A stretch of 64,000 nt of DNA from Eubacterium sp. (GTDB lineage Bacteria; Bacillota; Clostridia; Lachnospirales; Lachnospiraceae). The stretch spans positions 1 through 64,000 of the forward strand of contig JAFZRN010000038.1 of NCBI GenBank assembly GCA_017619835.1, written 5' to 3'. Each line of letters begins with the position of its first letter. Positions within the stretch are counted from its first letter, which is position 1. The notes under the pieces were generated by a model. It made no database searches, was not told the origin of the DNA, and saw only the letters and a list, made by a program, of their open reading frames with translations. This document shows, in pieces, positions 1 through 64,000 of the stretch. Made by a program: the position numbers and the translations under genes.

Positions 1-146
1 AAAGGTAATGGCAATACACTCCTGTCGAGTAGTCAAGCTACAAAATGTCATCAAATGTCCACAGTATCTGAATGTATTGAACCACAGTATAAAAAGAAAG
101 GAAATGTGATGTATCTGCTTCTGACTACATCATACAAGTATATAAT

Positions 147-536
147 ATGCTTTGTACATTTCTTAAATCAAAAATCCATAGAGCAGTAGTTACTCAGGCG
201 GCTCTTAACTATGTAGGCAGTATCACGATAGATGAGGATCTTATGGATGCCTGCGGTCTTATAGAATACGAAAGAGTTCAGGTTGCCGATGTTGATAACG
301 GAAACCGTCTTGAAACTTATGTTATTGCAGGAGATAGAGGAACAGGCATAATCTGTCTTAATGGAGCTGCTGCAAGACTTTGTTCCGAAGGCGACAGAGT
401 GATCATCATGAGCTATGCCCAGATGACTCCGGAGGAATTCAAGGAGAATCCCCCGAAGGTAGTTTTCGTGAATAAGGAAAATAAGATCAAAAGAGTGACA
501 AGATACGAAAAGCACGGCGAGCTTTTTGATATCTAA
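147..536 (+). CDS. panD: Aspartate 1-decarboxylase
   Basis: Pyruvoyl-dependent enzyme that makes beta-alanine from L-aspartate for pantothenate and coenzyme A. The 129-residue length is normal. The self-cleavage pair Gly24-Ser25 is present in YVGSITID, with Lys9, Arg54, Tyr58 and the Asn72-Gly-Ala-Ala turn at the positions known from E. coli PanD. The stop lies 10 bases before the start of coaBC, so the two probably form a coenzyme A operon. Start choice is odd: this ATG is the only one in frame but has no Shine-Dalgarno; the good one nearby (AAGAAAGGA, 94-102) serves an out-of-frame ATG at 109. Identity is secure; the way it is initiated is not. Confidence 0.95.
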
Positions 537-546
537 GGAGGAGCCT

Positions 547-1743
547 ATGTTATCTGGAAAGAATATACTTCTTTGCGTAAGCGGCGGGATAGCTGCATAT
601 AAGATGGCTGATGTTGCAAGCATGCTGGTAAAGCTGAATGCCGATGTACATGTATGCATGACTGAGAATGCAACAAAGTTTATCCCTGCCGAAACATTCA
701 GTGTGCTTACAAAGAATAAGGTTTATACAGATGTTTTTGATGAAACACCTGATGATTATATAAATGTTCCGCATATCTCACTTGGAACATCTGCAGACTG
801 CATCCTGGTTGCACCTGCAACTGCAAATATAATCGGTAAGATTGCAAATGGCATCGCGGACGATATGGTATCGACAACAGTACTTCCAGCACGTTGTCCT
901 ATTCTTATCGCGCCTTCAATGAATGTATATATGTTTGAAAATCCTATTGTTCAGGATAACATTGAGAAGCTTAAGAGATTCGGATATAAGATAATCGAAC
1001 CGGCATCCGGGCATCTTGCATGCGGATATGACGGTAAAGGAAAGCTTCCTTCACCTGAAACACTTGTAGAATGTGTTGTATATGAGACCGCTGAAGAAAA
1101 GGATATGAAGGGTAAGAAGGTGCTTGTAAATGCAGGACCCACAAGAGAATCTCTTGATCCTGTACGTTTTATAACCAATCATTCTTCGGGAAAGATGGGA
1201 TTTGCGGTAGCTAAGGCTGCAGCTAACAGAGGAGCAGATGTAACTCTTGTCACAGGTCCCGTAAGTCTTGAAACTCCTGTTGGGGTTAATAGGATTGATA
1301 TTGAGTCTGCCTCTGATATGTATGAAGAGATGACAAAAGCCGCTGCAGAATCGGATATTATCATAATGTCTGCTGCAGTTGCAGATTATACACCAAATGA
1401 AGTTGCCGATAATAAGATAAAGAAATCTGACGGTAATCTCGCGATCGACCTTAAGAGGACTCAGGATATACTTAAGACTATCGGTGAAGTCAAAAAAGAA
1501 GGACAGATCATAGTAGGATTTTCGATGGAGACAGAGAATCTTCTCGAGAATTCCCGGAAGAAACTCATTTCCAAAAATGCGGATATGATATGTGCTAACA
1601 GTCTTAAAACTCCGGGCGCCGGATATCAGGTTGATACCAATATAATAACGCTTATAACCAAGGATGATGAAGAGGAACTGCCTCTTATGTCTAAGTATGA
1701 CGCAGCCAAAAAGATACTTGATAAAGTTTTGACTCTGGCTTAG
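547..1743 (+). CDS. coaBC: Bifunctional phosphopantothenoylcysteine decarboxylase / phosphopantothenate-cysteine ligase
   Basis: Catalyses two consecutive steps of coenzyme A synthesis: ligation of cysteine to 4'-phosphopantothenate (CoaB) and decarboxylation to 4'-phosphopantetheine (CoaC). The N-terminal flavodoxin-like CoaC half shows SGGIAAYK, the active-site His in NVPHISLG, PSMNVYM and the PASGHLACG clamp. The CoaB half starts near residue 185 with VNAGPTRESLDPVRFITNHS and includes the lysine-rich NKIKK loop. Length 398 residues is typical. I start it at 547 because AAGGAGG (535-541) lies five bases upstream; a longer reading from 526 would overlap panD. Sits directly behind panD, as expected for one pathway. 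Confidence 0.95.
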   Translation: MLSGKNILLCVSGGIAAYKMADVASMLVKLNADVHVCMTENATKFIPAETFSVLTKNKVYTDVFDETPDDYINVPHISLGTSADCILVAPATANIIGKIANGIADDMVSTTVLPARCPILIAPSMNVYMFENPIVQDNIEKLKRFGYKIIEPASGHLACGYDGKGKLPSPETLVECVVYETAEEKDMKGKKVLVNAGPTRESLDPVRFITNHSSGKMGFAVAKAAANRGADVTLVTGPVSLETPVGVNRIDIESASDMYEEMTKAAAESDIIIMSAAVADYTPNEVADNKIKKSDGNLAIDLKRTQDILKTIGEVKKEGQIIVGFSMETENLLENSRKKLISKNADMICANSLKTPGAGYQVDTNIITLITKDDEEELPLMSKYDAAKKILDKVLTLA

Positions 1744-1812
1744 TTTTTCCTTTTAATAAGTAGAAAAATATGATAGAATAAAGGCTGATTTTCAGATGTG
1801 GGAGGTAATTAC

Positions 1813-2472
1813 TTGGAAGCCTATAAGAAAGAATTTGTTGACTTTATGCTTGATTCGAATGTTTTAAGATTCGGAGACTTTACTTTAAAGAGCGGAAGGA
1901 AATCTCCTTTCTTCATGAATGCCGGTCTTTATATTACAGGAACACAGCTAAAGAAACTTGGTGAGTTTTATGCAAAAGCTATCCATAATACCTACGGAGA
2001 TGATTTCGATGTGGTGTTCGGACCTGCTTATAAGGGAATCCCCATAAGTGTTACGACTGCAATTGCTTACCAGGAGTTATACGGTAAAGAGATCAGATAC
2101 TGCTCAAACAGAAAAGAGAAAAAGGACCACGGAGATGTGGGAATGCTTCTCGGAAGTCCGCTTAAGGATGGAGACAGAGTAGTAGTGGTCGAGGATGTTA
2201 CCACATCAGGTAAGTCAATGGAAGAGACAATCCCCATTATCAAGGCCGAAGCCGATATCGAGATATTAGGCCTTATGGTATCTCTTAACAGATGTGAAAG
2301 AGGAAAGGGTGAAAAGGGCGCTCTCGATGAGATAAAAGAGCTTTACGGATTCGAGACAAATGCTATCGTTTCCATGTTTGAGATAATTGATTATCTCGTT
2401 GAAAAAGGTGTTATAGATGACGAGCTTAAAGCAAGGCTCAATGCATATTATGATGAATACGGATTAAAATAA
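1813..2472 (+). CDS. pyrE: Orotate phosphoribosyltransferase
   Basis: Transfers phosphoribosyl from PRPP to orotate to give OMP in pyrimidine synthesis. The PRPP loop VVVVEDVTTSGKS is at about residues 123-135, the orotate-binding stretch FTLKSGRKSPFF is near the N-terminus, and the catalytic-loop lysines sit in SNRKEKKDHG. A GTG at 1798 would give a longer product, but GGGAGGT (1800-1806) lies within that extension and six bases before a TTG at 1813, so TTG 1813 is the better start (219 residues). It stands alone here without other pyr genes and is followed 21 bases later by a small membrane protein gene. Confidence 0.93.
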   Translation: MEAYKKEFVDFMLDSNVLRFGDFTLKSGRKSPFFMNAGLYITGTQLKKLGEFYAKAIHNTYGDDFDVVFGPAYKGIPISVTTAIAYQELYGKEIRYCSNRKEKKDHGDVGMLLGSPLKDGDRVVVVEDVTTSGKSMEETIPIIKAEADIEILGLMVSLNRCERGKGEKGALDEIKELYGFETNAIVSMFEIIDYLVEKGVIDDELKARLNAYYDEYGLK

Positions 2473-2493
2473 CTGACTCGAAAGGTGAATGAT

Positions 2494-2643
2494 ATGGAAA
2501 AGGTATATAAGCTTCTTAAGACAGTAGGCGGTTGGAATATTGCTATTGGAGTACTTCTTATAGTATTCGGTATAACACTCGGAATACTTAATATAGTATC
2601 GGGTGCAAATCTTATAAGAAACAGAAAGAATATTCTGTTTTAA
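2494..2643 (+). CDS. Small membrane protein of unknown function (49 aa)
   Basis: A 49-codon frame running from ATG 2494 to TAA 2641, preceded by the weak Shine-Dalgarno AAAGGTG. The product has a short basic-amphipathic start (MEKVYKLLKTVGGW), one long hydrophobic segment from about residue 15 to 40 rich in Ile, Val, Leu and Gly, and a basic tail RNRKN. This fits a single-pass inner-membrane micropeptide. It directly follows pyrE and precedes the tRNA-Gly promoter, so it is probably cotranscribed with pyrE. I do not recognise a family; coding status rests on the start, hydrophobic pattern and charged ends. Confidence 0.6.
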   Translation: MEKVYKLLKTVGGWNIAIGVLLIVFGITLGILNIVSGANLIRNRKNILF

Positions 2644-2660
2644 TAAATGATTAAAAGATG

Positions 2661-2689
2661 TTGACTTAATTTTCAAGTTGTGATAATAT
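2661..2689 (+). promoter_or_regulatory. Sigma-A type promoter of tRNA-Gly
   Basis: TTGACT at 2661-2666 and TAATAT at 2684-2689 are separated by 17 bases, 39 bases before the tRNA. This is a near-consensus vegetative promoter and could also supply the LTA synthase gene downstream. Confidence 0.7.
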
Positions 2690-2727
2690 ACCCATTGTTG
2701 CGACGATGCGTAAGGTATGTCGCTTAT

Positions 2728-2799
<72 letters not shown>

Positions 2800-2808
2800 T
2801 TTTGTGTG

Positions 2809-2841
2809 CACGAGGCCTGCAATTGTTGCAGGTCTTTCGTG
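2809..2841 (+). terminator. Hairpin after tRNA-Gly, probable terminator or attenuator
   Basis: CCTGCAA-TTG-TTGCAGG forms a seven-pair stem extended by CACGA/TCGTG. It lies between the tRNA and the ribosome binding site of the LTA synthase gene. The following T-tract is poor (TTGTTT), so termination is probably partial, allowing read-through to the next gene. Confidence 0.45.
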
Positions 2842-2863
2842 TTGTTTAAGGACAGATTGTAAA

Positions 2864-4939
2864 ATGAATGAAAACATTAAAAAACTTAAAACGAATCTGG
2901 CAAAAGCAGTCAGAAAGTCTTATGATCTGCCCCTCTGGAAGTGGATAATTGTCTGTTTTTTCATCTCGATTATCATGGTTGTCCTTCTGGAGATGCTTGG
3001 AAGAAGATCGCTTATCAGCCCGTTTGTTTTCATTTTTCATAATCCGGTCATTTTTCTTTACAACATCCTGATCATTTACTTCACATTATCCATATCCCTT
3101 CTTTTCAAGAGAAGAGGATTTGTAATGGGTCTGATAGCGCTTCTCTGGCTCGGTGTAGGAACCATCAATTTCGTACTTCTCGGATACAGGATCACACCTT
3201 TCTCGGCCATCGACTTTCTTATGTTCTCCGACGTCCTGAGTATGTTCAATATCTACTTCAATCTTGGACAGAGAATTGCGATAGTGGTAGGAGTGATCAT
3301 TTTCATAATAGTTATAGTGGTCGCATTTCTTAAAACGCCGATCATAAAAGGCAAGGTACATTATGTACAGGGAAGCATTGTCGTCCTGGTGTCATTTACC
3401 ATTTTATACTTTATGACGTTCCTTGCTCTTGAAAGTTCGCTGATATCCGATAAATTCACAAATCTCGGAACGGCTTATAAATCCTACGGATTTGTTTACT
3501 GTTTTTCAAACAGTATCATCGATCAGGGCATCAGCAAACCTGATGATTACAGCGAATACAGAGTAAAGAAGATGGCACGTGAGGCTCTTAAAACTTCTAA
3601 TAAGATCAATCACGTAAAGTATCCTTTTAAGGATCATGTAAGGCAGTATCCCGATATAATCGTTATCCAGCTTGAATCTTTTATAGATATAGGCAGGGTA
3701 AATGGCGTCCATACCAGTAAAGAATCCATACCGAACTTTAAGAAATTCGAAGAGGAATATCCAAGCGGATTTCTGACTGTTCCCGCTATCGGTGCAGGAA
3801 CCGCAAATACCGAGTTTGAGATTGTGACCGGTATGAAGAGTAAAATCTTCGGTGCAGGAGAGTATCCATATAAGACTGTCCTTACCGAGACTCCGTGTGA
3901 GAGCATGGCTCAGCTTCTGCTTCGTAAGGGCTACGGAACACATGCGATACATAATAATAAAGCAAAATTCTATTCCAGGGATATGACCTATGCAAATCTT
4001 GGTTTTCAGACATTTACCTCTCTGGAATATATGCTTCACTATAATAAGACCCAGACAGGCTGGGCTAAAGATGACTGTCTTCCTGAAGAGATAGTAAAGG
4101 CTCTGGATTATGATGAAGAGCCGGATTTCGTATTTACCATATCCGTTCAGGGACATGGGCGTTATCCCAAAAGTGAGCTTAAATCAATCGAGCATGTAAA
4201 GGTAACTCTTGATTCAGAGGATCCCGAACTTGCCAATCAGTTCGGATATTTCGTAAATCAGTGTTACGAAATGGATGAGATGATAGGAAAGCTTAAAGAA
4301 ACTCTTGATAATAGAGAGAGGGATTATGTGCTTGTACTTTACGGAGACCATATCCCGAGCCTCACATTTGAGGAAGGACAGTTTAATTCCGGTACCGAGA
4401 CACAGACCGAATATGTCATAATAAGCAGCTTTGATCTAGGTCTTGAGGATAGAGATATAAATGCTTATGAGCTTTCAGATTACCTTTTAAGAGCTCTCGG
4501 ATATAAACCGGGTATGGCCCAGGATTTTCATAAGGCCTTCTATAACGAAGATTCTTTTGAACCAAATGAAATATATGATGAAAATATGGTCTATCTGCAG
4601 TATGATATGCTATATGGCGATAAATACGTATATGATTATATTGAACCATATCAGAGAGTTGATATGAGACTTGGTCTCTATGATATAACGCTGAGCAAAG
4701 TGGAATACAATGATTCTACCGGATCCATCGTAGTCAGAGGAGAGAACTTTACCCCATTTTCAAAAGTTCTAATCAATGACGAACGTATGCCCACTACCTA
4801 TATAGATGAAAATACGATAATGATCATCTCGGATGAGGTAGAGAATCCTCCGGAAGGCGGAGAAGTATTCACAGTTGCCCAGATAGATAAAGATAAGCAT
4901 GAGCTCAGCCGTTCAAATGAGCTGATCTATGCTAAGTAA
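2864..4939 (+). CDS. LTA synthase family sulfatase-fold membrane protein with C-terminal TIG domain
   Basis: Resembles LtaS-type enzymes, which transfer glycerol phosphate from phosphatidylglycerol to a growing teichoic acid on the outer membrane face. In the 691-residue product about five transmembrane helices fill residues 25-235. The sulfatase-like catalytic domain follows: metal ligand Glu in VIQLESF, the nucleophile Thr region in GAGTANTEFE, and the metal site GDHIPSL. Residues 605-691 look like an IPT/TIG immunoglobulin-like domain (SIVVRGENFTPFSKVLIN), not part of ordinary LtaS. I start it at ATG 2864, with AAGGA about 11 bases upstream; a longer open frame runs back through the tRNA and is not plausible. 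Substrate is inferred. Confidence 0.85.
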   Translation: MNENIKKLKTNLAKAVRKSYDLPLWKWIIVCFFISIIMVVLLEMLGRRSLISPFVFIFHNPVIFLYNILIIYFTLSISLLFKRRGFVMGLIALLWLGVGTINFVLLGYRITPFSAIDFLMFSDVLSMFNIYFNLGQRIAIVVGVIIFIIVIVVAFLKTPIIKGKVHYVQGSIVVLVSFTILYFMTFLALESSLISDKFTNLGTAYKSYGFVYCFSNSIIDQGISKPDDYSEYRVKKMAREALKTSNKINHVKYPFKDHVRQYPDIIVIQLESFIDIGRVNGVHTSKESIPNFKKFEEEYPSGFLTVPAIGAGTANTEFEIVTGMKSKIFGAGEYPYKTVLTETPCESMAQLLLRKGYGTHAIHNNKAKFYSRDMTYANLGFQTFTSLEYMLHYNKTQTGWAKDDCLPEEIVKALDYDEEPDFVFTISVQGHGRYPKSELKSIEHVKVTLDSEDPELANQFGYFVNQCYEMDEMIGKLKETLDNRERDYVLVLYGDHIPSLTFEEGQFNSGTETQTEYVIISSFDLGLEDRDINAYELSDYLLRALGYKPGMAQDFHKAFYNEDSFEPNEIYDENMVYLQYDMLYGDKYVYDYIEPYQRVDMRLGLYDITLSKVEYNDSTGSIVVRGENFTPFSKVLINDERMPTTYIDENTIMIISDEVENPPEGGEVFTVAQIDKDKHELSRSNELIYAK

Positions 4940-4952
4940 ACAGGAGAAAATT

Positions 4953-6782
4953 ATGATAAGAGAAAACATCAGAAATGTTGCAATCATTGCCCACGTAGAC
5001 CACGGCAAGACAACCCTTGTAGACGGGCTTCTTAAACAGAGCGGAGTCTTCAGGGAGAATCAGGACGTTGCCGAAAGAGTTATGGATTCAAATGATATCG
5101 AGCGTGAGAGAGGTATAACGATCCTTTCCAAGAATACGGCAGTAATGTATAACGATATCAAGATCAATATCATCGATACTCCGGGACATGCCGATTTCGG
5201 TGGCGAGGTTGAACGTGTCCTTAAGATGGTGGATGGAGTTATACTCGTTGTCGATGCATTTGAAGGCCCGATGCCTCAGACAAGATTCGTTCTTCAGAAG
5301 GCACTTCAGCTGGATCTTGCTGTTATCGTCTGTGTTAATAAGATAGACAGACCCGATGCAAGACCCGAAGCTGTCGAAGAAGAAGTACTTGAGCTTCTCA
5401 TGGATCTGGATGCAAATGATAAGCAGCTCGACTGTCCTTTTGTATATGCATCAGCAAGAGACGGAGTAGCATCATATACACCCGATGAGCAGGGAACTGA
5501 CATGAAGCCGCTTTTCGAGACTATCATCAAAGCAATCCCCGCACCGGAAGGAGACGATGAAAGAGGTCTCCAGATGCTTATCAGCACAATAGATTATAAT
5601 GAATATACAGGCCGTATCGGTGTTGGTAAGATTGATAACGGAACAATTAAAGTAAATCAGGAAGCTCTTATCGTAAATCATCATGATCCGGACCGTATGG
5701 AAAAGGTTAAGATCACAAAGCTTTATGAGTATGACGGGCTTTCAAAGGTTGACGTTACAGAAGCAACAGTAGGTTCTATAGTAGCCGTATCCGGTATCGC
5801 AGATCTTAAGATCGGTGATACGATCTGTTCTGTCGATCAGCCCGATGCAATACCTTTCCAGAAGATAACGGAGCCAACCATTTCCATGAATTTCATGGTA
5901 AATGATTCTCCGCTTGCAGGTAAAGAAGGTAAATTCATAACAAGCCGCCAGATAAGAGACAGACTTTATAGAGAGCTTAATACAGATGTTTCACTCAGAG
6001 TTGAAGATACTGAATCTACTGACTGCTTCAAGGTATCAGGAAGAGGAGAGCTACACCTTTCCGTTCTTATCGAGAACATGAGACGTGAGGGCTATGAATT
6101 TGCGGTAAGTAAAGCAGAAGTTATCTATAAAGAAGATGAAAGAGGAAAGAGACTTGAGCCATATGAGATTGCCATCGTGGACGTTCCCGATGAATTCTCC
6201 GGTACTGTCATCAATATGATGAGCATCCGTAAGGGAGAACTTTCCGGTATGGCACCTACCAATGGTGGGGTTACAAGACTTGAATTCAGGATACCTTCAA
6301 GAGGCCTTATAGGCTTCAGAGGAGAGTTCCTTACAGCTACAAAGGGTAACGGAGTCATTAATACCATATTCGACGGATATGACCCTTATAAAGGCGATAT
6401 GAGCTACCGCTCCAACGGAAGCCTTATAGCATTCGAAGCAGGAACATCCGTAACATACGGCCTTTTCAACGCACAGGAAAGAGGAACCCTCTTCATCGGC
6501 CCCGGCGTTCAGGTATACGGCGGAATGGTTGTCGGAGAAACAGGCCGTTCTGAAGACATCGAAGTAAATGTATGTAAGACAAAGCATCTTACCAATACAC
6601 GTTCCTCAGGAGCAGACGAAGCACTTAAACTTGTTCCACCTAAGCAGCTTTCACTCGAGCAGTCACTCGACTTCTTAGAGACAGACGAGCTGTTGGAGAT
6701 AACTCCGGAGAACTTAAGAATACGTAAGAAGATACTTGATTCACGACTCAGGATGAGAGAAAACAGAAGAAACAATTTATAA
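4953..6782 (+). CDS. typA: Ribosome-associated translational GTPase TypA/BipA
   Basis: EF-G-like GTPase that binds the ribosome and supports 50S assembly and stress adaptation. The 609-residue protein has G1 [10 protein letters not shown]2 RGITI, G3 [10 protein letters not shown] and G4 NKIDRPDA, then the beta-barrel and EF-G III/V-like domains and the BipA-specific C-terminal part ([26 protein letters not shown]). AGGAGA (4942-4947) sits five bases before ATG 4953, which is preferred to an upstream ATG that overlaps the end of the preceding gene. It stops just before the promoter and folded leader of pncB. Confidence 0.96.
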
Positions 6783-6810
6783 CTATAAATTTGAATTAGT
6801 TATACTCGAA

Positions 6811-6962
6811 GATATATGCAGACTTGCTTTCAGGGACCTTTCGGGCCTGTTCACTTAGCGATTCAGACAGCTGCTTTAGCAGATGGCTGAGAGCTTAGTG
6901 AGCCTAGGGGTGCCCGAAACAGAAGCGCGAGCTGTGCCCTGAAAGGAAGTTCTGCATATATC
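6811..6962 (+). ncRNA. Highly structured leader RNA before pncB, family not identified
   Basis: About 150 bases fold almost completely. A perfect 12-bp closing stem pairs 6811-6822 (GATATATGCAGA) with 6951-6962. Stacked on it is a second stem, 6828-6835 TTTCAGGG with 6937-6944. Inside, 6839-6846 TTTCGGGC pairs with 6912-6919 GCCCGAAA, topped by TCACTTAGC/GCTTAGTGA and an apical CTGC-TTTA-GCAG hairpin. On the 3' side a small hairpin AGC-GCGA-GCT has a GNRA tetraloop, giving a three-way junction. It ends 31 bases before the pncB ATG with no terminator between, so it may be a cis-acting leader such as a riboswitch. A 6S-like rod RNA is the main alternative. I could not match it to a TPP, SAM, glycine, c-di-GMP or known NAD class. 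Confidence 0.6.
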
Positions 6963-6993
6963 GAGACTGCTAAAGATCAGAAAGGGGATTACT

Positions 6994-8436
6994 ATGAGAA
7001 ATCTGACTATGCTTATGGACTTCTATGAATTAACCATGGCAAACGGTTATTTTGTGACAGGCAACAAGGACAAGGTTGCCGTATTCGATATGTTCTACAG
7101 AACCAATCCGGACGGTGGCGGCTTCGTTGTAAGCGCCGGTCTCGAGATGCTTATCGATTACGTCAAGAATCTTAAATTCACTGATGACGATATCGAATAC
7201 TTAAGAGGACGCGAGATGTTCGACGAAGGCTTCCTTGATTACCTTAAGAACTTCAAGTTCACCGGTACAATTGAGGCTATTCCCGAAGGAACGATCGTAT
7301 ATCCCAATATTCCCATAGTTACAGTGACCGCTCCCATAATCGAAGCTCAGCTCCTTGAGACCATGCTTCTCATATGTATCAACTTCCAGTCTCTTATTGC
7401 TACAAAGGCTAACAGGATTTCGAGAGCAGCTGGAGATGCCATCGTAATGGAATTCGGTGCAAGACGTGCACAGGGTCCGGATGCTGCCGTATGGGGTACC
7501 AGAGCATGCTATATCGGCGGTGTAGGTACAACAGCTACAGTTATGGCAGATCAGCAGTTCGGTGTTAAAGCAGTCGGTACAATGGCTCACAGCTGGGTTG
7601 AATTCTTCCCTTCGGAATATGAATCATTTAAGGCCTATTCAGAAGTTTATCCCGATAACAGCGTACTTCTCATAGATACATATGATATCCTGGAAAGCGG
7701 ACTTCCAAATGCTATCAAGGTAGCTCATGAAGTTCTCGAACCGATGGGCAAACGCCTTAAGGGTGTCAGGATAGACAGCGGAGACCTTGCTTACTTCTCA
7801 AAGAAGATAAGAAGAAGACTTGATGAAGAAGGTCTTGAGGATTGCCAGATTGTTGTTTCCAACAGCGTTGACGAATATCTTATCGAGTCACTTAATAAAC
7901 AGGGTGCAAAGATCAATTCCTACGGTGTAGGTGAAAGAATGATCACTTCCAAGTCAGATCCCGTATTCGGCGGAGTATATAAGCTTGTAGCCGTTAAGGA
8001 AGGCGATGAGTTCATCCCTAAGATTAAGATTTCGGAAAATATCGAGAAGATCACAAATCCCGGAAAGAAAAAGGTTTATCGTATCTACAGTCAGAAGACC
8101 GGATTTGCCATTGCAGACCTTCTCACGCTTGAAAATGAGACACCTGACTTCAGCGATTCCTATACATTTATCGATCCTCAGATGCCATGGAAGAATATGA
8201 AGTTCAGAAATGTCGATGCAAAACCGCTTCAGAAAGTCATTTTCAAGGACGGTGAGTATGTATATGATCAGCCAAGCCTTAAAGAGATCCAGGATTTCGT
8301 AAAGAAACAGCTTACTGATGAGATATGGGAAGAGGAACAGAGATTCTATAATCCTCATATCCATTATCTGGATCTTTCAGTAGATCTTTATGAGACAAAG
8401 AAGAACCTGCTTTCGGGTATTGAGTTCATAGATTAA
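6994..8436 (+). CDS. pncB: Nicotinate phosphoribosyltransferase
   Basis: Salvages nicotinate for NAD by making nicotinate mononucleotide from PRPP with ATP hydrolysis. The 480-residue length fits the Gram-positive type. Motifs include the N-terminal LTMLMDFYELTMANGY, the substrate loop FGARRAQGPDAA, the phosphorylated His199 in GTMAHSWVEFF and the phosphate-binding VRIDSGDLA near residue 258. AAAGGGG (6981-6987) is a good ribosome binding site. The folded RNA upstream suggests control at the leader; with nadE at 50.8 kb the window covers salvage entry and last step of NAD synthesis. Confidence 0.95.
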   Translation: MRNLTMLMDFYELTMANGYFVTGNKDKVAVFDMFYRTNPDGGGFVVSAGLEMLIDYVKNLKFTDDDIEYLRGREMFDEGFLDYLKNFKFTGTIEAIPEGTIVYPNIPIVTVTAPIIEAQLLETMLLICINFQSLIATKANRISRAAGDAIVMEFGARRAQGPDAAVWGTRACYIGGVGTTATVMADQQFGVKAVGTMAHSWVEFFPSEYESFKAYSEVYPDNSVLLIDTYDILESGLPNAIKVAHEVLEPMGKRLKGVRIDSGDLAYFSKKIRRRLDEEGLEDCQIVVSNSVDEYLIESLNKQGAKINSYGVGERMITSKSDPVFGGVYKLVAVKEGDEFIPKIKISENIEKITNPGKKKVYRIYSQKTGFAIADLLTLENETPDFSDSYTFIDPQMPWKNMKFRNVDAKPLQKVIFKDGEYVYDQPSLKEIQDFVKKQLTDEIWEEEQRFYNPHIHYLDLSVDLYETKKNLLSGIEFID

Positions 8437-8449
8437 TAATATAAGATTT

Positions 8450-8478
8450 TTGACACAAATCGACTTAGATAGTATAAT
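8450..8478 (+). promoter_or_regulatory. Consensus sigma-A promoter of ybeY
   Basis: TTGACA (8450-8455) and TATAAT (8473-8478) with exactly 17 bases between them match the vegetative consensus perfectly. The expected transcription start near 8485 leaves a leader of only about eight bases before the ybeY ATG at 8493. Confidence 0.85.
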
Positions 8479-8492
8479 AGTAGAGGTTTTTT

Positions 8493-8999
8493 ATGAATAT
8501 CTGTATCGATAATGAAACCGATCGGGAGCTCCCTGATTATTATGAGGAGATCATCGAAGATGTCATACTCGGATCACTTGAATATCTTGAGTGTCCATAT
8601 GACTGTGAGGTATCTGTTCTGATAACGGATAATGACGGGATACATGGTATCAATCTTGATGAAAGAGGCATTGATTCACCTACCGATGTCTTGTCATTTC
8701 CATTACTTGATTTTGATGCGCCGAATGATCTTTCATATATTGAGAAATACCCCCAGGATTATTTTAATCCTGAAACTGAGGAGCTTGTTCTCGGTGACAT
8801 CGTCATTTCCGCAGATAAAGTAATATCACAGGCCGAGGAATATGGCCACAGTGATAAAAGAGAGCTTGCATTTCTTGTGGCTCACAGCATGCTGCACCTT
8901 TTCGGATACGATCATATGGAGGAAGATGAACGTATCGTTATGGAAGAAAAACAGCGTGAAATCTTAACTAAGAAAGGATATACCAGAGATTATGAATAA
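8493..8999 (+). CDS. ybeY: Endoribonuclease YbeY, rRNA maturation factor
   Basis: Single-strand-specific metallo-endoribonuclease that takes part in 16S rRNA 3' processing and ribosome quality control. The 168-residue protein carries the zinc motif H131-x3-H135-x5-H141 in HSMLHLFGYDH and the family signature TDVLSFP at residues 64-70. A perfect promoter lies just upstream. Its last eight bases overlap the start of the following lipoprotein gene, suggesting translational coupling. In many Firmicutes ybeY neighbours era and dgkA; here it does not. Confidence 0.94.
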   Translation: MNICIDNETDRELPDYYEEIIEDVILGSLEYLECPYDCEVSVLITDNDGIHGINLDERGIDSPTDVLSFPLLDFDAPNDLSYIEKYPQDYFNPETEELVLGDIVISADKVISQAEEYGHSDKRELAFLVAHSMLHLFGYDHMEEDERIVMEEKQREILTKKGYTRDYE

Positions 9000-10164
9000 G
9001 AGATTTTTAGCACTTACTCTTACTTCGGCTATCGTGCTTACGGCATTTTCGGGCTGTGGCAAGAAAGAGGAGGAAGAGCCGACATCCGAGGCAACCAGTT
9101 ATTCAATAACTCTTAATGATAACTCCATGCTTGATGATTCGGACGAAGTCCTCATGACAAGAGACGGAAAGGTTATGAGTGACCTTACCGGTGAATGGAT
9201 CGATCAGGAGCTTGCAAAAGAGAGACCTATGACTGTCATGGTCAATAACATCATCGATGCAATGCCTCAGTCAGGTGTTGAAAGTGCTGCAATTATATAT
9301 GAGATGCTTGAAGAGGGCGGTATCACACGTCTTATGGCTATTTATGAGCCGGATTATACAGGCGTTGAGAAGATCGGACCTATCAGAAGTGCAAGACATT
9401 ATTATGATCGTAAAGCACTTGAGTATGATGCAGTATTCGTACACTGGGGACAGTCAATCTATGCACAGCATGAGTTTGATACATTAAAGCCGCTTGATCA
9501 GGTTGACCTTAACGGTAAGGACGGAGCTTACGGCTTCAGAGCTTCTGACAGAGTTGCACCTCATAATGCTTATTCATCAGGTGATAAGATACTTCAGGCT
9601 ATTAAGTCTGATGAATTTGATACAAATAAATCATCAAGCTATAAGAAGATGTTCAGCTTCAATGTTTCCGAGAAAGAACTTGAAGACGGAAATGCTGCTA
9701 ATAAGATCACAACAGCTTACAGCGAGGGAAGAAAACCCTGGTTCGAATATGATTCAGAGAACAAGGTTTATAAGAGATTCCAGTATGGTGAGCCTCAGAT
9801 AGATGCCGAGACAGGTAATCAGCTTGCATTTAAGAACGTTATCATTCAGTATGCTAAGCATATACCTATCAAGGGCGATACAGTTGGATGTATCGATATC
9901 GAGTACAGCGGCAAGGGCGAAGGCTTATATGCTACTGACGGAAAGATAATCCCTATCAAGTGGTCAAAGAAGGGTAAGAAGAAATTCGTTGATTACAGTA
10001 TTACAGACGGACTTCTTGATGATACAAAGAGAAAGGGTAATCCTTCAGATTATGGTGTAACCCAGTTTACTACAATGGATGGCAAGCCTCTTAAGCTTAA
10101 CCCGGGAAAAACATGGGTTACAGTATTCCCTGACGATAATAAAGAAGGAATCATCGTAGAATAG
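8992..10164 (+). CDS. YerB-like lipoprotein, DUF3048 family
   Basis: Secreted lipoprotein of 390 residues with a lipobox FSGC at residues 19-22 after a hydrophobic signal segment. The body matches the DUF3048/YerB family: the ERPMTVMVNN start, GGITRLMAIYEPDY, and VEKIGPIRSARHYYDRKA followed by FVHWGQS. A second domain follows from about residue 230. The biochemical role of the family is not established. It overlaps ybeY by eight bases and is followed after one base by a flavoprotein gene, so it lies in the same transcription unit. Confidence 0.85.
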   Translation: MNKRFLALTLTSAIVLTAFSGCGKKEEEEPTSEATSYSITLNDNSMLDDSDEVLMTRDGKVMSDLTGEWIDQELAKERPMTVMVNNIIDAMPQSGVESAAIIYEMLEEGGITRLMAIYEPDYTGVEKIGPIRSARHYYDRKALEYDAVFVHWGQSIYAQHEFDTLKPLDQVDLNGKDGAYGFRASDRVAPHNAYSSGDKILQAIKSDEFDTNKSSSYKKMFSFNVSEKELEDGNAANKITTAYSEGRKPWFEYDSENKVYKRFQYGEPQIDAETGNQLAFKNVIIQYAKHIPIKGDTVGCIDIEYSGKGEGLYATDGKIIPIKWSKKGKKKFVDYSITDGLLDDTKRKGNPSDYGVTQFTTMDGKPLKLNPGKTWVTVFPDDNKEGIIVE

Positions 10165-10165
10165 T

Positions 10166-11416
10166 GTGAATGATATGCAAGCAGTCCTTTATGACATTTG
10201 CATAATAGGCGCAGGTCCCTCGGGACTGGCTGCCGCAATTGAAAGCTCCCGAAGGGGGCTTTCTTGCGTAGTAGTGGACAGGAATAAAAAGCCCTTAAAG
10301 AAGCTTTATGCCACCGGAAACGGGCGTTGTAATCTTACAAATGACGTCTGGTCCGACGATGTTTACTATGATAACAGCTTTGTTGATGAGGTATATGAAA
10401 GTCTTTATCAGAAGACTAATCTTAGACCGAGGAATTTTATACTTAAGTACTTTGAAGAGCTTGGTATAAAGACGGTTAATCTTAATGGATATTATTATCC
10501 TATGAGCCTTCAGGCATCATCCGTTGCATGGGCTATACTTGATGCTGTTAAGACAGAAGAAATCGAGATGGTAAGCGGATTTGAAGCCGAGAGCGTAATA
10601 CGTAATTCCGAAGGATATTATGAGATCATATCCAAGGGTTCGGAAGAAGAGGAGCCTTCAAGTGTTTATGCCAGAAGTGTTGTTTTAAGTATCGGAGGTC
10701 TTTCGGGTAAGGGCCTTGGAGAAGCTGATATAGAGACGACTATCGGGCTTCTCAACAGCCTTGATATAGGCTTTAACTTCTTTGAACCGGGTCTTTGTCC
10801 TATATATATCGAGCAGGATCTCAGCAGTCTTTCCGGAGTCAGATTCAAGGCTGGTGTAAAGATAGATGACCATTACGAAGAGGGCGAGATACAGGTGACT
10901 GACTGCGGACTCAGTGGTATAGTCATCTTCAATATGTCCCGTTTTGTGGAAAAAGGGTGCAGGATACATGTAGATGTTATCCGAAACATTTCCATTGATG
11001 AATTTGTAAAAGCCTTTAATGACATTAAGGATGTGATCCCGGACAGGTCACTTGTAGGATTTTTAAATGGCTTCATAAATGATAAGCTTGCTAAGTTTTT
11101 TGCATATGATTTTCTCGGCGAGCTCTGCGACACGGTTAAGCTTAAGGATATGAATGAAGACGGTATCAGAAGGCTTTATGAGAATCTTATTGACTGGGAG
11201 CTTAATGTTTCCGGAAGATTCGGCTTTGATTCTTCCCAGGCTACGATAGGCGGTATTAAGACCGAGCTGATCAATCCCAAAACAATGAAGCTAATTGGCA
11301 CTAAAGATATATATGTAACAGGCGAGATCACTGATGTTATAGGTAAATGCGGCGGATATAATCTGACGTACGCATTTATCAGCGGATATCTTGCCGGAAG
11401 CAGTATAATGCTATGA
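10166..11416 (+). CDS. HI0933/BaiN-like NAD(P)/FAD-dependent oxidoreductase
   Basis: Flavoprotein of 416 residues. The N-terminal FAD-binding Rossmann motif is GAGPSGLAAAIESSRRG and the family signature GNGRCNLTN follows near residue 50. The C-terminal FAD contact GEITDVIGKCGGYNLTYAFISG closes the fold. Relatives are often named aminoacetone oxidase or BaiN; the substrate cannot be read from sequence. It begins with GTG 10166 or ATG 10175, neither with a clear ribosome binding site. The last four bases overlap the next flavoprotein gene (ATGA). Confidence 0.85.
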   Translation: MNDMQAVLYDICIIGAGPSGLAAAIESSRRGLSCVVVDRNKKPLKKLYATGNGRCNLTNDVWSDDVYYDNSFVDEVYESLYQKTNLRPRNFILKYFEELGIKTVNLNGYYYPMSLQASSVAWAILDAVKTEEIEMVSGFEAESVIRNSEGYYEIISKGSEEEEPSSVYARSVVLSIGGLSGKGLGEADIETTIGLLNSLDIGFNFFEPGLCPIYIEQDLSSLSGVRFKAGVKIDDHYEEGEIQVTDCGLSGIVIFNMSRFVEKGCRIHVDVIRNISIDEFVKAFNDIKDVIPDRSLVGFLNGFINDKLAKFFAYDFLGELCDTVKLKDMNEDGIRRLYENLIDWELNVSGRFGFDSSQATIGGIKTELINPKTMKLIGTKDIYVTGEITDVIGKCGGYNLTYAFISGYLAGSSIML

Positions 11417-13146
11417 TAATAATCAGGGATACAAGACAAAGAGTAGGGTATAAGGATCAGGATATCAGGGATACAATAAAAAAGTTCCTTAAGCTTCATG
11501 ATCTTGATAAAGAGATCAAAAGTTATAAGATCCTGAAGGAATCACTCGACTCCAGACGACATGATGATATACATTTTACGGTCACTATCGGTGTTTTTGC
11601 CGAAAATGAGTCTAAAATCCTCAAATTGGTTAACAATAACAAAGTTATGTTAACTAAAGAGAAGAAATATGTATTTCCGCACATATTAAATACCGAATTA
11701 AGGGAATTTCTTGATATAGATCAAAGCTTCCGACCGGTTATAATAGGTTCGGGCCCTGCAGGTTATCATGCTGCAGTAAAGCTGAGTTATGCAGGCTTTA
11801 AACCTATCGTTCTCGAAAGAGGAAAAGCAGTAGAAGATAGAGCAGAGGATGTTGAAAGACTCTGGGAAGAAGGAAAGCTTGAGCCGGATTCAAATATCTG
11901 TTTTGGTGAAGGCGGAGCCGGCACATTTTCGGACGGAAAACTGAATACCGGAAATAAGGATAAAGCAGGATACTTTAAGGAAGTGCTTGATACCTTTGCA
12001 AAGTTCGGTATGGATGAAGCTAATCTTTATCGTTCCAAGCCTCATATAGGAACCGATGAATTAAGACAGATCCTCATTAATATGAGACATGAGATTGAGA
12101 GGCTCGGGGGAGAAGTCAGATTTTCCAATAAGCTTATTGGGATCGATCTAGCTACTGACTTCGGTGTATATGGATATGAAACTGAGCTTCCTGTATATGA
12201 GCTAACTGTAGAAGGGCCTGAGGGAAAGTATAAGATAATTACTCATTCAGTCATACTTGCTGTTGGTCACAGCGCAAGAGATACATTTAAAATGCTCTAT
12301 GATATGGGCTTTGAGATGGAAAAGAAGCCATTTGCGATGGGCGTCAGGGTAGAACATAAGGCTGATACGATAAATAAGGCAATGTATGGTGAAGACTATC
12401 GTAAAAAGTATGGAGATAAACTCCCTGCAGCTGATTATAAGCTGACTTATCATACTAAGGACGATGAAAGAAGCGTATTTTCATTCTGCATGTGTCCGGG
12501 CGGTTATGTTGTTAATTCTTCCACCGAGGAAGGCTCAGTATGTATCAACGGAATGAGCTACAGCGGTCGTGATGGTGATAATTCAAATTCTGCCATTGTT
12601 GTAAATGTCACCCCGGACGATTATAAGGATTATAAGTTTAATGATTCCGAAGTCCTGGGAGGAATTGCTTTTCAAAGAGAGCTCGAAAAAGCGGCTTATA
12701 CTGCAGGAAACGGCAGTATTCCCGTTACATTATATAAAGATATGACTGAAGGAAAACCTTCTTCTGAGCTTGGAAATATCAAGCCCGAGATAAAGGGTTC
12801 ATATTGTCTTACATCCATTAAGGAAGTTCTTCCGGACTTTATATATGATTCGATACTAGAAGCTATGCCTGAATTCGGACGCAGGATTAAGGGCTATGAC
12901 GACCCTGATACGGTCATTTCGGCCGTGGAAGCCCGAACAAGTTCTCCTGTTAAGGTTGTGAGGGACGAACGCCTTATGGCGCCGGAATATCCCGGAATTT
13001 TTCCCGCGGGTGAAGGAGCCGGTTATGCAGGCGGTATCACGTCAGCTGCCGCAGATGGAATTAAGGCGGCAGAAGCTGTCAGTGAATTTCTGATCGAAGA
13101 AATCATTTCCGGCTATAAAGATTATGAAATTTCAAAATATACATAG
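11413..13146 (+). CDS. FAD-dependent dehydrogenase of the COG2509 type
   Basis: A 577-residue flavoprotein common in Clostridia and of unknown substrate. Residues 1-95 form a small alpha/beta domain, then comes the FAD site GSGPAGYHAAVKLSYAG and the conserved block FGEGGAGTFSDGKLNTGNKD. The C-terminal flavin contact is FPAGEGAGYAGGITSAAADG. It overlaps the preceding flavoprotein gene by four bases, so the two are translationally coupled and may act in the same redox process, which is inference. Confidence 0.85.
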   Translation: MIIIRDTRQRVGYKDQDIRDTIKKFLKLHDLDKEIKSYKILKESLDSRRHDDIHFTVTIGVFAENESKILKLVNNNKVMLTKEKKYVFPHILNTELREFLDIDQSFRPVIIGSGPAGYHAAVKLSYAGFKPIVLERGKAVEDRAEDVERLWEEGKLEPDSNICFGEGGAGTFSDGKLNTGNKDKAGYFKEVLDTFAKFGMDEANLYRSKPHIGTDELRQILINMRHEIERLGGEVRFSNKLIGIDLATDFGVYGYETELPVYELTVEGPEGKYKIITHSVILAVGHSARDTFKMLYDMGFEMEKKPFAMGVRVEHKADTINKAMYGEDYRKKYGDKLPAADYKLTYHTKDDERSVFSFCMCPGGYVVNSSTEEGSVCINGMSYSGRDGDNSNSAIVVNVTPDDYKDYKFNDSEVLGGIAFQRELEKAAYTAGNGSIPVTLYKDMTEGKPSSELGNIKPEIKGSYCLTSIKEVLPDFIYDSILEAMPEFGRRIKGYDDPDTVISAVEARTSSPVKVVRDERLMAPEYPGIFPAGEGAGYAGGITSAAADGIKAAEAVSEFLIEEIISGYKDYEISKYT

Positions 13147-13171
13147 ATTTTAAGGAATAGGAAAAATTATC

Positions 13172-14038
13172 ATGGACATGAACATCAACGTAAGAGAAAC
13201 ACTTCATTACAAGAACCGTATCGTTATCAAGGTCGGTTCATCATCGCTGGTACATGAGGAGACGGGCGAGCTTGATCTTGTAAAGGTCGAGAGAATGATC
13301 CGTATAATCAGCGATCTTAAGAACCAGGGAAAGGACGTCGTTCTTGTATCTTCAGGCGCTATTTCGGTCGGAAGAAAGATACTCGGGCTGCAGAAGAGGC
13401 CGGAGATACTTTCAATGATCCAGGCCTGTGCTGCGCTGGGACAGGGCGAACTGATGATGCTTTATCAGAAACTTTTCATGGAATATAACCATAAAGCAGC
13501 TCAGGTACTTCTTACATTCGACGTTATAACTTCTGACGAAAGACGTAAGAATGCCCAGAATACGCTTAAGCAGCTTCTTGATCTTGATATAATCCCGATC
13601 GTAAATGAGAACGATACAGTGGCTACAGAAGAGATCGAGTTTGGTGATAATGATACGCTTTCGGCTATCGTTTCAACTCTTATCGGGGCTGATATGCTTG
13701 TTCTTCTTACAGATATCGATGGATTCTATACAGATGATCCAAGGAAGAATGCCAGCGCAAAGAGGATTTCAGTAATCAATAAGATAGATGATTCGCTTAA
13801 AGAGATGGCTAAGGGGACTGTTACAAGATACGGAACCGGCGGAATGTATACTAAGATCGCCGCAGCCCAGATCGCATGTCATGCAGGCGCCGATGTTGCG
13901 ATCCTTGAATCCAAGGATATGGAGATAATCCACCGCCTTCTTGACGGAGAAGACGTGGGCACGATCTTTACAAGCGACACATCTACTGAATTTGATATCA
14001 TTGATTTTATTAAGAATAAAAAGTATCTGGAGAAATAG
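13172..14038 (+). CDS. proB: Glutamate 5-kinase without PUA domain
   Basis: Phosphorylates glutamate to gamma-glutamyl phosphate, the first step to proline. The amino-acid-kinase fold is complete in 288 residues: KVGSSSL, VSSGAISVG, NENDTV, FGDNDTLSA and GTGGMYTKIAAAQ. The C-terminal PUA domain found in the roughly 370-residue E. coli enzyme is absent, as in several other short bacterial forms. proA is not adjacent. AGGAAA stands about eight bases before the start. Confidence 0.92.
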   Translation: MDMNINVRETLHYKNRIVIKVGSSSLVHEETGELDLVKVERMIRIISDLKNQGKDVVLVSSGAISVGRKILGLQKRPEILSMIQACAALGQGELMMLYQKLFMEYNHKAAQVLLTFDVITSDERRKNAQNTLKQLLDLDIIPIVNENDTVATEEIEFGDNDTLSAIVSTLIGADMLVLLTDIDGFYTDDPRKNASAKRISVINKIDDSLKEMAKGTVTRYGTGGMYTKIAAAQIACHAGADVAILESKDMEIIHRLLDGEDVGTIFTSDTSTEFDIIDFIKNKKYLEK

Positions 14039-14056
14039 CTTTAGAGGGGTGATTAT

Positions 14057-15073
14057 ATGGAGGGTACAGGTCTCGTTCTCGCCGGCGGCGGCGGAAAAGG
14101 TATATATCAGGTAGGTATGATCAAGTCTCTTTCCGAGGCTGGGCTTCTGGATGATGTTGTTGCCGTGTCCGGAACTTCGATCGGTGGTGTAAATGCCGTT
14201 CTTTTCTCAGAAGGAATCGCCGAAGGCGGTTTTAAGAACATGATCGAGCAGATGGAGAGTGCCTGGAAGGATATAGATTATAAGGTTTTCTTCAATGTGG
14301 ATCCGAATATGATACATGCCGGAGACAGTCATTTTTCAAGAAATGCGACGGAAAGCCTGATTGATAAATATCTTGATTACAGCTGCTTTAATTCCGAATC
14401 AGAGAAAGCTGCAATGCCGACTATAGTTACGGCAGCAAGATGTCCTGTAAATGTGGTTACCACGCAGCAGATCACAGATGAAGAGATAAAGCTGCTTACT
14501 TCTGCATCAGTAGAAGAGGCCTATGGCAATTATATAGCAGAATATATGAGTCTTATGGATAAGCCTCAGGAATATATTAAAAATGCTATCCTGGCCACTA
14601 CAGCGCTCCCTGTCATTTATAATCCTGTAAATGTGGACGGCAGCCTTTACGTTGATGGAGGAGTTAAGGATAATATCCCGATAAAGCCTCTCTATGACCT
14701 TGGAATCAGACGTTTTATCGTCATCGAGCTGAATACAGAGTCGGGGCTTACGGATACGACGGAATTTGCGGATGCTGAGATAATCGATATACTTCCGAGC
14801 CATGATCTTGGAAAGCTTATCAGCGGTACAATGAACTTTGACAGAGACGATCTTGCTGTTAAGAAGGAGATTGGTGTAAGAGACGGCAGAAGATATGTAA
14901 AAACTCTCTTTGAGAAGGATGAAATCTATATAAAGCTTGAAAGAGAGCTTGCAATGAGAGATTACGATGATATCGTAAAGAATATTCAATTTGAAAAGAA
15001 ATACAGCCAGCTTGAAAGCGATGTTTCTTCGAGATTTGACTATATAAAGAATATAGAGGATATGTACAAATAA
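14057..15073 (+). CDS. Patatin-like phospholipase family protein
   Basis: Serine lipase-like hydrolase of 338 residues. The oxyanion glycines are in LAGGGGKG (residues 9-15), the nucleophile elbow is GTSIG (Ser41) and the catalytic Asp200 is in VDGGVKDNIP. These are the expected dyad of patatin/RssA-like proteins that act on membrane lipids. There is no signal peptide, so the enzyme is probably cytoplasmic. GAGGGGTG is a good ribosome binding site. The stop codon is immediately followed by the pepD ATG. Confidence 0.9.
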   Translation: MEGTGLVLAGGGGKGIYQVGMIKSLSEAGLLDDVVAVSGTSIGGVNAVLFSEGIAEGGFKNMIEQMESAWKDIDYKVFFNVDPNMIHAGDSHFSRNATESLIDKYLDYSCFNSESEKAAMPTIVTAARCPVNVVTTQQITDEEIKLLTSASVEEAYGNYIAEYMSLMDKPQEYIKNAILATTALPVIYNPVNVDGSLYVDGGVKDNIPIKPLYDLGIRRFIVIELNTESGLTDTTEFADAEIIDILPSHDLGKLISGTMNFDRDDLAVKKEIGVRDGRRYVKTLFEKDEIYIKLERELAMRDYDDIVKNIQFEKKYSQLESDVSSRFDYIKNIEDMYK

Positions 15074-16486
15074 ATGAACTATCTGGAATGGTTTTATAAA
15101 CTCTCCGAGATCCCTCACGGATCCGGAAATACAAAAGAAATAAGTGATTTTCTGATTGATTTTGCCCTTGAAAAAGGGCTTCAATCATATCAGGATGATT
15201 ATAATAATGTTATCATCTATAAAGCAGCCCAGAACGGCGGAGAGGATTCAAAGCCTGTGATCCTTCAGGGGCATATCGATATGGTATGTGAGAAGGAAGA
15301 AGGCTATGATATTGACTTTACAAAAGACGGCCTGAGACTCGTTGAAAAAGACGGATTTCTCAAATCTGAAGGCACTACTCTCGGTGGTGACGATGGAATA
15401 GCAGTAGCATATATGCTTGCGATCCTTGAGGATGAAACTATAAGGCATCCGGACCTTGAATGCGTATTTACCGTAGATGAGGAAATCGGTATGCTGGGAG
15501 CTGCAGCTCTTGATAAAACCAGGCTTATGGGCCGAAGACTTCTGAATATCGATTCGGAAGAAGAGGGCACTTTACTTGTTTCATGTGCAGGCGGAGCTAC
15601 AGTAGAACTGACCGTGCCATTTATCAGAAGAGGAGCACAGGGCGAAACCTATAAGCTTTCGGTCACGGGACTTACAGGAGGGCATTCGGGAGTAGAGATA
15701 GATAAGGGACGCGCAAATGCCGACGTCCTTCTCGGATATATCCTGAAAGAGCTGCTTCTTGCCGATGACAGCTTAAGACTTATCTCGGCTGAAGGCGGAC
15801 TTAAGGATAATGCAATCCCGGTTAAAGCTTCGGCTTTGATAAAATCAAAAAATAGAGAATTGATAGAAGAAGCCCTGAAGGGTTTAACGAATAAATTAAA
15901 AGAAGAGTATGCTTCTACAGATCCCGGAATGGATATTATATTTGAAGAAGCTTCTTCTGATGATTATCCGCTTGATGAGATGCAGAATCTCAGCATACTT
16001 ATGATGATGGGAGAGCTTCCGTTCGGCGTAAGAGCTTATAGCAAGGATATAGAAGGTCTTGTACAGACATCGCTGAATCTTGGGATAATGACGACTGAAA
16101 AAGAATGTATAAAGCTCATATATTCAGTAAGAAGCTGCGTTGAAGCCGAAAAGCAGGCACTTATCGAGGAGCTTAGCTTTTTAGCAAGATCAGTGGGTGG
16201 TACTGTAAATGTAAAGGGCGAATATCCGGCCTGGGAGTATAAAAAAGACTCTGAATTACGTGATAAAATGACATCGTTATATGAAGAAATGTTCGAGAAA
16301 ACCATGAAAGTCGAAGCTATCCACGCAGGAGTTGAATGCGGGATATTTGCAGGAGCTCTTGAAGGTCTCGATGCTGTTTCATTCGGTCCAGACATACTCG
16401 AGATCCATACTCCGAGAGAAAAACTCGACTTAAAGAGCGCTGAGAGGACATATTCATATATATTAACCCTTTTAGAGGAACTTTAA
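15074..16486 (+). CDS. pepD: Aminoacyl-histidine dipeptidase (M20 family)
   Basis: Zinc dipeptidase of the M20/PepD group, which cleaves Xaa-His and other dipeptides. In 470 residues the metal ligands are visible: His67 and Asp69 in QGHIDMV, Asp106 in LGGDDGIA, and Glu136-Glu137 in TVDEEIG, plus TGGHSGVEID of the lid/dimer domain. The ATG abuts the preceding TAA with no spacer, and the next gene abuts its own TAA in the same way, so three genes read as one continuous coupled block. Confidence 0.9.
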   Translation: MNYLEWFYKLSEIPHGSGNTKEISDFLIDFALEKGLQSYQDDYNNVIIYKAAQNGGEDSKPVILQGHIDMVCEKEEGYDIDFTKDGLRLVEKDGFLKSEGTTLGGDDGIAVAYMLAILEDETIRHPDLECVFTVDEEIGMLGAAALDKTRLMGRRLLNIDSEEEGTLLVSCAGGATVELTVPFIRRGAQGETYKLSVTGLTGGHSGVEIDKGRANADVLLGYILKELLLADDSLRLISAEGGLKDNAIPVKASALIKSKNRELIEEALKGLTNKLKEEYASTDPGMDIIFEEASSDDYPLDEMQNLSILMMMGELPFGVRAYSKDIEGLVQTSLNLGIMTTEKECIKLIYSVRSCVEAEKQALIEELSFLARSVGGTVNVKGEYPAWEYKKDSELRDKMTSLYEEMFEKTMKVEAIHAGVECGIFAGALEGLDAVSFGPDILEIHTPREKLDLKSAERTYSYILTLLEEL

Positions 16487-17110
16487 ATGACTAAACTTAA
16501 GCTTATAAAGCTTATAATCTTAATAATATTGGGTGTTTTTACGGCTTTTACGTATGTCAGATCATATGAAGGCGTTCAGAAAACATATGCCGACGATGAG
16601 GATTTTACTCCCGAGGAAAAAGCCGCGATTAAAGCCTGGCTTTCGGCTCATGGATATCCGCCCACAAGAGCCGGCGCCGCACAGGCTTATCAGGACTTCC
16701 TGGACGGAAAACTCGACGATGACCCGGATGTAAGGGCTTATAAAGGGCTTGATGATAAAGATAAAAAAGATTCAGCCACTACTACCGATAATTCTTACGG
16801 TGAGAAGAGTAGTACTGAAAATGAAGCTGAAAATGACGTCGCTACTTTAACTGATTCCACGATTACTGATGCATCCGATGACGAAACCACTTCCAAGGAT
16901 GAAACTGTAGATTTTGAAAATATATTATTACTTGGAAAACTTTCAGATAATTCGGATGAATTAGTTATAAATCAATCTAATGAAAAAATATTTCTAACTT
17001 ACGAAGAAGAAACCAAGAAACCTGTAGTTGATAAAATAGATATAATTCTTTTTACAGCATTGATCTTAGTAATAATATCTATTATTTTTTGCAGTAAAAA
17101 AGCCGTTTAA
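16487..17110 (+). CDS. Membrane-anchored protein with acidic disordered middle, unknown function
   Basis: A 207-residue protein I do not recognise. Residues 7-25 are a hydrophobic N-terminal segment, probably a signal anchor. Residues 35-75 form a possible helical unit (FTPEEKAAIKAWLSAHGYPPTRAGAAQAYQ). Residues 80-170 are rich in Asp, Glu, Thr and Ser, and residues 182-202 form a second transmembrane segment with a short basic tail. This suggests a protein with both ends in the membrane and an outer, flexible acidic loop. It starts directly at the pepD stop and is the last plus-strand gene before a terminator. Confidence 0.65.
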   Translation: MTKLKLIKLIILIILGVFTAFTYVRSYEGVQKTYADDEDFTPEEKAAIKAWLSAHGYPPTRAGAAQAYQDFLDGKLDDDPDVRAYKGLDDKDKKDSATTTDNSYGEKSSTENEAENDVATLTDSTITDASDDETTSKDETVDFENILLLGKLSDNSDELVINQSNEKIFLTYEEETKKPVVDKIDIILFTALILVIISIIFCSKKAV

Positions 17111-17194
17111 TACAGAAGAATAGTGCGTTTTCGAGGATATTTACCTTGTATCATTCCACACCAATTTATTCGTGAAACCATAGTTTTGCGAAAA

Positions 17195-17345
17195 TAAAGC
17201 CATGCAAATATAAAAAGAAGTGGTTAATCCGCGCAAGCTTGCTTGCTAAGGAAAACCGCTTCTTTTTTATATTTATACGAGCGACAGCTCGGAATCGCTG
17301 AGCCGTTAACTATGTTAACGGCTCAGCGATTATAGCATGGCTTTA
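17195..17345. terminator. Nested inverted repeats with a terminator between convergent genes
   Basis: This fills most of the 259-base gap between the last plus-strand gene and the minus-strand HTH-Uma2 gene. An outer 11-bp inverted repeat (17195-17205 TAAAGCCATGC with 17335-17345) encloses two hairpins. The first, 17212-17270, pairs AAAGAAG..GGTT with AACCGCTTCTTT and ends in a T-run, as in a Rho-independent terminator. The second is a perfect 18-bp stem (17293-17310 with 17314-17331) with a three-base loop. A further copy of GGCTCAGCGATT follows at 17350-17361. Confidence 0.7.
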
Positions 17346-17369
17346 CGGGCTCAGCGATTGCACACCTTC

Positions 17370-18161
17370 TTATATTAATTCACTCAACCTAACCTTACAT
17401 TCCCCATTCCAGATTCCAACCGGAACTTCATCATCAAATTCATACATTTCCGGTTCCAAATCATTTTCATCAAACAAATAAACTAAAACTTTCTTATTGT
17501 TCGGATCTACGATCCAATATTCTCTGACGCCTGCCATTTTATATTTTGCAAACTTTAATGATGTATCCATCAGAAAATTACTTGGTGATAAAATCTCAAC
17601 AATCAGATCCGGTGCTCCTACAATTCTTGCATGAGTTATATTATCTTTATTGCATACAATTACAATATCAGGCTGAACTATCGTTTTATCGTCATTGAAT
17701 AATTGTACATCTATTGGCGAAATAAACGTTTTACAAGGCCCATTATTTCTTAAAATATGTGTTAAAAACGCATAATAGATCCGACCTGTAATGTCTTGAT
17801 GATCTATATTTGGCGCAGCCATTTTATAAAAACGACCGTCAATCATTTCAATTCTGGTACCTTCTGGTAAAGCTAAATACTCCTCTAAAGTATGTAATTT
17901 TTTGTCATTTTCATACCTTTTTGCAGCATAATAAGCCAGTGTTTCTCTTAATTCAAACACATCATTATCCATTTTATATGTATAATCATCAGTATCTTTA
18001 AGGACTTTAGATAATGCTTCAATAGTTTCATGTCTTGGGCTTTTGGTTTCCCCATTCATGATCTTTTGAATTGTTCCAACAGGTACCCCGGATAATACTG
18101 AAAGCTTTTTAACCGAATATCCAAGCTCTTTTTTTCGTTCTATAATCTCTGAAATCTTCAT
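17370..18161 (-). CDS. HTH-Uma2 fusion: XRE-like DNA-binding domain plus Uma2 nuclease-like domain
   Basis: A 263-residue fusion. Residues 1-58 form an XRE/Cro-type helix-turn-helix (YSVKKLSVLSGVPVGTIQKIMNGE). From about residue 90 there is a Uma2/DUF820 domain of the PD-(D/E)XK nuclease superfamily: IDGRFYKM, VQPDIVIV, DLIVEILSPSN and YKMAGVREYWIVDP, with Asp, Glu and Lys in the expected order. Function of Uma2 proteins is not established. I start it at ATG 18161, because the -10 element at 18183-18188 lies inside a longer TTG-started reading. Inverted repeats upstream may be its own operators. Confidence 0.8.
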   Translation of the reverse strand: MKISEIIERKKELGYSVKKLSVLSGVPVGTIQKIMNGETKSPRHETIEALSKVLKDTDDYTYKMDNDVFELRETLAYYAAKRYENDKKLHTLEEYLALPEGTRIEMIDGRFYKMAAPNIDHQDITGRIYYAFLTHILRNNGPCKTFISPIDVQLFNDDKTIVQPDIVIVCNKDNITHARIVGAPDLIVEILSPSNFLMDTSLKFAKYKMAGVREYWIVDPNNKKVLVYLFDENDLEPEMYEFDDEVPVGIWNGECKVRLSELI

Positions 18162-18182
18162 ATAAACATCCCATTTCTTAAT

Positions 18183-18212
18183 TTTATAGCCCAATATTTA
18201 TGTATTTATCAA
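18183..18212 (-). promoter_or_regulatory. Promoter of the HTH-Uma2 gene
   Basis: On the minus strand TTGATA (18207-18212) and TATAAA (18183-18188) are 18 bases apart, and the -10 ends 22 bases before the chosen ATG at 18161. Confidence 0.6.
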
Positions 18213-18226
18213 TAATTTATCATATT

Positions 18227-18289
18227 TTAACCGATATTTCAACCTAAAATTAACCGTATTTCGAATAAACGGTTGAAATACGGTTAATT
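18227..18289. promoter_or_regulatory. Iterated inverted repeats upstream of the HTH-Uma2 promoter, possible operators
   Basis: TTAACCGATATTTC (18227-18240), TTAACCGTATTTC (18250-18262) and the inverse GAAATACGGTTAA (18275-18287) are three copies of one motif. The last two form a perfect 15-bp inverted repeat (18248-18262 with 18275-18289). They lie 15 bases upstream of the -35 element, as an autoregulatory operator array might; the link to the HTH domain is inference. Confidence 0.5.
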
Positions 18290-18299
18290 ATCTGCTTAA

Positions 18300-18334
18300 A
18301 ATGTGACAAAATGATCTGAACTGTTTGTCACATT
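18300..18334. repeat. Family A palindrome (TGTGACAAA arms), copy 1
   Basis: Arms AATGTGACAAA and TTTGTCACATT (11 bp) flank the 13-base core ATGATCTGAACTG. The core with nine bases of each arm is the exact reverse complement of the copy at 53324-53358. It reaches into the stop codon of the secreted protein gene that ends at 18333. Confidence 0.85.
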
Positions 18335-20633
18335 ATTTGACTGTTACTTTTATTACTTTAAATACACCATTCTGAGCATAAACATAAATCTTACATTTTC
18401 CTGCTTCAACACCTTTAATTACACCACTTTTTGATACAATTGCAACAGCCTCGTTATCGGATTCATATCTGATTCCTTTAACACCTGTATGATCATTTAA
18501 CTTTACCTTCTTTGAAGGTTTAACCTTTTTAACTTTTAGTTTAAATGTCTTCTTAGGTGATAATCTTACTTTATCCTTTTTAGCTGCGGTTTTGATAGAC
18601 TTAACATTCCCACGTTTTCCTCCTAAAGTTGCTGCATGGATAACTGTTGATTTAGAAATCACATTATCATCCTTATCTATTGCAACTATCAGGAATTTGT
18701 AATAAGTATTTTTTTTAAGTTTTTTACCATTTACCTTTTTAACTGTATAGCTCGCTTTCTTTGTTTCGGCAATCTTATTATATCTATTGATTATTCCGCA
18801 TTTATTGCCGTAAATCACATATTTAACTGCATTTTTTTGCTTTTTCCAGCTAAGTTTTATCGTTTTCTTGGTTACTTTTGATGCTTTAGGCTGAAGCACT
18901 CTGAAACATGAATCCTCCAGATCATTATCATCTTCAGTAGAAAGTATCTCCTCTTCTACTTTATCCGCCTCACTTTTATTCGGTGTTGGTGTCGGTGTAA
19001 CTGCCGGCGTAGACGTCGGAGTAGGCGTAGGTGTCGGTGTTGGTGTCGGAGTCGGTTCTGGTTCATCTTTACCTATTTTAACTGTTCCGGTAATATATTT
19101 ACCGCCATTATAATCAGCAGCTTTTATTGTATAAGTTCCATCTTTTAGTTGAGTAGCTAATCCAAAACATTTATCATCATCTACTTTGGCTGATAAAATA
19201 TTAACTAATTCATTTGTCTTAGAGTCAAATATTGCAACTGTTTCTGCAAGTATATCATCTGACACTTTTCCATTAATCTTTAATATGTTTTCATCAGTAT
19301 TAATCAGTAAAGAATCCGCCTCCATACTATCCGGATCTATCGATATATCATTTTCAATGCCTTCACATCCAAGAGGATTTATCTTTTGTGTCGTAATATC
19401 ATAATATGCACCAACTCCGGAACCATTAAAGGTACCACCGAAGGTGTCTTTATCCAGTGCATCCTTATTAAGAACCGTAATTGCAACACCTTTAATCTTC
19501 TGTCTGGCATCCTGGATACCCTTAATATCATCTCCAAGAGATACAGAATATAATGAGGAATATAATCCTTTTCCTCCATCAGATGAATAATCATCAGGTC
19601 CGGGTTCACCAATTCCCAAAACTTCCATTCCCGGATCTGCATTATTCAGAGCAATAGCATCAAGCTTTTTGCATATTGAAGCTTCGTTATAACGATAGAT
19701 TGTAGCATATACATCATAATCACTATATCTATTTTCTCTTGGATAAAACAGAGCAAAATTTACTTTTGCTTCAGTCATATCCGGACTAAAGTTATTCATA
19801 GCATTAATAGCTATCCTATGGATCATAAAATAATACTTATTACCGTGAGTATCTTCAGCTTCAAATAAAACATTATCATAAAAATACGAGTTAAATGTAA
19901 TAGAAAATGAGTAAACATCGTCATCAGATACTGATACTGCATTGCTGTTTATATCGACTGGTTTTATTGATTTGAGCAAATAATTTGAATATGGACCGTT
20001 AGCAAAGTCAACTGTTGAGTTTTGTAAATAAGTTTGAAATACAGCAGGATTATCTTTTGTGGTTTTTGAAATATCTATAATATTTGTAAAAAATGTCGGA
20101 ACCCAAAAACCAGGAAAATAGTCGTATCTATCGAAAGCATTTCCTAAAGTAATAGCTTCATATGAATCTTCGTTATAGATTATAGCTCTGAAATTCCTGT
20201 CAGCATTACTATATATAGAGCTGGCGCCCTTAGCATCAGTGCATGGATCAAGCTGAATACCCATATCATACATACCATCTCCAAAAACATATTGAGCATT
20301 CACTTCAGGCATTATATTTCCATTTTCATCTTCCATGTCAGCTGCAAGAACCCAGTTAGCCTTTTCAATTCCCCATGTATAATTTGATCCGTTACCACTG
20401 TCATCAGTCAGTTCACCAACCGAAAAATAATTAATATTTGGAACACCAAATAAATTTGAAAACTTATGATAAGACAAAGTCCCACCATCGTTTACCCAGC
20501 AAAAATATGCTTTTCCATCAAACTGAGATCCTTCATAGTCAGGTTCAGCATTTACCGAAGCTGAGCTTCCGAACAAAACTATCGGACATATAATAAGAAA
20601 CATTAAAATGTTAATGATTTCTCGCTTTTTCAT
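18333..20633 (-). CDS. Large secreted protein with FnIII-like and Ig-like C-terminal domains
   Basis: A 766-residue exported protein. Residues 1-30 are a signal peptide ending near SSASVNA. Residues 30-420 form a domain I do not recognise, rich in aromatic residues. After a domain near 440-520, a Pro-Thr linker (repeated PT pairs) spans about 522-545. Then come an FnIII-like domain (TIKLSWKKQKNAVKYVIYG) and a terminal Ig-like/BIG2 module (YESDNEAVAIVSKSGVIKGV). A GTG 21 bases upstream is rejected because AAGGAGGTG lies inside that extension. It sits in the accessory block with other surface proteins; ligand binding is guesswork. Confidence 0.75.
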   Translation of the reverse strand: MKKREIINILMFLIICPIVLFGSSASVNAEPDYEGSQFDGKAYFCWVNDGGTLSYHKFSNLFGVPNINYFSVGELTDDSGNGSNYTWGIEKANWVLAADMEDENGNIMPEVNAQYVFGDGMYDMGIQLDPCTDAKGASSIYSNADRNFRAIIYNEDSYEAITLGNAFDRYDYFPGFWVPTFFTNIIDISKTTKDNPAVFQTYLQNSTVDFANGPYSNYLLKSIKPVDINSNAVSVSDDDVYSFSITFNSYFYDNVLFEAEDTHGNKYYFMIHRIAINAMNNFSPDMTEAKVNFALFYPRENRYSDYDVYATIYRYNEASICKKLDAIALNNADPGMEVLGIGEPGPDDYSSDGGKGLYSSLYSVSLGDDIKGIQDARQKIKGVAITVLNKDALDKDTFGGTFNGSGVGAYYDITTQKINPLGCEGIENDISIDPDSMEADSLLINTDENILKINGKVSDDILAETVAIFDSKTNELVNILSAKVDDDKCFGLATQLKDGTYTIKAADYNGGKYITGTVKIGKDEPEPTPTPTPTPTPTPTSTPAVTPTPTPNKSEADKVEEEILSTEDDNDLEDSCFRVLQPKASKVTKKTIKLSWKKQKNAVKYVIYGNKCGIINRYNKIAETKKASYTVKKVNGKKLKKNTYYKFLIVAIDKDDNVISKSTVIHAATLGGKRGNVKSIKTAAKKDKVRLSPKKTFKLKVKKVKPSKKVKLNDHTGVKGIRYESDNEAVAIVSKSGVIKGVEAGKCKIYVYAQNGVFKVIKVTVK

Positions 20634-20718
20634 ATTTTGTAACACCTCCTTCACCCAATAAATTATATCACAACATGATATTTATTTGTATCACTTGTAA
20701 GTAAAAACGGTTTTTGAT

Positions 20719-20730
20719 ACAATATATTGT
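20719..20730. promoter_or_regulatory. Short palindrome between the divergent secreted-protein and recombinase genes
   Basis: ACAATATATTGT is a perfect 12-bp palindrome set in an A+T-rich divergent promoter region. It could be an operator, or part of a recombinase binding site given the neighbouring gene. No clear XerC/XerD dif site is visible. Confidence 0.3.
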
Positions 20731-20779
20731 GTGTATTAAGTAAACCAATCATCTATCTTGATTTTTCATGGAGTTTATT

Positions 20780-21832
20780 ATGTCTGAATCCTACAGCAAA
20801 CAACTCTCGAAAAAACAAATACTTGAGCTTCGTTCAATCCTTAGTGATCTTCCGCCTTATGTTAAGGATTTCATGCGTTCTATTGAGACTACTACGCAGC
20901 CTCGTACAAGAATCGGTTACGCTCATGACATAAAGTACTTTCTCGAATTTCTTCAGAGCGAGAACCCATTTCTCAAAAAGAAAGAATTACATGAAATAAC
21001 CTGTGAAGATCTTAACAAGCTTACAGCCAGGGATTTTGAGGAATATCTGGATTATCTTTCATATTATGTTCGTAACGGTCGTGAATATACTAACGATAAT
21101 GCCTCTAAAAAGCGTAAACTCGTCGGTATCAGGAAGTTTTTCTCCTACCTTTACATAAATGATATGCTTTCGCAAAATGTCACCGAAAAGGTTAAAACTC
21201 CTAAGATTCATGAGAAAACGATCACACGTATGGAAGCTAACGAAACAGCCGATTTCCTTGATGTTGTTGAATATGGAAACAACCTTTCAAAACGTCAGAT
21301 GAAGTTCCATGAACGTGATAAAGTAAGGGATCTTGCACTTCTGACTTTGATGCTGAGTACCGGACTTCGTGTGTCCGAAACCGTCGGACTTAATATAGAT
21401 GACGTTGATTTTGATAATTCCAGAGTTAAGGTTACCCGAAAAGGCGGCAATGAGGCATTTGTTTACTTTTCTGACGAGGCAACCGGTTATCTGCACGATT
21501 ATATTGAAGAACGTAAAAAGATCGTACCTATGGAAGGCCATGAAGATGCACTCTTCCTCTCCTCTCACAGAAAACGTATCACTGTAAGGACCGTTGAAAA
21601 TATGGTCAAAAAATATGCCCAGGTCGCAACACCTCTAAAAAAAATCACTCCACATAAGCTCAGGAGTACTTACGGAACTGCTTTATATCAGCAGACTTCC
21701 GATATTTATCTTGTGGCTGAAGTTCTCGGTCATAAAGACGTTAATACGACCAGAAAACACTATGCTGATATGGATGAATATCGTAAACGTAAGAATCGAA
21801 ATGCTGTAACTTTACGTGAAAACAAGGATTAA
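20780..21832 (+). CDS. Tyrosine recombinase of the XerC/XerD type
   Basis: Site-specific recombinase of 350 residues. The SAM-like core-binding domain (residues 25-140) is followed by the catalytic domain with all six residues: Arg197 (STGLRVSE), Lys221 (TRKGGN), His292 and Arg295 (PHKLRSTYG), His318 (LGHKDV) and Tyr328 (KHYADM). GGAG six bases before ATG 20780 favours this start over an ATG at 20768. It stands alone between secreted-protein genes, with no prophage or integron genes. It may be the chromosomal Xer protein or a leftover integrase; the sequence does not settle this. Confidence 0.88.
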   Translation: MSESYSKQLSKKQILELRSILSDLPPYVKDFMRSIETTTQPRTRIGYAHDIKYFLEFLQSENPFLKKKELHEITCEDLNKLTARDFEEYLDYLSYYVRNGREYTNDNASKKRKLVGIRKFFSYLYINDMLSQNVTEKVKTPKIHEKTITRMEANETADFLDVVEYGNNLSKRQMKFHERDKVRDLALLTLMLSTGLRVSETVGLNIDDVDFDNSRVKVTRKGGNEAFVYFSDEATGYLHDYIEERKKIVPMEGHEDALFLSSHRKRITVRTVENMVKKYAQVATPLKKITPHKLRSTYGTALYQQTSDIYLVAEVLGHKDVNTTRKHYADMDEYRKRKNRNAVTLRENKD

Positions 21833-21946
21833 ATTAAGATCTCTTTTTCATAATGATACATTCATGATACAAACAACTATTACAATTCTGGTATGATGCG
21901 AATAATAGGTGGTTTTACTCTTCGTCTATTAAGGGAGGTTAAAAGT

Positions 21947-23008
21947 ATGAAAAAGAGATTAGCAGTTTTATTGTCATTAGGTATAATTTTATCTATGTGT
22001 GCCTGTGGTGGAAATGACGCCGCCACCGATACCGCCACCGAGAAGGCTACTGAGGCAGTGACCGAAGCAGTGACCGAAGCAGTAACCGAGAATATAGATT
22101 CGGATGTTGCTGATGAGGGAGCCGAAGATACTTCCGATGAAGGTGTCGAAGACTCTGCCGAGGCTGCTTCCGAGAAAGTCGAGAGGGTCATCCATGACAT
22201 CGCTAGTGTGACAGATGCCGGTGACGGAAAATATACCTGCACCTATGACGACATAGAGCACGAATTCATCCTCTGTGCTCCGGAAGAAACATCCGGCGCC
22301 CCACTCATCGTACTACTTCATGGATACGGTCAATCAGCTGAAATTATGAAATCTAATATAAATATGGATGAAGCTGCAAATGCGGCAGGCTATGGAGTCG
22401 TATATGTGTCCGGATCATGCAGTCCTAACGTTACACCATCCCTTCTCGGATGGAATTCGGGAACCGTGGGATTCGGCATTATGGGTTATGACGATGTAGG
22501 ATTTCTCATTGCACTTGCAAACTATATGAAGCAGGAGTACTCTTTTGCGGAGGACAGGATATATGCAGGCGGCTTCAGTAACGGAGCATTCATGACCCAC
22601 CGCCTTGCAATGGAAAATGACGGAACCTACGCAGGTTTCATAAGCGTTGCAGGAAAGATGCCCGAGTCTATTTGGGAGAATAAGAATGAGACAAATGATG
22701 TGAGCTTCTTCCAGATAACCGGTGAGAAGGATGACATAATTGGGAAGCATAGCGATGGAAGTGCCGAGAATTTCAAGGATCCGGCGATCGAAGACGTTAT
22801 GGATTATTGGGCAACCACATCCGGACTTTCACTTTCCGAAACCGTCGAGCTTGAAAATGGCGAACTTAAGAAGTATTCCGCAGACGGAAAAAAGAATCAG
22901 GTATGGGACCTCTTAGTAAAGGACGGCGGACATTCATGGCCAACCGAAGACATCAACAAAATTGATGCGAATGCTCTTATACTTGAATTTACCGAGTCTT
23001 TGAAATAA
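21947..23008 (+). CDS. Lipoprotein esterase, polyhydroxybutyrate depolymerase / feruloyl esterase-like
   Basis: Exported alpha/beta hydrolase of 353 residues. A lipoprotein signal peptide ends at MCAC (Cys20), followed by a Thr/Glu/Ala linker containing three tandem 12-base units (22055-22090) that encode repeated TEAV. The catalytic domain shows LLHGYGQSAE, the nucleophile elbow GGFSNGAF, an acid in ITGEKDDIIG and the histidine in GGHSWPTED. These fit the LpqC/PHB depolymerase-like esterases that act on plant-cell-wall esters. AAGGGAGG (21931-21938) selects ATG 21947 rather than the ATG at 21893. A perfect terminator follows. Confidence 0.82.
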   Translation: MKKRLAVLLSLGIILSMCACGGNDAATDTATEKATEAVTEAVTEAVTENIDSDVADEGAEDTSDEGVEDSAEAASEKVERVIHDIASVTDAGDGKYTCTYDDIEHEFILCAPEETSGAPLIVLLHGYGQSAEIMKSNINMDEAANAAGYGVVYVSGSCSPNVTPSLLGWNSGTVGFGIMGYDDVGFLIALANYMKQEYSFAEDRIYAGGFSNGAFMTHRLAMENDGTYAGFISVAGKMPESIWENKNETNDVSFFQITGEKDDIIGKHSDGSAENFKDPAIEDVMDYWATTSGLSLSETVELENGELKKYSADGKKNQVWDLLVKDGGHSWPTEDINKIDANALILEFTESLK

Positions 23009-23010
23009 CA

Positions 23011-23047
23011 AATCGGGTGAGTCAATAGACTCACCCGATTTTTTTTC
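23011..23047. terminator. Bidirectional Rho-independent terminator
   Basis: AATCGGGTGAGTC and GACTCACCCGATT form a perfect 13-bp stem with the loop AATA, followed by seven or more T. It lies between the plus-strand esterase and the minus-strand FnIII gene whose stop codon is within the structure. Confidence 0.93.
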
Positions 23048-23543
23048 TATTTTTTTTACTCTTCTTGGTTTTCTTAGTTTTCTTAGTTTTCTTTGTTTTC
23101 TTAGTCTTCTTCGTGGTTTTCTTTGTATTCTTTTTCTCTGTCTTTTTTTTCTTTGAAACCTTGACTTTCTTCACTTTGCTCCACGGTCCGAATTTCTTCT
23201 TACCTTTTACAGTCTTATAAGCTCTTACCTTGACCTTGATATCTGTAATATCCGAACCTCCGGTTCCGTAAAAGCAATATTTTGTAGTAGCATTTCCGGT
23301 ATACCAGTAACCTGATTCTTTATATGACTCTCTTACCTGATAACCGTCAGCTCCTTTAACATTTTTCCACCTGAAAGTATAGATCAGATAAGAAGAATCA
23401 TCACTATATCTGGTAGTCACTTTATTAATATTTACTTTGCCGACCTTCTTTTTTGAAGCTGCATCTACAGGAGCTGTAAATGCATATAAAATAATAAATG
23501 TAACAAGAACAAGTGAAATAAACTTATTAAACCTATTTTTTAT
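23031..23543 (-). CDS. Secreted FnIII-like protein with Lys/Thr-repeat tail, apparent AUA start
   Basis: Read from an ATA codon at 23543-23541 this gives 170 residues: a classic signal peptide (basic KNRFNK, hydrophobic core to residue 24, cleavage near DAAS), one fibronectin-III-like domain (FRWKNVKGADGYQVRESY to GPWSKVKKVKV) and a C-terminal tail of tandem KKT units encoded by a simple repeat at about 23055-23150. The first canonical start in frame is a GTG at 23420, which would remove the signal peptide and has no ribosome binding site. GGAGG lies eight bases before the ATA, and a TAG stands two codons upstream. Either a true AUA start or a mutated ATG is needed. Confidence 0.6.
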   Translation of the reverse strand: MKNRFNKFISLVLVTFIILYAFTAPVDAASKKKVGKVNINKVTTRYSDDSSYLIYTFRWKNVKGADGYQVRESYKESGYWYTGNATTKYCFYGTGGSDITDIKVKVRAYKTVKGKKKFGPWSKVKKVKVSKKKKTEKKNTKKTTKKTKKTKKTKKTKKTKKSKKNRKKIG

Positions 23544-23666
23544 GATCTACACCTCCTTTATTAGTCTAAAAAACACTACTTATATAATTATATAACATGC
23601 TATAATGAATTATACAACAAATTATAATGAATTTATTATGAACATTGAACAATAGGAGGGACTGTT

Positions 23667-25073
23667 TTGAAGAAAAAACTTCTTTCAATAATTCTTATCT
23701 GCTTCATCATAATCACTACTGCTCTTCCATCAGGTTTAGGTAAGGTAAATGCCGAGGAAGAATCAACCTCATCAAAGACCCCGATAAAAGGTTATACGGT
23801 TCTTGAAGATCCTTATGAGAATCCCGGTGAAGACAGTATATTAGTCGGTGTCCCCGGTACCTATCTTGCGGATCAGAAGGCAGCTCTCAAAAGGATGAAC
23901 GAGATTCGTAAAGAAGCATGTGATAAAGGTTATCCTGATCCGAGAAACAAGAAAAGAAAACTAAAAAAATCTGATTATGTTCCTATCAAATGGTCCTCTG
24001 AGCTCGAAGGATTCGCTCGTATAAGAGCATGCGAAGGATGTGTTCTAAATGGTCATAAAAGACCCGGAACAAATGTCAGCAAAACCGATCCCGAAGATAC
24101 ATATATCAGCAATCTTTACGGATATATCGAATGCCTTGCAGGGTCAAGTTCAATGTCTCTTGTAGGCGGTGTAAATATCTGGTATGGCGAAAAAGATATA
24201 TGGGTAAACGGAGAATCCGGAATCAGCGGACATTATACTTCCATGATCAATCCTGATATGGTTTATGTCGGACTTGGCGGTTTTGTTCCTGATTATGGTA
24301 TGGGTGGCCAGTTCAATAAATGTGTCTGCGGAAGATTCATGGAAGCTACAGATGAAGAACGTTTTAAAGATGATTCAATGGCTCCCAAACAGAAAAATGT
24401 CATCCAGAAGATATCATTTAAGAAAGAAAATCTCTTTGATCCTTCATTAGGAATTATCGCAAATGAATATAATCTACTCCCAATAAATATACTATATTAC
24501 GGAGAAAAAGCTATATTTGCTGTAGTCCGAAAAGCAAAAGTTGATGATGGTTATGCTACTGTTCTGGATATGGATGATTATACTTATAGTTCAAGTAATG
24601 AAAAGATCCTGAAAGTAAATCCGGATGGTACTTCTACCGTCAAAAATACAGGAAAAGTAAAGGTTAAAGCTGTAAATGATTCAACCGGCAAAGAATATAC
24701 TATCTCCTTAAAGATTAAACAATTCTTAAAAGTTCCGAAGGTGTCTGCCTCCTCTCCTTCAAAGAAAAAAATCAGTGTAAATATGGATACTTCAAAGAAG
24801 GACGCCTTAAATATGTCCTATTATGAGATACAGACTTCAACTGATAAAAACTTCAAAAAAGGAGTTAAAAAGAAAAAGCAGAAAGTTTCCTGGATCAGAT
24901 GGCTGGATCCACAGACCAACTATACTAAATCAATTAAAAAACTGAAATCGGGTAAGACCTATTATGTCAGAGTCAGGTGCGTTTACGAAGACATTTCCTA
25001 TAAAAACAAAAATGGTGACTATACTAAAAGATATTCTAAATGGTCCAAAGTAAAAAAGATTAAAGTGAAATAA
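23667..25073 (+). CDS. Secreted CAP-domain surface protein with Ig-like and FnIII modules
   Basis: Exported 468-residue protein starting at TTG 23667, with AGGAGGG (23654-23660) seven bases upstream. A signal peptide covers residues 1-30. Residues 70-230 resemble a CAP/SCP domain: LKRMNEIRKEA, KWSSELEGFARIRACE and the histidine motif NGHKRPGTN. A BIG2-like module (YTYSSSNEKILKVNPDGTSTV) and an FnIII-like domain ending in SKWSKVKKIKVK follow. The C-terminal module resembles the end of the divergent FnIII protein next door, so the two probably share origin. Its target is unknown. Confidence 0.75.
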   Translation: MKKKLLSIILICFIIITTALPSGLGKVNAEEESTSSKTPIKGYTVLEDPYENPGEDSILVGVPGTYLADQKAALKRMNEIRKEACDKGYPDPRNKKRKLKKSDYVPIKWSSELEGFARIRACEGCVLNGHKRPGTNVSKTDPEDTYISNLYGYIECLAGSSSMSLVGGVNIWYGEKDIWVNGESGISGHYTSMINPDMVYVGLGGFVPDYGMGGQFNKCVCGRFMEATDEERFKDDSMAPKQKNVIQKISFKKENLFDPSLGIIANEYNLLPINILYYGEKAIFAVVRKAKVDDGYATVLDMDDYTYSSSNEKILKVNPDGTSTVKNTGKVKVKAVNDSTGKEYTISLKIKQFLKVPKVSASSPSKKKISVNMDTSKKDALNMSYYEIQTSTDKNFKKGVKKKKQKVSWIRWLDPQTNYTKSIKKLKSGKTYYVRVRCVYEDISYKNKNGDYTKRYSKWSKVKKIKVK

Positions 25074-25078
25074 AAAGA

Positions 25079-25104
25079 AAAACCTTCCTATTCGGGAAGG
25101 TTTT
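25079..25104. terminator. Shared terminator between convergent genes
   Basis: AAAACCTTCC and GGAAGGTTTT form a 10-bp stem with a six-base loop. It starts five bases after the CAP gene stop and overlaps the end of the minus-strand membrane protein gene. Confidence 0.85.
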
Positions 25105-25942
25105 CTCTTATATACTGACTATATGATTCGGGAAGAACGGCGTGATATTTGTCGTAGTCCGCTTCTATCTCGTCGTCTTTTATTCTAAGGATCATAGTGA
25201 ATCTGTAGACATCGTCCTCGGAATAAAAGTCGTATGAGCCTTTTATCGCGTCTTTAAAGCCTTCATCTAACTGAGTAGTATCTTTTGTACCGTTATCGAG
25301 AAGATACTGTCTCATCTCTCTTATCTTATCGCTGTCAAGATCTGATGCAGCCCAGTCACGATAACGCTTCTCTTCATAAAGGGATATCTTACATTTCAGG
25401 GGTGCCTCATCTCTATAGTAAGACATAACGTCTTCGAACTCATTTTCAGGACAGAAAACTCCGTTCTCCGTGCAGATAAGATTATCGCTTGCCACGCTCG
25501 GAAGCTTATAAAGGATCGTATGTTTTCCATCATCATATTCAATTGCGCCTACAGCATCCAGCTCATCCTTTGAATAAGGGACATGAAGGTCATCGCCGCA
25601 GTCAACATACTTGGTTCCTTTATATGAGAAGCCCTGATCAAGGTAAAGATAATGTGATACATGGGCTATCTCGTCATCAGTGTATCCGGAGATTTCACTG
25701 TTATATCTGGCCGATTTAAGATCGCTACCGACTCTCATTATTAATATTGGGAACAGCGCTGTACATAAGCCTATAACCGTAAGCAGAACCGCAAATACTT
25801 TTAGAACTATATGAGCTTTCTTCTGTTTCGCAGCCTTAACTATCCATATGATATCAAGTATAAGCCCGATCACAAACAGGATGATTCCTACCAGGATCAC
25901 AAGAAATACACCCATAGCAAGAAGCATTGATATTATTACCAT
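25088..25942 (-). CDS. Membrane protein of unknown function
   Basis: A 284-residue protein with two hydrophobic segments near the N-terminus (about residues 1-33 and 45-70) and a large soluble part that is probably extracytoplasmic. The soluble part is rich in Asp, Glu and Tyr and has no motif I recognise. AAGGA eight bases before ATG 25942 is preferred to a TTG at 25960. The gene begins 21 bases after a palindromic repeat that separates it from the acetyltransferase gene upstream. It is the last gene of the minus-strand series. Confidence 0.65.
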   Translation of the reverse strand: MVIISMLLAMGVFLVILVGIILFVIGLILDIIWIVKAAKQKKAHIVLKVFAVLLTVIGLCTALFPILIMRVGSDLKSARYNSEISGYTDDEIAHVSHYLYLDQGFSYKGTKYVDCGDDLHVPYSKDELDAVGAIEYDDGKHTILYKLPSVASDNLICTENGVFCPENEFEDVMSYYRDEAPLKCKISLYEEKRYRDWAASDLDSDKIREMRQYLLDNGTKDTTQLDEGFKDAIKGSYDFYSEDDVYRFTMILRIKDDEIEADYDKYHAVLPESYSQYIRENLPE

Positions 25943-25963
25943 TTTCTTTGTCCTTATCAAAAT

Positions 25964-26008
25964 GTAACACTTTTGTAATGGGGCCTGACCCCATTACAGA
26001 AGTGTTAC
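25964..26008. repeat. Family B palindrome, long form, copy 1
   Basis: A 45-base hairpin: left arm GTAACACTTTTGTAATGGGG, loop CCTGA and a right arm pairing over 20 positions with one T-G pair. Forty-four bases are identical and in the same orientation at 53363-53406. On the minus strand the arm's TAA is the stop codon of the acetyltransferase gene. Confidence 0.9.
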
Positions 26009-26553
26009 AGGGGTTTGTACATTAAGATTTCGTCGTGGTAGGTGCCGTCGTCGAATTTGAGGGCGTTGTGGCGGCGTCCGGTTTCGATGAAGCCACACTT
26101 TTTATATAGGCGAATGGCCTGTTCGTTTTCAGCCACTACTTCCAGATCTACCTGGTGCCAGCCGATTGAGGCGGCAAGCTCGGTCATGTAATCGATCATT
26201 GCTTTACCGATCCCGAGGTTCCAGTATTCTTTATATAGTGCAATCGCCATTGAGCAGCGATGCTGGATCTTACGCTTAACTCCTATTCCGGCTATACTTC
26301 CGTTGCCGGCAATCTTTCCATCAACAGTTGCGGCCATCATGATCACATAAGGATCATTTTTAAGTTTCTCGAGTATTTCCTGCTCAGCTTCGAGAGTATA
26401 TTTAACTTCATCTGGATATCTGAGGAGAAACTCGGTCTCACCCGAAGTGATCTTAAGATATTCAATCATACCCTCTGCAAGGTCAGGTGCGTTGGGACGA
26501 AGGATGCACTTACGACCATCCTTTAAAGTTATTTCTTTTTCAAGAAAAATCAT
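26005..26553 (-). CDS. GNAT-family N-acetyltransferase
   Basis: Predicted acetyl-CoA-dependent N-acetyltransferase of 182 residues. The acetyl-CoA loop is seen in ALYKEYWNLGIGKAMIDYM (residues ~108-126) and the C-terminal ENEQAIRLYKKCGFIETG is typical of RimI/RimL-like members. The acceptor is not predictable. AAAGGA six bases before ATG 26553 is preferred to a TTG 18 bases further upstream. The stop codon TAA is the first part of the family B palindrome that follows, so insertion of the palindrome may have set the C-terminus (MYKPL). Confidence 0.85.
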   Translation of the reverse strand: MIFLEKEITLKDGRKCILRPNAPDLAEGMIEYLKITSGETEFLLRYPDEVKYTLEAEQEILEKLKNDPYVIMMAATVDGKIAGNGSIAGIGVKRKIQHRCSMAIALYKEYWNLGIGKAMIDYMTELAASIGWHQVDLEVVAENEQAIRLYKKCGFIETGRRHNALKFDDGTYHDEILMYKPL

Positions 26554-26580
26554 ATATTTTCCTTTCTTCAAAAAACAGTG

Positions 26581-27465
26581 TTATGCCTTTTTGAATATGT
26601 TTTTCTTTTCTTTCTGAACAAGATGGACATCGATCTGATTATACGGAATTTCGATCCCTTCTTCTCTGAATCTTGTGAGGATCTTTTCGTTCAGCTCACG
26701 TCTTACTGAGTTATATTCAAGTACGGGAACCATACAGAATACGCCAAGTACGACGCTGTGGTCACCAAGTTCTTCAACGAAAACATTTTTCCCTTCACCC
26801 AGAGTATTCATTTGGCTGTCGAGGATTACTTTTAAAACAGATTTAGCCTTCTTGATATCTGAATTATAAGCGACATTTACCTTAACAAGAAGCGCACGGT
26901 TTTCGCTGCCCTTACGATTGATGACCGAATTATTAGTAAGCTGTGAATTCGGGATCTTCACGATCTCATTCAGTACGGTCCTGATCGTCGTATAATATGT
27001 CTCTATCTCTTCTACAGTACCCTCGATATTATTACTCGGGATAACGATATAATCTCCCTTTTTAAATGGCTTCAGAACGAGAAGAAGCACTCCACCTGCA
27101 AAGTTCGAAAGTGCGCCCTGCATAGCAAGGGAAATGCCGACGCCGGCTGAAGCGATAAGAGCAGCAATCGATGCAGCTTCAACGATATGTAGCTGGGTAA
27201 TGATTGTGAAAAGTGCAAGTATAATAATTCCATATCTTATGATCCTGATCACAAATCCGCTAGCGATATGGTCGACTCCTCTTTTATCAAGTCTGGTCTG
27301 AATTGAGTTAGACAGCTTTTTCAGAACCTTACAAAGTATATAAAAGAGAATTAACGCTATTATCAGCTTAAAGGAAAAATCAATTAGCGACTTACCTTTA
27401 CCGTGAATCCAGTTATTAAGATCATCGAAAGTCATTATAGTTATTTTATCTGCGTCGTAATACAT
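26581..27465 (-). CDS. Small-conductance mechanosensitive channel (MscS family)
   Basis: Membrane channel of 294 residues that opens on hypo-osmotic stress. Transmembrane helices lie at about residues 28-48, 72-92 and 95-125; the last is the Gly/Ala-rich pore helix (ASIAALIASAGVGISLAMQG). The cytoplasmic beta domain has KPFKKGDYIVI and VEEIETYYTTIRT, followed by the alpha/beta C-terminal part. GGGGGA precedes the ATG by eight bases. It lies 15 bases behind the rluD-like gene in the same direction. Confidence 0.9.
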   Translation of the reverse strand: MYYDADKITIMTFDDLNNWIHGKGKSLIDFSFKLIIALILFYILCKVLKKLSNSIQTRLDKRGVDHIASGFVIRIIRYGIIILALFTIITQLHIVEAASIAALIASAGVGISLAMQGALSNFAGGVLLLVLKPFKKGDYIVIPSNNIEGTVEEIETYYTTIRTVLNEIVKIPNSQLTNNSVINRKGSENRALLVKVNVAYNSDIKKAKSVLKVILDSQMNTLGEGKNVFVEELGDHSVVLGVFCMVPVLEYNSVRRELNEKILTRFREEGIEIPYNQIDVHLVQKEKKNIFKKA

Positions 27466-27480
27466 ATTTTTATCCCCCGT

Positions 27481-28407
27481 TTAGTTAAGCCTCTTTATCA
27501 ATTGTTCAAAATACTCCGGAAGCTCTGACTTAAACTCAAGATACTCTCCTGTCACCGGATGAACAAACCCCAGAGTCCCCGCATGCAGAACCTGGCCATT
27601 TAAGGTATATGGGCACTTCTTCGGCCCATATACAGGGTCTCCCAAAAGCGGATGATTGATGCTGGCAAGATGAACTCTTATCTGATGAGTCCTTCCGGTT
27701 TCAAGTTTGCATCTTATATATGCAAAGTTACTTTTGAGATTCTCTACCAGATAAATATGAGTCACTGCTCTTCTGCCATCCGGATCGATTGCCATTTTCT
27801 TACGGTCATTCTTTGCTCTTGCGATGGGCTTATTGACAGTGACCTCTTCTTTATCAAAATGATTATATACAATACAGGAATAAATCCTGTTTATCGTATG
27901 TTTTTCAAACTGCTCTGCAAGTCCGTGATGAGCTCTGTCAGTCTTACATATAACAAGGAGTCCACTGGTATCCTTATCGATCCTGTGGACAATTCCCGGG
28001 CGCTCGACTCCGTTTATTGAAGAAAGTGAATCACCGCAGTGATACATCAGTGCATTAACAAGAGTACCGGAATAATTACCGGCTGCCGGATGCACTACCA
28101 TGCCCTGCGGTTTATCGATTACGATAAGGTCATCATCCTCATATACGATATTAAGAGGAATGTCCTCAGCGGTTATTTCAAGCTTTTCAGGCTCGGGGAC
28201 GATTATCTTTACCTCGTCACCTGCTTTCAGCTTATATGAGGCTTTCAGAGGCCTCTCAGAGCCATCAGCGACAAGCGTAACCTTCCCCTCGTCACAAAGC
28301 TTCTGTATATAAGAACGCGACATTTCAGAAAGCTCGTCAGAAAGAAATCTGTCGAGCCTTACGTTTGCGAAGTCATTTTCAATTTTATATTCATAAAATG
28401 TATCCAT
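27481..28407 (-). CDS. RluD-like 23S rRNA pseudouridine synthase
   Basis: Isomerises uridines in large-subunit rRNA. The 308-residue protein has an N-terminal S4 RNA-binding domain (RLDRFLSDELSEMSRSYIQKL) and the RluA-type catalytic motif HRIDKDTSGLLV with the catalytic Asp, then RTHQIRVHLA. lspA lies directly upstream, an arrangement common in Firmicutes (lspA-rluD/ylyB). No normal ribosome binding site is seen: the bases before ATG 28407 are the arm of the palindrome at 28411-28435, including an AUG-UAA pair. Confidence 0.92.
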   Translation of the reverse strand: MDTFYEYKIENDFANVRLDRFLSDELSEMSRSYIQKLCDEGKVTLVADGSERPLKASYKLKAGDEVKIIVPEPEKLEITAEDIPLNIVYEDDDLIVIDKPQGMVVHPAAGNYSGTLVNALMYHCGDSLSSINGVERPGIVHRIDKDTSGLLVICKTDRAHHGLAEQFEKHTINRIYSCIVYNHFDKEEVTVNKPIARAKNDRKKMAIDPDGRRAVTHIYLVENLKSNFAYIRCKLETGRTHQIRVHLASINHPLLGDPVYGPKKCPYTLNGQVLHAGTLGFVHPVTGEYLEFKSELPEYFEQLIKRLN

Positions 28408-28410
28408 AGT

Positions 28411-28435
28411 TTACATAAAAGGGGTCTGACCCCTT
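28411..28435. repeat. Family B palindrome, lspA-rluD gap
   Basis: Core GGGGTC-T-GACCCC at 28421-28433, extended to 8-bp arms by AA/TT. The left flank TTTACATAAAA is shared with the copies at 57450 and, inverted, at 46491. It ends three bases before the rluD-like start codon. Confidence 0.85.
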
Positions 28436-28462
28436 ATCGGTTTTTTTACATTTTTATCGTTT

Positions 28463-28972
28463 TTATGATTCCTTGGGTTCGGTGTGGAGGATGATGTCGA
28501 TATCCTCAGACTTATATTTGAAGATAAAAAGGAACATCAGGATGATCACGCTGACCGTGACGCAGATATCCGCAAAATTGAAAACCGGGAAATTGATGAC
28601 CTTAACGTAAATGAAATCAACAACATACTGCAGCCTCACACGGTCTATCAGGTTTCCGATGGCGCCGCCCATGATGAACATTATCAGATACCTGATCACG
28701 TTATATCTTTCATAGAAAATTATGTTGTGATACATAAATAAAAGAAGAATGCATATTACGCAAGTGACGATAAGCAGCAGGGTCGTCTTGCCGGTGAGCA
28801 GGCTCCAGGCCATGCCCTTATTCCTGATATGGGTGATCACCAGATAATCGCCGATAAACTGCCTTTCCTCGCCCAGCTCGAAATTCTGCACGATATAAAG
28901 TTTTGTAAGCTGATCGATAGCGACCAGAAGAATTGTTGCAAATATCAGGGATACATATCTCAGAAGCTTCAT
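28463..28972 (-). CDS. lspA: Lipoprotein signal peptidase (signal peptidase II)
   Basis: Membrane aspartyl protease that removes signal peptides of diacylglyceryl-modified prolipoproteins. The 169-residue protein has four transmembrane helices and the catalytic pair Asp110 (GNLIDRVR) and Asp135 (FNFADICVT). The N-terminal AIDQLTKLYIV and the HIRNKGMAWSL loop fit the family, although the usual NxGAAF is GMAWS. It follows aroB without spacing: aroB stops at 28973, the base before the lspA start. Needed for the lipoproteins found at 8992 and 21947. Confidence 0.93.
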   Translation of the reverse strand: MKLLRYVSLIFATILLVAIDQLTKLYIVQNFELGEERQFIGDYLVITHIRNKGMAWSLLTGKTTLLLIVTCVICILLLFMYHNIIFYERYNVIRYLIMFIMGGAIGNLIDRVRLQYVVDFIYVKVINFPVFNFADICVTVSVIILMFLFIFKYKSEDIDIILHTEPKES

Positions 28973-30082
28973 TTAATTATTCTTTCCTATCCAACCAAAA
29001 TATTCCTTAAGTGCAGCGCGCATATCATCATCAGTAACATCCTTTGAAATGACTGCGTTACCGATACCTTCCAGAAGTACGAACTTGATCTTATCCCCCA
29101 CAGCCTTTTTATCGCTGTGTGTATAGCTGATTATCTTATCGATATCATCATCGGTGATTCTGGGCTCGGGCAGATTGAAGTTCTTATCGATGAACTTAAC
29201 TATATCATCGCAGTCGCCGTCATAAAGAAGGCCCTTGTTACGCGAAATGATAGAAGCAAGGATGCAGCCGATGGAAACACATTCGCCGTGAAGCATCTTG
29301 AAATCCATATGCTTTTCCAGCGCATGTCCGAGAGTATGACCAAAGTTCAGCTTTTCACGCTCACCCTCAGTTTCATGCGGATCCTCTTCGACGACATTTT
29401 TCTTGATCATATTGCAGGTATAAACGATACGCCTGAAGCAGTCCGGACTATCAAGAGATATATTATCTTTAAGCCAGTAATAGAACTCCTTATCCTTTAT
29501 CAGGGCGGACTTCACAACCTCGCCCATACCGGACCAGAGCTGACGCTTATCCAAAGAATTCAGCGCAGAAAGGTTGATATAGACCCATTTAGGCATATGA
29601 AATGCGCCGACCATATTTTTATACTGGTCAAAGTCAACGCCTGTCTTTCCGCCTATACTCGAATCAACATCAGCAAGCAGCGTGGTAGGAACCTGAATAA
29701 AATCAATTCCTCTTAAGTATGTGGCAGCCGCATAGCCGCACATATCTCCCGTCACTCCTCCGCCGAGAGCAAGAAGCAGATCCTTTCGGTCGAAATGCTC
29801 CTCAATTAGCTTTACATAGAGCCCCTTAACCGTATCAAGATTCTTACTTGCTTCGCCTTCATCAAATACATACTGAACGGTCTTACTGAAATAATCGGCT
29901 GAAAGCCCGGTAAGCTCATCAATATAAAGCCCTGCCACCTTGGAATCAGCCACAATGCAAAGCTTTCTCTTACCGCCCGAATTATAGGCACGGAAGAAAT
30001 TAATTATATTGTTAAACGAATCCGAGTATTCAATATTATATATATGTTCGCCGTAATAATAGATTGGAAGTTTATGGTTCAT
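28973..30082 (-). CDS. aroB: 3-dehydroquinate synthase
   Basis: NAD-dependent second step of the shikimate pathway, converting DAHP to 3-dehydroquinate. The 369-residue protein has the NAD-binding LALGGGVTGDMCGYAAATYLRG, the active-site region PTTLLADVDSSIGGKTGVD, and zinc ligands in E-VVK, the NFGHTLGHALE histidines and the later HGE. No other aro gene is adjacent. It abuts lspA, and is separated from divIVA by an unusual repeat-filled gap. Confidence 0.95.
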   Translation of the reverse strand: MNHKLPIYYYGEHIYNIEYSDSFNNIINFFRAYNSGGKRKLCIVADSKVAGLYIDELTGLSADYFSKTVQYVFDEGEASKNLDTVKGLYVKLIEEHFDRKDLLLALGGGVTGDMCGYAAATYLRGIDFIQVPTTLLADVDSSIGGKTGVDFDQYKNMVGAFHMPKWVYINLSALNSLDKRQLWSGMGEVVKSALIKDKEFYYWLKDNISLDSPDCFRRIVYTCNMIKKNVVEEDPHETEGEREKLNFGHTLGHALEKHMDFKMLHGECVSIGCILASIISRNKGLLYDGDCDDIVKFIDKNFNLPEPRITDDDIDKIISYTHSDKKAVGDKIKFVLLEGIGNAVISKDVTDDDMRAALKEYFGWIGKNN

Positions 30083-30100
30083 TATTCTACCTCACAATGT

Positions 30101-30178
30101 CACATATATCCCTGGGATGTTTTGTCACATATAATAAAAATAGGACAAGGGGACTTGCCCCTTGTCCCACATATATCC
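30101..30178. repeat. Composite palindromic element flanked by 11-base direct repeats
   Basis: Between divIVA and aroB, GGACAAGGGG (30143-30152) and CCCCTTGTCC (30158-30167) form a 10-bp hairpin with loop ACTTG. The direct repeat CACATATATCC stands at 30101-30111 and 30168-30178, bracketing the unit. The inner TTTTGTCACATA resembles a family A arm. This looks like an inserted element with a target duplication. Confidence 0.65.
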
Positions 30179-30184
30179 GGTTTA

Positions 30185-30874
30185 TCAGAATAGATCATCG
30201 AGTCCGCCACCACCAAGTGAGGAACCGTATATATTTGCTGCCGAACTATGGGATGATTTAAGAGAAATCTTTCCACCACCGCTAGAGCCGGAGCCGCTGT
30301 TATTGTTAGCCGGTTCTCTGGGCGTGGGATCCGGAATGCTGGCAGCACCTCCGAACAAGATATCATCATCACTACTACTGCTGGATGTCGGCTGAGGCTT
30401 CGGATTTCTTGCAGCAAAATCTTCTGCTTCTCTGTCAAAATCGATATTATCAAGATAGTCCGAATGTTCTCTTAAAAGCCTCTGGAACTTAGCCTTATAT
30501 TCTGCAAACTGTCTTCTAAGATCGCTGATATCGGTTTCAAGACGGTCCTTTTCACGTTTAGCTTCCCTGATGATCTCATCAGCACGTGAGTTAGCTTCCA
30601 TCTCGATCGTTTTAGCGGTCTTGACGGCATTTGAAACAGATTCCTGGGAATTTTTCTCGGCTCTCAGAAGAGTCTTATTAAGGTCCTCTTCCTTAACCTT
30701 ATAATGCTGTACTGTATCAGTTAAAGTTATAACCCTCTCCTTGAGTTCTGCATTTGACTTATAAAGCTCGCCGTAGCTTCTCGACACTTCATCGAAAAAC
30801 GACTGGACGTCCTTTTTGTCAAAACCAAGGCCATTCTTAAACCTTTTCTGTTGTATATCTACAGGTGTAAGCAT
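30185..30874 (-). CDS. divIVA: DivIVA-domain cell division / polarity protein
   Basis: Coiled-coil protein that binds negatively curved membrane at poles and septa and recruits division or growth proteins. The 229-residue product begins with the conserved membrane-binding LTPVDIQQKRF and KKDVQSFFDEVSRSYGEL. A long coiled coil runs to about residue 150, followed by a low-complexity tail rich in Ser, Gly and Pro. It sits next to sepF and the yggS-like gene, the usual Firmicute ylm-type order. Confidence 0.9.
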   Translation of the reverse strand: MLTPVDIQQKRFKNGLGFDKKDVQSFFDEVSRSYGELYKSNAELKERVITLTDTVQHYKVKEEDLNKTLLRAEKNSQESVSNAVKTAKTIEMEANSRADEIIREAKREKDRLETDISDLRRQFAEYKAKFQRLLREHSDYLDNIDFDREAEDFAARNPKPQPTSSSSSDDDILFGGAASIPDPTPREPANNNSGSGSSGGGKISLKSSHSSAANIYGSSLGGGGLDDLF

Positions 30875-30898
30875 ACCTACTCCATCCCCCTTAAAATG

Positions 30899-31489
30899 TT
30901 AGCTTAAATTCGGAGATATCCCGGTACTGCTTAAGATCTCATCTCTGAGATCACCGGAAACTTCGATGCTGCTGGGAACTGCAATAAAGATATTAGCGGA
31001 TATAGCTTTAAGCTCGCCGCCGATACCATAGCATGCTCCACCTATAAAATCTATTATTCTCTGAGCAGGCTCAAGCTGAAGGCCTTCCATATTGATGACA
31101 ATAGCTCTTCCTCTCTTAAGGAAATCTGTAACTGTCTGAGCATCATCAAACTCCTGAGGCTTTATAACATAGACCTCATTTGAAGCTGCTGCTCTGGGAG
31201 CTCTGGGCTTAGCGCCGCCATCAAAAGAAACAAGCTTATCAGTAGCCGTGGATGTAGCCATCTGAGGTCTTCTTGCTTCACGCTGAGGAGGTGCATAAGT
31301 CGGCTTTGGAGCCGGTTTTGCAGGACGAGGAGCAGGCTTTACAGGTGCAGGCTTTTTCTTCCTGAACACTGGTTCCTCATACTCTTCCTCTTCTTCATCC
31401 TCGAAGACATAATCGTCATCATCTTCGTACTCATCATCATCGTCAATAAGTCTGAAATGATCTAAAAAGCTTTTTCTACCACTCGCCAT
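30899..31489 (-). CDS. sepF: Cell division protein SepF
   Basis: Anchors and bundles FtsZ filaments at the septum. In 196 residues the N-terminal membrane-binding helix (MASGRKSFLDHFRL) is followed by an acidic run, a Pro/Lys/Ala-rich linker (residues 40-85) and the SepF core: VIKPQEFDDAQTVTDFLKRG, VINMEGL and RIIDFIGGACYGIGGEL. A TTG 18 bases upstream gives a longer product, but the family start fits ATG 31489. Flanked by divIVA and the yggS-like gene. Confidence 0.93.
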   Translation of the reverse strand: MASGRKSFLDHFRLIDDDDEYEDDDDYVFEDEEEEEYEEPVFRKKKPAPVKPAPRPAKPAPKPTYAPPQREARRPQMATSTATDKLVSFDGGAKPRAPRAAASNEVYVIKPQEFDDAQTVTDFLKRGRAIVINMEGLQLEPAQRIIDFIGGACYGIGGELKAISANIFIAVPSSIEVSGDLRDEILSSTGISPNLS

Positions 31490-31509
31490 AATTAATAGAT
31501 TCTCCAATC

Positions 31510-32211
31510 TTAAACATTATAATTTCTTTCGCCGAATATGGCCGTTCCGACTCTAACCATTGTAGCACCCTCTTCGACTGCTACGATATAGTCGTTAGTC
31601 ATACCCATCGAAAGAACATTCATATCAACATTATCTATGTTTTCCGATATTATGTCAAGTAGTAATTGTTTCATCCCCCTAAAGATTTGGCGGTTTTCCT
31701 CGGGATTATCGACAAATGGGGCTATAGTCATCAGCCCATTTATGTGAACATGTGGAAATGATTCGGCCACCTCTTTAATAAACGGAAGCGCCGTTTCCTT
31801 GGTTATACCGAATTTTGAATCCTCTTCTGCATAGTTTACCTCGACTAAAACTTCGGCAACCGTGTCATTTTTCACAGCCTCTTTCTCAAGAGCTTCGGCA
31901 AGCTTGATCGAATCCAGTGAATGGATCAGCACTGCCCTGTTTATCACATATTTAACTTTATTAGTCTGCAGATGCCCTATCTGATGGAAATGCACCGGCG
32001 CCGATACATTATCATATTTATCTCTCAGCTCCTGGGGACGATTCTCGCCAAATTCCATGACTCCGGCCGCCCTTAGTTCCTCGATACATTCGAGAGGCTT
32101 TGTCTTGCTGACAGCAATCAGCGTGATATCCTCCGGATTCCTCCCGGCAGCCCTCGCCGCCTTATCAATATTCTCCCTTACCTTGTTATAATTCTCAACT
32201 AACTCACTCAT
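31510..32211 (-). CDS. PLP homeostasis protein, YggS/YlmE family
   Basis: Single-domain alanine-racemase-like barrel that binds pyridoxal phosphate and buffers vitamin B6 and amino-acid pools. The 233-residue protein has the PLP lysine (K36) in LIAVSKTKP, FGENRPQEL, HFHQIGHLQTNKVKYV, and the phosphate-binding end MGMTNDYIVAVEEGATMVRVGTAIFG. It precedes sepF by 20 bases as in many Gram-positives. The family B palindrome at 32237-32263 lies in the gap upstream of its start. Confidence 0.92.
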   Translation of the reverse strand: MSELVENYNKVRENIDKAARAAGRNPEDITLIAVSKTKPLECIEELRAAGVMEFGENRPQELRDKYDNVSAPVHFHQIGHLQTNKVKYVINRAVLIHSLDSIKLAEALEKEAVKNDTVAEVLVEVNYAEEDSKFGITKETALPFIKEVAESFPHVHINGLMTIAPFVDNPEENRQIFRGMKQLLLDIISENIDNVDMNVLSMGMTNDYIVAVEEGATMVRVGTAIFGERNYNV

Positions 32212-32236
32212 TTTATAACTTCCTTCTAATTAAATT

Positions 32237-32263
32237 GTGACAAATTTGTGACGGGGGTCAGAC
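32237..32263. repeat. Family B palindrome with long arms
   Basis: TGTGACGGGGGTC-A-GACCCCCGTCACA is a perfect 13-bp hairpin with a single unpaired base. Outside it TGTGACAAATT and AATTTTCACA form an imperfect outer arm, so the element combines family A-like and family B-like halves. The right flank CACAGAATTTTCACAT recurs at 57475-57490. Confidence 0.9.
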
Positions 32264-32286
32264 CCCCGTCACAGAATTTTCACATA

Positions 32287-33690
32287 TTAGTATAGTGTCT
32301 GGTTCTCGTAAACCTGCGTTGCGTCGAGCACGATGTTGTCGAACTCTTTTAAGTTGCCGTCGTCGTTGATGATCGTAAATTCATCCTGGGATTTTACAAT
32401 CTCGATCTCGGTGAAATCCGCGATGCCGGCATTTGCGAGATATACGCCGTCCAGCTTATCTCTTGCAAGAGAAAGGACGGGTTTATTTCTGGTCTCAGTA
32501 TAGAAGATCATGTCAGTATCGTTAAATGCGTCCTTATCGACGTAGTAATAATCCTCGTCTGTCTTATATACGATAAGCTCCACCTCACGTTCCTTGGCAT
32601 CAGTGCTGGTGGATTTATCATCGAACCTTAAGACCCTGATACTCTTAACATTTGATTCCTCGTCTTCGTTGATATAACCCTTCGGGATCTTATAAACTTC
32701 CTTTTCGAGGATCGCCGTATTCGGAACCTTAAGACCCTCGAATTTATTCAGGATTATCTCCACATTCAGGAATCTCTCACCGATATAGTCGATCATATAT
32801 TTATTAAGAGGTATTGCGAGAAATGTCACCTCACCTCTTGGTATCAGACTGAAGGATGCCCTTATCTCGTTAGGTGAATTATTAACCGTAAATCTGATCT
32901 TATTCTCTTCCTGAAGAATCTTGGCCTGCTCATTTGTGATCTGACAAACAATATGCCAGTTCTCATCTGCAGTCATCTTATATGCAGTCGAGCCTGCATC
33001 CAGGATATCTCCGGTCTTAAGAGAAGTCTTCTTATAATTCGATTCATTGAAATCTTCAATCGAAAGAGTCTCCGGAGTCTTCTTCTCATAGCCGTCTGTG
33101 TAGTAGCTTACTACTCCGCTCTCGTTAGCCTTGATACTCTGGACAGTTGAGCTTACTGCGGCTCCTCCTGCCTGTATCTGCTGCATCATGACCTGTGAAG
33201 AAAGATCCATTACCTTACTCTCGATCTCGGACCTGAAGTTATAGATATTGTAGAACTTCTCATCGGAATATTGAGATTTATAATTATCGATGGCATTTCT
33301 GATGTTGATGTAGTCAGCTCTCGTAAAGAGCGCATTTCCTTCATCACTCTCACCTGCGGCCTTTATCGAATTGATGACATTTCCGGTCTCATCAACCGTG
33401 CAGACAGGTGAATTCTTCTTTACCTTGTCCCCGTCTCTTACAAAATAGATAAGATATCCGGATTTTGCCGTAACGACCTCATTTTCCTTACGAAGAGCGA
33501 TGGCCGTGCAGTTGATGTTGTTGTTGATGTTACTCGAGCCAACCTTGTAAGTCGTTATCGGCTCCTTCGAGACCGACTTGATGATGCTCGCAACAACATA
33601 AACGAGGATAATGCCGAATATGATGAAGGCGGAGTTAACGCGCGCCGCCCTGCTAAGCCTTATTACGTTGGAATTCTTCTTCTTTTTCAT
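32287..33690 (-). CDS. HlyD-like membrane fusion protein
   Basis: A 467-residue protein with one N-terminal transmembrane helix (residues ~18-40) and a large outer part. The barrel-sandwich segment AIALRKENEVVTAKSGYLIYFVRDGDKVKKNSPVCTVDE resembles the lipoyl-like domain of HlyD-family adaptors, followed by a helical hairpin and beta domains. No transporter genes are adjacent. Such genes next to yggS-sepF recur in Clostridia, suggesting an envelope or division role, which is inference. Its stop is one base inside the dacF-like start region (shared base 33690). Confidence 0.75.
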   Translation of the reverse strand: MKKKKNSNVIRLSRAARVNSAFIIFGIILVYVVASIIKSVSKEPITTYKVGSSNINNNINCTAIALRKENEVVTAKSGYLIYFVRDGDKVKKNSPVCTVDETGNVINSIKAAGESDEGNALFTRADYINIRNAIDNYKSQYSDEKFYNIYNFRSEIESKVMDLSSQVMMQQIQAGGAAVSSTVQSIKANESGVVSYYTDGYEKKTPETLSIEDFNESNYKKTSLKTGDILDAGSTAYKMTADENWHIVCQITNEQAKILQEENKIRFTVNNSPNEIRASFSLIPRGEVTFLAIPLNKYMIDYIGERFLNVEIILNKFEGLKVPNTAILEKEVYKIPKGYINEDEESNVKSIRVLRFDDKSTSTDAKEREVELIVYKTDEDYYYVDKDAFNDTDMIFYTETRNKPVLSLARDKLDGVYLANAGIADFTEIEIVKSQDEFTIINDDGNLKEFDNIVLDATQVYENQTLY

Positions 33691-34682
33691 TACTTCCTCG
33701 TCAGGTTGAACATGATGCCGATCTTGTCATACAGGCTGTCCTGGGATGCGCCGTCGGCCACAAAAAGTGAATATGACTTCTTATTTATCTCAACATTCAT
33801 AGTAAGGATATTTCCGGCAAGGTCCGTCGTACCGGTCTTCCACTCGTGGATCTCGATATTTGACGGCAGCTTGTAATTACCTGCCAAGAACTGATTAGTA
33901 GGGGAAATGTCATCTTCCCACACTACTCCGTCGGCATCCTTAAATGTATACGTGAATGTATCGTAAGAATCTATCTCCTGAAGTATCTTATATTTCTTAG
34001 CCTCATTTATAATAAGATACATATCATAAGCCGTTATATAATGATTATCCTCATGAAGTCCGTGAGTGTTCACAAAATGACTGTTAGTCGCCCCGATCTC
34101 ACGGGCCTTCTGATTCATCCTGTCAACGAAAACAGCCGTATCGCCGCAGATATATTCAGCAAGAATCTCGCAATAATCATTATAGGAACGCATCATGACT
34201 CCGTAAAGAAGATTTCTTACGGAAATGGTATAGCCACGCTTCAGCATACTGAGAAGCGCTCCTCTTTCACTGATGTAAGTATCATGAGAAAGAGTTACTT
34301 CATCATCAAGGCTTATCTCTCCGTTATTAAGAGCATCACATACGACGATACCCGTCATAAGCTTCGTCGTACTCGCGGGATAGATACGTCTTAATGCATT
34401 ATATGAAACTATGTTCTCGCGGTTCTCATTATCTATAAGAAGCGCCGCATAGCAGGTATCCTTAAACTGATCGGCGTTAACGTTATCATTTGTCGGCGCC
34501 GCATAACGTGACTGGAAGCCTGTAAGTGAAGGACCCGGATAAGTGCTGTCCCAAATATTCAGTTCGTTTATCGTATCCTCCGTATATGCATCGTCAAAAT
34601 GCGTATTCTTATTGACGATGAAATATATACATCCTGCTGCAAGCAGCATAAGGAGGATATAATATATTACCGCTTTACCCAT
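33690..34682 (-). CDS. D-alanyl-D-alanine carboxypeptidase (S11 family)
   Basis: Low-molecular-weight penicillin-binding protein that trims the terminal D-Ala from peptidoglycan stem peptides. The 330-residue protein has an N-terminal membrane anchor (residues 4-22) and the three active-site motifs: SxxK in YPASTTKLMTG, SxN in MRSYNDYCE, and KTG in EWKTGTTDLAG. GAGGT five bases before ATG 34682 is preferred to a TTG 36 bases further upstream. It follows the shape operon and overlaps the HlyD-like gene by one base. Confidence 0.9.
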   Translation of the reverse strand: MGKAVIYYILLMLLAAGCIYFIVNKNTHFDDAYTEDTINELNIWDSTYPGPSLTGFQSRYAAPTNDNVNADQFKDTCYAALLIDNENRENIVSYNALRRIYPASTTKLMTGIVVCDALNNGEISLDDEVTLSHDTYISERGALLSMLKRGYTISVRNLLYGVMMRSYNDYCEILAEYICGDTAVFVDRMNQKAREIGATNSHFVNTHGLHEDNHYITAYDMYLIINEAKKYKILQEIDSYDTFTYTFKDADGVVWEDDISPTNQFLAGNYKLPSNIEIHEWKTGTTDLAGNILTMNVEINKKSYSLFVADGASQDSLYDKIGIMFNLTRK

Positions 34683-34724
34683 CTCTACCTCTATTTTGCA
34701 ACTCTTCCACGTCCCCAAGTTGCA

Positions 34725-35123
34725 TTATTGTTTATACAGATCTCTCCAGTCCAGATCACCGTGCTCAAGAGCTTTGATAAGAAGCTCTGCAGTAGCAAGG
34801 TTGGAAGCCAGCGGGATATTGTAGGTATCACACAATGTAGAGATACTGTGAAAATCATTATTGTGCGGCTGGCTCAGGATATTCTCCCTAAGGAAGATAA
34901 CCATATCCATCTGATTACTCTCGATCTGAGTCGCAATCTGCTCGACTCCTCCGAGATGACCTGCAAGAAACTTATGCACAGTAAGACCCGAAGCCTCCTC
35001 AACAAGACGCCCCGTTGTCTCTGTAGAATAAAGTTCGTGTTTTTGTAAGATCCCCCTGTAAGCGATACAGAAATTCTGCATCAGCTTTTTCTTTGGATTG
35101 TGCGCAATAAGTACAATGTTCAT
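34725..35123 (-). CDS. Methylglyoxal synthase-like protein with altered catalytic site
   Basis: Methylglyoxal synthase turns dihydroxyacetone phosphate into methylglyoxal and phosphate. This 132-residue protein has the family fold and length: MNIVLIAHNPKKK, the Thr-rich phosphate site YSTETTGRLV, GHLGGVEQIATQI, QPHNNDF and IPLASNLATAE. In E. coli the catalytic base Asp71 is in GGDQQ; here that position is Val (GGVEQ). The His98/Asp101 pair is kept in PHNND. GAAGG before ATG 35123 sets the start. It follows rodA by two bases, the usual Clostridia neighbour of mgsA. Enzyme activity is uncertain. Confidence 0.8.
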   Translation of the reverse strand: MNIVLIAHNPKKKLMQNFCIAYRGILQKHELYSTETTGRLVEEASGLTVHKFLAGHLGGVEQIATQIESNQMDMVIFLRENILSQPHNNDFHSISTLCDTYNIPLASNLATAELLIKALEHGDLDWRDLYKQ

Positions 35124-35125
35124 AA

Positions 35126-36238
35126 CTAATACCTTCTTCGTTGTAAACTTATATTCATAACAAGTCCGATTCCTATCGACGAACTGAGCAGCGAGCTCAG
35201 ACCATAACTGATGAACGGAAGCGGAATACCTGTATTCGGGAGCAGCATCGTAGCAACTCCTATATTGATAAATGACTGATAGCCGATAAGACACGCAGTC
35301 CCCATGGCGATCAGCATGCCAACATCATCTCTTGCCCTTCTTCCGGCCCTTATACATTGTAACACTATCAGAAGGATTATTCCAATTATAATTACACTTC
35401 CGAAGAAGCCAAATGATTCGCCCACGGCAGAGAATATAAAGTCTGTCTGCTGCTCGGAAACGAAGTTGGTCTCGCTGGTCTTATTGGCGTCCTTTTCTCT
35501 TAATAATCCCTTACCCGTAAGCTGTCCGGAACCGATGGCCATGACCGAATTCTCCTGCTGCATCGTCTCATCATCATATTCAGAAGGATAGATAAATGAA
35601 AGGATTCGCGTTACCTGATGCTCATAAAGAAGCTTCTGGTCCGGCTTCTGTATATACCAGATAAATACCGAGAAAAGCGGGATTATGATAAGCAGTACCG
35701 TGATGATGAATTTATAGCTGAGTCCCGCAAGGTATATCATCGTCACAAGGACAAGCGTGATACATATGAGTGTGGAAAGATCCGGCTCGATAAAGATAAG
35801 TACCGCAGGTATCGCATAGAATATAGCATAACCCATGATTCCCCTGAAGGTATTAACCTTTTTATCTTCCATAAGATCACTTAAGTATACAGCCATGAAG
35901 ATTATCATAAGCACCTTGGTAAGCTCGGAAGGCTGGAATCTGATCTTCGCGATAACGAACCATCTTCTGGCATTATTTACTGATTTACCTGCTATCGCAA
36001 CGGCTATAAGCAAGACCGTACTGACAAGATAAAACGGTGCATAGAACTTTGCGATAAAGTGATAATCAATAAGCGAAAGTACCACCATTATCACAACAGC
36101 CATCCCGACACCGATTGCCTGTCTTAAAGTATATTCGTCATCTACCTTATCGATAACAAATACACCCAGTACCATCAATGCGATAACCAGGAAAAGAAGT
36201 ATGAAGTTGTAATATTTGATATTATACTTCTTAAACAT
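35126..36238 (-). CDS. rodA: RodA/FtsW-type peptidoglycan glycosyltransferase
   Basis: SEDS-family membrane polymerase that extends glycan strands with its partner PBP2 during elongation. The 370-residue protein has about ten transmembrane helices, and shows ARRWFVIAKIRFQPSELTKV, FIEPDLSTLICI, and the C-terminal LLPNTGIPLPFISYG signature. It is directly downstream of the PBP2 gene with 12 bases between them, as expected for a working pair. Confidence 0.93.
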   Translation of the reverse strand: MFKKYNIKYYNFILLFLVIALMVLGVFVIDKVDDEYTLRQAIGVGMAVVIMVVLSLIDYHFIAKFYAPFYLVSTVLLIAVAIAGKSVNNARRWFVIAKIRFQPSELTKVLMIIFMAVYLSDLMEDKKVNTFRGIMGYAIFYAIPAVLIFIEPDLSTLICITLVLVTMIYLAGLSYKFIITVLLIIIPLFSVFIWYIQKPDQKLLYEHQVTRILSFIYPSEYDDETMQQENSVMAIGSGQLTGKGLLREKDANKTSETNFVSEQQTDFIFSAVGESFGFFGSVIIIGIILLIVLQCIRAGRRARDDVGMLIAMGTACLIGYQSFINIGVATMLLPNTGIPLPFISYGLSSLLSSSIGIGLVMNISLQRRRY

Positions 36239-36250
36239 TTAATCTTTCCT

Positions 36251-39103
36251 TTAATCTCCGACCTCTCCGTTATCATCGGTGAAGGTCGCATCATTCAGAG
36301 CTTCCTTATCATACATATATGCATAAATGAATCCGGTAAGATCAGCGGCATTCTTTGAGGAATAGCCGTTAGGTATTACCGTTGTAACGGAAACCTCCGG
36401 ATGTGTATATGGTGCATAGGATATGAACAGAGCGTGTGCCGGCCTGTCCTCTCCTTCCTGCGCTGTTCCGGTCTTTCCCGCAACCTGCACATTTATCGAA
36501 TTAAGCAGCCTGTTCTTAGCAAGGTCATCCGTAACAACCCATCTCATACCGGTATGTACCGCATTCCAGAGGGAATCATCGATATTAACCTGAGAAGCAA
36601 TTGTATGACTTGAAGAACGGACCACATTTCCCTCATAATCCGTGATACGGTTCATAAGAGAAAGGTTATAGCAGGTTCCGCTGTTAGCGATAGTCGTAAC
36701 ATAACGCGAAAGCTGAACCGGCGAGAAGTTATGACGACCCTGTCCGATAGCACTGGTAACGGCATCGTTATCGGAGAACTTGGGTTCTATCTCTTCTATC
36801 TCGATTCCGGACTTACTTGTAAGACCGAACATTGCGGCATATTTCTTAAGACTAACCAGACCCTCATCGTCAAGGTATTTGCCGGAGCGGGTGGCAAGTC
36901 GGTAGCCTACTGTAAAGAAGAAATAGTTACATGAAACGTCAAGGGCTGTCGAAAGTCCGATGGAACCATGTGTAAGTCTTTCATCTCTATATACCCAGCA
37001 CATCGGCTTTGTATAAACCTGCTCGAATACACCGAGGTCGGTGATATATTCATCAAGTCCGAGAACACCCTCGGATACGCCCGTTATCGCCGAGATAGGC
37101 TTAAATGTGGAACCGGGAGCGGTCCTCATCATAGTAGCCCTGTTATAAAGCGGATTGGTCTGGTCCTCCAGAAGCGAATCATAATAATCCGGATCAACCT
37201 TATTGGTAAGATAATTGTTATCATAGCTTGGATAACTTACCATAGCCTTAACTTCGCCCGTATTAACATCTGTAACCACTACTGCTCCCGAGCAGGGAGT
37301 AAGGTTCAGCATGGCGGGAGTTATCTCAAGATTCTGGATCTTTTTAATGATAAATGAGTACGGCGTCAGCTCACCTCTGTAGAAGGCGTCGTATTCAACG
37401 TCGGCATTTCTATTTAAAACGCCCTGATCATAAAGCAGCATGATAACATCATGAGAGCTGATCTCGCCCTGGCGCACCATATTTCTTATGACACGGTAAT
37501 TAAAGTTTGTATCGGTCTCAAGGTAATCGATGATGTAATTAATGAGCATCTCATACATTTCGTCCGAATCGTAGTATTTATCATTCTTCTCGATGGAAGT
37601 AAGGTCGATAGCCTCCTCATTTATAAGGAAATGAAGGAAGGACTGAAGCGACGACTGGTCGGTTATATAATCCAGGAATTCCTTTGAGTTGTGACTGAAT
37701 TTAGTAGAATCATAGATGCCATTTGCAGCAAGCATCTCGCAAATGTATTCGCAATAGTCTCTGTACTCAGCCTCCAGGTTCTTAAGCTCTACCGGATTAT
37801 CCGTCAGAAGCGAATCCACGGTATCAAGTGTATAGGAAAGCTTATTCGTATAATTCTCATAAACCTTCTTCTCAAGATCGGTGGCACTTGCACGGGTCAT
37901 ACGGCTCAGCTTGATCTGGTTATTACTGAAAAGCGCTGCGTAAACATCTGTGATTGGCACGATCTTGGCCTTCTGCTTTTCGGGAGCATAAGCCACATCC
38001 TGGATCTTGGAGATAAGGATAGCTGCGATCTCTCGTTCAAGCATGTCGTAGCAATACTTCTGGAGCTCCGAATCAATAGTGAGATAGACATCATTTCCGG
38101 CAATGGAAGCCGTATCCTTGGTGACCTCGAGAACCTTACCCAGGTTATCTACATAAAGAGTCTGCTCTCCGTCGGTTCCGTGAAGATCAGTCTCATAAAC
38201 CTTCTCGATTCCGGCCTTTCCAACTACATCGTTACTATCATACTTATTCTCACCGAGCTGCTCGTTCAGCTCATCGATATCATCCTGGGATGCCCGGCCA
38301 ACATAACCGATTATATGTGAAAAATACTTTGCATCATTATAAACACGACTGGAAGTAACCTGGATATCCATTCCGAGAAGATTATCCTTATTCTCAGTGA
38401 TCGCCGAACGGGATCTGTCGGATATATTGTGGGCAACCTCTACCGGAACGTACTGCTGGAAGCGGTTGAGCCAGAGATTATATCTGCAACAGAGAATCTT
38501 ATATGCAGTTTCGTCATCGTACTCATTTCCGATTTCAAAAAGATCCATAAGGTACTTTGCGCTCTCTTCAGCCGTAGCTTCTTCCATTTCGGGGGTCAGG
38601 TCATCTACGGTATTTACCGAATAAACGTCCTTAAGGAAGTATCTAAGAGTCTCGCCTTCGATGTTGTAATAATACTTTCCGTCCTTGTAACGGATGTTCA
38701 TGGTTGCGTCCAGGTCGTCGCCATTCTGCTTAAGTATATTCAGGGTATTGTTGATGATACGGTTCTTAAGCTGGCTCTCGGAAAGTCCCAGGTGCTTTGC
38801 CTCATCGGGAAGCGCCGTGCTGTTACCGAAGGTAAGCGTATAGGAAATGTTATTGTAAGCAAGCAGCCTTCCGTTGACATCGTAGATATTGCCGCGGATC
38901 GAGCTAACTGTAAGAGTCTTCTCGGACTTAACCTCGAAGCTTTCGGTATAGACCTCGCCCTGCTCGATCTGGATCGTAAAAAGCTTATCGATAAGAAGGA
39001 TAAAGAGCACAATAATAAGCAGAGTAACGGGAAAGACTCTGCTCTTAAGATATTCAGATACGATTTCCTTTAAGGATATGAAAAGGTCCTTAAACAATCT
39101 CAT
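36251..39103 (-). CDS. mrdA: Penicillin-binding protein 2 with a large insertion
   Basis: Class B transpeptidase of lateral-wall growth. The 950 residues are about 250-300 more than usual. One transmembrane helix (residues 20-42) is followed by the pedestal domain. The block LTIDSELQKYCYDMLEREI is separated from GAVVVTDVNTGEVKAM by a long mostly helical stretch, whereas these are close together in ordinary PBP2. Active-site motifs are intact: Ser665-TF-Lys668, Ser724-Cys-Asn, and Lys877-Thr-Gly. It lies between mreD, which it overlaps by 14 bases, and rodA. Confidence 0.93.
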   Translation of the reverse strand: MRLFKDLFISLKEIVSEYLKSRVFPVTLLIIVLFILLIDKLFTIQIEQGEVYTESFEVKSEKTLTVSSIRGNIYDVNGRLLAYNNISYTLTFGNSTALPDEAKHLGLSESQLKNRIINNTLNILKQNGDDLDATMNIRYKDGKYYYNIEGETLRYFLKDVYSVNTVDDLTPEMEEATAEESAKYLMDLFEIGNEYDDETAYKILCCRYNLWLNRFQQYVPVEVAHNISDRSRSAITENKDNLLGMDIQVTSSRVYNDAKYFSHIIGYVGRASQDDIDELNEQLGENKYDSNDVVGKAGIEKVYETDLHGTDGEQTLYVDNLGKVLEVTKDTASIAGNDVYLTIDSELQKYCYDMLEREIAAILISKIQDVAYAPEKQKAKIVPITDVYAALFSNNQIKLSRMTRASATDLEKKVYENYTNKLSYTLDTVDSLLTDNPVELKNLEAEYRDYCEYICEMLAANGIYDSTKFSHNSKEFLDYITDQSSLQSFLHFLINEEAIDLTSIEKNDKYYDSDEMYEMLINYIIDYLETDTNFNYRVIRNMVRQGEISSHDVIMLLYDQGVLNRNADVEYDAFYRGELTPYSFIIKKIQNLEITPAMLNLTPCSGAVVVTDVNTGEVKAMVSYPSYDNNYLTNKVDPDYYDSLLEDQTNPLYNRATMMRTAPGSTFKPISAITGVSEGVLGLDEYITDLGVFEQVYTKPMCWVYRDERLTHGSIGLSTALDVSCNYFFFTVGYRLATRSGKYLDDEGLVSLKKYAAMFGLTSKSGIEIEEIEPKFSDNDAVTSAIGQGRHNFSPVQLSRYVTTIANSGTCYNLSLMNRITDYEGNVVRSSSHTIASQVNIDDSLWNAVHTGMRWVVTDDLAKNRLLNSINVQVAGKTGTAQEGEDRPAHALFISYAPYTHPEVSVTTVIPNGYSSKNAADLTGFIYAYMYDKEALNDATFTDDNGEVGD

Positions 39104-39602
39104 TTTCCTTAACCTTCTTCTTCAATAGTTTGTTTATCACAACATACAGCCTGTAAACAATTACCGTCGCGATGACCGTGAAAAGGATCTGCGGCAGGAA
39201 TATATTTACAATATAGAAACCAATATTGGTCTTATTTCTAAGTAAAAACATAAAAATGTACTGCATAAAACAGAACACAAAATCATCGACCATTATAATG
39301 AAAACGGGCAGCATAATGTCCTCCATAAGGAATTCCTTGTGGAAGAAACCATTTGTATAGCCGATTATAAGGAATAACAACATATACGGGCCGATAAGAT
39401 TTCCGAAGAAAACATCATATAAAAGCCCGCAGAAAAAACCGGTCAGCATGCCCTCGCGGCGCCCTCTCATGATACCAAATGACATGGTAAGGATCAGCAT
39501 GAGATTCGGAGCCATGCCCTTAAGCGTAAGGACCGAAAGCAGCGTGCTCTGCAAAAGAAATGAAATTATAATGAGAAATGATATGGTAATTATGCGTCGC
39601 AT
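39090..39602 (-). CDS. mreD: Rod shape-determining protein MreD
   Basis: Small integral membrane partner of MreC in the elongation complex. The 170 residues contain about five transmembrane helices and the family pattern NLMLILTMSFGIMRGRREGMLTGFFCGLLYD. It shares one base with mreC and overlaps the PBP2 gene start, so the three genes are tightly coupled. Confidence 0.9.
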   Translation of the reverse strand: MRRIITISFLIIISFLLQSTLLSVLTLKGMAPNLMLILTMSFGIMRGRREGMLTGFFCGLLYDVFFGNLIGPYMLLFLIIGYTNGFFHKEFLMEDIMLPVFIIMVDDFVFCFMQYIFMFLLRNKTNIGFYIVNIFLPQILFTVIATVIVYRLYVVINKLLKKKVKENEIV

Positions 39603-40453
39603 TAATAGTTTACTTCCTGTTTTCGATCAAGTATTACAAGCACGTCCTTGATTTCGTGGAAATTGACTGTCGGGGTAACTCTTGCAGTCTGTGTCAGATT
39701 ATTGGAATCATAGGATACGCTTGCTATATAACCAATTGTAAGGCCATACAGATATCTGTCGGAAACACTTGATGATATAACCTTATCTCCTACGCTTACT
39801 ATCGCGTTCTTGTCTATATTTGAAGCGATGAGATAGCCCTCTTCCATTGTCTGGAGCGAGCCCTCTATATTACAGATGATGCCTGCTGCACCGATCTCGC
39901 CGGTGACATTTGCTCTGTCATCGATGATGGCTCTTACCTTGGCATAATCATCATAGGATTCAACAACGATACCGAGAAGTCCGTCGTCTGATATGACGTT
40001 GCAGCCCTCATATATCTTGTCATTAAGACCCTTGTCGATATAGAACTCGTTAAAGAATCCGGAGGATTCAACCGAGAATACTCTTGCTGCCGTCTTCTTA
40101 TAATCGGGATAAAGCTCATCAAGATTATAAAGGTTTCTCAGCTCCTGAAGTTCCGCCAGCTCGGCCTCTTTCTTACCCAGGTCGTTCTGAAGGTTGGTAA
40201 CCTCAGATTTAAGCTGATCATTTTCCTCTCTAAGCTTCTTAACATCGCCGAAAACGAGCATCTTCTCCTCGACCTTTTCGCCTATCTTATTAACGCCCTG
40301 CTGGAGCGGTGTCACATATTTTCCCACAAATGCTTTCACAGGACGAACCTTATCCGGGAAAAACGCGGACACAAGAATCAGCGCTATACATATCACGGAT
40401 AGCGCTATCAGAAGATATTTGGGGTCAATGTCTTTTTTGTATTTATCTTTCAT
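39602..40453 (-). CDS. mreC: Rod shape-determining protein MreC
   Basis: Bitopic scaffold of the elongation machinery that activates PBP2. In 283 residues there is one transmembrane helix (residues 12-31), a coiled coil (about 65-105, EKVEEKMLVFGDVKKLREEN) and the paired beta-barrel MreC domain (SSGFFNEFYIDKG, DGLLGIVVESYDDYAKVRAI). mreB, which normally stands directly upstream, is missing; radC is 12 bases away instead. Confidence 0.93.
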   Translation of the reverse strand: MKDKYKKDIDPKYLLIALSVICIALILVSAFFPDKVRPVKAFVGKYVTPLQQGVNKIGEKVEEKMLVFGDVKKLREENDQLKSEVTNLQNDLGKKEAELAELQELRNLYNLDELYPDYKKTAARVFSVESSGFFNEFYIDKGLNDKIYEGCNVISDDGLLGIVVESYDDYAKVRAIIDDRANVTGEIGAAGIICNIEGSLQTMEEGYLIASNIDKNAIVSVGDKVISSSVSDRYLYGLTIGYIASVSYDSNNLTQTARVTPTVNFHEIKDVLVILDRKQEVNY

Positions 40454-40465
40454 TTATCCACCATG

Positions 40466-41173
40466 TTATCTGTTACTATTACTAAGTGTTTTCTCTTTGG
40501 AAAAGCTGTAATAGGTTTTGTCACCAATAATAATGTGATCCAGAAAAGTTATCTGAGCCTGATCACAGACTCTCTTAACTGACTCGGTGATCAGAATATC
40601 CTGCTCACTCGGTTCCGGATTACCTGAAGGATGATTATGCACAAGCACAATTGCCGTTGCATCAATCAGAAATGCTTCCTTCAAAATATCTCTCGGGGAA
40701 ATGATACTCCGATTTATAGTGCCTTCAGAGAGTACTTTCTTTTTTAGAAGTGCACCCGATGCCGACATAAACAGAGCATAAACCTTTTCCTTGGTAAGAT
40801 ATCTTACTTCCTCCATAAGATATTCCGCCACCGAATCCGGCGAAGAAAGAATGAGCTTTTCCTCTGTTTCAAGTGAAGACATCCTTTTGGATATCTCTGT
40901 TAAGGCAATTATCTGGGCAGCCTTTACATTACCGACTCCGGGGATTTTAGAGAGCTCTTCTATTGATTGATAGTTGAGTCCTCTTAAGCCCTTATGAATC
41001 GGATCAGCATTAAGTATCAGCTGCGAAAGGGATATGACATTCATATCCTTGGTTCCTGTTCGGAGCAATATTGCAAGCAGCTCCGCATCAGAAAGAGACC
41101 CGGTCCCATACCTGATAAGTTTTTCAATCGGCTTCTCATTTTCAGCCATATCGGCTATTGTAAAATTCTTCAT
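40466..41173 (-). CDS. radC: RadC/YsxA family JAB1-MPN metalloprotease-fold protein
   Basis: A 235-residue protein of the RadC family; the historical link to DNA repair is doubtful and the function is unknown. The N-terminal helix-hairpin-helix-like part (YQSIEELSKIPGVGNVKAAQIIAL) is followed by the JAMM zinc motif VLVHNHPSGNPEPSEQD. Standing at the head of the mre operon is usual in Firmicutes. A -10 element on the minus strand (41236-41241, TATAAT) may drive it and the shape genes. Confidence 0.93.
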   Translation of the reverse strand: MKNFTIADMAENEKPIEKLIRYGTGSLSDAELLAILLRTGTKDMNVISLSQLILNADPIHKGLRGLNYQSIEELSKIPGVGNVKAAQIIALTEISKRMSSLETEEKLILSSPDSVAEYLMEEVRYLTKEKVYALFMSASGALLKKKVLSEGTINRSIISPRDILKEAFLIDATAIVLVHNHPSGNPEPSEQDILITESVKRVCDQAQITFLDHIIIGDKTYYSFSKEKTLSNSNR

Positions 41174-41235
41174 ATATCCTTCTCTCCTTTCAGACTCTTC
41201 GGGGGAAGAATATATAAAAGCATATAAACTTAAAT

Positions 41236-41241
41236 ATTATA
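41236..41241 (-). promoter_or_regulatory. Candidate -10 element of the radC-mre operon
   Basis: On the minus strand TATAAT lies in the 101-base gap before radC, followed 50 bases later by the ribosome binding site AAAGGAG. The -35 region is weak. Confidence 0.4.
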
Positions 41242-41274
41242 GCACAATTGTTTGATAATTTCCAGTTTGTATTA

Positions 41275-42567
41275 TTATTTCGGAAGCTCGACAAGGTTCT
41301 GCGAAACCATCTTTTCGAGAGTCAGCATTATCGCATACTTGGCATGGGGATATGTGATGCCGCCCTGGAAATAAACCGCATATGGTTCCTTCATGGGAGC
41401 ATCTGCCGAAAGCTCAATCGATGATCCCGATACAAATGCGCCGGCTGCCATTATAACATCGCAGTCATAACCGGGCATCGCCCAGGGAACCGGCTTTACA
41501 AAGCTGTCAACCGGAGCGCCCTGCTGGATTCCCTCGCAGAATGCTTCTATAAGCTCGGGCTTACCAAATACTATTGATTCGATTATGTCAAACCTATCTT
41601 CTGTCGCGTTAGGAATGGTTTCGAATCCGAGCTTTTCATATATATTAGCTGCAAGTATAGCAGCCTTAAGAGCTGAAGCCGTAACTGTCGGAGCAAGGAA
41701 AAGGCCCTGAGCAAACTGCATTGTAAGCCCGAGTGAAGCACCTACTTCCTTTCCTATTCCGGGAGTGATGAGGCGGGCCGAAGCATTTTCAATACACTCT
41801 TTAGTTCCGCATATATAGCCGCCGATAGGAGCGATTCCTCCACCCGGATTCTTTATAAGTGATCCGACTACCATGTCAGCGCCAACGTCGGAAGGCTCGA
41901 TTATCTCAACAAATTCACCGTAGCAGTTATCGACCATTACGATAACGTCGGGCTTTATCTCTTTAACAAACTTAATTGCCTCGCCAATAGCTTCTACGGA
42001 AAGCGACGGACGGGTGTCATAGCCCTTGGAACGCTGAATCTCGATTATCTTTGTTTTATCATTGATGGCTTTGCGGATTCCGTCGAAGTCCCAGGAACCG
42101 TCTTCCTTAAGGTCGACCTGATCATAGGTGATACCGAACTCGGCAAGGCTGCCCTTCTCGGGTCGGACACCGATAACGCCCTGAAGCGTATCATAAACAG
42201 GGCCTGCAATCGAAAGGATCTCATCGCCGGGTCTTGTGTTTCCGGCAAGCGCTATGGTAAGCGCATGAGTTCCGCAGGTAATCTGCTGACGAACAAGTGC
42301 ATCCTCGGTATGAAAAACTTCCGCGTATACCTGCTCGAGAGCATCTCTTCCGGCATCATTATAACCATAGCCTGTGGTACCCTTGAGATGGTCTTCTGCA
42401 AAGCGTGCCTTCTGAAGCGCACGGAGAACCTTGATCTGGTTATACTCAGCGATTTTGTCTATTTTAGAAAAGCGGGTCATCAGATTTGCTTCAATTGAGG
42501 AACAGAAATCATAGACCTGCTCGGAAATGTTGTTTTCCAGATAGTATTGTTTAAGTGTGTTGTTCAT
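41275..42567 (-). CDS. PLP-dependent methionine gamma-lyase family protein (YnbB, aluminium resistance type)
   Basis: Fold-type I PLP enzyme of 430 residues in the Cys/Met metabolism superfamily. The family-specific blocks GYGYNDAGRDALEQVYAEVF, QITCGTHALTIAL, MVDNCYGEFVE and the PLP-lysine segment SLIKNPGGGIAPIGGYICG are visible. Reaction is not established. AAGGA seven bases before ATG 42567 fixes the start and removes overlap with the esterase gene upstream. Its place next to miaA-mutL matches the order seen in Bacillus (ynbB). Confidence 0.88.
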   Translation of the reverse strand: MNNTLKQYYLENNISEQVYDFCSSIEANLMTRFSKIDKIAEYNQIKVLRALQKARFAEDHLKGTTGYGYNDAGRDALEQVYAEVFHTEDALVRQQITCGTHALTIALAGNTRPGDEILSIAGPVYDTLQGVIGVRPEKGSLAEFGITYDQVDLKEDGSWDFDGIRKAINDKTKIIEIQRSKGYDTRPSLSVEAIGEAIKFVKEIKPDVIVMVDNCYGEFVEIIEPSDVGADMVVGSLIKNPGGGIAPIGGYICGTKECIENASARLITPGIGKEVGASLGLTMQFAQGLFLAPTVTASALKAAILAANIYEKLGFETIPNATEDRFDIIESIVFGKPELIEAFCEGIQQGAPVDSFVKPVPWAMPGYDCDVIMAAGAFVSGSSIELSADAPMKEPYAVYFQGGITYPHAKYAIMLTLEKMVSQNLVELPK

Positions 42568-42607
42568 GAGGTATCCTTTTTGTTTTATATATTTTTGCTC
42601 GTGATAT

Positions 42608-43396
42608 TTACTCAAAAATAATTGGTACATATTTTTGGACGCATTTGTTCCAGAATGTCATATCATGATTTCCTTCTGCTTCTTCATATACATGCTCTAC
42701 TCCCTCTGATTCGAGGAACTTATGCATGTCACGGTTTTTTTCCAAAAGAATGTCTTCGGTTCCAACCGACATGATTATTTCGGGGATCGGCTTTCCACTT
42801 TCCTTCAGCTTCTTCAGGAGAGTTTCGGGATTATTATCGCTTTCCAGAACTTTACCCGGTTCGCCAAAGCATTCTCTGTAATATGCAAAGTTAGCGATAT
42901 CATTTCCAATACCATCTTTCATCTCGGCAACTTCATGCACTATTAATGCAGACGAGAGGCAGACAGCCTTACTGAATATATCCGGATAAGCAAGAGAAGT
43001 ATGAAGCGCACCAAATCCGCCCATCGAATAACCCATCAGATAGGAGTCTTCCCTTTTCTTTGCAAGGCCAAATGTTTTCCTTACATACTCAACCAGCTCC
43101 TCACCCAGAAATCTGTAATATTCATGGCCTGTGGAAATGCCATCCAACCAGAAGGAATTCTCGCCGGACGGTATCACAACCGCAAAATTATACTTTACAG
43201 CCAGTTCATCCGGGATCCAGTTAAAACCATCGGATCCGTAACCGTGAAGCAGAAAAAGAGTTTTAAGGTTTCTCTTCAGATATGGATTTTCCAGTGTATC
43301 AGGCATATCTTCAAATACATCATTTGGAAGGAATACCTGAAACGATGTAAAACGTTTTAAGCGATTTGAAAAGAATCTAACTGATATATTAGCCAT
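42608..43396 (-). CDS. Esterase of the alpha/beta hydrolase fold (esterase D / EstA-like)
   Basis: A 262-residue cytoplasmic hydrolase. It shows LFLLHGYGSDGFNW, the nucleophile elbow GYSMGGFGA, an acid region in MSVGTEDILLEKN, and the C-terminal histidine in EGNHDMTFW. These are typical of tributyrin esterase-like proteins that act on short acyl esters; the natural substrate is unknown. It sits two bases after the miaA stop, an uncommon insertion between miaA and the ynbB-like gene. Confidence 0.85.
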   Translation of the reverse strand: MANISVRFFSNRLKRFTSFQVFLPNDVFEDMPDTLENPYLKRNLKTLFLLHGYGSDGFNWIPDELAVKYNFAVVIPSGENSFWLDGISTGHEYYRFLGEELVEYVRKTFGLAKKREDSYLMGYSMGGFGALHTSLAYPDIFSKAVCLSSALIVHEVAEMKDGIGNDIANFAYYRECFGEPGKVLESDNNPETLLKKLKESGKPIPEIIMSVGTEDILLEKNRDMHKFLESEGVEHVYEEAEGNHDMTFWNKCVQKYVPIIFE

Positions 43397-43398
43397 AT

Positions 43399-44454
43399 CT
43401 ATATAACTCCTTTCTTTTCAAGTTCCTTACGGATAGTTTGTAGGATCTCATCATCAGATAATGTTGATTTATCGAGCCAGATGACGTCTTTTTCACGGCG
43501 GAACCATGTGAGTTGGCGCTTTGCAAAATGGCGTGTATTGAGCTTGATCTTTTCGAAGGCGTTGTCTAATAAAGATTCACTAGTTTCAGATGAATCGCTT
43601 TGGGATTCAGCCGAAAATGCTTCCAGTAGCTCTTTATATCCGATAGCCTGCATGGAAGTAAGGTCTCTGGTATAGCCTTTTTCCATTAAGCCTTTAACTT
43701 CTTCAACAAGTCCTGCTTCTTTCATGATATCAACTCTTTTATTGATCCTGTCATACAGGACTTCTCTATCCATCGTAAGAACGAAGTAAGCGCTGTTATA
43801 AGCGGACTCTTTCTGGCGTTGTTCCTTATTATGTTCGGAAATGGGTTTGTTATAAATGTGATAATATTCAAGAGCTCTGATCACACGGCGGATATTATTT
43901 TTATGAATAGCCTCAGCGGATGTGGGGTCAATCTCTTTTAACTTATCGTAGAGCTTGTCGGGGCCACCTTCTTCGTTCGCTATAGCTTCGAGTTTTTCGC
44001 GATAATTGTCTAATATATTAGACGAGTCTATATTTTTATCTGATAATTCGGAAGATTTCATGACTTTGTCTAATATGTTAGACGAGTCTGTAAAATCTAT
44101 ATCATACAGAAGCGCCTGGATATAGAATCCGGTACCGCCTACTATGATCGGGATTCGGCCTCTTTCTAATATTTCATCCACCTTTTCCTTGGCAAGGCGC
44201 TGAAAAACAGTGACATCAAAAGGTTCATCGGGATCAAGCACATCAATCAGATGATGTGGAATTCCCTGCATTTCTTCTGGTGTCACTTTCGCACTTCCGA
44301 CATCCATACCTCGATAGACCTGAGCCGAATCGGCTGAAATAATCTCGCCATTTATCATCTTGGCAAGTCCGATCGATAGGTCGGTCTTTCCGACAGCAGT
44401 CGGCCCGGTAAGGATCACAAGAGGTTTTTTAAGTTGTGAAACACTTTCATTCAT
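43399..44454 (-). CDS. miaA: tRNA dimethylallyltransferase with two in-frame palindrome insertions
   Basis: Adds a dimethylallyl group to A37 of tRNAs reading UNN codons; MiaB then methylthiolates it. The 351-residue protein has the P-loop ILTGPTAVGKTDLS, SADSAQVYRGMDVGSAK, GGTGFYIQALLYD and RVIRALEYY. Between the usual DIDFT and NYREKLEAIA there is an extra segment of about 27 residues that begins and ends with SSNILD (residues 124-129 and 144-149), each encoded by a 16-bp palindrome. Both lie in a surface-exposed insertion region, so the enzyme is probably active. It stands ten bases after mutL. Confidence 0.95.
   Translation of the reverse strand: MNESVSQLKKPLVILTGPTAVGKTDLSIGLAKMINGEIISADSAQVYRGMDVGSAKVTPEEMQGIPHHLIDVLDPDEPFDVTVFQRLAKEKVDEILERGRIPIIVGGTGFYIQALLYDIDFTDSSNILDKVMKSSELSDKNIDSSNILDNYREKLEAIANEEGGPDKLYDKLKEIDPTSAEAIHKNNIRRVIRALEYYHIYNKPISEHNKEQRQKESAYNSAYFVLTMDREVLYDRINKRVDIMKEAGLVEEVKGLMEKGYTRDLTSMQAIGYKELLEAFSAESQSDSSETSESLLDNAFEKIKLNTRHFAKRQLTWFRREKDVIWLDKSTLSDDEILQTIRKELEKKGVI
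44008..44083. repeat. Pair of in-frame 16-bp palindromes in miaA
   Basis: GTCTAATATATTAGAC (44008-44023, perfect palindrome) and GTCTAATATGTTAGAC (44068-44083) stand 60 bases apart in direct orientation, both followed by GAGTCT. On the coding strand each reads SSNILD. Further copies are in mutL and rsmF. Confidence 0.9.
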
Positions 44455-44463
44455 TAAATATAG

Positions 44464-46446
44464 TTACTCTACGATTCGTTTGAATTTCTTATCAAGTTCT
44501 GTTTTAGTCATCTTGATTATCGTCGGACGACCGTGCGGGCAAGTATAAGGATTATCAAGGCTCATGAGCCTATCCATAAGTGTCTGGACTTCTTCAAACG
44601 TAATCTTCTGATTACCTTTAACAGCTGCCTTACAGCCCATAGTCGCAAGCTTTCTCACAAATATATCTTCAGTGAGGTCTTCCAAATCATTTGTAATATA
44701 ATCGGCAAGCTCCATAAAAACATCTCTCGTACCAAGGCCGAGAAGATTTGCGGGTACCGCGGAGACTTTAATCTCATTTCCACCGAAATCCTCGATCTCG
44801 AAGCCGAACTTCTGCATGTAATCGGTCTTGGACAGGACGGCCTCTTTTTCACGACTCGTCATAGTGAAGATTTCAGGCGGGAAAATGTTTTGGCTATGTA
44901 TCTTCCTTTCCTTAAACTCCTTCAGGAAAGTCTCGTAATTCACCTTTTCGTGGGCAGCGTGCTGGTCCATCAGATAAAGGCAGTCCTCATATTCGGTGAT
45001 CCAGTATGTGTCGAAAGCAAGGCCGATAATTCGATGCTTTGGACGAGCCTCTTCGGAAAGATAACGGGTTTCAGTGAGTTCTTCCTGCTTGAATTCGAAC
45101 TTTGGTGAAGCCGTACTTTCTGAAGTGTTTTCTATCGGATTATCTGTATTGGTGTTTGATACACTTTCTTCCACGCTGCGACCAAGCTTCTCACGGTATT
45201 CCTTGGGAAGAAGACTCTCAAGGATTGAGAAACTGTTTTCCGAAGTGGATGATTTAGGTCTGTCTAATATGTTAGACGGATTTTTATGGTCAATCTTGTC
45301 TAATGTATTAGACGAATATCTGTTCTGCTCTTCCACTACCATATCCGGTTGAGGAATTTTGTTAGAAGCTACAGAACTCAGCTTTGTCTCCGGAACAGGC
45401 TGCTTAACCGGCTTCGGAACAGTATAATCAGATGCTGTATCAGGAATGAATTCTTTATTCTCGAGAGCATTTTTCACTGCGTGAAATACTCCGCTGAAGA
45501 GTTCTTTCTCATTATCAAATCTGAATTCACGCTTGGCCGGATGCACATTTACATCCACCATATAAGTCGGAACCTCGATGAATAGAGCCGTATAAGGGAA
45601 ACGGTGCTGCATTATGTGAGTCTTATATGCTTCTTCAATCGCACGGTTAACAACTGCACTCTTTATATAACGTTTGTTTACGAAATAATTTTCAAAACTG
45701 CGGTTACCTTTAGAGATAAATGGCTTTCCGACAAAACCGGTCAGCTTTATCTCGCCATCCTCAAAGGTATGGGTATAATCGACCTCGAGAAGTCCGCGGG
45801 TGATGTCCTTTCCGAAAAGGGAATAAACAGTCTCCTTCAGACGGCCGTCGCCCTGAGTGTCTACAATAGTCTTGCCACCTGAGATCAGCTTTATAGCTAC
45901 ACCCGGATTAGCTAGAGCAATGTGGACTATGAGATCATTTATATAAGAACCCTCAGTCATATTGGACTTGAGGAACTTCTTACGCGCAGGGGTATTGAAA
46001 AAAAGATTGCGGCTTATGATGGTCGTACCGTCGGGAGCGCCTATTTCCTTGAATTCCAGCTCCTTGCCGGCTTCGATGACATATCTGATACCTGTCAGAG
46101 CATCATGCGTTTTCGTAACCATTTCCACTTCACTTACTGCTGCTATCGTGGAGAGAGCCTCGCCTCTGAAGCCGAGGGACGTGATGTTCATGAGGTCGTC
46201 GATGGTATCGAGCTTGCTGGTCGCGTGGCTGTAATAAGCTTTACGTACATCGTCTGCATCGATTCCGGAGCCGTTATCGGTCACACGGATCATGCTGGTT
46301 CCGCCGTCGGTAATCTCTATGGTCACACGTGTTGCACCGGCGTCGATTGAGTTCTCAACGAGCTCCTTAACTACGGAAGCCGGGCGCTCGATAACCTCAC
46401 CCGCTGCTATCTTATCAATTGTATGTTGGTCTAATACTCTAATCAT
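44464..46446 (-). CDS. mutL: DNA mismatch repair protein MutL
   Basis: GHKL ATPase and endonuclease that links MutS mismatch recognition to strand removal. In 660 residues the N-terminal ATPase motifs are IAAGEVIERPASVVKELVENS, DNGSGI and TSLGFRGEALSTI. The C-terminal endonuclease domain has DQHAAHEKVNYE and a zinc-site region (ACPHGRP-type: YTCPHGRPT). The central linker (about 330-470) carries two palindrome-derived peptides, SSNTLD (near 378-383) and PSNILD (near 390-395). It is preceded by mutS and followed by miaA. Confidence 0.96.
   Translation of the reverse strand: MIRVLDQHTIDKIAAGEVIERPASVVKELVENSIDAGATRVTIEITDGGTSMIRVTDNGSGIDADDVRKAYYSHATSKLDTIDDLMNITSLGFRGEALSTIAAVSEVEMVTKTHDALTGIRYVIEAGKELEFKEIGAPDGTTIISRNLFFNTPARKKFLKSNMTEGSYINDLIVHIALANPGVAIKLISGGKTIVDTQGDGRLKETVYSLFGKDITRGLLEVDYTHTFEDGEIKLTGFVGKPFISKGNRSFENYFVNKRYIKSAVVNRAIEEAYKTHIMQHRFPYTALFIEVPTYMVDVNVHPAKREFRFDNEKELFSGVFHAVKNALENKEFIPDTASDYTVPKPVKQPVPETKLSSVASNKIPQPDMVVEEQNRYSSNTLDKIDHKNPSNILDRPKSSTSENSFSILESLLPKEYREKLGRSVEESVSNTNTDNPIENTSESTASPKFEFKQEELTETRYLSEEARPKHRIIGLAFDTYWITEYEDCLYLMDQHAAHEKVNYETFLKEFKERKIHSQNIFPPEIFTMTSREKEAVLSKTDYMQKFGFEIEDFGGNEIKVSAVPANLLGLGTRDVFMELADYITNDLEDLTEDIFVRKLATMGCKAAVKGNQKITFEEVQTLMDRLMSLDNPYTCPHGRPTIIKMTKTELDKKFKRIVE
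45262..45313. repeat. Pair of in-frame 16-bp palindromes in the mutL linker
   Basis: GTCTAATATGTTAGAC (45262-45277) and GTCTAATGTATTAGAC (45298-45313) match the miaA and rsmF elements with one or two central changes. Both are read in the same frame as the miaA copies and lie in the flexible MutL linker. Confidence 0.85.
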
Positions 46447-46478
46447 AATTTATGCCTATTTGTGTATTTTTTGTGTCC

Positions 46479-46491
46479 GGGGTCAGACCCC
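46479..46491. repeat. Family B palindrome, mutS-mutL gap
   Basis: Core GGGGTC-A-GACCCC. The flank TTTTATGTAAAC touches the mutS stop codon; the other flank TTTTGTGTCC is shared with the copy at 49230. Confidence 0.85.
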
Positions 46492-46502
46492 TTTTATGTA
46501 AA

Positions 46503-49193
46503 CTAGTTCAATCTTTGTTTGAGTTCCTGGAGGTACAGGAGGGCCTTGACGGGAGTCATGTTGTCGAGGTCCATGGATTTAAGTTCGGCAGCGACGTTCA
46601 TTTCTTCGGTTGATGCGAAGAGAGACATCTGGCCTTCGAACTGGCCTTTTCCGTAGGAGCCTTTTGATCTGCCTTTATCTTCTGCTTTATGCGAAGCGAC
46701 TGCTTCGAGGTCACGGGACTTACCTGTGATATCTTCCTCTGACAGGAACTCAGCTATCTCCTTAGCTCTTTCGGTTACAACAGCGGGAACTCCGGCAAGC
46801 TCGGCAACTTCGATTCCGTAGGATCTGTCTGCTCCGCCACGGATTATCTTACGCAGAAATACAAGTCTGTTCTTATCATGCTTGATCGCGATTGAGTAAT
46901 TATTTACGGATGAAAGCTTGCCTTCAAGCTCGGTCAGCTCGTGATAATGCGTTGCAAAAAGGGTCTTGGATCCAAGCATGTCATTATCTGCGATATATTC
47001 TACAACCGCCCAGGCAATCGATAATCCGTCAAATGTCGACGTACCGCGTCCGATCTCATCCATTATTATCAGCGAATCACGGGTAGCATTTCGAAGAATG
47101 TTCGCTACCTCACTCATTTCCACCATAAAGGTCGACTGGCCCTGAGCCAGGTCATCACTCGCACCAACTCTTGTAAATATTCTGTCGGATATACTTATAT
47201 CAGCCATATCAGCGGGCACGAAGGAACCAATCTGCGCCATCAGACATATCAGAGCAGTCTGACGCATATAGGTTGATTTACCGGCCATATTCGGGCCTGT
47301 GATGATCATTATGCGGTTAGCCTGATTGTCAAGTGTCGTATCATTGGGGATAAAGGAATCATTTCCGAGAATCTTCTCAATAACCGGATGGCGGCCATTT
47401 TTAATCTCGATGGCGCCGGTTGTGTTGAGCGACGGACGGACATAATTCTCCCTCAAAGCAACTGTGGAAAGCGAAGCCATAACGTCGATAAGTGCAATCT
47501 GATATGCAGTCTTCTGAACACGGGCGGTCTCGAGAGAAAGCGCATCACGGAGCTTTACAAATTCATCATATTCAAGGCCATAAAGATTCTCTTCAGCGCT
47601 CAGGATCTCGGAGGATAGCGACGAAAGCTCATCCGTCGTGAACCTCTCCATATTTGTGAGGGTCTGCTTCCTGATAAAATAATCAGGCACAAGATTTTTA
47701 TACGAATTCGTAACCTCGAGGAAGTATCCGAACACGCGGTTGAACTTGATCCTGAGATTCTTGATGCCGGTCGCATCCCTCTCTCTCGCCTCAAGCTCGG
47801 CGAGAATTGTCTTGGAATTAAGCTTCTTATAACGATAATTATCGATATGCTCATTATATCCGGTCTTGAAAATGCCACCTTCCCGGACAGTTATCGGAGC
47901 ATCCTCGTCAATCGCCGATTCAAGCAACGCATGGATATCCTCGAGCGTATCAAAGTTTTCATATATGTCAGCAAAAAGCTGCCCATTCATTTCCCCTACA
48001 AGCCTCTTTATGAAAGGCAGGTATTCGAGCGAAGTCTTGAAAGCAAGCATGTCGCGGGGATTTGCGGTTCTCATTGAGATTCGTGTCATCAGACGCTCGA
48101 GATCATAGATTGAGCTAAGGTACTCTCTCATTTCGTCGCGCGAGATGACATTTACATTAAGGCTGTCGATCGCATCAAGTCGCTTCTCAATCTCGTTAAT
48201 ATTCATGAGCGGCATTTCAATAAAACTGCGAAGAAGTCGTGCACCCATTGCGGTCTTTGTCTTATCAAGGACCCAAAGCAAAGAGCCCTGCTTCCTGCCG
48301 TCTCTCATAGTCTCGATAAGCTCGAGATTACGGCGGGTTGATGAATCTATAATCATATAGTCAGATGTCATGTACATCTCAAGATGATTGATCTGCTGCA
48401 GACTGCTCATCTGAGTATCATGAAGATATCTGAGGAGCGCTCCTATAGCAAGAACGGTTTCGGGAATATCCTTAAGGCCAATGCCTTCGATTCCGGAAAC
48501 TCCGAACTGCTCTTCGATACGTTTTACGGAGTCGTCGTAATTTACAAAATTATCAGCAATAACACTCTTTGTTATCGATAATTTTTCTGATAATTCATTT
48601 ATAGTTAACATAATATCATTATTGTTAACTGAATCACAGAAAATGATTTCACTTGGCGAAAATTTATTGATTTCATCAAATACTTTCGAAACAGCTTCAA
48701 CGCTCGTACATACAAATTCACCTGTGGAAATATCCGAGACGGCGATTCCGAACTTCGAACTATTCTTAGGTGAAGTAAAGCTCATTATGTAGTTATGCTT
48801 GTCTTCCTTAAGGCCGGCCTCTTCGATGCTGGTACCGGGAGTCACTACTCTTATGACCTTACGCTCAACGAGACCCTTAGCAAGTTTAGGATCCTGAACC
48901 TGCTCGCATATAGCAACCTTGTAGCCCTTCTCGATAAGCCTTGATATATAGACTTCGGCGGCATGATAAGGGATTCCGCACATCGGCGCCCTCTCCTCAA
49001 GACCGCAGTCCTTACCAGTAAGAGTCAGTTCAAGCTCACGCGAAACATTTACGGCATCATCAAAAAACATCTCATAAAAGTCACCCAGCCTGTAGAAAAG
49101 AACACAGTCCGGGTACTCGTCATGAGTCGCAAGATAATGCTTCATCATCGGAGACAGCTTGCTTATATCAATTTTCTCAGTTAATTCACTCAT
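46503..49193 (-). CDS. mutS: DNA mismatch repair protein MutS
   Basis: Mismatch-recognising ATPase. The 896-residue protein has the N-terminal mismatch-contact motif LFYRLGDFYEMFFDDA (Phe-x-Glu), the clamp and core domains, Walker A GPNMAGKSTYMRQ, Walker B LIIMDEIGRGTSTFDG and the C-terminal helix-turn-helix region ending MTPVKALLYLQELK. It is flanked by two family B palindromes, one in each intercistronic gap, between miaB and mutL. Confidence 0.97.
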   Translation of the reverse strand: MSELTEKIDISKLSPMMKHYLATHDEYPDCVLFYRLGDFYEMFFDDAVNVSRELELTLTGKDCGLEERAPMCGIPYHAAEVYISRLIEKGYKVAICEQVQDPKLAKGLVERKVIRVVTPGTSIEEAGLKEDKHNYIMSFTSPKNSSKFGIAVSDISTGEFVCTSVEAVSKVFDEINKFSPSEIIFCDSVNNNDIMLTINELSEKLSITKSVIADNFVNYDDSVKRIEEQFGVSGIEGIGLKDIPETVLAIGALLRYLHDTQMSSLQQINHLEMYMTSDYMIIDSSTRRNLELIETMRDGRKQGSLLWVLDKTKTAMGARLLRSFIEMPLMNINEIEKRLDAIDSLNVNVISRDEMREYLSSIYDLERLMTRISMRTANPRDMLAFKTSLEYLPFIKRLVGEMNGQLFADIYENFDTLEDIHALLESAIDEDAPITVREGGIFKTGYNEHIDNYRYKKLNSKTILAELEARERDATGIKNLRIKFNRVFGYFLEVTNSYKNLVPDYFIRKQTLTNMERFTTDELSSLSSEILSAEENLYGLEYDEFVKLRDALSLETARVQKTAYQIALIDVMASLSTVALRENYVRPSLNTTGAIEIKNGRHPVIEKILGNDSFIPNDTTLDNQANRIMIITGPNMAGKSTYMRQTALICLMAQIGSFVPADMADISISDRIFTRVGASDDLAQGQSTFMVEMSEVANILRNATRDSLIIMDEIGRGTSTFDGLSIAWAVVEYIADNDMLGSKTLFATHYHELTELEGKLSSVNNYSIAIKHDKNRLVFLRKIIRGGADRSYGIEVAELAGVPAVVTERAKEIAEFLSEEDITGKSRDLEAVASHKAEDKGRSKGSYGKGQFEGQMSLFASTEEMNVAAELKSMDLDNMTPVKALLYLQELKQRLN

Positions 49194-49229
49194 CTGTTTT
49201 CCTTATATAATTGTGTCCATTTTGTGTCC

Positions 49230-49242
49230 GGGGTCAGACCCC
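49230..49242. repeat. Family B palindrome, miaB-mutS gap
   Basis: Core GGGGTC-A-GACCCC, with the left flank TTTTGTGTCC as at 46469-46478 and a different right flank (ATGTCGGAATCG). It lies 12 bases beyond the miaB stop codon. Confidence 0.85.
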
Positions 49243-49254
49243 ATGTCGGAATCG

Positions 49255-50703
49255 TTACTTTTTTATCGTTCCCATGTAGTAGAAGCCGCAGGCTTTGTCG
49301 AGGTGAACGTTGACGAATTGGCCGATAAGGTCTTCACCACCTTCGAAATGAACGAGAATGTTGTTATCCATTCTGCCGGTAACGTAGCCTGCCATGTGGT
49401 CATTTACGCATTCGACAAGTACTTCCTTAGTCTCGCCCTCGAATCTTGCTGTAACCTTGGCAGAGGTCTCTCTAACAAGCTCCAGCAGTCTAGAGAATCT
49501 CTCATTTACAACATCCTCGGGAAGCTGTTCCCAGGTAGCCGCCGGTGTTCCGGTTCTCATTGAATATATAAATGTAAAGACCTGATCGTAGCCGGCGCGT
49601 CTAACGACATCCATCGTATCCTGAAAATCTTCCTCGGTCTCGCCCGGAAAACCGACCATGATATCGGTCGTAAGCGAAACATCCGGAAGCTTTGCCCTGA
49701 TCCTCTCAACAAGCGCAAGATAATCATCCTTCGTGTAGCGTCGGTTCATCTTACAAAGCACTTCAGTCGAACCCGACTGGACCGGAAGATGAATATGCCT
49801 TGCAACCTTGGGATTTCGCGCAATCACGTCGATCAGCTTATCGGAAAGATCCTTCGGATGACTCGTCATGAATCTTACCCTCTTAATGCCCTCGATTTTG
49901 CAAATGTCTTCGAGAAGCTCGGGAAAACTGTAAGAGGGATTTGCCTTTATTATTTCACTTTCTTCCAGGAAATTTACACCATAAGAGTTAACGTTCTGTC
50001 CGAGAAGCATTATCTCGACAAAACCCTCGGAAGCAAGACATTTAACCTCCGCAATAATATCCTCCGGTGCTCTGCTTCTCTCACGTCCGCGGACGTATGG
50101 CACGATGCAGTAGGTACAGAAATTATTGCAGCCATACATGATATTTACGCCGGATTTGAAGGAATATTTCTTATGCTCCGGTAGATGCTCGACATTTTCC
50201 TCAGGCGCAGCAAGCACTTCGATAACCTGCTTCTTTTCGCCCGAAAGTCTCATATAGAGAAGTTCTGCAAGCTTATAGAAGTTAAATGTTCCGAATACAA
50301 GATCTACGAAACCGAAGCTCTCCTTGATATGTTCGACGATATCCGGCTGCTGCATCATGCATCCGCAGATACCTATCATCATATCGGACGATTCCTTCTT
50401 TTTCTTAAGGGAACCGAGATGTCCGTAAAGCTTCTGGTTGGCATTTTCACGCACGGTGCAGGTGTTGTAGATCACAAAGTCCGCTTTATCCTCCGCGGAA
50501 GCCTCGGTGTAGCCGATCTTCTCGAGAATTCCTGTCAGCTTCTCGGAATCACGTGCATTCATCTGGCATCCAAAGGTCGAAACATAGAAAGTCGGAGCCT
50601 TTCCTTTTGTGGAAATGATTTCCTCAATATATTCATGACACCTGTCCATAAAGTATTGCTGACGGGCAGGTTCTGTTGTGGGTATGTTTATATAGTCGTT
50701 CAT
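49255..50703 (-). CDS. miaB: tRNA-2-methylthio-N6-dimethylallyladenosine synthase
   Basis: Radical SAM enzyme with two iron-sulfur clusters that methylthiolates i6A37 made by MiaA. The 482-residue product has the N-terminal cluster cysteines in YVSTFGCQMN, YNTCTVRE and GICGCMMQ. The radical SAM motif is YGCNNFCTYCIVPYVRGRERSR, with a TRAM domain at the C-terminus. The N-terminal extension of about 45 residues is usual in Clostridia. Partner gene miaA lies in the same cluster. Confidence 0.96.
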   Translation of the reverse strand: MNDYINIPTTEPARQQYFMDRCHEYIEEIISTKGKAPTFYVSTFGCQMNARDSEKLTGILEKIGYTEASAEDKADFVIYNTCTVRENANQKLYGHLGSLKKKKESSDMMIGICGCMMQQPDIVEHIKESFGFVDLVFGTFNFYKLAELLYMRLSGEKKQVIEVLAAPEENVEHLPEHKKYSFKSGVNIMYGCNNFCTYCIVPYVRGRERSRAPEDIIAEVKCLASEGFVEIMLLGQNVNSYGVNFLEESEIIKANPSYSFPELLEDICKIEGIKRVRFMTSHPKDLSDKLIDVIARNPKVARHIHLPVQSGSTEVLCKMNRRYTKDDYLALVERIRAKLPDVSLTTDIMVGFPGETEEDFQDTMDVVRRAGYDQVFTFIYSMRTGTPAATWEQLPEDVVNERFSRLLELVRETSAKVTARFEGETKEVLVECVNDHMAGYVTGRMDNNILVHFEGGEDLIGQFVNVHLDKACGFYYMGTIKK

Positions 50704-50749
50704 GTAAATCTCAATCTTTTATAATTATTTATCTTATATAGTTTCTATC

Positions 50750-52714
50750 TTATAAGCTCTCAATCTCTTCCATCCACAGCGCGTTCGAAGCATCGCTCGG
50801 CATTCTGAGGTCGCCTCTCGGTGACATTGAAACCGAACCGACCTTTACACCGTCCGGCATGCAGCTACGCTTAAACTGCTGCGAAAACAGACGTTTAAAG
50901 TACATAGTCAGCCATTTCTTTATCTCTTCATCGGAATAATCATCCTTGAAAGCCTTCTTTGCAAGATAATAGATCTTTGAAGGTCCGTAGCCGTATCTCA
51001 GGCTGTAGAAAATGAAGAAATCATGCAGCTCATAAGGACCTACGCTGTCCTCGGTCTTCTGAGTGATATTTCCGTCCTTGTCGGGAGGAAGAAGTTCCGG
51101 ACTGATAGGAGTATCGAGGATGTCCTTTAATACTGAGCTAGCTTCCGGGAAGACGTCATTTTCAATGACAGAATCGATCATCCAGCGAACGAGCGTCTTC
51201 GGAATGCTGCCATTTACACCGTACATGCTCATTTGGTCACCGTTATAGGTGCACCAGCCGAGCGCAAGCTCACTGAGGTCGCCGGTTCCAACAACGAGAC
51301 CGCCGATCTTATTCGCATAATCCATGAGAACCTGTGTCCTCTCACGCGCCTGTGTGTTCTCATAAGTCACATCCTTAACGTTTATGTCGTGGCCGATATC
51401 CTTAAGATGCTGTGTGCAGGCATCCTTGATATCTATGATGAGTGGCTCAGTACCGAGAGCCTTGATAAGCTCCAGCGAATTATTAAATGTCCTGTCAGAT
51501 GTACCGAAAGCAGGCATTGTGATCGCAACGAGATCCTTCGGGTCGCGGTCAAGAGCCTTAAGAGCCTTTGCGCAGACAAGCAGAGTCAGAGTCGAATCCA
51601 TACCGCCGGAAACACCGACAACCGGCTTCGAACCGGTGATCTCAAGCCTCTTCACAAGGCCGCCGACCTGCATATCAAATATCTCGCGGCATCTCTTCAC
51701 CCTCTTTATCTTCGAAGAAGGAATGAAAGGCTTCTTCGGTACGATCAGGTATTCGCCGTCCGAACCCTTTACTTCTGTATCCGTAACCTTAACGGTCGTA
51801 ATCTCACTGATTCTATCACGGAGCAGGTCTTTTGCATCGTTAAATGACGTCGAAACGATTCTCTCATGTCTGATCTTACCAAGGTCCATATCAGCAATGA
51901 GTATATAATCGCGGGCGATGAAATCATGATTCTCATTTATCAATGCGCCGTTTTCGGCAAACATCGAGTGACCTGAGAATATGAGGTCCTGAGTGGACTC
52001 GGTTGCACCTGCCGAAACATAGAGATATTCGGAAAGATTTGAAGCAGACTGCTGTTTAACAAGCTGCTTACGATATTCGCGCTTTGCGATAGTCTCGTTA
52101 CTTGCAGAGATGTTCACGATAAGCTCAGCGCCGCCGAGAGAAAGAACCGTCGACGGGGAAATAGGTGCCCAGAGGTCCTCGCAGATCTCAACTCCGAGTT
52201 TGAAGACATTTTCAATATCATAAAGAATGTTGTTGCCAACCGGAATCTCGTAATCGTACTCAGCGTTCGACGGAATACCCAGCTCGGAAAAACTTATCTG
52301 GGTTATATCGAGGCTGGCAGCAGAACTGAACCATCTCTTCTCATAAAACTCATTATGATTCGGGATGAAAGTCTTGATGGAAATGCCGAGGAGCTTGCCC
52401 TTAAGCATCACGAAAGCGCCGTTATAAAGCCTTCCGGAAAACGTGATGGGCGCGCCGACGATGACAACCTCATCCCTTCCGTAAGTGCTGGCAAGGATCT
52501 CGCCGATGCCGACCTTGGCAGCCTTAAGAAGCGTTTCCTGGAAGAATAGATCCTGGCAGGTGTAGCCTGTTACGGAAAGCTCCGGAAATGCTATCACCGC
52601 GGGACCGTATTCATAGGCCTCCTCCAGCTTCTCAATTATCTTCTTTACGTTATAATTTACGTCGCCGGGTTTAACCTCGGGCACTGCTGCCGCAACTCTG
52701 TAAAAATCAAACAT
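50750..52714 (-). CDS. nadE: Glutamine-dependent NAD synthase
   Basis: Makes NAD from deamido-NAD with ammonia supplied by its own glutaminase. In 654 residues the N-terminal nitrilase-like domain has Glu in FPELSVTGYTCQD and the nucleophile Cys in LGVEICEDLWAP. The synthase domain has the PPi loop VVGVSGGMDSTLTL and GTGDLSELALGWCTYNGD. It matches the long two-domain type. Transcribed towards miaB with a 46-base gap; the folded pncB leader elsewhere in the window hints that NAD level is monitored. Confidence 0.95.
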   Translation of the reverse strand: MFDFYRVAAAVPEVKPGDVNYNVKKIIEKLEEAYEYGPAVIAFPELSVTGYTCQDLFFQETLLKAAKVGIGEILASTYGRDEVVIVGAPITFSGRLYNGAFVMLKGKLLGISIKTFIPNHNEFYEKRWFSSAASLDITQISFSELGIPSNAEYDYEIPVGNNILYDIENVFKLGVEICEDLWAPISPSTVLSLGGAELIVNISASNETIAKREYRKQLVKQQSASNLSEYLYVSAGATESTQDLIFSGHSMFAENGALINENHDFIARDYILIADMDLGKIRHERIVSTSFNDAKDLLRDRISEITTVKVTDTEVKGSDGEYLIVPKKPFIPSSKIKRVKRCREIFDMQVGGLVKRLEITGSKPVVGVSGGMDSTLTLLVCAKALKALDRDPKDLVAITMPAFGTSDRTFNNSLELIKALGTEPLIIDIKDACTQHLKDIGHDINVKDVTYENTQARERTQVLMDYANKIGGLVVGTGDLSELALGWCTYNGDQMSMYGVNGSIPKTLVRWMIDSVIENDVFPEASSVLKDILDTPISPELLPPDKDGNITQKTEDSVGPYELHDFFIFYSLRYGYGPSKIYYLAKKAFKDDYSDEEIKKWLTMYFKRLFSQQFKRSCMPDGVKVGSVSMSPRGDLRMPSDASNALWMEEIESL

Positions 52715-52757
52715 AGTTTTTTCCTTTCTTTATCTGAATACAATCGATTGCAATCCA

Positions 52758-52785
52758 ATCGGTTAGCGGTTATCGGTTAGCGGTT
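52758..52785. repeat. Perfect tandem duplication at the recU stop codon
   Basis: ATCGGTTAGCGGTT is repeated twice without a gap (52758-52771 and 52772-52785). The second copy contains the recU stop codon, the first copy lies just downstream of it. Confidence 0.85.
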
Positions 52786-53310
52786 TGCGATATCAAGACT
52801 GAGGCCGTCTAAATAATGTACAACGGCCGGGCCATTTCCATGAATAAAATAGTCATCATCCAGCTCTTCATACTTAAAATTCTTTGCATGGCCGTCACGC
52901 TCGACACGCTCAACATACTCCTTAAGCTCGGCGAAGCGCATGTAATACATATCATTTCGCTCGGTGAAGAGGATCAGCAGAAATGCCACGCCGCCCTGCT
53001 CCTCAAAATCGGACATGAATTTGAACTGGTGCTCATGAATGTTCTGCAGGCTGAAGGTGTCGGTCTTACATTCCTTAGCATCAAAGCAGACCGGAATCTC
53101 CTGCACAACGCCGATATAGTCGACCGTCGAATCCTTCTCGAAATACGCCTCGGTTATCAGCTTCCTCTCACTGTCAAACTTAAGCGGAGTGATCGGCGTC
53201 GGAATCTTCTGCACCAGCGCAAGCCCCTTGTCGCGATAATATTCATTTGTCGCATTTATCAGGCTCTCAAAGGCCGAACCCCTGAGCCCCCGCGTCTTCC
53301 ATGTCGCCAT
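52777..53310 (-). CDS. recU: Holliday junction resolvase RecU
   Basis: Gram-positive junction-resolving nuclease of recombination and chromosome segregation. The 177-residue protein fits the family: RGLRGSAFESLINATNEYYRDKGLALVQKIPTPI, the catalytic STVDYIGV and CFDAKECK, and the bridging HEHQFKFMSDFEEQGGVAFLL. The usual neighbour ponA (PBP1) is not adjacent. A family A palindrome starts 14 bases upstream of its start codon. Confidence 0.93.
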   Translation of the reverse strand: MATWKTRGLRGSAFESLINATNEYYRDKGLALVQKIPTPITPLKFDSERKLITEAYFEKDSTVDYIGVVQEIPVCFDAKECKTDTFSLQNIHEHQFKFMSDFEEQGGVAFLLILFTERNDMYYMRFAELKEYVERVERDGHAKNFKYEELDDDYFIHGNGPAVVHYLDGLSLDIANR

Positions 53311-53323
53311 TTATCTACCCCAT

Positions 53324-53358
53324 TATGTGACAAACAGTTCAGATCATTTTGTCACATA
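53324..53358. repeat. Family A palindrome, copy 2
   Basis: TATGTGACAAA and TTTGTCACATA flank the core CAGTTCAGATCAT. Over at least 31 bases it is the exact reverse complement of the copy at 18300-18334. On the minus strand its TGTGA supplies the TGA stop codon of the pseudouridine synthase gene. Confidence 0.9.
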
Positions 53359-54368
53359 TTTTGTAACACTTTTGTAATGGGGCCTGACCCCATTACAGAA
53401 GTGTTAAATCTTTTGCCGTCAGGGAAAATGACTTCGCAGGCTTCAAGCATCTGAGACCTGATACCAAAGTCTTCCCGGAACTTTTTATTTATCTTCGGAT
53501 CACCATACTTGGTGTCGCCTATGATCGGATATCCAAGATGTGCAAGATGCGCCCTGATCTGGTGCGATTTACCGGTGATCAGTTCGACACGAAGTGTGGA
53601 AATATCCAATTCTTTATTATATTCCAAAACCTCTATCGCTGTCTCTATATATTGTGAATTTTTTTCGTTTGGAAATGATTTTTTTGAGGATACATTTAAA
53701 TCATAGATTGTAACCTGGTTTGTTTTCTGATCTTTAACTAATCTTGCCTTATATGTTCCTGCCAGATCAGCCTTCCCGACAACAACCGTATGATAATATT
53801 TCTTAAGGCTTCTATCCTTGATAATCTCGGACAGATATCTTGAACCTGCGGGAGTTTTTCCTGCAAGGATTATACCGCTTGTATTTCTGTCAAGACGGTT
53901 ACATACAGAGGGCCTGAATGTCTGGAGACTCTCCTCAGTTATACTTCCTGATTTGAGAAGATAATCGATAACCATCTCATTTATAGAATAATCCTGAGGT
54001 TTTGCCTTTTGGGAAAGGATCCCGGCGGGCTTATATACAAGAATAATGTCGGCGTCTTCATAGATGATGCTCGATTCGGACAATCCTTTAAAAGTGACAT
54101 TTCCATTCTGGTTTTTATTATCAACATCTTTGTTTTTTGTCGAAGAATCTTTTTGAAACTCAGCAATCGTCTCATCACTCAGATAAAACTTAACGCTGTC
54201 GCCAACCTTAAGAACCTCGGTGCCGTCAGCCTTCTTATCGTTCAGCTTGATGTTCTTCTTCCGAAGCATTTTATATATAAAGGAGTCAGGCGCCGCCGAA
54301 AGAAAGTTAGAGCAGAGCTTCCTGAGCTTGTATCCCTCTTCATTTTTCGTGATTACAATTTCTCTCAT
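53352..54368 (-). CDS. RluA-family pseudouridine synthase with repeat-encoded C-terminal tail
   Basis: Probable 23S rRNA pseudouridine synthase (RluC/YhcT-like). The 338-residue product has an N-terminal S4-type domain (RKLCSNFLSAAPDSFIYKML) and the catalytic CNRLDRNTSGIILAGKT, then KSHQIRAHLAHLGYPIIGD. The family body ends near FPDGKRF. The last 17 residues (NTSVMGSGPITKVLQNM) are translated from the inserted family B palindrome at 53363-53406 and stop at a TGA provided by the neighbouring family A palindrome. The enzyme core is intact. Confidence 0.92.
   Translation of the reverse strand: MREIVITKNEEGYKLRKLCSNFLSAAPDSFIYKMLRKKNIKLNDKKADGTEVLKVGDSVKFYLSDETIAEFQKDSSTKNKDVDNKNQNGNVTFKGLSESSIIYEDADIILVYKPAGILSQKAKPQDYSINEMVIDYLLKSGSITEESLQTFRPSVCNRLDRNTSGIILAGKTPAGSRYLSEIIKDRSLKKYYHTVVVGKADLAGTYKARLVKDQKTNQVTIYDLNVSSKKSFPNEKNSQYIETAIEVLEYNKELDISTLRVELITGKSHQIRAHLAHLGYPIIGDTKYGDPKINKKFREDFGIRSQMLEACEVIFPDGKRFNTSVMGSGPITKVLQNM
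53363..53406. repeat. Family B palindrome, long form, copy 2 (translated)
   Basis: Forty-four bases identical to 25964-26007: arms GTAACACTTTTGTAATGGGG and its complement around CCTGA. Here it lies inside an open reading frame and encodes the C-terminal tail of the pseudouridine synthase. Confidence 0.92.
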
Positions 54369-54373
54369 ATATA

Positions 54374-55024
54374 TTAAAATCCTAAACTAAACAATGTCTC
54401 GCGGATGTATTCGTCGGATGTAAGGGCTGCCTCGTCAGCTTCGCGGATGCGGGCGAGCTCTTTCTTAAATGTATTTATGTTCTCGGTTACAAAGATTCGG
54501 CAGGATATTTCGGGATCGGAATTCAGCATCCCCATAAAACTCTTAACCCTCTCACGCTTCTTCGCGTCCTTCTCATCGGGTGTAAACGCGATAACATTAT
54601 TATTATAAACACAGACTGCAGGCAGGAAAACCACGCCGTCTTCGTCAGTGATCGTAAGATCATAATCAATCCTGCGCCCGGTCTCAGCACCGATCGCCTC
54701 GACCTTCTCCTGCAAATCCTTATCCAGCGGCTTACATTTAATAGTCATAAAAAGATCAATGAGATTCCGCGCAAACGGGATCGACATTACACAGGCAATG
54801 ATCACGAACCAGGTCTTCCTCGTCTTAAAAACAAGCACGCTGATAAGAACGTCCGCCACGATCACGGCAAGAAGCAGGAGCACCATCACAAGCCTGATGA
54901 TCATCCTCTTTTTGATCCGCCCGTACGTCCCCTTCTCGGGTTCGCCGATATGCGAAAGAAAGCTGTTATCCCAGCTTCTCTCTCTTTTTATAGCTTTATA
55001 AGTTGAATTATCTATCTTACTCAC
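54374..55024 (-). CDS. Membrane protein of unknown function
   Basis: About 216 residues with two transmembrane helices (roughly residues 42-65 and 70-90) between a basic N-terminal part and a C-terminal soluble domain of about 120 residues (KPLDKDLQEKVEAIGAETGRR, FLPAVCVYNNNVIAFTP). I do not recognise the family. The GTG at 55024 overlaps the rsmF stop (GTGA) and has GGAG nine bases upstream; ATG 55039 in the same frame is the alternative. Coupled to rsmF on the upstream side, five bases from the pseudouridine synthase gene downstream. Confidence 0.65.
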   Translation of the reverse strand: MSKIDNSTYKAIKRERSWDNSFLSHIGEPEKGTYGRIKKRMIIRLVMVLLLLAVIVADVLISVLVFKTRKTWFVIIACVMSIPFARNLIDLFMTIKCKPLDKDLQEKVEAIGAETGRRIDYDLTITDEDGVVFLPAVCVYNNNVIAFTPDEKDAKKRERVKSFMGMLNSDPEISCRIFVTENINTFKKELARIREADEAALTSDEYIRETLFSLGF

Positions 55025-56517
55025 GAAGTCATTCTCCATCCCGGAAGGTATTTGTTCTTGATCGTGCCGCCCGTGTTCTTCGCGAATCCCAGCGGAAATC
55101 CTGCGACACAAACGAGCACCCATCCATTCTTTAATTCATTTTTGTCAAATGTCGTCGCCAGCTCTAAAGCATCAACATCCAGTGTCTCGCCCCTAAGGTA
55201 TCGGTAGACGTTATTTGAGTCAGCGCTCAGATCTAGTACATTGTCAAAATTATCAGCTTTAAGCAGCATTGCAAGGCTCTGGCTCGGCTCAAAGCGGTTC
55301 TTCTTTAATTCACCTATATAGATTCCGGTCCTCATCGTACGAAGTCCCTTTATATCAGGCACTCCATCGGGAACCAGGAAAAGTCTGTCTTTGATAAGTT
55401 CAAGGTTAGAACGTTTCAAAAGATTCTTTACAGAAGCCGAATCATTTCCACCTGAAATAATATGCTTTAGAAACTCCTCAGCATCATCCGGCAGCTTCCC
55501 AATTGACTTAATCTTATAATCCGAAACGAAACTTCCGCCATTATACATAACATTAGAAGCATCTCCGTCTAATATATTAGACGAACTCTCACCTTCAGCA
55601 ACTTCATCTCCAGTCATCTTCTTAAGCAGTGAAACATAATGCCCCTCACCATGAACCCTATGAGGGAAAAGATGCGCAGTATATTTTATAGTTTCATCAG
55701 CGCCGTCAATCATATATCCCGGAACAAAGCCTTCGCACATATTTATCGGCACAATCTCAAGTGAAGGATCAAGCGAACGAAGATACATCACCTGCTCTTC
55801 ATCTTCCATCGTATCAAAGGTGCAGGTCGAATAAAGTATCATTCCGCCAGGTTTAAGAAGCTTCGGGATCTCATCGAGGATGCTTCTTTGAATTGCGGCG
55901 AACTTCTCATTTCCATTCTGCTCCCATGCCGTAACCATCGAAGAGGACTTACGGAACATTCCTTCGCCGGAACATGGAGCATCGATCAGAATCTTATCGA
56001 AATACTGCCCAAAATGGCTTGCAAGTCTTTCAGGAGTCTCGCAGGTTATGATGACATTTTCGGCACCGAAGGCCTCGACATTTTTCTGAAGCGCCTTAAG
56101 ACGGGACGCACTGATATCATTCGAAACAAGAACGCCCGTACCTTTAAGCTTAGCCGCAAGCTCAGTCGTTTTACCGCCCGGTGCAGCGCAGATATCGAGC
56201 ACTTTATCGCCCGGCTCAATCGGTAAAGTCGCAGCCGGAAGCGTCGCACTAGCCTCCTGTAGATAATAGAGTCCGGCAAAGTAAAAAGGATGCTTCGAGG
56301 GTGAAAATATCGAAGCATCATAATAAAAAGCATTATCTGTCCAGGGCACCGGAGTAAGCTCAAATGGGCAGATTTCGAGAAATTCGGGTACAGAAAGCTT
56401 AAGAGTATTCACTCTGAGGCAATGATTCATAGGTTCGTCAAGCGACGCCTCGTAAAGCGGATACTCCTCGCCGAGAAGGCTCTGCATTTTTCTGATATAG
56501 CTGTCCGGTAATCTCAT
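55021..56517 (-). CDS. rRNA cytosine-C5 methyltransferase (RsmF/NOP2-like)
   Basis: SAM-dependent m5C methyltransferase of 16S rRNA type. The 498 residues include NHCLRVNTLK, SAM motif I VLDICAAPGGKTTELA, and the catalytic cysteines in IDAPCSGEGMFRK and LYSTCTFDTMEDEEQV, with a C-terminal PUA-like RsmF domain. Near residues 312-317 the segment SSSNILDGDASN includes a palindrome-encoded SSNILD like those in miaA and mutL. ATG 56517 is chosen because a longer frame overlaps the upstream TPR gene, whose stop is two bases away. Confidence 0.9.
   Translation of the reverse strand: MRLPDSYIRKMQSLLGEEYPLYEASLDEPMNHCLRVNTLKLSVPEFLEICPFELTPVPWTDNAFYYDASIFSPSKHPFYFAGLYYLQEASATLPAATLPIEPGDKVLDICAAPGGKTTELAAKLKGTGVLVSNDISASRLKALQKNVEAFGAENVIITCETPERLASHFGQYFDKILIDAPCSGEGMFRKSSSMVTAWEQNGNEKFAAIQRSILDEIPKLLKPGGMILYSTCTFDTMEDEEQVMYLRSLDPSLEIVPINMCEGFVPGYMIDGADETIKYTAHLFPHRVHGEGHYVSLLKKMTGDEVAEGESSSNILDGDASNVMYNGGSFVSDYKIKSIGKLPDDAEEFLKHIISGGNDSASVKNLLKRSNLELIKDRLFLVPDGVPDIKGLRTMRTGIYIGELKKNRFEPSQSLAMLLKADNFDNVLDLSADSNNVYRYLRGETLDVDALELATTFDKNELKNGWVLVCVAGFPLGFAKNTGGTIKNKYLPGWRMTS
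55566..55583. repeat. In-frame 18-bp palindrome in the rRNA methyltransferase gene
   Basis: CGTCTAATATATTAGACG is a perfect palindrome. Its inner 16 bases equal the element at 44008-44023 in miaA and are read in the same frame as SSNILD. Confidence 0.9.
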
Positions 56518-56518
56518 T

Positions 56519-57445
56519 TTATTCTTCATCCGATCCATCATTAACAGGCTCTGGGTCCATGTTAATTCTAGAATATAAAAAGTCGTACTCCTTCCGGTAG
56601 GTCTCATTTTCGGGATACTCTTTTATAAGGCGCTCGGCCTTTTCCAGCGCTTCCTCATAATCATAGGCAGCCTCGGAAATGACGATGTCGTTGAACATCA
56701 GCTTATCAATATAAAGCATGTCATTAGTCTGAAGACCTCTGTTTATCATAGCGCGGGCATTTTCATAGTCGCCCTTATCGATATAATAAGATGAAAGCTG
56801 GTACGCAACATAGCTGTTCATTCCATATACATCTGCATATTGGTTAAATGCTTTCAGCATCTTATCTGTTTCACCCTGATACTGGTAACAGATTCCAAGG
56901 AACAGATTGGCTGAACTGTTGCCGTTTTCGAGCTCATTTTCAAGACTCGAAATAGTCGAATCATAGATTGCGCCGCTATGCATCTGATCTAGAGCATTTG
57001 CAAGCTTGAGATATTCCTCGATCTTATCAGTCGAAACGCTGGTCTTATTCTCTGATTTAGTCGAATACTTGAAATATATGTCGTATGCCTTCGAGAACTC
57101 TCCCGTCCTCATATAGCAGGCAGCGAGATACATCTCGGTGTCGGCATCCATCTTCTCGGAAAACCACTGCTCGCGGTCAAATGATTCCTGAAGAAGACTT
57201 ATCGCTTCGTTGTAATTGCCGCTTTTGAAGGCGGCAATTCCCTGTTCACGAAGCTTCTCTTTATCAGAGATTGAATGAACCACAATGTAGGCCGTGCCGA
57301 TTATCACGATAATCGAGAATATGGCACACATCACAGCAAGCTTTATATTTCGGCTCTTACGTGCCTGCCGCTGCTTATCCTTCACCGACTTCACGTCATT
57401 TCCTATTCTATTGTCCTCAATAATCTCTTGTTTCTTCTTTTTCAT
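56519..57445 (-). CDS. Membrane-anchored TPR-repeat protein
   Basis: A 308-residue protein with a basic cytoplasmic start, one transmembrane helix (about residues 33-55) and a series of TPR-like helical hairpins outside (GIAAFKSGNYNEAISLLQES, YLAACYMRTGEFSKAYDIYF, YQLSSYYIDKGDYENARAMI). It may be a scaffold for envelope proteins. The region before its ATG consists of the palindrome at 57459-57471 and lacks a normal ribosome binding site. It is followed two bases later by the methyltransferase. Confidence 0.8.
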   Translation of the reverse strand: MKKKKQEIIEDNRIGNDVKSVKDKQRQARKSRNIKLAVMCAIFSIIVIIGTAYIVVHSISDKEKLREQGIAAFKSGNYNEAISLLQESFDREQWFSEKMDADTEMYLAACYMRTGEFSKAYDIYFKYSTKSENKTSVSTDKIEEYLKLANALDQMHSGAIYDSTISSLENELENGNSSANLFLGICYQYQGETDKMLKAFNQYADVYGMNSYVAYQLSSYYIDKGDYENARAMINRGLQTNDMLYIDKLMFNDIVISEAAYDYEEALEKAERLIKEYPENETYRKEYDFLYSRINMDPEPVNDGSDEE

Positions 57446-57449
57446 GGTT

Positions 57450-57490
57450 TACATAAAAGGGGTCTGACCCCCTTCACAGAATTTTCACAT
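57450..57490. repeat. Family B palindrome, mosaic copy in the galE gap
   Basis: Core GGGGTC-T-GACCCC (57459-57471). The left flank TTTACATAAAA equals that at 28410, the right flank CACAGAATTTTCACAT equals that at 32261. It looks like a recombinant of two other copies. Its TGTGA (minus strand) provides the galE stop codon. Confidence 0.85.
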
Positions 57491-58495
57491 TTGTTCTCGT
57501 AGTGTGGTGATTGCGAATTTCCAGGAATCCTTGCACATTCTCTCCAGGTCGAACTTGGCTTCCCAGCCCAGCTCTTCTTTTGCCTTGGTCGGGTCGGCAA
57601 AGCATGTAGCTATATCACCAGCACGACGAGGTTTGATGCTGTAAGGGATACGGATATCATTTGCAGCTTCAAATGCTTTCACGATATCGAGAACGCTGTA
57701 GCCTGTTCCCGTACCGAGATTATATATATCAACAGACTCAGTCTTATTGATTCTTTCAACTGCAGCAACGTGTCCGAGGGCAAGATCCGTAACGTGGATA
57801 TAGTCTCTTACTCCGGTACCGTCGTGAGTATCGTAATCATTTCCGAAAACGCCAAGTTCAGGCAGATTGCCAAGGGCAACCTGGATGATGTAAGGCATCA
57901 GATTGTTCGGAATTCCATTGGGCGACTCGCCGATAAGTCCGCTTTCATCAGCGCCGATCGGATTGAAATATCTGAGAAGTATAACCTTCCACTCCTTATC
58001 AGGTACGGTAAGATCTGTGAGGATCCTCTCAAGGAAAAGCTTCGTCGTTCCATAAGGATTTGTCGTCGAAAGCGGAAAATCTTCGGTTATCGGGCAGCTC
58101 TTCGGCGAACCGTATACCGTAGCCGATGATGAGAAGATAATCTTCTTACAGTTGTATTTATTCATCATTTTGCAAAGATTGATCGTGCCTGCGATATTAT
58201 TTTCGTAATAAAGAAGCGGCTTCTGGACCGACTCTCCTACTGCCTTCAGTCCCGCAAAATGTATCACTGCGTCAAATGTGTTTTCAGCGAAAATGGGTTC
58301 CAGCTCTTCAGGCTTCAACATATCAGCCTTATAAAACTTTGGCATAACGCCAGTTATCTTCTCAATCAGTTCAAGAGTTACTTCTTTTGAATTGTAGAAA
58401 TTGTCAAAAATCACTACTTCGTGGCCAGCTTTAATAAGCTCAACAGCCGTGTGGGAACCAATATATCCGGTTCCGCCAGTTACTAAAATCTTCAT
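57485..58495 (-). CDS. galE: UDP-glucose 4-epimerase
   Basis: Interconverts UDP-glucose and UDP-galactose for galactose use and surface glycans. The 336 residues contain the NAD motif GGTGYIGSHT, the catalytic region SSSATVYG and the Tyr-x3-Lys in NPYGTTK, plus RYFNPIGADESGLIGE. The end differs from the common GalE terminus: after DSWKF it reads AITTLREQM and stops at a TGA belonging to an adjacent palindrome. No other galactose genes are nearby. It is transcribed divergently from tRNA-Leu. Confidence 0.95.
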   Translation of the reverse strand: MKILVTGGTGYIGSHTAVELIKAGHEVVIFDNFYNSKEVTLELIEKITGVMPKFYKADMLKPEELEPIFAENTFDAVIHFAGLKAVGESVQKPLLYYENNIAGTINLCKMMNKYNCKKIIFSSSATVYGSPKSCPITEDFPLSTTNPYGTTKLFLERILTDLTVPDKEWKVILLRYFNPIGADESGLIGESPNGIPNNLMPYIIQVALGNLPELGVFGNDYDTHDGTGVRDYIHVTDLALGHVAAVERINKTESVDIYNLGTGTGYSVLDIVKAFEAANDIRIPYSIKPRRAGDIATCFADPTKAKEELGWEAKFDLERMCKDSWKFAITTLREQM

Positions 58496-58550
58496 AAAGT
58501 GTTTCCTTTCCTGAGTAAATAAAGCGAATCTCGTTTACTCATTATGTAGT

Positions 58551-58578
58551 TTGACAAATAAACACTTGATATGATAAA
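58551..58578 (+). promoter_or_regulatory. Promoter of tRNA-Leu
   Basis: TTGACA (58551-58556) is followed after 16 bases by GATAAA (58573-58578), about 30 bases before the mature tRNA. Position and -35 are good, the -10 is imperfect. Confidence 0.55.
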
Positions 58579-58608
58579 CTCACTTTGTTTCAAAAAAGCA
58601 TACATTTC

Positions 58609-58692
58609 GCCGGCGTGTTGGAATTGGCAGACAAGGCAGACTCAAAATCTGTTGGTGGCAACACCGTGCGGGTTCGACCCCCGCCGCCGGCA
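58609..58692 (+). tRNA. tRNA-Leu (CAA)
   Basis: Class II tRNA of 84 bases: acceptor arms GCCGGCG (58609-58615) and CGCCGGC (58685-58691), anticodon stem GCAGA/TCTGT with loop CTCAAAA giving anticodon CAA, a long variable arm TGGTGGCAACACCGT, and a T-loop GTTCGAC. Discriminator A58692; CCA is not encoded. It is the only plus-strand gene in the last 35 kb. Confidence 0.95.
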
Positions 58693-58697
58693 AACTT

Positions 58698-58736
58698 ATG
58701 TGACAAACAGTTCAGATCTGTTTGTCACATTTTTTT
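58698..58736 (+). terminator. Family A palindrome acting as tRNA-Leu terminator
   Basis: ATGTGACAAACAG and CTGTTTGTCACAT form a perfect 13-bp stem with loop TTCAGAT, followed by a T-run (58731-58736). It belongs to the same palindrome family as 18300, 53324 and 62081, but here has all the features of a Rho-independent terminator. Confidence 0.8.
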
Positions 58737-59148
58737 AGAACTCTTCAGTTAAATCCTGTGCAATTTCTCTTATCTCTTCAGCTTCTTCAGGAGTTACGGT
58801 CTTTCTGTTCAGTACTGCCTTCAGCTTTTCTGCCGTGCCCGGAATCATTTCCAGAACCTTACCAAGCGAACCTTTTTCTTCGTTGACATTGATGATCTGT
58901 GAGTATCCATCCTTGATCACGATAACAGCAGTCGGTGAAAGCTTTCCGCCCATGCCGCCGCCTGCACTGTCGGTTCTCTTTCCGCCGAGCGCTCCTGCGC
59001 CAACGCCGAAATTCACGTCACAAAGCGGAATTATCGTTGTATCACCGACCTGAATCGGGTCCCCAACAACCGATTTAGATGTCAGAAATGCGTCCATCCC
59101 CTTAAAAAGTGAATTAACTGTTGAATTAAAATCATTACCGTTTGCCAT
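58735..59148 (-). CDS. GerW/YtfJ family protein
   Basis: Small 137-residue protein of the sporulation-associated GerW (YtfJ) family. It shows VVGDPIQVGDTTIIPLCDVNFGVGAGA, a Gly-rich segment GGGMGGKLSPTAVIVI and VNEEKGSLGKVLEMIPG. In Bacillus YtfJ contributes to L-alanine-triggered germination. The DUF2953 gene (YtfI-like) lies immediately upstream as in B. subtilis. Whether this organism sporulates cannot be told; the family is also found in non-spore-formers. Confidence 0.88.
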   Translation of the reverse strand: MANGNDFNSTVNSLFKGMDAFLTSKSVVGDPIQVGDTTIIPLCDVNFGVGAGALGGKRTDSAGGGMGGKLSPTAVIVIKDGYSQIINVNEEKGSLGKVLEMIPGTAEKLKAVLNRKTVTPEEAEEIREIAQDLTEEF

Positions 59149-59213
59149 CTTGTAACCTCCTGAATCTATCTGAATTTGTCTCTATATTCTAATTATGGAA
59201 ATGTCTTCCTACC

Positions 59214-60251
59214 TTAAATTTTCTTAGCAAGCTTCACGGTTCTCCAGAAGCTCGGGGTGAGCGCCATGAAGAGCGCCGGTCCGACAAATCTGAAGAGGAA
59301 AATCCTTCCTTTTATATCGATGTTGCCCTCTATGACCTTGTAGTAAAAGTCTGGGTCTATCGTAAGCCATCTTGCATATAGCGGATAAAATGCCGCTATC
59401 TTTCCGAGCATCATACCTGTATCTGCTGCACTTCCGAGTCCAATGTGAAGGTAACCTTTACTCTTCTTCGGTTTTATCGTACCTAACAGCCTTTTTACTA
59501 TCTTGAGCGCCCGTTTGATTGTCTTTTGTACGAAGACTTTATCAAGGAACTGATCGATATGATCAAGCTTTTTCATTAAATCGTTATATTTTTTATCAGC
59601 CGCATCGATCTTGATATCCAGCAAGTCGAGCGCATCATCTATCTTATCCGAAAGAGGCTTCTTTTCTTTATATTCTTTCGGTTTCTTTTCTTTTTTCTTT
59701 TTTTCTTTTTTGGGTTTCTTGTCTTTTTTAGATTTTTTGTCCTTTTTGGACTTTTTGTCTTTCTTTGGATCTTTGTCCTTCTTATCAGAAGATTCGTCGG
59801 TGACTTCTGTATTATCTGCTTCGTCATTCGAAGCGACACCCGGTTTTACGGAAGCTCCCGTATCGACCGTAAGGCTTGAACCTTCTGAAACTGAAAGTGC
59901 TCCCTCATATTCCAGAAGCTCCTCTTCATCAGGAAAGCTTACCGACAACATATCGTCTTCCTTCTTGGGAACCTTGCCGTCCTTTTTCTTCTTATCCTTT
60001 GGCGGATAGACCTTGAAGAAAAGCACCTTGACGTAGTAATCCAGTCCTTCTCCTTTTATAAACGATACCAAACCATTTACAATAAGAAATCCAACTTTTG
60101 CTTCGGCGACGGTCTCATTTTCATTATGAGTCGCCTTTATCCGGTAACTGATAGGCGAGAACAATACTAACAAAATGATGAGTAGTACTAATCCTAGAAT
60201 TACCAGAAGAATTATTCCGATTATCTTTAAGATCGTGAGGAGTATAGCCAT
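59214..60251 (-). CDS. DUF2953 (YtfI-like) membrane protein with Lys-rich insert
   Basis: A 345-residue protein with an N-terminal transmembrane helix (residues 5-32) and a C-terminal DUF2953 domain (KPKKSKGYLHIGLGSAADTGMMLGKIAAFYPLYARWLTIDPDF). Between them (about 85-205) is a low-complexity region: an acidic Ser/Thr/Glu part, then a strongly basic run of KKDK and KKEK units from a simple repeat (59680-59770). Function unknown; paired with the GerW-like gene 65 bases downstream. Confidence 0.82.
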   Translation of the reverse strand: MAILLTILKIIGIILLVILGLVLLIILLVLFSPISYRIKATHNENETVAEAKVGFLIVNGLVSFIKGEGLDYYVKVLFFKVYPPKDKKKKDGKVPKKEDDMLSVSFPDEEELLEYEGALSVSEGSSLTVDTGASVKPGVASNDEADNTEVTDESSDKKDKDPKKDKKSKKDKKSKKDKKPKKEKKKKEKKPKEYKEKKPLSDKIDDALDLLDIKIDAADKKYNDLMKKLDHIDQFLDKVFVQKTIKRALKIVKRLLGTIKPKKSKGYLHIGLGSAADTGMMLGKIAAFYPLYARWLTIDPDFYYKVIEGNIDIKGRIFLFRFVGPALFMALTPSFWRTVKLAKKI

Positions 60252-60271
60252 AAGCTAATTCTCACCGCGGG

Positions 60272-60595
60272 CTAGCCGTCGGCAAACAGCCCCTTTATGT
60301 CCGGGCCGCCCAGTTCTCGATAGGCGTCCTCCAATATGTCGCAGACGATCTGCTTCGCTGCGTCTCGGGACTTCGCGATCCCGTATATGTCAAGCCGCTG
60401 CTTCTGCTTCCTGTAAAACGGCTGCAGCAGCTCGTTGTAGTTATAAATCTCCATGATACCGGCTTCGTAAAGAGGCGGTGTTACAACGTATAGATCTTTC
60501 ACCGGGCGCTTCAAGGAAACCCGGCGAAGCAGCTTCGAGAACTGCTTGTCGGTAATCTCAGATGAATATACCTTTTTCGAAATATTAAACTTCAT
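60272..60595 (-). CDS. Small conserved-looking protein of unknown function
   Basis: A basic 107-residue soluble protein without a recognised domain. It has alternating strands and helices: FNISKKVYSSEITDKQFSKLLRR, LYVVTPPLYEAGIMEIYNYNELL and SRDAAKQIVCDILEDAYREL. It lies 16 bases behind the 479-residue gene and 20 bases before the DUF2953 gene, so all three are probably one operon. The compact fold-like composition argues for a real gene. Confidence 0.65.
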   Translation of the reverse strand: MKFNISKKVYSSEITDKQFSKLLRRVSLKRPVKDLYVVTPPLYEAGIMEIYNYNELLQPFYRKQKQRLDIYGIAKSRDAAKQIVCDILEDAYRELGGPDIKGLFADG

Positions 60596-60611
60596 CCGAT
60601 ACTCCTTAGTA

Positions 60612-62051
60612 TTACAACATTATGTCAGAAGCGATGTCGCGGAAGGCGGTGAGCTCTGCCTTATCGGCGCAGCTGTCAAGCGCATACTTGAAATAGTCGA
60701 GGATCTCCTGCTGTGAATTGAAGAATACAGGCATCAGGGAAAGTATCTTTGCCATCACGCTTCTCTTCTCGAGCTTTCCGAGATTTTCGAATGCGGCCGA
60801 GAGGTCTTCTACGAGGCTCTCGCGGAGCTCTGCGATGTAGATTTCGTCTGCTTCCTCGGAAACAACAGTGATCTCTTTATCTTCTATATCCATGAAAAGG
60901 CTGGTCGATGTCAGTGTCGATGCCTTGTCCAGTGCGTCAAATGATTTCTTTATATCTTCTGACTCATACACCTCGTAATACGTGCCGTTCAGGTCATCCA
61001 GAGACGCCTCGGTAAATGCCACGTCCTCGTATGAATCTTCCTGAGCGCCTTCAAGCTTAACGAACAACTCATCAAACTGACTTGATGCCTCATATATATC
61101 ATCAGCTGTAACAAGCTCTTTTAAGATGAGCGCTGCAGTTTCGTACTTTTCATCCATCTTTGCGTCGTCGGCAAGGGGGCTTGTGTAAAGTACAATCAGG
61201 ACGTCATTTATAATCTCAGTAAGCATAAGGTAATCGGTAACTGCAGACTGAATTATCGAGGTGCCCTCTGTCAGCTTATCGCTAAGGTCGTCGTAACCGG
61301 CCTTATCGAGATGCAGATAATCCGCAGCCTTGAAGGCTTTATATATCTCATTCAGAGCGGGATACTCAGTCTCGAATCCGGCAGGCGGATCAAGAAGCGC
61401 AGCATCCCTGATGGTCTGAGCAAAATCATCAACCGAAGTCTGCTCTCCGCCGCGATATATCTGAAGCGAGTTCGTGATGATATCGAAGAAACGCGACTTT
61501 GTCATGCGGACCGGAAGCTGAGCGATGAACTCCTGGATACGTGTATTTACAAGCATCTTGTCATTTTCGGAGAAAACGAACTGATACATATTTTCGGCAA
61601 GCGCATCTGTGTCGATCGTCTCATCGACAGTATCAAGAACGAGAGGCTCGCGTCTGTTTAAAATGTATTCGAAGATCTCAAATGCATCGGTATATGCTGT
61701 GAGAACCTTCATCTTTGCGGTGATCTTAGCGCGGATCTCTGTGATGGCATCGATGTGTTCGGTTAATGATTCAGATGATCTTGCGTCGGATGAACCGTCA
61801 TCTGATGAGCCGTCCACATATACCGCGCGGATTGCTGCGTTTATTGTATCGATATAGTCCTCAATCTCTTCTCTTCTGTCGAGGTCGATTTCCTCGGACA
61901 TCTCATACATCGTGAAAAGGTTGAGTGACATTTTGATCGTGGCATATTTTTTGTATGCAGATGCTGTGAGGCTGAGGAACTCTTTTAAGGAATTCTCGCG
62001 TTCACGGTCTGCGTTGATATTTGTAAGTAAGATTTTTGCTTGTTTTTTCAT
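60612..62051 (-). CDS. Acidic helical protein of unknown function (479 aa)
   Basis: A 479-residue, acidic, almost entirely helical protein with no transmembrane segment and no motif I know. It contains a Ser/Asp-rich short repeat near residues 80-92 (SSDDGSSDARSS) and long amphipathic helices, so a tether or adaptor role is conceivable but unproven. The neighbours are a 107-residue unknown and, upstream after a double family A palindrome, the rhomboid-like membrane protein. Confidence 0.65.
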   Translation of the reverse strand: MKKQAKILLTNINADRERENSLKEFLSLTASAYKKYATIKMSLNLFTMYEMSEEIDLDRREEIEDYIDTINAAIRAVYVDGSSDDGSSDARSSESLTEHIDAITEIRAKITAKMKVLTAYTDAFEIFEYILNRREPLVLDTVDETIDTDALAENMYQFVFSENDKMLVNTRIQEFIAQLPVRMTKSRFFDIITNSLQIYRGGEQTSVDDFAQTIRDAALLDPPAGFETEYPALNEIYKAFKAADYLHLDKAGYDDLSDKLTEGTSIIQSAVTDYLMLTEIINDVLIVLYTSPLADDAKMDEKYETAALILKELVTADDIYEASSQFDELFVKLEGAQEDSYEDVAFTEASLDDLNGTYYEVYESEDIKKSFDALDKASTLTSTSLFMDIEDKEITVVSEEADEIYIAELRESLVEDLSAAFENLGKLEKRSVMAKILSLMPVFFNSQQEILDYFKYALDSCADKAELTAFRDIASDIML

Positions 62052-62080
62052 AATATTTCCTGATTTCTATGTTACTTTTT

Positions 62081-62148
62081 TATGTGACAAAATGATCTGA
62101 TCCACTTGTCACATATGTGACAAACTGATCTGATCTACTTGGCACATT
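62081..62148. repeat. Two tandem family A palindromes
   Basis: TATGTGACAA-core-TTGTCACATA (62081-62115) is followed, sharing two bases, by a second unit TATGTGACAA-core-TTGGCACATT (62114-62148). The cores ATGATCTGATCCAC and CTGATCTGATCTAC differ slightly. The second unit touches the stop codon of the membrane protein gene. Confidence 0.88.
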
Positions 62149-63152
62149 TATTGGACATGCTGGTGGGTGTAGAGGTGCTCGCTGCAGTATTCATAGTTGC
62201 CGTTACATTTGGAGCAGAACCTGAATTCCATCTCGGGGTGGCTGATCTCGGTACATCCGCAGACAGCGCATTTGTGGATGGAAATGCCTTCCGGGTTTCC
62301 CGAGCCCGGTGGTATTATCGAGCCATTTGAAAAATGAATAACATCGGCCTTGCCGCGTTTTCTCTGCGCCTTATAGCCTTTCTGAGTCGCCTTGACAAAG
62401 TTTGCTTTCCGCTTCCGGTCTTTCAGGGTCGGCATCGTCTTACTCTTATTGATGTAAGCATAGATGAAGTAATTCGTAACAGCGCCGACAACGATAAGCT
62501 TCGTGAAAAGCCCGCCGGTGATGAAATAATACAGTAACAGCAGGAGGTCAACGTAGCCCAGCCACTTCATTTTCAGTGGGATCACAAAGTAGAGGTAAAC
62601 CATATGGTCGCCGCCAACCACAGTAAACGCAAGGAAAATGCTTATCAGCATGAAATGAGTCACATTGAGGCCCGCATAGATCGAGTCAACGCCATAGTAA
62701 CCCATAGTCTTCGCAAAATTCAGCTCAGTCGGAAAGCTTGCAACGTGCTCTGCCGCCGCCGGACTGAAATAGTAATAATAAAATCCGCCGATTACAATTA
62801 GAATATCGGTCAGGAGCATTCCGCCGAAAATGTATAGGTTATACATGACTTTTCCCCAGTAATTTTCGAGCGCACGCCCAAGCGAATAATAAAAGAATAA
62901 ACTTATAGGCAGGAATAAAAATGATATAAATGAGCCCATGATTTCAAATGGATTCGTAAAGATCCAGGTGAACAGACGCCAATACTGGTTTTTTACGACT
63001 ATCATATATGGTATCAGAAGAAGCTGATCATAAAGGCTCGGAGCCATGAATCTGATTAGATATCCGATGATGATACACGTGATGATAACGATATAAAGGT
63101 AAGGTATCGCGAACCTGTCGAGTTTGTTTTCAAGTTTGTATCTAAGCTTCAT
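62148..63152 (-). CDS. Rhomboid/derlin-like membrane protein with C-terminal zinc ribbon
   Basis: A 334-residue protein with about six transmembrane helices in residues 15-230 arranged like rhomboid or derlin proteins (NQYWRLFTWIFTNPF, LGRALENYWGKVMYNLYIFGG). The serine-protease GxSG motif is not visible, so it is probably not a protease. The cytoplasmic tail is basic and ends in a cysteine/histidine cluster: HKCAVCGCTEISHPEMEFRFCSKCNG, a likely zinc ribbon. ATG 63152 fits the hydrophilic start MKLRYKLENKLDRF. The membrane plus zinc-ribbon combination is unusual. Confidence 0.7.
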   Translation of the reverse strand: MKLRYKLENKLDRFAIPYLYIVIITCIIIGYLIRFMAPSLYDQLLLIPYMIVVKNQYWRLFTWIFTNPFEIMGSFISFLFLPISLFFYYSLGRALENYWGKVMYNLYIFGGMLLTDILIVIGGFYYYYFSPAAAEHVASFPTELNFAKTMGYYGVDSIYAGLNVTHFMLISIFLAFTVVGGDHMVYLYFVIPLKMKWLGYVDLLLLLYYFITGGLFTKLIVVGAVTNYFIYAYINKSKTMPTLKDRKRKANFVKATQKGYKAQRKRGKADVIHFSNGSIIPPGSGNPEGISIHKCAVCGCTEISHPEMEFRFCSKCNGNYEYCSEHLYTHQHVQ

Positions 63153-63220
63153 TTTTTGAGTCCTTTTCTTATATGTACATACGTAGTTTATTATACGACA
63201 TATGGGCATAAAATACAAGG

Positions 63221-63254
63221 GATGCAACTCGGGTACGGGCACTCGAGTTGCATC
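63221..63254 (-). terminator. Hairpin after the corrinoid protein gene
   Basis: GATGCAACTCG (63221-63231) pairs with CGAGTTGCATC (63244-63254), an 11-bp stem nine bases beyond the stop codon. On the minus strand the T-tract is weak, so it may be a terminator or a stabilising end. Confidence 0.5.
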
Positions 63255-63262
63255 GTAAATTT

Positions 63263-64000
63263 CTAACCAAATATGCTGTCTGCGTATCGAACGGTTGCCA
63301 TAGCGTCCTTTGCATAGCAGTCGGCGCCTATAGCGTCGGCATATTCCTGAGTCATTACTGCTCCGCCGACGACAACCTTCGTGTCGGGCTTTTTCTCACG
63401 GAGAAGCTTTATCGTTTCTTCCATGCTTACAACCGTCGTTGTCATAAGCGCACTGAGGCCCACAAGCTTAACGTCATCCTGAATTGCACGGTCCACGATA
63501 ACCTCGGGAGGAACATCCTTGCCGAGATCTATAACGTCGTAGCCGTAATTTTCGAGCATGACTTTTACTATATTTTTACCTATATCATGAATATCGCCCT
63601 TTACTGTGGCGATTATAACCTTTCCCTTGGTCTCCTGCGTCTTTCCGGCCATAGCTTCTTTTACTACCTCAAATGCCGCCTTTGCCGCATCTGCACTGAG
63701 TAAGAGCTGAGGAAGGAATACCGTGCCCTTTTCAAATCCCTTGCCGACTTTATCGAGAGCAGGGATCAGCTCTGAATTGATTATTTCAAGCGATTCTCTT
63801 GTTTCGAGTTCCTTTCGCATTTCGGTTTCGGCAACACCGACCATGCCACGTTCGATGGCATTTGCGAGAGGCGAGACTTGCGTTGCGGAGCCGGATTTGT
63901 CGAGGCCTGATGAGACTTCCGAGGGGGCGCCGGGGGTGTCAGGTGCAGTGGAGCTGGCGGAGACATTTCCGGACGAAATGACGGAAATGCTTGCGTTCGC
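63263..64000 (-). CDS. Corrinoid-binding methyltransferase, C-terminal part (MetH-like), cut by window end
   Basis: The frame is open from the window end to TAG at 63263. The last 200 residues are a cobalamin cap and B12-binding domain: NAIERGMVGVAETEMRKEL, then the B12 ligand motif GDIHDIGKNIVKVML (Asp-x-His-x2-Gly), GLSALMTTTVVSMEETI and VVGGAVMTQEYADAIGAD. Upstream lies a 40-residue Ser/Thr/Ala/Pro linker (SASSTAPDTPGAPSEVSSG). The linker implies a multidomain protein, probably a cobalamin-dependent methionine synthase or homocysteine methyltransferase whose catalytic modules lie outside the window. A stand-alone corrinoid protein is the alternative. Confidence 0.8.
   Translation of the reverse strand, partial: ANASISVISSGNVSASSTAPDTPGAPSEVSSGLDKSGSATQVSPLANAIERGMVGVAETEMRKELETRESLEIINSELIPALDKVGKGFEKGTVFLPQLLLSADAAKAAFEVVKEAMAGKTQETKGKVIIATVKGDIHDIGKNIVKVMLENYGYDVIDLGKDVPPEVIVDRAIQDDVKLVGLSALMTTTVVSMEETIKLLREKKPDTKVVVGGAVMTQEYADAIGADCYAKDAMATVRYADSIFG

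Follow-up and report, generated by a model that had tools for sequence, protein, structure and literature searches.

The window, by which is meant the whole 64,000-nucleotide stretch of the Eubacterium contig that was analysed, carries the adjacent genes miaA and mutL and, further along, an rsmF-like gene, and a 16-bp palindrome recurs inside all three (Table 1). Two copies, those at 44008 and 55567, have the exact form GTCTAATATATTAGAC; the other three, at 44068, 45262 and 45298, differ from it by one mismatch. This bears out an earlier, preliminary description of two copies in miaA, two in mutL and one in rsmF. Dinucleotide shuffles of the window gave a mean of 0.42 copies at up to three mismatches, and none of the 100 shuffles reached five. 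The mutL copies lie 36 bp apart, start to start, and the miaA copies 60 bp apart, while the rsmF copy is single. On the coding strand a C directly precedes the palindrome in all five cases.

Table 1. Genes of the window that contain the palindrome, and the copies within them
Feature	Position	Strand	Remarks
miaA, tRNA dimethylallyltransferase	43399..44454	-	copies in loop of variable length
Operator-type palindrome in miaA, exact	44008..44023	-	reads SNILD; weight-matrix score 24.6
Operator-type palindrome in miaA, one mismatch	44068..44083	-	reads SNILD
mutL	44464..46446	-	copies in linker between DNA_mis_repair domain (208-328) and MutL_C (474-614)
Operator-type palindrome in mutL, one mismatch	45262..45277	-	reads SNILD after Pro
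Operator-type palindrome in mutL, one mismatch	45298..45313	-	reads SNTLD
rsmF-like rRNA methyltransferase gene	55021..56607	-	copy between methyltransferase domain (127-329) and RsmF_methylt_CI (400-449)
Operator-type palindrome in rsmF, exact	55567..55582	-	reads SNILD

All five copies are read in one common frame, as had been stated; stops in the other two leave no choice. The peptide SSNILD, given at first as the product of every copy, holds in part: SNILD is read in four of the five, but the copy at 45298 has Thr in place of Ile and that at 45262 follows Pro, not Ser. The linkers in which the miaA, mutL and rsmF copies sit tolerate many peptides, and the palindrome always occupies its only open frame. 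Beyond the 16 bp, the miaA pair has eight contiguous flanking bases in common; the other coding copies share at most four, so that copying of longer DNA is not visible outside the miaA pair.

The window also holds a family of five imperfect palindromes of about 40 nt, TTATGTGACAAAC..GTTTGTCACAT (at 18299, 53323, 58696, 62080 and 62113), mostly between open frames, as well as repeats with GGGGTCAGACCCC, GGGGTCTGACCCC or GGGGCCTGACCCC near gene ends (25963, 28405, 32226, 46451, 49202, 53362 and 57443), among which the 45-nt repeat copies at 25963 and 53362 are identical.

Genome counts, relatives and codon use

Across the genome, which comprises 2.75 Mb in 44 contigs, the exact arms GTCTAANNNNTTAGAC occur at eight places, against none for a control read backwards. 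These comprise the five window copies, one copy in comEC on contig C9 and two promoters on contig C22. The preliminary description had proposed counting the 16-mer against chance, and near-perfect copies do exceed the control: at up to one mismatch there were eight against one (five in three genes within 12 kb, two at promoters and one in comEC), and at up to two mismatches 11 against five, so that a clear excess is limited to near-perfect copies. The backwards-read control occurred 30 times in 56 relatives, or 0.54 per genome. At this rate the probability of one copy per genome is 0.41, and that of copies in three genes within 12 kb is about 3e-9, and the set in miaA, mutL and rsmF is therefore not due to chance. 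The comEC copy may be a chance occurrence, as one chance copy per genome is ordinary and the surroundings of this copy align with relatives and show no insert. Codon shuffling produced 0.025 copies per 2.7 Mb on average, a figure resting on one match in 40 simulated genomes, and an alternative chance figure of 2e-13 depends on that single match. ComEC of this genome (L013:3662-6574) also contains several in-frame tandem peptide repeats.

Relatives were drawn from a sample of 40 genus members, the genome itself left out. Of these, 36 yielded MiaA, 39 MutL and 39 RsmF or a related protein; 29 loci per gene, some incomplete, were aligned. Segments of the SNILD type occurred in this genome only among the aligned loci, at places where relatives differ from one another in both length and sequence. 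The further check that had been suggested, whether relatives share the segments at the same sites, thus ended with none of the 29 aligned loci per gene sharing them. The 27 extra residues of MiaA between the DIDFT and NYREKL blocks are present as described, but four relatives (L016, L017, L018 and L031) carry inserts of similar size and unrelated sequence, so the length of this segment is not special by itself. Palindromes of at least 12 bp were tabulated for 87 loci of relatives (29 each for miaA, mutL and rsmF) and inspected by eye, and no comparable repeated element was seen. A weight matrix, derived from 121 sites of the 68 paired-operator loci described below, found two matches scoring above 6 in the same 87 loci, the better (L016:3349, score 10.7) towards the end of a miaA locus, with one match in a shuffle of the 29 miaA loci as control. 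The window copies score 24.6-26.3, and the 121 sites themselves span 18.2-28.8.

What the coding copies keep in common is their DNA and not their peptide, as shown by uncommon codons that recur in every copy and by variation found only in the central four bases. In all six coding copies the arms are perfect and the centre is YRYR, and in each of them Leu is encoded by TTA (9% of Leu codons), Ser by TCT (15%) and Asp by GAC (33%), as counted over 33 frames of the window. The differences within the centre include one nonsynonymous change, Ile to Thr, and the arms are free even of synonymous change. SSNILD as a conserved peptide motif was considered and discarded, since the arm codons are invariant and uncommon, the middle residue varies and the aligned relatives lack the peptide.

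The same palindrome at promoters

Contig C22 of this genome carries promoters of the form TTGACA-N6/7-palindrome, one of them between a divergent pair consisting of an S24-domain HTH gene and a gene for a 63-aa XRE protein, with two further operator promoters before other genes. Two of the window copies match C22 operators letter for letter; the plus-strand 16 letters of the copy at 44068 are those of C22:42259 and C22:47676. Three c-di-GMP-I riboswitches lie within 5.3 kb of C22, downstream of operator promoters (L012:6548-6639, 9991-10083 and 11745-11837), and their neighbours are BspA-type LRR, uncharacterised and SPFH genes. The genome's own blaI-blaR1 genes are fronted by a pair of the GTCGAA variant, as is blaI in G001, G020, G062 and G075, and the broader GTCKAA type, mostly paired, precedes blaI in these five genomes and in G048 and G049. 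In the last two the same palindrome promoter as on C22 stands before a Penicillinase_R (BlaI) gene, with an M56 (BlaR1-type) gene next in line, and in G007 operators of the GTCKAA type adjoin two further BlaR1-type (M56-M23) genes.

Of 61 genus genomes, five match the 63-aa XRE protein strongly, and each of these has a perfect-arm operator at the promoter of the XRE gene; two more (G041 and G058) match weakly, with E about 1e-3. Across 60 genus relatives GTCTAAYRYRTTAGAC was found at nine places and GTCTAANNNNTTAGAC at 11, the latter from a search with the wider motif. Ten of these 11 perfect-arm GTCTAA sites lie outside open frames of at least 60 aa, the eleventh (G062) has promoter spacing and falls where the XRE frame is extended upstream, and none of the 11 in the 60 relatives is within a gene body. 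TTGAC stands at six to seven bases from seven of the 11, and one site (G020:C329:6497) overlaps the end of the XRE gene. The wider motif, GTCKAANNNNTTMGAC, occurs ten times here against three in the control and 48 times in the 60 relatives against 184; it shows no raw-count excess in relatives, and its meaning therefore rests on pairing, promoter spacing and neighbouring genes. Of its 48 sites in relatives, 19 fall in some mechanical open frame of at least 60 aa, mostly short frames across blaI promoters, and the four in frames longer than 500 nt (G002, G010, G013 and G054) include no perfect-arm GTCTAA site. Relative G046 has two operators at its XRE gene, and its only strong BlaI-family match, in a genome 85% complete, is of another type without such an operator. 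The operator behind this XRE gene (L159:8125) and the window copy at 44068 have 24 identical bases, eight of them beyond the operator, possibly by chance because 278 oriented flanks were compared with each of six copies. In a Bacillota MAG (L237, about 7763-7842), too, this operator stands between an S24 gene and a divergent XRE-like gene.

A scan for paired operators in 84,980 species genomes returned 68 loci, and in 63 of them a frame of the BlaI/MecI family, recognised by a profile of five genus proteins iterated once, lies within 400 bp, which places the motif in an autoregulatory position. By title, with a few genus names assigned from recall, 61 loci belong to Clostridia, three are labelled only as Bacillota, two only as bacterium, and two are others (L203, Crocinitomicaceae, and L222, Patescibacteria). 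These two are among the five loci outside the 63, together with L231, which has a BlaI-type frame elsewhere in its stretch, L237, and L256, where the operator is at the very end of the stretch. The gap from TTGACN to the operator is six bases for 58 operators and seven for three, and the promoter pairs are spaced 24-32 bp apart, with one at 45. GTCTAA-YRYR-TTAGAC is thus very probably a repressor operator, judging by its promoter position and neighbouring genes in many genomes, and a protein of the BlaI family is likely to read it. Among the titles listed in literature searches on BlaI operators, none describes a GTCTAA-type operator in Lachnospiraceae. This predicted BlaI-type operator, found across Clostridia with near-fixed promoter spacing, can serve for regulon mapping, and it also stands at an S24/XRE locus with c-di-GMP riboswitches.

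A phage origin of the palindrome was considered and set aside. Matches to GTCTAAYATRTTAGAC were present in 73 stretches of viral contigs, five of which (L313, L272, L305, L338 and L298) have more than one copy. Those of L313 and L272 lie outside open frames of at least 80 aa, one of three in L305 lies inside one, and L338 is apparently L305 reversed. In L298 two exact copies at 6548 and 6590, 42 bp apart, are both in a 112-aa open frame and read SNILDQGK twice. Given these two, the genome studied here may not be alone in having copies inside open frames.

Probable intragenic operators and other explanations

The coding copies are best accounted for, and probably explained, as predicted intragenic operators of a BlaI/MecI-type repressor of Clostridia, whose motif also stands at the divergent S24/XRE locus. 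The preliminary description had offered a binding site tolerated by coding sequence as its alternative, and it is this suggestion that the evidence favours. The peptide would most likely be a by-product of a putative DNA-binding site, rather than a mobile insert or a protein motif. The coding operators of this one genome would then come in pairs in mutL and miaA, as promoter operators do, and singly in rsmF and comEC. Counting against the reading, promoter spacing is missing at the window copies: TTGAC at six to seven bases was absent from both strands at all five, the nearest approach to a -35 element being TTTACA, five bases before the copy at 44068 on the minus strand. The spacings of 36 and 60 bp also fall outside the 24-32 bp of the promoter pairs counted (one at 45 bp), though pairs on C22 stand 34 bp apart.

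If the repressor binds the coding copies in the cell, the bound protein may stand in the way of transcription along mutL-miaA and in rsmF, a roadblock that would be lifted upon inactivation of the repressor. The odds that the coding copies have a regulatory effect are close to even, leaning slightly towards none. It is quite unlikely that an envelope-stress repressor of the BlaR1/BlaI type, or one of the S24 type, has recruited mutL, miaA, rsmF and comEC through operators in their coding sequence; if it had, stress would alter repair, decoding and uptake by lifting roadblocks inside these genes. The in-frame palindrome is a testable case of a putative DNA-binding site shaping a protein, with linker residues set by the needs of a repressor.

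A serious alternative, though one we regard as somewhat unlikely, is that the coding copies are functionless operator-like sequences, formed in permissive linkers or copied there, which have not yet had time to drift. Local duplication would be part of this, as the miaA pair, with its eight shared flanking bases, could be a 60-bp tandem duplication, and the tandem peptide repeats of ComEC point the same way. Drift can create intragenic sites (PMC6397444), and that paper argues that many such sites have arisen in this manner; at the control rate a lone chance copy like that in comEC is unsurprising. Against this stand the short common flanks outside the miaA pair, the improbability of hitting three genes in 12 kb, and the confinement of variation to the centre while the arms stay fixed.

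The intragenic operators could also have another reader, such as the S24-domain protein or the 63-aa XRE protein of C22, because the genome's own blaI operators are of the GTCGAA variant; the coding copies would then belong to that regulon and not to BlaI. Divergent S24 and XRE genes flank the operator here, in G075 and in L237, and the palindrome is present in five of the five genomes of the genus that match the XRE protein strongly, against three of the 56 others (Fisher p 9e-6), or, with the weak matches in G041 and G058 included, in five of seven against three of 54 (p 2e-4); the letter identity of two window copies with C22 operators fits as well. Yet 63 of the 68 loci show the same motif and spacing before BlaI-family genes, the stretches of these 68 loci gave no XRE match and one S24 match (L237, outside the 63), and G020 has the XRE gene and operators with no S24 match found in a genome 72% complete. 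We judge an S24 or XRE reader to be unlikely.

An in-frame insertion of a short mobile palindromic element of the Rickettsia kind is scarcely credible: the coding palindrome is indeed missing from the aligned relatives, but its copies are few and clustered, the same sequence is an ordered promoter element, a bare insertion would break the frame because 16 bp is not a multiple of three, and a target duplication is absent, with no direct repeats of 2, 5 or 8 bp flanking any of the five window copies.

Comparison with known systems

Rickettsia palindromic elements are palindromes read in frame inside several proteins, and a resemblance to them had been proposed for the copies described here. The 16-bp length, the lack of direct repeats and the promoter use in many genomes leave this proposal unsupported: the palindrome is far shorter, is not a multiple of three, has no target duplication and equals a promoter operator. 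As a candidate, a Rickettsia palindromic element or a MITE would call for a frame-preserving length or target duplication and for many dispersed copies, and neither was found.

A PurR site inside purB is an example of a transcriptional roadblock. LacI, PurR, GalR, CcpA and CodY are named as repressors that block RNA polymerase (PMC4132739), and the predicted operators are similar in that a repressor site downstream of a promoter could stop the polymerase. They differ in that several sites lie in neighbouring genes and are known from sequence alone.

The closest counterpart is BlaI_0696 of C. thermocellum, with a GTCTAT half-site in an inverted repeat, two motifs per target promoter, autoregulation, and a regulon that has BlaR1-type genes (PMC8457756). 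Most of its in vitro peaks were in coding DNA, and the paper excluded these coding peaks from the regulons (PMC8457756). The GTCTAA half-site resembles GTCTAT, and the inverted repeat, the two motifs per promoter, the predicted autoregulation, the BlaR1-type genes and the occurrence of sites in coding DNA are likewise shared (PMC8457756). Unlike the C. thermocellum site, the half-sites here are four bases apart rather than the five reported (PMC8457756), and perfect sites cluster in housekeeping genes and serve an S24/XRE locus.
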